Shown: positions 1 through 17,693 of the stretch, one piece after another
Layout: each line of letters opens with the position of its first letter
Position numbering within the stretch: position 1 is the stretch's first letter
Made by a program: the position numbers and the translations under genes
Source of the DNA: Gammaproteobacteria bacterium
GTDB taxonomy: Bacteria > Pseudomonadota > Gammaproteobacteria > DSM-16500
Direction of reading: 5' to 3'
DNA: 17,693 bases
Assembly (NCBI GenBank): GCA_013287235.1
Contig: JABDEF010000023.1
Location: 1-17,693 of the forward strand
Notes under the pieces: model-generated
Told to the model about the DNA's origin: nothing
What the model saw: the letters and a program-made list of their open reading frames with translations, nothing else
Database searches by the model: none

Positions 1-33
1 AATATACGTGTATATATCCATGGAATAGCAACA

Positions 34-1389
34 ATGAAGCGCTATCTTATTGATAAATTGAAAGAATGGCTGACATCCTCGAGTCGCAAGCCTGCAGTAC
101 TTCGCGGTGCGCGGCAAGTGGGTAAAACTTGGATTGTAAGGGAACTTGCTAAACAAACTGGCAAGCAATTGATTGAGCTTAATTTTGAAAAAAAGCGTGC
201 TTTAGCCGTTCATTTTGAAAGTAATGAGCCATCGACGATTTTATTAAATCTTCAAAGCGCGTTGAATCAATCTATTAATCCACGAGAATCTATTTTGTTT
301 TTAGATGAAATTCAGGCCGCACCAGATTTGTTTGCAAAGTTGCGCTGGTTTTATGAAGATATGCCTGAGCTTGCTGTGATTGCGACGGGATCATTGCTGG
401 AGTTTGTATTAGAAAAACATTCCTTTAGCATGCCTGTTGGCCGCATCCAGTATTTTTTTATTGAACCATTAGGATTCGAAGAGTTTTTATTAGCAAAAAA
501 TGAAACGCATTTATTATCTGCTATAGAACAAGTTTCTATTGATAAATCACTTAATACATCATTGCATGACAAAGCAAATCAATTATTTAAAGAATATGTT
601 ACTGTCGGCGGAATGCCTGAAGCTGTTTCTACCTGGATTAAAACATCTTCGTTAGAAGCACTTTCTGAAATGCATAATAATCTAATGAATACTTACCAAG
701 ATGATTTTTCTAAATATGCGGGAAAATTATCAATTCATTATTTAGATGACGTATTGCATGCCGTTCCAAAATTATTAACCAAAAAATTTATTTACAGTCA
801 CGTAGATCCAACTGCACGATACGAAAGCATAAAACAAGCATTGAATTTGTTATCAAAAGCATGCTTATGTCATAAGGTGCAAAGTATCAGCGCAAATGGT
901 ATTCCACTGGGTGCTGAAGTGAATGCAAAAATTTTTAAGATTATTTTTATCGATATCGGCTTGGTATCAACAATGCTGGGTTTGAAATTGCATCAATTTA
1001 ACAAAATTGAGGATATTTTAGTGATAAATAAAGGAGCATTGGCGGAACAAGTCGTAGGACAGTTGTTACGATTACTATCACCATTTTATATTGAGCCCGC
1101 ATTACATTATTGGAGTCGTGAATCAGCAAGCTCGAGTGCTGAAGTTGATTATATCATTCAAGACAATCAACGCTTAATTCCCATTGAAGTGAAGGCGGGT
1201 TCTGAAGGTAAACTAAGATCGCTGCATCAATTTATGAGTGAAAAACCATGGAAACTTGCTGTGCGTTTTTATGCAGGACCTGTTCAACGTGACCATATCA
1301 AATCAAAAACCACAACAGGTAATTTGAATGATTATGAATTAATTTCATTACCATTTTATTTGCTGGGTCAATTATATAGATTGATATAG
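34..1389 (+). CDS. AAA ATPase with C-terminal DUF4143 (PD-(D/E)XK-like) domain
   Basis: This 451-aa protein has the layout of the AAA_14/DUF4143 family. A Walker A motif (GARQVGKT, residues 25-32) is followed by a Walker B motif (ILFLDE, 87-92) and a sensor-like ATGS (117-120). The C-terminal half carries a nuclease-fold signature: E370-V-D372, then I-E385-V-K387, the spacing of a PD-(D/E)XK core. These proteins are common in bacteria and archaea, often as isolated genes in variable regions, and their role is not established; DNA binding or a defence/selfish function has been suggested by others. The gene is complete, starts with ATG, is alone on the plus strand and converges on the AbiEii toxin gene. 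Its short upstream region (1-33) shows no clear promoter. The family call is secure; the function is unknown. Confidence 0.85.
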   Translation: MKRYLIDKLKEWLTSSSRKPAVLRGARQVGKTWIVRELAKQTGKQLIELNFEKKRALAVHFESNEPSTILLNLQSALNQSINPRESILFLDEIQAAPDLFAKLRWFYEDMPELAVIATGSLLEFVLEKHSFSMPVGRIQYFFIEPLGFEEFLLAKNETHLLSAIEQVSIDKSLNTSLHDKANQLFKEYVTVGGMPEAVSTWIKTSSLEALSEMHNNLMNTYQDDFSKYAGKLSIHYLDDVLHAVPKLLTKKFIYSHVDPTARYESIKQALNLLSKACLCHKVQSISANGIPLGAEVNAKIFKIIFIDIGLVSTMLGLKLHQFNKIEDILVINKGALAEQVVGQLLRLLSPFYIEPALHYWSRESASSSAEVDYIIQDNQRLIPIEVKAGSEGKLRSLHQFMSEKPWKLAVRFYAGPVQRDHIKSKTTTGNLNDYELISLPFYLLGQLYRLI

Positions 1390-1467
1390 GCGAAGCAAAA
1401 AAGCCTATGTTTGGTAATGTGGATCCCATGCCCCGCGCAGCCTTCTCCCTTGTTAAAATAAGTCTGC

Positions 1468-1494
1468 AAATTTAAATAATATTTTGTAATATAT
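1468..1494. repeat. 27-bp direct repeat, left copy
   Basis: This 27-bp AT-rich sequence (starts AAATTTAAATAAT, ends GTAATATAT) is identical to 4201-4227 in the same orientation. The identity stops abruptly on both sides. This copy contains the last codons and stop of the AbiEii toxin gene plus a few bases downstream. It may be one end of an inserted segment or the scar of a partial duplication. Confidence 0.85.
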
Positions 1495-2278
1495 CATGAA
1501 TTTCTTTAATGACCATTTTAATGTCTGGTAACTCAGCAACTTGTTTTCGCAGTCTATCATTCCATTTAATTTTCAAGGATGGTTTATTTAAATGTGTCAT
1601 TAATGTACTTAGCGTTGGATAATAGCCATACTTATCATAAAATGCATTTTTCACTTCTTTAATATTAAAATTAAATTTATTTGATCGTTTCAATAAAAAC
1701 CAAATATCAAAAATATCTCTTGGCTCATTGCGTGTTGAGTCAATCAGAAGACCTAATTTATTACCTAGAATGGTATTCAATGTCATTACAGAAAGTACGG
1801 TTTCGGGTTTTTTCAAATCACTATAGGATTCAAGTAATTTACTGGGCTTTGTTTTTCCAAAAAGATCCATGTTCATAGTTAAATCTATGCGCACCTCCTT
1901 AGGAATAGCAGAGATTTCTTCATAGCCTGTGTATTGAATGAATAATTGCAAACGATTTTTGTCATATTTAATAGTATCATTTTTTATTTCTAATACTAGA
2001 TTAGTTTTATCTTTTGCATAATTGAGTATTTGTAATTCTTTGAATAAATATTCATGTGTATACAATTGAGAACTTAATAAGTCAATATCTTCTGAAAAAC
2101 GATGATCGTCAAAATAAATTTTTTTAATTGCAGTGCCGCCATAAAAAATAAAATTATTTTTAAGTTTACTTTGTGCAAGACAAACTAATATCCAGCTAAT
2201 AACATAATCTTTTTCAATAGTTTCGGCTGGTACTTTATATTTTTTCGCTGCCGCATTAATTTCTGCTAATGGTATCAT
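1472..2278 (-). CDS. AbiEii/AbiGii-type nucleotidyltransferase toxin
   Basis: This is the toxin half of an AbiE (type IV) toxin-antitoxin pair; the family has a nucleotidyltransferase fold. The motifs are visible (numbering from the longest frame, which adds 18 N-terminal residues): GGTAIKKIY at 65-73, RFSEDIDL at 78-85 with the two metal-binding Asp, RIDL near 148-151, then a conserved Lys-containing helix and RDIFDIW at 205-211. I chose ATG at 2278 because it overlaps the antitoxin stop as ATGA, the usual arrangement for translational coupling; the open frame extends upstream to 2332, but that would be a 58-bp overlap. Established work on this family shows bacteriostatic toxins that modify RNA, some of them tRNA, and protect against phage. 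The 3' end coincides with a 27-bp direct repeat. The family is clear; the substrate here is unknown. Confidence 0.88.
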   Translation of the reverse strand: MIPLAEINAAAKKYKVPAETIEKDYVISWILVCLAQSKLKNNFIFYGGTAIKKIYFDDHRFSEDIDLLSSQLYTHEYLFKELQILNYAKDKTNLVLEIKNDTIKYDKNRLQLFIQYTGYEEISAIPKEVRIDLTMNMDLFGKTKPSKLLESYSDLKKPETVLSVMTLNTILGNKLGLLIDSTRNEPRDIFDIWFLLKRSNKFNFNIKEVKNAFYDKYGYYPTLSTLMTHLNKPSLKIKWNDRLRKQVAELPDIKMVIKEIHDILQNII

Positions 2279-3102
2279 TCCCAAACGCTCGCTTTTAATT
2301 CTTGAGGATTTATATTTAATCTTATTCGCCAACGCTTCAGATATTTTCCTGTTTTTGGTTCGCTTGGATCAAGTAATATATAACCGTTTGCTGAAGCAAT
2401 TATTTTTTGAATAAAATTAATGTGTTCAGATCCAATGTTTAATAATTCTAAAATATAACCTAACCGTTTTATGGCAGCTATTGTTTTATATTTTTTAATA
2501 TAATGCCTTAGTTTATCCCAATTAACTTCATTTATTTTGGTCCAGATGCCTTTTGTCACTTCTTTAATGCCACCACATAAATCAGGTCTTTCTAAGCCAT
2601 CTAAAATAGTACGTTCAAGGTCACTTACCATGACTTTTTCATGTTTACTTATCCAAAGATCAATAGCACCCCAAAAATGTTTTGGTTTTGCATAAATAAA
2701 ATGATACTGGATATTATAAAATTTTCGATTACGTTGGCGGTTAGTTAAGGTAATATAAATATCCAACAGTGGATGAGTACTCATTCCGTGCATGCGCATA
2801 GCACTGAAATGAGAAATAAAGTATGCATGTGGTTTTGCTAATTCTCTGGCGATAACGGGCCAGTTACTCAACTGAACATTTTCTTGTCCCATCTGGAGAA
2901 TGAGATAAGATCCTGATTTTATTCTTGCTAAAACACCCCTATTTACTAAATTTTTTAAAAAAGAACTCGTCTTGCTTTTATTTTGCTTATAAACAATGGC
3001 CGCTTCTTCGAGAGAAAATATAGATTTTCCTTCCTGCAGAAATTCATTAATGAATTTAGCTGCAATAGGTCCAAGGGTTCGGGTTTCAAATTTAATTGTC
3101 AT
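2275..3102 (-). CDS. AbiEi-type antitoxin / transcriptional autoregulator
   Basis: This protein (275 aa from the ATG) lies directly upstream of, and coupled to, the AbiEii toxin. Its N-terminal 70 residues look like a winged helix-turn-helix (LEEAAIVYKQNKSKTSSFLKNL, then a basic wing NRGVLARIKSG). The rest resembles the AbiEi antitoxin C-terminal domain, with the typical HAYFISHFSAMRMHG and VSDLERTILDGLERP stretches. AbiEi proteins neutralise the toxin without forming a stable complex and repress their own operon by binding inverted repeats. The frame opens at a GTG at 3120, but I prefer ATG at 3102, because a near-consensus promoter places its -10 box at 3109-3114, inside the longer reading frame. 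That makes the mRNA probably leaderless, and no ribosome-binding site is seen. Confidence 0.85.
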   Translation of the reverse strand: MTIKFETRTLGPIAAKFINEFLQEGKSIFSLEEAAIVYKQNKSKTSSFLKNLVNRGVLARIKSGSYLILQMGQENVQLSNWPVIARELAKPHAYFISHFSAMRMHGMSTHPLLDIYITLTNRQRNRKFYNIQYHFIYAKPKHFWGAIDLWISKHEKVMVSDLERTILDGLERPDLCGGIKEVTKGIWTKINEVNWDKLRHYIKKYKTIAAIKRLGYILELLNIGSEHINFIQKIIASANGYILLDPSEPKTGKYLKRWRIRLNINPQELKASVWE

Positions 3103-3108
3103 ATTTAT

Positions 3109-3136
3109 ATTATATGTCACATAAAAGTTTTTTCAA
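3109..3136 (-). promoter_or_regulatory. Promoter of the AbiE operon
   Basis: On the minus strand, TTGAAA (3136-3131) and TATAAT (3114-3109) are separated by 16 bp. Transcription should begin about 7 nt after the -10, at or next to the A of the antitoxin ATG (3102), giving a leaderless message. Confidence 0.65.
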
Positions 3137-3155
3137 GTCTTATTTGTTACATATA
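3111..3155. promoter_or_regulatory. Inverted repeat, candidate AbiEi operator
   Basis: Two arms of the form TATATGTNACA lie in opposite orientation, at 3111-3121 (TATATGTCACA) and at 3155-3145 on the other strand (TATATGTAACA). They are 23 bp apart. One overlaps the -10 box and the other lies just upstream of the -35 box. AbiEi antitoxins are known to bind paired inverted repeats at their own promoter, so this is the obvious operator. The binding itself is inferred. Confidence 0.6.
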
Positions 3156-3165
3156 GTATAATTAT

Positions 3166-3185
3166 GCCATGCGTTTTTGCATGGC
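3166..3185. repeat. Short perfect hairpin
   Basis: GCCATGC and GCATGGC pair perfectly around a six-base loop (GTTTTT). It sits in the 240-bp gap between the two toxin-antitoxin modules. It is followed on + by a C/T-rich stretch rather than a T-run, so its role as a terminator is uncertain. Apart from a second imperfect hairpin around 3194-3220, the rest of this gap (to 3360) shows nothing I can name. Confidence 0.4.
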
Positions 3186-3360
3186 CCCTCCTTTTCTCTT
3201 GTTAATTTTACAAGGGAGAATAGGTAGGTTACTTCTTTCTATTTCGTGTTGGATAATTTTCTTTTTTGGGTGGTTTCGGTTGAGCTTGTTCTTTTGCCAC
3301 AGTTGTTAGGGATGAGCAAGTTTTCGAAATCGCAGAAGGGGACCGCAAATACTTAAGTAT

Positions 3361-3738
3361 TCACCAAATAACTTTATTGTAAAATTTTTCTATTTTTTTA
3401 TCGGTCGTCACAATCGAAAGCTCATGTTTGATCGCAAATGCCGTAATTATTCTATCGGCAGGGTCTTTATTGTCATCCCACATTAATTCAACAGAATCAA
3501 GCCATTCATTCACGCCAATATCAATGATATGAATGTTTTGAATTTCTTGCATTTTTTGAAATAATGCGCGCGTTGAAATGCTCATCTCTAATTTGCCCAA
3601 TTTAACTTTACAGGCAATTTCAGCAAATGAAATTGAGATAATATATGCGCCTTTATCCATGAGTTTTGCAACTTTTGTTGAAAACGAGGGGTTGGGTTTT
3701 AATATTTCAATAATGGCGCAGGTGTCTAAAATTACCAT
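3361..3738 (-). CDS. vapC: PIN-domain ribonuclease toxin (VapC-like)
   Basis: This 125-aa protein has the length and acidic residue pattern of VapC toxins: D5 in the opening LDTCAII, E40 after SISFAE, D95 in DPADRIITAFA, and D113 in IVTTDKKI. These four residues form the metal-dependent RNase site of PIN domains. VapC toxins cleave tRNA or rRNA, and the target cannot be read from the sequence. The ATG lies 7 nt inside the end of the upstream antitoxin gene, so the two are translationally coupled. The protein is intact with no missing catalytic residue. It is more like the PIN toxins paired with Phd-type antitoxins than the FitB/VapC type paired with AbrB-fold antitoxins. Confidence 0.88.
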   Translation of the reverse strand: MVILDTCAIIEILKPNPSFSTKVAKLMDKGAYIISISFAEIACKVKLGKLEMSISTRALFQKMQEIQNIHIIDIGVNEWLDSVELMWDDNKDPADRIITAFAIKHELSIVTTDKKIEKFYNKVIW

Positions 3739-3962
3739 TTGTCGAATCCTGGTAAAATAGGTTCGTTTAAATCACCATGTACTTTAACCGTGACAGAGCC
3801 TCTCAAATCTTTGATTGTTTTAGATTTGATTTTGGTTAACACGAGTGCAGGATGATTTTGATGTGTAATCATCAATGGTGCACCATGTATTTCAACCCAT
3901 TGAAGATATTTGCTTGTATGTTGTATAAATTCGCGTTTTCCAATTTTTTTGGGAAGGTGCAT
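3732..3962 (-). CDS. Phd/YefM-type antitoxin paired with the PIN toxin
   Basis: This small protein (76 aa from the ATG) contains the Phd-fold pattern KREFIQHTSKYLQWVEIHG followed by APLMITHQNHPALVL. That is the DNA-binding and dimerisation half of prevent-host-death antitoxins. The C-terminal tail (LRGSVTVKVHGDLNEPILPGF) would be the toxin-wrapping segment. The frame opens at a GTG at 3974, but those bases belong to the ribosome-binding site (GTGAGG, six bases before the ATG), so ATG at 3962 is the likely start. The stop overlaps the toxin start by 7 nt. Autoregulation through the palindrome at 3979-3999 is expected. Confidence 0.82.
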   Translation of the reverse strand: MHLPKKIGKREFIQHTSKYLQWVEIHGAPLMITHQNHPALVLTKIKSKTIKDLRGSVTVKVHGDLNEPILPGFDKW

Positions 3963-3978
3963 GTTTTGCCTCACTTAT

Positions 3979-3999
3979 GTAGCTACAATTTATAGCTAC
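3979..3999. promoter_or_regulatory. Palindromic operator upstream of the Phd/VapC pair
   Basis: GTAGCTA (3979-3985) and TAGCTAC (3993-3999) form a perfect 7-bp inverted repeat with a 7-bp AT-rich spacer, and each arm itself contains the palindrome TAGCTA. It lies between the -10 box and the ribosome-binding site, where an antitoxin-toxin complex could block transcription. Binding is inferred. Confidence 0.6.
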
Positions 4000-4003
4000 T
4001 TTA

Positions 4004-4032
4004 AGTATATGCTCATTATTATCTATTGGCAA
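4004..4032 (-). promoter_or_regulatory. Sigma70-type promoter of the Phd/VapC operon
   Basis: On the minus strand, TTGCCA (4032-4027) and TATACT (4009-4004) are separated by exactly 17 bp. Each box matches consensus at five of six positions. The expected start near 3997 lies within the palindromic operator. Confidence 0.65.
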
Positions 4033-4090
4033 GTTCTATAAATTTAAACTTTGTACCTGACAAAACTTTCTGTGTCTTAAGATCATGGGT

Positions 4091-4165
4091 GTCACCCCGC
4101 AGGCGCTTCGTCTAAGAATCTTAATAAGAACACCAGCATGTCACGAAGTGTTTTTGCGGGGTGAC
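4091..4165. repeat. GC-rich interspersed palindrome
   Basis: The arms GTCACCCCGCA (4091-4101) and TGCGGGGTGAC (4155-4165) pair perfectly. The pairing continues inward with mismatches through GCGCTTCG (4103-4110) against CGAAGTG (4144-4150). The 75-bp unit is a large hairpin in an otherwise AT-rich spacer and looks like a copy of a dispersed genomic repeat. Confidence 0.7.
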
Positions 4166-4200
4166 AAACCTTTGTAAAAATATTTTTGTCATGTACAAAG

Positions 4201-4227
4201 AAATTTAAATAATATTTTGTAATATAT
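4201..4227. repeat. 27-bp direct repeat, right copy
   Basis: This sequence is identical to 1468-1494 in the same orientation. In the left copy these bases encode the end of the AbiEii toxin; here they lie in non-coding sequence. The distance between copies is 2733 bp, and the segment between them carries both toxin-antitoxin modules and no integrase or transposase. Confidence 0.85.
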
Positions 4228-4318
4228 ACCTCGCGCGGCCATATTTTGCGGTTCAGACGTAGTTCAGATTGATTCGTTCGAAACACGGCGCTATGTTATT
4301 GACTGCGTGTGGGATGTA

Positions 4319-4762
4319 TCAATCGGTTCCATCTGACGTAATCACATCGGCTGGACGTATTATCTTTTTATTCTGTTGATAGCCTTTCCGGCAAATTTCA
4401 ATAATGGTACCTGCGAGTACTTTTTCTTGTGTTTTCCGCGTTTCAAGAACTCTTACTTTGCCAAGTTCAATTTGATTATTCATGAATTTGATTTCTTCTA
4501 CCTGCCAACGACGAAGGAGATTAACAAGTCTTTTCTCAATTTTTTTAATGATGATCAGCGCATTTGATTCATCATTCATATTTGATATTGACACGGTGAT
4601 CATATCAAGAATATCAATAATCATTAGAGCAGCATCATTGATGCTGCGTTCACTTTCATTTTCAGTATTTTTATACTGTTCTTGTAATTGTACTTGCGCT
4701 TGTTGAAGCTTACTAATACGTATTTTGATTTGCTCAAATAAATCAGTTTTATCCATGCTCAT
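4319..4762 (-). CDS. Divergent GrpE-like nucleotide exchange factor
   Basis: At first sight this 147-aa protein is anonymous, but its C-terminal half follows GrpE. LVNLLRRWQVEEI (79-91) matches the segment ending helix 4 (in E. coli, LDVVRKFGVEVI). AGTIIEICRKGYQQNKKIIRP (117-137) matches the beta-domain signature ([20 protein letters not shown]). The N-terminus (about 7-34) is a heptad-rich helix, as in the long GrpE dimer stalk, though shorter: E. coli GrpE is about 197 aa. GrpE opens the nucleotide cleft of Hsp70 to release ADP. The gene ends an operon begun by an Hsp70, which strongly supports the call. It overlaps the upstream gene by 14 nt, with a second in-frame ATG at 4756. The alignment was made by eye, so some doubt remains. 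Confidence 0.65.
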   Translation of the reverse strand: MSMDKTDLFEQIKIRISKLQQAQVQLQEQYKNTENESERSINDAALMIIDILDMITVSISNMNDESNALIIIKKIEKRLVNLLRRWQVEEIKFMNNQIELGKVRVLETRKTQEKVLAGTIIEICRKGYQQNKKIIRPADVITSDGTD

Positions 4763-6761
4763 TTAAAAAGTCTTGTCTTAAACAAATATTATGTAACCTA
4801 TCCTCTGATGATGGTAATGAAGTGAAATCTTCTTCATCATCCATCTGAGATAGGTAGCGTAAAAAATGATGTAAAAATCGTCTCGGTGGATCAAACAATT
4901 CAGATTGTGCTTGTCTGAAAGTAGCCATTTCATTGGGTGAATCTTTTATTAGCTGCATGATTTTTTGCATGATAGCGGCTTTATTGTCAGTTAAGGCAAC
5001 GCTTAGCGTTTGAAAAGGATCGCTTGTTGATAACACGCTAGAAAAAATTTGCTCTTCAGTCGAGTTGAATTTTTCATTTACATATTTATCTAAATCGGAA
5101 AGACAAACCGTATTCAAGGCAAATGTTTGGGCGATGCGAGGCATATCATGCAGATAGAACCTATATATACAATCAGGACAAATACACTCTGTCATGTATT
5201 CTTTTAACGGAAGAAATTTATTGAGTCGCTTATTTTTAAAGAGAGATTTCATGTGCAAGAGAGGCTTCAATGATAAATTGCCACGAAGTAGAGTGCAACT
5301 ATCTGCCATGAGTGTGAGTTGCTCACGTAAAGTGAGTTCATTTTTAATGTTGGTAATGATTTTTTTAGATTTTTTTTGATCCGCAATGTCAGATAAAAAT
5401 TGTGAGCATATAAGTTGGCGAACATACAATAGATGCGCTTTATTTTCCAAATCATTTTCTTTAATACGGCGAGCAAAGTCTTTTAATGGTTCTATACCTA
5501 AATTTTCGAGACTTTCAAGCTGCTTTTTTAATTCACCCAGGTATTTCGCGATGATAATTCTATTAAGAACAGGCTCTTCTAATAAAGAGCAAAAATTTTC
5601 TAGCGCGATCCAAAACGCATTTGAATCTGATGGCGCAATCGTTTGTGCGGTTTGTATCAAAACATTTTTGAATAAGTGATTCGCGCATGATACTATATTT
5701 CCAAAAGTTTTAGGCTCAAGATCTTCTTTAAATATTGTTTTTTTGCTGACCGTAGAGCGTAACTTGAGCGCCAGTTGCAGATAAGGATGGAAAGTATTTT
5801 TTTGAATTTTTGAAATAGCGGTAGTATTCATCCCTGTTTCACCATTGAGTGCCCAAAGTACAGCATAATAGGTATCTGGATGATACATTTCATAGAGTTC
5901 TTTATTTTCAGATTCAAGCCACGTTAAAAATGATTGACTCGTTTGTTTCTCGGCAGCATCAAAATGAATGAGATAACCAGGTGTTGGAATGAAGTCAAGA
6001 CGAATTCCTGAGGTTTTAACCGCTAATTCTAAGACGCATGTTAGAATGGTTGCTTCATAGTGTAGAACATTTGCAAATAATACTTTATCCCATGTACGGT
6101 TATTAGAAAAAAGGCACTTTATTTCAGAAGATAACCCACGGATGGATTTCGCAATATCTTGATGATATATATCGTTTCGTTGGATGAAACAAGCAGCGCC
6201 TGTTAGGATGTGACTGATAAACCCTGGAATATTTCCGAGTAATTTTTTTTCAGACTGAAAAAAAGCAAGCTTACTTAAATTTTCCACCAAACGACTAGAA
6301 AATGCATCTTCGGAAGTTTTCAAGATACGTTCTAATTTTTCGTAATGGCGTTGTTGCCATAGTGCATCAAAAAGATGATTTCTCAGATGATAATATATCT
6401 GGCTTTTGGGAAATAAGTTTTTTGCCGTTTGATAAAGTATATAAAGATTATCTTCTGATAAATAAGCCAAGGAGGATAGTAAACCTTCATTTTTAAAAAC
6501 ATAGGCAGCAATAGATGTACAATCTTCCTGAATTTTTGTATGACCCTTAGCAGCTAATGGCCAAAAGGCAATGAGTGCATCCATATATTTCTTTGTGCGC
6601 AGCAATGAATAGCCATATAAATACTGATCCTTACGCGTCAACTCTGGTTTTTCACGCAGTAAAGCGATGATTTCTTCGAAACGATTATTTTTAATATGAT
6701 CAATGGAAATTAAACTTGTTTTTTTTTGTAGTTTTGCTTTATTGAATTTTTTGTACTTCAC
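4749..6761 (-). CDS. 670-aa helical-repeat protein with degenerate J-like C-terminus, Hsp70-operon member
   Basis: I do not recognise a named family. The N-terminus (about 20-150) is alpha-helical with TPR/Sel1-like phrases (NRFEEIIALLREKPELTRKDQYLYGYS, RTKKYMDALIAFWPLAAKG, RHYEKLERILK). A long, probably helical middle follows, then a single CICPDC pair at 526-531. Residues 580-632 resemble the later part of a J domain: DPFQTLSVAL, an isoleucine/lysine helix, then FRQAQSELFDPPRRF, like the AYxxLxDPxxR helix. The HPD tripeptide needed to stimulate Hsp70 is absent there. The start is GTG at 6761 with AAAGGA upstream; it overlaps the zinc-ribbon gene by 23 nt and the GrpE-like gene by 14 nt. A client-binding or scaffolding co-chaperone role is inferred from context only. 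No signal peptide or TM segment is apparent. Confidence 0.6.
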   Translation of the reverse strand: MKYKKFNKAKLQKKTSLISIDHIKNNRFEEIIALLREKPELTRKDQYLYGYSLLRTKKYMDALIAFWPLAAKGHTKIQEDCTSIAAYVFKNEGLLSSLAYLSEDNLYILYQTAKNLFPKSQIYYHLRNHLFDALWQQRHYEKLERILKTSEDAFSSRLVENLSKLAFFQSEKKLLGNIPGFISHILTGAACFIQRNDIYHQDIAKSIRGLSSEIKCLFSNNRTWDKVLFANVLHYEATILTCVLELAVKTSGIRLDFIPTPGYLIHFDAAEKQTSQSFLTWLESENKELYEMYHPDTYYAVLWALNGETGMNTTAISKIQKNTFHPYLQLALKLRSTVSKKTIFKEDLEPKTFGNIVSCANHLFKNVLIQTAQTIAPSDSNAFWIALENFCSLLEEPVLNRIIIAKYLGELKKQLESLENLGIEPLKDFARRIKENDLENKAHLLYVRQLICSQFLSDIADQKKSKKIITNIKNELTLREQLTLMADSCTLLRGNLSLKPLLHMKSLFKNKRLNKFLPLKEYMTECICPDCIYRFYLHDMPRIAQTFALNTVCLSDLDKYVNEKFNSTEEQIFSSVLSTSDPFQTLSVALTDNKAAIMQKIMQLIKDSPNEMATFRQAQSELFDPPRRFLHHFLRYLSQMDDEEDFTSLPSSEDRLHNICLRQDFLNEHG

Positions 6762-7236
6762 TGTTTTGTCCTTTCAATGCTGCAGTGTTCGTCTCTAAGT
6801 TACGCACCTCTTTTTGCAAAACTTGATTTTCATGATGTAAATCTATTATTAACTCAAGTTCCTGTTTAATCGTGGTATTCATTTGCTGAAGTTGCTGAAA
6901 TCCTGTTTGAAACCATTGTTCTTGCGCAGATATCTGTTGAGATTCTCTGTTATCGATATAATTTAAAAATTGTATTCCAACATAAATACCAAAGACGGTA
7001 CAGGTAAGCAATGTTAAGCATACAATCGTTTGCATAACGACTAAGAAAGTAGTGGCTAACTGCATTTTTTTTGGATGATGAATATCCTGTTTTGAAGGAT
7101 TGATAGTTTTATTCATACGTGTTTCCTCGTGCATTGTTTGTAGAAGACGATGCACATGAAGATCTGAACCACATTGGACACAATACTCAATGTTCTTGTG
7201 CGGAGCATTATTTGTTTTGCAAGCTGGGCAAATCAA
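6739..7236 (-). CDS. Zinc-ribbon, single-TM, coiled-coil protein in Hsp70 operon
   Basis: This 165-aa protein has three parts. Residues 3-22 form a zinc ribbon (CPAC and CVQC, Cys 3, 6, 19 and 22). A hydrophobic segment at about 61-91 should be one transmembrane helix. From about 100 to 160 there is a Gln/Glu-rich, heptad-like coiled coil. Basic residues before the helix (HHPKK) suggest the ribbon is cytoplasmic and the coiled coil periplasmic. The start is TTG at 7236, which overlaps the Hsp70 stop (TTGA) and is preceded by AGGGA; no ATG would keep the ribbon. It could tether the chaperone to the inner membrane, but that is inference from its place between the Hsp70 and helical-repeat genes. 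No family name is certain. Confidence 0.65.
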   Translation of the reverse strand: MICPACKTNNAPHKNIEYCVQCGSDLHVHRLLQTMHEETRMNKTINPSKQDIHHPKKMQLATTFLVVMQTIVCLTLLTCTVFGIYVGIQFLNYIDNRESQQISAQEQWFQTGFQQLQQMNTTIKQELELIIDLHHENQVLQKEVRNLETNTAALKGQNSEVQKIQ

Positions 7237-9467
7237 AGGTTTACATCCCTATCAAAACGTCGCCTTGCTGTATTAGACCAGGATAATCTTGAGTGGATAA
7301 GATCGTGCAACATATCTTCGGCATTCTGTATTAATGCTTTATTTTTCTGTAAATACACAGTCACTAGAGTGCTTGCTTGGTTTCGAATGGATTTAGCTAA
7401 GTCAGGTATATTGGTTTGAATTATCTTTGCGATATGCTCAGCTTTGCCTAAGCTATAAGCGGTTGATAGATCACCACCACATTTTACGTTTTCATTGAGT
7501 AAGTTTTTTAGTTTTTCAGGGTCGTCGAGGTTTTCTAATGCATGTTTAAGCCCGCCTATCATAACATCCATGCGTGTTTTTTCTTTATCTGAAAGAATTT
7601 GTGCGGCGGCTTCCCGTACAGTGGATGCGAATTCAAGGACGCTAAGCGGAGGGGATTCTTGATTCTGAAGTGTTTTTAACGTGTTTATTTGGCGTTCAGC
7701 CTTTTGTTTTATATCGAGACGTGTTTCACCTGTCACTGGGTCGCTAGCAGATAGAATAGTTTTTACAACAATCTGGCTTAAGAGGAAAACATCTCTTTCA
7801 ATACCTGCGTTATGCGCATTTGAGATAATAGAAGAAATGGTGTTTTCTAGGTCGTTATAAAGTTTGGTCGCAAGTCCTCCGCGTGCAATCTCTGCTTCAA
7901 TCGATTGATTTTCATTTTGTAAAGACCAGGCTTTCATCGTGATAATATTATCTTCATCAACAGTAAAACGCAGCATGATTTCAGTGGGCTTAAGATCATC
8001 TTTTAACCCAGGTTGATTTTCTTCACGGTGAAACCATAATTCTCCTACAGTATCTAGCACACCTTCTACTTCATTAAACACGCGCAGCCTGGCCAGAAAC
8101 TGATCTACATGGGAGAAGGTCAATTTTTCTTCTACTTTAAAAGGAAGAGGGGTGTTTCTGGCAACTAAAAGATGTTTTTTCCCTCCAGCCAATTGCAGGT
8201 AGTAATCATGGGCGGTGGAATGCATCATCGCAAAAGCATTTTCATTTGTGATCGTGTCTTGGCTTGCCATTTTCGCAGCCATTAATGCGGCACCCTCTGC
8301 AATGGCAAACATCGGACGAGGATGTATCATCACTTTTTCTGAACCAAAGATATTTTTTAATTCATCTTGAATGGCAGGCACTAAAGAGGAACCTCCTACC
8401 ATTAATACGGTGTCAATCAGTGCTGGCTCAAAGCGAATTTCATATAATATTTGATGTGCTATCTGCGAAACACGCTGGACAATGGGTTTTAAAAGTTCAG
8501 AAAATTCTGGGCGTGTAATGGTAACGTCAATATCAATGAATGTATTATTTTCATCTTTTAATAGGCCAAACATATCAATATTGGCTTCTTCTACAGAACT
8601 TAATGCTATTTTTGCTGCTTCTGCTTTTTCTTTTATCTCCACAAGGAAGCGCGCTTTGTCCGCAGGGGAAAGCTGTTCAAGCATTTCAATAATGGATTTA
8701 CATCCCGTTTCTTTTTGCGCCCTTTGAAAGACATGATTAATGATTAACTGATCAATATCATCACCACCAAGCCACATATCTCCACCTTTGGTAATCTCCA
8801 TGAAGCTTCCACCTGCAAAACTTAAAATGGAAATATCAAAAGTTCCACCGCCTAGGTCAAATACCATGATGGTTTTAGATTCATTCTTATCTAATTCACC
8901 CAAACCAAAGGATAATGCGGCTGCGGTGGGTTCAGGAAGTAAGCGCAATAGTTTGATGCCTGCATAATCACATGCAGCGCGTGTCGCAAATTTTTGGCGA
9001 TCTGAAAAGTAAGCTGGAACAGTGACCACAGCCTGACCAATGTTTCCCTCGAGCTCTATTTCACCATCACGAATAAGTTTGCTTAAAATCATGCCTGAAA
9101 TCATTTCAGGCGTTTGCATTTTGTTCCCCAGTGGAATGCGAATAGATTCAGGTTCGGATGGATCGGTTGTGATTTGGTAAGTCACACGATGTTCCTTTAA
9201 GATATTTTGTACTTCTAGATCGTTAAAGTCGCGTCCCATCAAACGCTTAACGGAAGTGATGGTTTTTTCTGGGTATTGTTTTAAAATATTACGAGAATGA
9301 CGGCCGACCACTATTTCAAAAGAGGTGTTGTCAGGATTCGGTATTGCGGTTACGCATGAGGGTGTCAACTCTTCTTTTTCAGAATTGCGCAGAATAGATA
9401 CACCTATTTTTTTCACGCTGATAACAGAATTCGTTGTACCTAGATCAATGCCGACAGTAATTCTCAT
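7233..9467 (-). CDS. Divergent Hsp70/DnaK-family chaperone
   Basis: This is a complete 744-aa Hsp70. The ATPase domain is canonical: phosphate-1 IDLGTTNS (7-14), catalytic-type lysine in SVKRLMGR (72-79), VPAYFSDRQ (150-158), LPEPTAAA (177-184), phosphate-2 FDLGGGTFD (203-211) and adenosine motif GGSSLVPAIQ (358-367). The substrate half is unusual. The hydrophobic linker normally reading VLLLDVTPLSLG is replaced around 411-428 by FAMMHSTAHDYYLQLAGG; the beta domain (about 430-520) is poorly conserved, and a long helical tail ends without EEVD or a Gly-rich segment. It is longer than DnaK (about 638 aa). It is therefore not the housekeeping DnaK but a paralogue, first gene of a four-gene operon that includes a GrpE-like protein. 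ATG 9467 is preceded by AGGAT. Its clients are unknown. Confidence 0.88.
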   Translation of the reverse strand: MRITVGIDLGTTNSVISVKKIGVSILRNSEKEELTPSCVTAIPNPDNTSFEIVVGRHSRNILKQYPEKTITSVKRLMGRDFNDLEVQNILKEHRVTYQITTDPSEPESIRIPLGNKMQTPEMISGMILSKLIRDGEIELEGNIGQAVVTVPAYFSDRQKFATRAACDYAGIKLLRLLPEPTAAALSFGLGELDKNESKTIMVFDLGGGTFDISILSFAGGSFMEITKGGDMWLGGDDIDQLIINHVFQRAQKETGCKSIIEMLEQLSPADKARFLVEIKEKAEAAKIALSSVEEANIDMFGLLKDENNTFIDIDVTITRPEFSELLKPIVQRVSQIAHQILYEIRFEPALIDTVLMVGGSSLVPAIQDELKNIFGSEKVMIHPRPMFAIAEGAALMAAKMASQDTITNENAFAMMHSTAHDYYLQLAGGKKHLLVARNTPLPFKVEEKLTFSHVDQFLARLRVFNEVEGVLDTVGELWFHREENQPGLKDDLKPTEIMLRFTVDEDNIITMKAWSLQNENQSIEAEIARGGLATKLYNDLENTISSIISNAHNAGIERDVFLLSQIVVKTILSASDPVTGETRLDIKQKAERQINTLKTLQNQESPPLSVLEFASTVREAAAQILSDKEKTRMDVMIGGLKHALENLDDPEKLKNLLNENVKCGGDLSTAYSLGKAEHIAKIIQTNIPDLAKSIRNQASTLVTVYLQKNKALIQNAEDMLHDLIHSRLSWSNTARRRFDRDVNL

Positions 9468-9528
9468 TAGTTAAATCCTATATATAAAATTTTGTGTAAG
9501 TTTTAATGGGTGGGATTTTATAATATTA

Positions 9529-9547
9529 TTAATTGGGAGCCAATTAA
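9529..9547. promoter_or_regulatory. Perfect inverted repeat upstream of the Hsp70 operon
   Basis: TTAATTGG and CCAATTAA (9529-9536, 9540-9547) pair perfectly around a 3-bp spacer, 62 bp before the Hsp70 start and 21 bp before the phospholipase-like stop codon. No T-run follows on the minus strand, so an operator is more likely than a terminator. Possible promoter boxes (TTGGCT at 9543-9538, TATAAA at 9522-9517) overlap it but are only 15 bp apart. Confidence 0.4.
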
Positions 9548-9567
9548 ATTTAGCGAATATGAGGATA

Positions 9568-10548
9568 TTATTTCAATAGGTCATGTAAAATACTGTTTAA
9601 ATATCGCATATTATTTTCTGTTATTTTGATTTTTCCACATTGCCTATCTTTTTGAAAAGTATCTAATAATCCTTGAATGACAAGAGGATCTTTTGTGATG
9701 ATCGATAATTCGCGATTTTTATTTAAAGAGGGTTTTGTAAAATTAATAGAACCCAAGAGCGCTTCTTTTTGATCGATGATAATGACTTTTGCATGGATTT
9801 GATAAGGATGTTCAAAACAAATATTGACGTTTGATTTTTTTAAAAAATCGTAGCGTTTTTGTTCCGAATATTTATCCACTAATAATTCAACCTTGACACC
9901 GCGGCGTGAAGCTTTGGCGAGTGCGCCTACGATTTGGTAATCACTCACATCTTGCGCATACATTTTAATACTAGATTTGGCAGCCTGAATGAAATGTAAA
10001 ATTTTTTCGCGGGATGTGTCAGGACTCCAAACAAGGTTGTGTTCGGTTACAGAAGTTTTTTGATGTTTAGCATCATTTTGTAAAACATTTTCGATTTCTG
10101 AAATCATGGCAGGATCTTCAATCCAAATCCCGAAATTTCTTTGATTTTGAAAAGAACTACGCGTGAGATTCAATGTCATGATGAGTGCTTTTTTGTGATC
10201 GAATATAAATGTTTTTTGATGTGTGAGCTGAAAATCTGGATTGGGTGACAGTAAATGTATATCTGCTTTTTTTAAGCGTTTTAATGCAAAAATATTTTCA
10301 TTGGCGTTTTTGTAGGGAAGAGGTTCAAGTAAAATATTTACGTTTTTACCGCTATTTTTTGCTTGAATCAGTGCATCGATAAACGTGGGATCCGTGAAGC
10401 CATACATCACAAGATCGATAGAATGTGCGTTATGGATTGCATTTAAAATGGGTGTGCGTCCTTCATCCGGTTCGATGAGAAGGGTGTCTGCAAAGGTAGT
10501 GAGCGTGAAAAGAAAGAATAATAAGAGTATGGTTGTAATTTTTTTCAT
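9568..10548 (-). CDS. Secreted phospholipase D-superfamily (HKD) protein
   Basis: This 326-aa protein has two HxK(x)4D motifs, H110-K112-D117 (HQKTFIFD) and H252-K254-D259 (HAKVIIID). Each is followed by the typical NxTxxSxxxNRE/NF stretch, so both half-sites of a PLD active site are present. The N-terminus (MKKITTILLLFFLFTLTTFA, cleavage after residue 20) is a clear Sec signal peptide, which places the enzyme in the periplasm or outside the cell. Members of this group hydrolyse or transfer phosphodiester bonds in phospholipids or nucleic acids; the substrate cannot be told here. The short size resembles secreted Nuc/PLD-like enzymes more than cardiolipin synthases, which carry N-terminal membrane helices. 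It precedes the Hsp70 operon with a 100-bp gap that may contain a separate promoter. Confidence 0.85.
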   Translation of the reverse strand: MKKITTILLLFFLFTLTTFADTLLIEPDEGRTPILNAIHNAHSIDLVMYGFTDPTFIDALIQAKNSGKNVNILLEPLPYKNANENIFALKRLKKADIHLLSPNPDFQLTHQKTFIFDHKKALIMTLNLTRSSFQNQRNFGIWIEDPAMISEIENVLQNDAKHQKTSVTEHNLVWSPDTSREKILHFIQAAKSSIKMYAQDVSDYQIVGALAKASRRGVKVELLVDKYSEQKRYDFLKKSNVNICFEHPYQIHAKVIIIDQKEALLGSINFTKPSLNKNRELSIITKDPLVIQGLLDTFQKDRQCGKIKITENNMRYLNSILHDLLK

Positions 10549-10593
10549 AATTTATTCCGTTTTATTTGCAAATCTATAAAAGCCGCTAAAAGA

Positions 10594-10678
10594 CTGGATC
10601 CCGGATCGCGCGCCGTGATATGCCAGTGATATTCAAAAATGATATGGACGGCGCTTGTCCGGGACGACGGAGATCCAG
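10594..10678. repeat. GC-rich interspersed palindrome after recR
   Basis: The 85-bp unit is bounded by CTGGATC and GATCCAG. The inner arms CCGGATCGCGCGCC and GGCGCTTGTCCGG also pair once an eight-base gap on the left is allowed. Units of the form CTGGATCTCCGTCGTCCCGG occur as dispersed palindromes in several proteobacteria. It ends two bases before the recR stop codon, so on the minus strand it would also fold into a hairpin at the end of the recR message. Confidence 0.7.
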
Positions 10679-10679
10679 A

Positions 10680-11279
10680 TTATACTATTTCATCTCTTCC
10701 CAAAAACGCATGCGCAAGTGTACCACTATCAATATATTCCAATTCAGAACCGATAGGCACACCATGTGCAATGCGGGTGACTTTGATGGCGTAAGGTTTA
10801 ATACGTTCTGAAAGATAATGTGCTGTGACTTCCCCTTCAACTGTCGGATTCGTTGCAAGAATGACTTCTTTAATCGTTTGCTTTGAAATAAGTGATGTCA
10901 ATTGATCTATGCCAAGATGCTCAGGTCCTATGCCATCGAGCGGGGATAAATGTCCCATTAAAACAAAGTAAATACCGTGGTAATGTCCCATTTGTTCCAT
11001 GGCGACAATATCTGCTGGACTTTCGACGATACAGAGTAGAGAAGAATCCCTTAACGGCGATTGGCAAAGTTTGCAGTACTCATTTTCACTGAATGTGCGG
11101 CATTGTTTGCAATGTTGGATAGATTGCATGGCATGCTGCAAAACCGCTGCTAAATGCAGGCCTTTTTCGCGTCCACGTTCTAATAATTGAAACGCCATGC
11201 GCTGCGCTGTTTTTGGGCCAACCCCCGGTAGCGCGCGCAAGGCTTCAATCAGTTGCATGAGCAACGGGCTATATTCCAT
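10680..11279 (-). CDS. recR: Recombination mediator protein RecR
   Basis: RecR works with RecF and RecO to load RecA at single-strand gaps. All its parts are in place in 199 aa: an N-terminal helix-hairpin-helix ([15 protein letters not shown], 16-30), a C4 zinc finger (C57, C60, C69, C72), and a Toprim domain beginning at [16 protein letters not shown] (81-96), with [15 protein letters not shown] later. The C-terminal [22 protein letters not shown] is the family signature. Length is normal. It starts 5 bp after ybaB with AAGG upstream, in the conserved order dnaX-ybaB-recR, and is expected to be co-transcribed with them. Confidence 0.97.
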
Positions 11280-11284
11280 ATACC

Positions 11285-11632
11285 TTAATCACCAGGCGGT
11301 AAATCAAATCCATCCGGTAATTTAATGCCAGTGAGCGAGGACATTTTATCACGCGTGCCTTTTTCAATTTTGGTAGCAGCATCATTGATCGCTGCAGCTA
11401 TCAAGTCTTCCACAATGGTCTTCTCTTCCTTCATCAAGCTTGGATCCAATGTGACGCGTTTTGCCATGTGTTGACCGGTCATCACGATTTTCACAAGACC
11501 GCCGCCCGATTGACCGACCACTTCCATTTCAGAAACTTGTTTTTGAATTTCTTGCATTTTTTTTTGCATTTCTTGTGCTTTTTTCATCAACTCCCCTAAA
11601 CCGGGTTTTTCGCCACCAAAAGGTTTATTCAT
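11285..11632 (-). CDS. ybaB: YbaB/EbfC nucleoid-associated protein
   Basis: This 115-aa protein belongs to the YbaB/EbfC family of small dimeric DNA-binding proteins. The signature is plain: [21 protein letters not shown] (an amphipathic helix), then [23 protein letters not shown], then a C-terminal helix and LPDGFDLP. Family members bind DNA with little or modest sequence preference and influence nucleoid structure. The gene lies between dnaX and recR, 57 bp after dnaX and 5 bp before recR, with TAGGAG before the ATG. Confidence 0.95.
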
Positions 11633-11689
11633 TGCTTACGCTCCTAAGTTTTAATATATATAAAAAAATACATAATATCATTAAATCTC

Positions 11690-13207
11690 TTAAATTGTCT
11701 TGATGGAATTAAGATCAAGCGTCGCATCAAAAATTCCCATAATTTTTTGAACATCATCATCATTTTGAATGGCCTCCGTCGCTTTCGCTTGACGGGCTTT
11801 ATCTTCTTCTTTTTGTTTTTTAACGGGGGTTTCACCTACCGTCGATGTGACTAGAATCTCTAATTTGATGGGTTTATTGAGATATTGAACCAAGGCTTGC
11901 TCGATTCGCTCTGTTAATTTTTTGTTAAGCATAGGCTCATGTTGTATCGCGAGAGCTAGCTTTACTTTTGTATCTGAAATCTCGAGAAGCGTACAATTAG
12001 ACGCAAGTGCATAGGCCAATCCTGTGAGCGCTAGCTTATCCAGTGTGTCAATCCAGGTGCGCGGATTGAGAGAGGGTGTGACGGGTTTTTCAATGGCTTT
12101 AGGCGGTATTATTTTTTCTTCTTCTTTTATTATTATCACCGGCCTAAAGCTAAGCATACGAAGTAAAATCATTTCAAAACCTTGTTTCGGTGTCGGTGCA
12201 TACGGCAAATCCCGACGACCGATGAGCGCAATTTGATAATATAATTGAATATCTTCTGGTTTAAATTGTTTTGCGAGCGTAATGATAGAATCCTTAAGAT
12301 GAGGTGCATCCGGTATCACTTGCGCGAGACTGATTTGATGCAAAATCGATAATATTTCATCTAACGCTTGATAAAAATTCACCGCATGCATTTCTAAATT
12401 TTCAATTTCCATTAATAATTGTTTACCGTCATTCGCATGTATTGCTTGTAATAAACGAAGTAAGGTTTCAAAAGAAACACTGCCTAACATGGCTTCGGTG
12501 TCAGCTAAAAGAATTTTTTCACCCGTATAGGCAATGGCTTGATCCAATAAACTTAATGCATCTCTGACACTGCCGTCTGCGGCTTGCGATAATAAAGTGA
12601 GAGCAGGCGCATCAAATGGGATGTTTTCAGCTGAACAAATGTGTTGTAAGTGTTTAGCAATTTCATCGATAGGTACGCGTTTTAAATTGAATTGTAGACA
12701 TCGCGAGAGTATCGTAATCGGCAAACGCTTAGGTTCAGTAGTTGCCAATAAAAATTTCACATAGGAGGGTGGCTCTTCCAGGGTTTTTAATAAGGCATTA
12801 AAACTATGCCCCGAGAGCATATGTACTTCATCAATTAAATAAATTTTATAACGACCCAATGTGGGTTGATAATGCACATTATCTAAAAGCTCACGCGTGT
12901 CTTCTACTTTGGTGCGAGATGCCGCATCCACTTCCAGTAAATCTAAAAATCGTCCTGCATCAATAGCGGTGCAATGCGCGCATTGACCGCAAGGCGTATC
13001 TGTAATACCCGTTTCACAATTGAGGCATTTTGCAAAAATACGGGCAAGCGTTGTTTTTCCGACACCACGCGTGCCTGAGAATAAATAGGCATGGTGTAAT
13101 CGTTCGTTGCGTAATGCATGGGTTAACATGCGTAAGATGGGTTCTTGTCCAATCATTTGTTGGAAGGTGCGCGGTCGCCATTTACGTGCAAGCACTTGAT
13201 AAGTCAT
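11690..13207 (-). CDS. dnaX: DNA polymerase III subunit tau (and possibly gamma)
   Basis: DnaX is the clamp-loader ATPase of the replicase. From the ATG at 13207 the protein has 505 aa and begins MTYQVLARKWRPRTF, the family's standard start. Walker A is GTRGVGKT (45-52), the zinc module is C64, C73, C76, C79, Walker B is LIDEVHML (124-131) and the SRC sensor lies in ILSRCLQF. The C-terminal tau region is short compared with E. coli (643 aa), though an acidic and lysine-rich segment and a helical tail are present. The frame extends upstream to 13240, but those codons lie in the SRP RNA, so I exclude them. No perfect -1 slippery heptamer is seen, so a shorter gamma form is not evident. It heads the dnaX-ybaB-recR operon. 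Confidence 0.96.
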   Translation of the reverse strand: MTYQVLARKWRPRTFQQMIGQEPILRMLTHALRNERLHHAYLFSGTRGVGKTTLARIFAKCLNCETGITDTPCGQCAHCTAIDAGRFLDLLEVDAASRTKVEDTRELLDNVHYQPTLGRYKIYLIDEVHMLSGHSFNALLKTLEEPPSYVKFLLATTEPKRLPITILSRCLQFNLKRVPIDEIAKHLQHICSAENIPFDAPALTLLSQAADGSVRDALSLLDQAIAYTGEKILLADTEAMLGSVSFETLLRLLQAIHANDGKQLLMEIENLEMHAVNFYQALDEILSILHQISLAQVIPDAPHLKDSIITLAKQFKPEDIQLYYQIALIGRRDLPYAPTPKQGFEMILLRMLSFRPVIIIKEEEKIIPPKAIEKPVTPSLNPRTWIDTLDKLALTGLAYALASNCTLLEISDTKVKLALAIQHEPMLNKKLTERIEQALVQYLNKPIKLEILVTSTVGETPVKKQKEEDKARQAKATEAIQNDDDVQKIMGIFDATLDLNSIKTI

Positions 13208-13223
13208 GTTTCCGTTCCAAAAT

Positions 13224-13342
13224 GGAGGCAGCCAGTACACCAGCCTGACTTCGGCGCCCGCATCTGCTACTACCGTTGCTTCCTTCCGGACCTGGCGGGG
13301 TTCATAACATAGCGTCGCGAAGAGACCAGTGACTGACCACCA
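13224..13342 (-). ncRNA. ffs: Signal recognition particle RNA (4.5S, small bacterial type)
   Basis: The minus strand contains the universally conserved apical core GTCCGGAAGGAAGCA (13291-13277), which binds Ffh. The flanking arms close a long hairpin: GGTGGTCAGT (13341-13332) pairs with ACTGGCTGCC (13236-13227). The length, about 115 nt, matches E. coli 4.5S RNA. The RNA lies 5 bp after the encoded CCA of tRNA-Ser and ends 16 bp before the dnaX start, so one primary transcript may carry all three. The exact ends are estimated from base pairing. Confidence 0.95.
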
Positions 13343-13347
13343 TTGCT

Positions 13348-13439
13348 TGGCGGAGAGAGAGGGATTCGAACCCTCGGTACGCCGTTAAGCGTACACACAC
13401 TTTCCAGGCGTGCTCCTTAAACCACTCGGACATCTCTCC
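13348..13439 (-). tRNA. tRNA-Ser (anticodon GGA)
   Basis: This is a complete 92-nt class II tRNA. The acceptor stem GGAGAGA pairs with TCTCTCC, followed by discriminator G and an encoded CCA (13350-13348). The anticodon loop CTGGAAA gives anticodon GGA (13405-13403), reading UCC/UCU serine codons. The long variable arm and GGTTCGAATCC T-loop are those of serine tRNAs. It lies between dapE and the SRP RNA. Weak promoter-like boxes lie at the end of dapE. Confidence 0.97.
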
Positions 13440-13487
13440 GATTTTGATTAGGAGCGTAAGATTAAACTAGAAAGAGAGATTCTGCAA

Positions 13488-14615
13488 TCAAAAAAATAGA
13501 TGCTGGAGCACGCTCTCATAAATATTTGTTAGTACATCCAAATCGGCAATTCTCACGTGTTCATTGATTTGATGCACACTGGCATTGCAAGGTCCCAACT
13601 CAATGACTTCTGTTCCCAAGGGTGCAAAAAAACGGCCATCAGAGGTTCCGCCGCCGGTGGATTGAATAGGATCAAGACCGGTGCAGTCAAAAATAGCTTT
13701 TTTTACCGAAGATATCAGTTTTCCTTGTTTTGTTAAAAAAGGAAGCCCTGAAATATTCCATTTTAAATCGAATTCAAGATTATTTTTTTCAAGAATGTTT
13801 GTCACACGTGTTTGTAATTCAGGCACTGTCACCGATGTACCAAATCGAAAGTTAAATAAAATTTCTGAGGTACCTGGAATCACATTGGTCGCACCTGTCC
13901 CTGCATGATAATTGGTGATTTGAAAAATAATCGGCGGGAAAGATTCATTGCCTTTATCCCATTGTGTCTGGCTTAATTCATACAGTGCGGCGGCGCCAAG
14001 ATGGATGGGATTTTTGGCGATATCGGGGTAGGCGACATGACCTTGTTTTCCATAAATGGTCAATTTTCCATGTAAAGAACCACGACGACCCACCCGAATT
14101 TGATCCCCCAATAGGTTGTCGGAGCTTGCTTCTCCCACAATGCAATAATCGATTTGTTCTTGACGTTTTTGCAAGGTTTCTAATACTTCTCGTGTCCCAT
14201 GAATGCTTGGTCCTTCTTCGTCGCTGGTAATGAGAAATCCAATGGAACCTGGAAATCCAGGATTTTTTTGAATAAATTTTTCCGCCGCAATGATCATTGC
14301 AGCGAGCCCACTTTTCATATCCGCAGCACCCCGTCCATAAAGGTATCCATCTCGCACACTTGGTGAAAAAGGATCACTTGTCCATGCTTCTAAGGGACCC
14401 GGTGGTACGACATCGGTATGTCCTGCAAAAACAAGCAGAGGAGAAAGCGTTCCAAAACGTGCCCAGAGATTATCCACATCTACAAAGCGCATGTGTTCAA
14501 TATGAAAACCGATACGCGATAAGCGTTCAGCAATTAATTTTTGACAACCACCATCCTGAGGGGTCACGGAATGACATCGGATGAGTTCTTGGGTGAGCAG
14601 TAAAGTGGATGACAT
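13488..14615 (-). CDS. dapE: Succinyl-diaminopimelate desuccinylase
   Basis: DapE hydrolyses N-succinyl-LL-2,6-diaminopimelate to LL-diaminopimelate and succinate in the lysine and peptidoglycan precursor pathway. The 375-aa protein matches the M20 dizinc family: metal ligands H66 (AGHTD, with D68), D99 (GRGAADMKSG), E134 and E162, base E133 (TSDEEGP), and the last ligand H348 (NASVHQINE). The GTGATNVIPG and STGGGTSDGRF stretches that shape the substrate pocket and dimer interface are present. Length equals the E. coli enzyme. ATG 14615 follows GAGG at a good distance. It is upstream of tRNA-Ser and divergent from the aldehyde dehydrogenase. Confidence 0.97.
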   Translation of the reverse strand: MSSTLLLTQELIRCHSVTPQDGGCQKLIAERLSRIGFHIEHMRFVDVDNLWARFGTLSPLLVFAGHTDVVPPGPLEAWTSDPFSPSVRDGYLYGRGAADMKSGLAAMIIAAEKFIQKNPGFPGSIGFLITSDEEGPSIHGTREVLETLQKRQEQIDYCIVGEASSDNLLGDQIRVGRRGSLHGKLTIYGKQGHVAYPDIAKNPIHLGAAALYELSQTQWDKGNESFPPIIFQITNYHAGTGATNVIPGTSEILFNFRFGTSVTVPELQTRVTNILEKNNLEFDLKWNISGLPFLTKQGKLISSVKKAIFDCTGLDPIQSTGGGTSDGRFFAPLGTEVIELGPCNASVHQINEHVRIADLDVLTNIYESVLQHLFF

Positions 14616-14686
14616 TTTTTCCTCGAAAAGATTTACTTAAGATTTAAAAAGTTCATAATAACATTTCTTAGATCTCGAGCAAGAGA

Positions 14687-14709
14687 TCCCGTCTAAAAGC
14701 ATGACGGGA
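14687..14709. repeat. Short palindrome between dapE and the aldehyde dehydrogenase gene
   Basis: TCCCGTC and GACGGGA pair perfectly around a nine-base loop. Just before it, GATCTC and GAGATC (14671-14676, 14683-14688) form another small inverted repeat. The sequence resembles the outer part of the GC-rich palindromes elsewhere in the window and may be a shortened copy. It lies in the divergent promoter region. Confidence 0.45.
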
Positions 14710-14735
14710 CGACGATGAAATTTTTAAGGAGCTTT

Positions 14736-16160
14736 ATGTTCAGCGGAGATGAAAAAAAAGCGGATACCGTATCATGTATCCCGTCTATTGTGTCAGACTT
14801 ACGAAAAACCTTTCAAGCCAAACACACACAATCACGCGCGTTTCGAGAAACGCAATTGGATGGATTAGCCAAATTTTTAATCGAATGTGAAGATTTAATA
14901 AAAAAAGCCGTGTTTGAAGATTTGCATAAATCTTCACTCGAAACATTTGCCGTTGAAATTGGTATTGTGAGTCGTGAAATTCGCGAAACAAGACGAAATC
15001 TTGCATCATGGATGGCACCTAAAAAAGTTTCTACTTTTTTTGCAGCCCAACCAGCCACGAGTTACATTCAACCCGAACCTTTAGGCGTTGTTTTAATCAT
15101 TGCACCTTGGAATTATCCCATTCAACTTTTATTAATGCCTTTGGTGGGTGCAATTGCAGCCGGGAATTGCGCTATATTAAAACCCAGTGAACTTGCGCCT
15201 AAAACAAGTCAGTTATTAGCCGAATATTTACCGAAATATATCGATCCGGAATGTTATCGTGTGATTGAAGGCGCCATTCCAGAAACGGAAGCGCTGCTTT
15301 CCCAAAAGTTTGATCATATCTTTTTTACAGGAAGTGGATCCGTTGGAAAAATCGTACTCGCAGAAGCAGCAAAACAATTAACGTCAACTACTTTAGAATT
15401 AGGCGGAAAATGTCCTTGTATTGTTGATGACACGGCAAATATTCCAATCGCTGCTAAACGTATTGTTTGGGGAAAATTTTCGAATGCAGGTCAAACGTGT
15501 ATTGCACCCGATTATTTACTGGTGGATAAAGATGTCGAAGAAACTTTATTATTTTGCATGAAAGAAACATTACAAGCATTTTACGGAAAAAATCCGCAAG
15601 AAAGTAAAGACTACGGACGCATTATCAATTCACGTCATCATCAACGTCTTCTCAATTATTTATCGAAAAATGGGGATATTTTTATCGGTGGGGAAGTCGA
15701 TGAAAAAGATCGATATATTGCACCTACCATTTTACGAAATGTGTTGCCGAGTGCTCCGATTATGGAAAAGGATGCTGAAATTTTCGGACCCATTTTACCG
15801 ATACTCACCTATAAAAAAATGGAAGAAGCCATAGAGTTTATCAAAAAACGACCCAAGCCCTTAGCGCTTTATCTTTTTTCTGAAGATAGCAATAATCAGC
15901 AATTAGTTGCAGACATAAGCGCGGGGAGTTTTGTGCTGAATCATACCTTGTTACAAGCCGGTATTTTAACACTGCCTTTTGGCGGTGTGGGTGAAAGCGG
16001 TATGGGTGCTTATCATGGCAAAAAAACATTTGATACGTTTAGCCATCAAAAAGCCATCTTTAAAAAACCAACCACTTGGAATATGTTAGATATTTCTTCT
16101 TATGCCATTTATCCGCCGGGTAGTAGTTTGAAAGAAAGCTTGTTGCGATGGTTTTTATAA
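14736..16160 (+). CDS. NAD(P)-dependent aldehyde dehydrogenase, class 3-like
   Basis: This is a complete ALDH-superfamily enzyme. Counting from ATG 14736: the transition-state Asn is N126 in APWNYPIQLL, the NAD-binding FFTGSGSVGK is at 197-206, the general base is E221 in TLELGGKCP, and the nucleophile is C255 in NAGQTCIAPDYLL. The short N-terminus and the C-terminal tail match class-3/fatty- or coniferyl-aldehyde types rather than the longer 1/2 classes. I chose ATG 14736 because AAGGAG lies four bases upstream; an in-frame ATG at 14715 would add seven residues and abuts a palindrome without a ribosome-binding site. The substrate is unknown, with medium-chain aldehydes or detoxification of lipid aldehydes likely. 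It is divergent from dapE and convergent with the S53 peptidase. Confidence 0.92.
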   Translation: MFSGDEKKADTVSCIPSIVSDLRKTFQAKHTQSRAFRETQLDGLAKFLIECEDLIKKAVFEDLHKSSLETFAVEIGIVSREIRETRRNLASWMAPKKVSTFFAAQPATSYIQPEPLGVVLIIAPWNYPIQLLLMPLVGAIAAGNCAILKPSELAPKTSQLLAEYLPKYIDPECYRVIEGAIPETEALLSQKFDHIFFTGSGSVGKIVLAEAAKQLTSTTLELGGKCPCIVDDTANIPIAAKRIVWGKFSNAGQTCIAPDYLLVDKDVEETLLFCMKETLQAFYGKNPQESKDYGRIINSRHHQRLLNYLSKNGDIFIGGEVDEKDRYIAPTILRNVLPSAPIMEKDAEIFGPILPILTYKKMEEAIEFIKKRPKPLALYLFSEDSNNQQLVADISAGSFVLNHTLLQAGILTLPFGGVGESGMGAYHGKKTFDTFSHQKAIFKKPTTWNMLDISSYAIYPPGSSLKESLLRWFL

Positions 16161-16169
16161 AAAGATTAT

Positions 16170-16200
16170 GTCATGCCAGCATGTCTTTAGCTGGCATGAC
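16170..16200. terminator. Perfect hairpin between convergent genes
   Basis: GTCATGCCAGC (16170-16180) and GCTGGCATGAC (16190-16200) form an 11-bp perfect stem with a nine-base loop. It lies between the stop codons of two converging genes, where a bidirectional terminator is expected. The T-runs after it are weak on both strands (AGTTTTGC on +, and ATAATCTTTTTA on -), and the sequence resembles dispersed palindromes, so it may be a repeat co-opted as a terminator. Confidence 0.6.
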
Positions 16201-16214
16201 AGTTTTGCTATAAA

Positions 16215-17411
16215 TTAAATAGGTATGCGTTGTCCGCCGCTACTACCACCGGTTATCGCTTGTACCAGCGCCGCTGCTTTTGGTGATCCAATGCCAGTCA
16301 CATAATCGTAACCCGTTGACGCAGTACAGAGGACGCCACAAGAACCGTTGGTTCCGGATGTGATATCGTGATAATTTGTGCCAAAATTACTTTTTGCAAG
16401 GTTATATAACGTTGTATTGATGCCCGTCAACGGTGTTGTAGAAGAAGATTTAGCGATCGCAATCAGTGCTGCCCATTGTGGTGCGCCTGCACTGGTTCCG
16501 CCAATGACTAGCCATCCGCTTTGACCATACGAATCATACACGGAGAATCCCGTACTCGGATTGGCATCATAAGACACATCCGGTACGCCACGGAACTGGT
16601 TGGGGTTATTGGGAAGGCCAAGATTGGATTGATAGGCAGGTTCCGTCTCAACAGTGCTGATACCGCCACCACTGCCTGACCACGCTGTTTCACTGACATA
16701 ATTTCCCGATGTATCCAGTGTTAAGCTTGTTCCACCCACACCAATCACAAAGGGAGACACAGCGGGATATAATATACCATGTCCGCCATCACCACTGGAT
16801 GCTGTAAAGGTGACATTGGGAATATTAAAGGTTGAATCAAAACTTGTTTCACCAGAAAATTCACCACCACCCCAGCTCATTGAGATAACGGTTGCACCTT
16901 GTTGAATCGCTACATTAATGGCTTGAAAAAGATCCGTGAAACTATTAGTTGCAGCTTCCACCAACATAATTTTTGCTTGTGGCGCGATGGCATGTGCCCA
17001 TTGGACATCCAGTGAAATTTCAACCCCCCAGCCCGTATTCCCTGCAGGTTGTGAGCCGCTGGCATAGATTTTTTTAAAACAACCATTCGCGGTAGTGCAC
17101 GCAGGTAAACTAAACTGCGTATTGAATGTCGCCAAATCGGATTCTGCATTGGGATCATCGTATGCATCGATAATACCTATGACTTGGCCTGCGCCTTGAT
17201 TAGTAATACTCGTAAACGTATATGCTTTTGTGATTTGTTGAGGCGAAAATCCAGAAGGTGCGGTGGAAGGTGTATTTGGTTTGATTATATAGGGCGGTGT
17301 TGCATAAATATTATCGCCTAAGGTAGCATTTGCTTCAAAACTCATGAGGGATAATAAACAGGCTAAAAGTATTTTTTTGTGATGCGGTGGTCTTAGAAGT
17401 GATCTTTTCAT
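16215..17411 (-). CDS. Secreted S53 (sedolisin-type) serine-carboxyl peptidase lacking a prodomain
   Basis: The 398-aa protein has a Sec signal peptide (a basic start, then ILLACLLSLMSFEANA, cleavage near 29) followed directly by a sedolisin catalytic domain. The catalytic set is complete: E131 and D135 (GVEISLDVQWAHA), D208 in SSGDGG (oxyanion Asp) and S307 in GGTSAGAPQWAAL. The calcium site D-I-T-S-G-T-N-G (349-356) and GYDYVTGIGSP (367-377) are present. Sedolisins and kumamolisins are acid-active endopeptidases that normally carry a long N-terminal prodomain of roughly 180-200 residues. Here only about 20 residues separate the signal from the catalytic start (SGFSPQQITKAY). AAAGGAG lies just before the ATG. 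A weak promoter (TTGAGT 17461-17456, 17 bp, TGTACT 17438-17433) precedes it. Confidence 0.9.
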   Translation of the reverse strand: MKRSLLRPPHHKKILLACLLSLMSFEANATLGDNIYATPPYIIKPNTPSTAPSGFSPQQITKAYTFTSITNQGAGQVIGIIDAYDDPNAESDLATFNTQFSLPACTTANGCFKKIYASGSQPAGNTGWGVEISLDVQWAHAIAPQAKIMLVEAATNSFTDLFQAINVAIQQGATVISMSWGGGEFSGETSFDSTFNIPNVTFTASSGDGGHGILYPAVSPFVIGVGGTSLTLDTSGNYVSETAWSGSGGGISTVETEPAYQSNLGLPNNPNQFRGVPDVSYDANPSTGFSVYDSYGQSGWLVIGGTSAGAPQWAALIAIAKSSSTTPLTGINTTLYNLAKSNFGTNYHDITSGTNGSCGVLCTASTGYDYVTGIGSPKAAALVQAITGGSSGGQRIPI

Positions 17412-17432
17412 CCAAATCTCCTTTTGAATTAA

Positions 17433-17461
17433 AGTACACGCGAGAATAAATACTAACTCAA
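17433..17461 (-). promoter_or_regulatory. Candidate promoter of the S53 peptidase gene
   Basis: On the minus strand, TTGAGT and TGTACT are separated by 17 bp, each matching the sigma70 consensus at four of six positions. It lies 22 bp before the start codon and just upstream of the AAGGAG ribosome-binding site. Confidence 0.35.
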
Positions 17462-17589
17462 AGGGTGAGGTTTTTCAAACGAACCATTATTCTATAAATT
17501 TTTCTTATTTTGTTTATCTTTCCTATGTTATGCTCGCATTGACAGAGGATCACTGTCGTCAAGGATAAAATCTCAAAGGAGCTTTAAAT

Positions 17590-17693
17590 ATGTATTTAAA
17601 ATCTTTTACATTAACCCTTCTCTCAAGCGCTATACTGCTATCCAATACTGCAGTCGCACAGTCATTGGTCGCATACAAAGCGGATAATGCTGC
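17590..17693 (+). CDS. Exported protein, N-terminal fragment cut by window end
   Basis: Only the first 34 codons are present. ATG 17590 is preceded by AAAGGAG eight bases upstream. The translation begins MYLKSFTLTLLSSAILLSNT and continues AVAQSLVAYKADNAA, a typical Sec signal peptide with a likely Ala-x-Ala cleavage site (AVA, after residue 23). Nothing of the mature protein beyond about a dozen residues is visible, so no function can be given. The gene is divergent from the S53 peptidase across 178 bp. That gap contains a TTGACA box around 17548 without a well-spaced -10. Confidence 0.75.
   Translation, partial: MYLKSFTLTLLSSAILLSNTAVAQSLVAYKADNA

Follow-up and report, generated by a model that had tools for sequence, protein, structure and literature searches.

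The question raised by this locus is whether four overlapping genes, found at positions 4319–9467 on the minus strand of the window (the whole stretch of DNA that was analysed, 17,693 nt long), code for an Hsp70 machine of their own and, if so, how such a machine would relate to those already described. Three types of prokaryotic Hsp70 are recognised, and it has been argued that HscA and HscC need no exchange factor (available part of PMC8215388). The list of open reading frames agrees with the gene layout proposed by the initial annotation, with overlaps of 4, 23 and 14 nt between the following genes.

7233–9467, minus strand: divergent Hsp70, 744 aa, ATG start, PF00012 match with E 1.4e-95
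6739–7236, minus strand: zinc-ribbon/single-TM/coiled-coil-like protein, 165 aa, TTG start
4749–6761, minus strand: all-helical 670-aa protein (ORF3), GTG start, with a candidate TPR-like region in its N-terminal ~80–110 residues
4319–4762, minus strand: GrpE-family protein, 147 aa, ATG start, PF01025 match of 45.2 bits

Counterparts of the four genes are found in the order of the window in contig VFKI01000122.1 (locus L001) of the gammaproteobacterial MAG Bin_66_13 (genome G001).

VFKI01000122.1, 468–2675: Hsp70
VFKI01000122.1, 2672–3250: zinc-ribbon protein
VFKI01000122.1, start taken at 3231, end at 5303: homologue of the 670-aa protein
VFKI01000122.1, 5290–5718: GrpE-like protein

Identity between the window and Bin_66_13 reaches 59% for the Hsp70, 29% for the 670-aa protein and 47% for the GrpE-like protein. 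The overlaps in Bin_66_13 are 4, 20 and 14 nt when the 670-aa homologue is taken to start with the ATG at position 3231, the point from which tblastn aligns; as the longest open reading frame opens upstream, at 3117, the 20-nt value depends on this choice. Given that an independent MAG contig carries the genes in identical order, the arrangement is more than a product of chance. The GTG and TTG starts, which had been read as a sign of translational coupling, are indeed present in the window but are not conserved, as the Bin_66_13 counterparts start with ATG. Scans for sigma-70 promoters (29 found, 28.0 expected) and terminators (7 found, 6.5 expected) stayed at chance level. A canonical grpE-dnaK-dnaJ cluster lies on another contig of the Bin_66_13 genome. 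In a DnaX search that matched 366 of 369 class genomes, the highest scores went to G031 (61% identity) and G002 (58%), both from the GTDB order of Bin_66_13, followed by G101 and Bin_66_13 with 55% each; over the conserved N-terminal part alone, some genomes with lower scores reach 65%. The DNA of the window therefore probably comes from a gammaproteobacterial relative of Bin_66_13. No described system of matching composition was found in searches of open-access literature, where most subscription papers are missing.

The divergence attributed to the Hsp70 is borne out. Although the protein matches PF00012 with 321.2 bits (gathering score 20.6), it stays far under the cut-offs of the DnaK equivalog TIGR02350 (293.5 against 822.55 bits) and of HscA TIGR01991 (284.4 against 708.55 bits), and its identity to E. 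coli DnaK is 26.5% over 614 columns. In a tree of 27 rows, for which 13 of the 18 family protein rows left after the exclusion of P0021, P0031 and P0038 were chosen, its family is set apart from the DnaKs with a support of 100/100, the order of splitting being unsure because HscA and HscC lie on long branches. The GrpE-signature loop (290–295) is kept at a similar length in the window and Bin_66_13 proteins, both of which also keep NBD residues 76–101 and have an L1,2 without insertion. By its sequence, the window Hsp70 is outside DnaK, HscA and HscC.

Individual sites were counted in 20 members of this family, after leaving out the short P0021, P0031 and P0038, and the counts did not change under two further aligner settings. 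The catalytic residues D8, T11, K70, P143, E171, T199 and D201 are kept in all 20, as are R167 and P419, while R151 is K. Among the residues forming the salt bridges K55–E267 and R56–E264 (PMC8215388, in part), K55 is replaced by R with E267 kept, and R56 is lost. Of the clamp residues, D481 is D in 17 members (N in three) and K414 is R in all 20, so that the rewriting of the allosteric surface is incomplete. Other positions are changed throughout: D393H, Q378M, E217M, D326E and L392M are seen in 20/20, N170 has become P (18) or S (2), and L391 is M in 16 members, I in three and L in one. V218E accompanies E217M in every member, so the acidic residue of position 217 may have shifted by one rather than disappeared. 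Several of these changes fall in the interdomain linker.

8220–8234, minus strand: interdomain linker F-A-M-M-H (V-L-L-L-D393 in DnaK), with H in place of D393 in 20/20

Some of the changed positions are known contacts of the J domain. D35 of the J domain contacts R167 and Q378 of Hsp70, P34 contacts P419, H33 contacts L391, and the basic residues pair with E206, D211, E217 and D477 (PMC8215388, in part); a pairing between R167 and D393 has also been described (PMC7289447, in part). In the window family, the contacts lost are E206, D211, E217, Q378, D393 and D477, whereas R167 and P419 stay. The loss of E206, D211 and D477 does not discriminate: E. coli HscA lacks all three as well, and HscC lacks D211 and D477. 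These two proteins, which work with the J partners HscB and DjlC (PMC8215388, in part), retain N170, E217, D326, Q378, L391 and D393. From these columns, the J-docking and interdomain contact points of the window Hsp70 look rewritten.

A wider comparison points the same way for the six positions N170, E217, V218, D326, Q378 and D393. They belong to the 30 columns, out of 111 invariant in ten DnaKs, HscA and HscC, that are changed in 15/15 family members, where changed means that the DnaK residue is absent from every member (replaced by a different residue or a gap). The other 81 columns, the ATP-binding core among them, have the DnaK residue in at least one member. Roughly half of these changed columns are found at position 396 and beyond, within SBD-beta and away from the J site. 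Since SBD-beta is altered (P396A, G400Y, M404A, A429S/T in most members and V436A), the client range of the window Hsp70 probably differs from that of DnaK. The protein ends in a conserved motif.

7236–7259, minus strand: Hsp70 C-terminal tail RFDRDVNL

RFDRDV followed by two residues closes 20 of 23 Hsp70 rows, with L (18), I (1) or F (1) as the last residue; P0034 and P0036 have one substitution each, and P0038 lacks the motif. Among the 36 genomes of the GTDB order of Bin_66_13, the corresponding DNA pattern occurs once, in the Bin_66_13 Hsp70 gene.

The 670-aa protein has no Pfam match, and its full model gave no Foldseek match under an E of 0.001. It had been suggested to carry a J-like end. 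A profile–profile match moderately favours this suggestion, but there is no Pfam DnaJ match and the HPD motif is absent from this end in all 17 family members.

4851–5021, minus strand: candidate J-like domain without HPD, residues 581–637, with S608-P609 at the place of H33-P34
4758–4790, minus strand: conserved C-terminal tail of the 670-aa protein, ~IP[FL]RxE[FL]LNA, mean column conservation 0.71

When the J-like end was compared by hhalign with 45 J-domain rows, the score was 22.7, with a probability of 35% and an E of 4e-4 for a single comparison; none of 300 column shuffles scored as high, the nearest reaching 21.5. The rows derive from 31 J-match loci (L010, L011 and L020–L048), of which 25 passed a text filter for HPD and Y-LG, and were completed with 20 divergent unfiltered rows, a few of them poor. 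PF00226 was not detected in the 17 members at E <= 10, a search in which the HMMER filters drop most weak matches. The HPD place reads SPx in 14 members, FPE in two and HPE in one (Bin_66_13), and P609, which corresponds to P34 and would contact the likewise invariant P419 of the Hsp70, is unchanged in 17/17. The positions of the DnaJ residues R22, K26 and K48 are occupied by M (17/17), M/L and A/S/T/V, respectively; not every basic contact is lost, since K51 corresponds to R in 17/17. The AF2 model has a pLDDT of 90–94 for residues 581–630 and of 88 for 631–640, with helices at 582–586, 594–607, 609–623 and 625–635. Folded alone from a single sequence, the segment reached a pLDDT of 64.5, and this poor model gave no Foldseek match. 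Taken together, it is moderately supported that the protein ends in a J-like domain. The variable linker that precedes its tail has a mean column conservation of 0.40, and this tail, like that of the Hsp70, probably serves for docking to partner proteins. We considered, but do not claim, that the two tails resemble each other.

The GrpE-like gene was correctly recognised by the initial annotation, as its product matches PF01025 with an E of 1.1e-11, above the gathering score (25.8 bits). In the 67 family rows kept after leaving out proteins under 135 aa, the stretch aligned to E. coli residues 118–128 never contains a glycine. Under four MAFFT settings, K is aligned to G122 and D to M189 in 67/67, the K column being alignment-dependent, as phmmer leaves a gap at 122 in the pairwise comparison with E. 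coli GrpE. In E. coli, G122 belongs to the surface with which GrpE touches the DnaK hairpin 276–302, and G122D inactivates the protein (PMC10825016, in part).

The features described for the 165-aa protein were all recovered: a CxxC-12-CxxC motif at the N-terminus, one hydrophobic stretch and a coiled-coil-like end, with a counterpart in Bin_66_13. The best 19-residue hydropathy is 2.25 (residues 64–82) in the window and 2.02 in Bin_66_13, and Pfam returned sub-threshold zinc-ribbon matches only. Basic residues precede the TM segment and, by the positive-inside rule, the zinc ribbon is probably on the cytoplasmic side.

The reading that we prefer, with a probability of roughly 55%, is that the set forms an accessory Hsp70 machine that is insulated, has an exchange factor of its own and a J-like partner lacking HPD, and is possibly anchored to the membrane. 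In such a machine the Hsp70, judging from its kept residues, would be an active allosteric ATPase, and the 670-aa protein, a putative helical solenoid with a J-like end, would recruit clients. The J-like end would dock on a rewritten, more hydrophobic Hsp70 surface instead of relying on HPD and charge pairs. The GrpE-like protein would act as a private nucleotide exchange factor, the TM helix of the zinc-ribbon protein would place the machine at the inner membrane, and the two conserved tails would probably dock partners. As the J-protein sites and probably the exchange-factor sites are altered, parts are probably not shared with the housekeeping DnaK-DnaJ-GrpE, and the machine would probably run beside the normal Hsp70 without mixing components.

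A stronger version of this reading, put forward only tentatively, holds that the set may represent a fourth type of bacterial Hsp70 machine, membrane-anchored and orthogonal to DnaK, in which an HPD-independent J domain triggers hydrolysis and the contact with the exchange factor is changed, in this case through the loss of G122 from GrpE. On both sides of the contact between J domain and Hsp70, charge pairs and HPD would have given way to a methionine-rich, proline-anchored interface, involving M at 217, 378 and 392 of the Hsp70 and M598, M602 and P609 of the 670-aa protein. Stimulation without HPD would be unprecedented, as changes in HPD abolish the stimulation of Hsp70 in every system cited in the available part of PMC8215388. 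With both HPD and the residues that read it replaced, the locus may be regarded as a natural experiment on the specificity between Hsp70 and its co-chaperones. Beside the types DnaK, HscA and HscC it would place a further one, in which a specialised Hsp70 has retained an exchange factor of its own; if insulated, it could be used as an orthogonal chaperone.

The same inactivity of HPD mutants, together with the absence of HPD from 17/17 members, favours a different role for the J-like domain, that of a non-stimulating scaffold or brake comparable to Pam16, with hydrolysis either being intrinsically fast or depending on a conventional J protein encoded elsewhere. J proteins of the ordinary type are found in all 35 genomes of the order that were searched (two in Bin_66_13), and the R167 with which they would interact is kept. 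Nevertheless, Q378, D393 and E217, which read HPD or are adjacent to the sites that do, are rewritten in 20/20, making the surface harder to use for an ordinary J protein, and the window ORFs searched include no conventional J gene. We regard this role as rather unlikely. The mitochondrial import motor combines, at a membrane, an Hsp70, a GrpE-type factor and the HPD-less J-like Pam16. The window operon has no HPD-bearing J protein of the Pam18 type.

Comparison with other known systems helps to place the preferred reading, that of an insulated accessory machine. The set shares with DnaK-DnaJ-GrpE the Hsp70 ATPase core, a GrpE-signature loop of similar length and a GrpE-family partner, but differs in its linker (FxMMH, not VLLLD), in its J-docking sites, in the lack of HPD and of a glycine at GrpE position 122, and in the presence of a TM protein in the operon. 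E. coli HscC, like the window Hsp70, is a specialised Hsp70 encoded near genes for J-type partners (DjlB and DjlC) and linked to the membrane through a TM segment. By contrast, the alignment shows that HscC lacks NBD residues 76–101 and has an L1,2 insertion, and it is held to use no GrpE, which the window operon encodes. HscA, too, is a bacterial Hsp70 with a specialised role and a J partner of its own, HscB, but its GrpE-signature loop is deleted, and the searched part of the window showed no isc gene. In Shewanella, a short C-terminal extension of the J protein AtcJ binds the operon partner AtcC, a likeness to the tails seen here; unlike the 670-aa protein, however, AtcJ is described as having a functional J domain and involving the ordinary DnaK system.

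A precedent for an accessory DnaK that shares an operon with a GrpE-type exchange factor of its own is MxDnaK2-MXAN_6672 of Myxococcus xanthus, and it suggests that the window Hsp70 could be an ordinary duplicated DnaK that shares housekeeping co-chaperones; in that organism, NEF and DnaK2 form a bicistronic operon and MxDnaK1 binds both NEFs (PMC11019930, in part). We consider this improbable here. The M. xanthus operon has two genes and, in the available part of PMC11019930, no neighbouring J gene, while two extra conserved genes are present in the window; furthermore, the linkers of MxDnaK1 and MxDnaK2 are almost identical, whereas the linker and J-docking residues of the window family differ from DnaK in 20/20. 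The low identity to E. coli DnaK and the full tree support for a split from the DnaKs, with the long HscA and HscC branches in mind, likewise speak against a simple duplicate.

The distribution of the set is consistent with an accessory role. When GTDB genomes were scanned for the 670-aa protein, a single sequence found no locus and the alignment found one; as these scans work with a handful of exact peptide patterns, distant relatives may escape them. The family is present in one of the 36 genomes of the order and in two of the 369 class genomes, one of these two, G086, holding a remnant only. PF00012 matches are found in 34 of the 36, and Bin_66_13 alone has a second full-length Hsp70 besides DnaK. 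Among the class genomes, matches to the C-terminal part of the Hsp70 are limited to Bin_66_13 and, marginally, one other genome, G293, which was set aside as a second match because it reaches 22 bits over model positions 96–176 only. In these assemblies, which may be incomplete, the four-gene system looks accessory and patchy. The protein database contains further family members: at least 15 sequences related to the 670-aa protein, 21 to the Hsp70 tail and 70 to the GrpE-like protein, the last number including the protein of Bin_66_13. The scattering of homologues that would speak against a functional set was not observed where it could be judged: the genes are neighbours in Bin_66_13, and at least two of the families occur together on 15 of 88 contigs, with all three on one of 304,133 nt. 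An Hsp70 or GrpE partner is present on nine of the 15 contigs bearing the 670-aa protein. In these counts, contigs were matched by equal size in nt, not by name, using the longest contig per protein cluster.

It is very improbable that the set would instead act in conflict or maintenance, together with the neighbouring toxin-antitoxin and candidate defence genes, and not in protein quality control. In favour of such a role, the operon is followed by Phd/PIN and AbiEi/AbiEii genes and by an AAA_14-DUF4143 gene (PADLOC PDC-S01), the distribution is patchy, and a decayed copy in G086 lies beside an ORF that is presumably a transposase. Against it, PADLOC matches none of the four genes, and relatives of the 670-aa protein were not found in phage, plasmid or IMG/VR searches. 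The 5.8-kb contig of Bin_66_13 is too short to show the neighbours there. In the G086 remnant, two short ORFs resemble the coiled coil of the zinc-ribbon protein and the N-terminus of the 670-aa protein, and the coiled-coil-like end is common to the window and Bin_66_13 proteins and to this remnant. One of the GrpE-like relatives carries the source label 'Legionella sp.'.

The Hsp70 operon is flanked on both sides by genes of other families, and a pair of RNA genes is also found in the window:

34–3974, downstream of the operon: a Phd/PIN pair, the Phd match being under its cut-off
34–3974, downstream of the operon: an AbiEi/AbiEii pair
34–3974, downstream of the operon, opposite strand: an AAA_14-DUF4143 gene, matched by PADLOC as PDC-S01 (2.4e-153)
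9568–10548, same strand as the operon, directly upstream: a PLD-family gene
13235–13439, between two ORFs: a small SRP RNA and tRNA-Ser(gga)

The PLD-family gene is separated from the Hsp70 start by 100 nt and has a hydrophobic N-terminus, and its top NCBIfam match, which falls under the cut-off, is NucT. The ORFs on either side of the RNA genes presumably correspond to dnaX and dapE.

Among the protein-database clusters, P0048, P0062 and P0029 comprise two differing GrpE-like proteins and one Hsp70 on contigs of equal size (43,488 nt), which may point to a duplicated operon.

When the 36 possibly incomplete genomes of the order that includes Bin_66_13 were searched with PF00012, the matches were DnaK and shorter proteins with the size of MreB or YegD, with no further full-length match fitting HscA or HscC.

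In the remnant locus of genome G086 (L012, 1–5794), the zinc-ribbon and 670-aa genes survive as remnants, near a transposase-like ORF, and a further ORF of 789 aa is open at the contig end.
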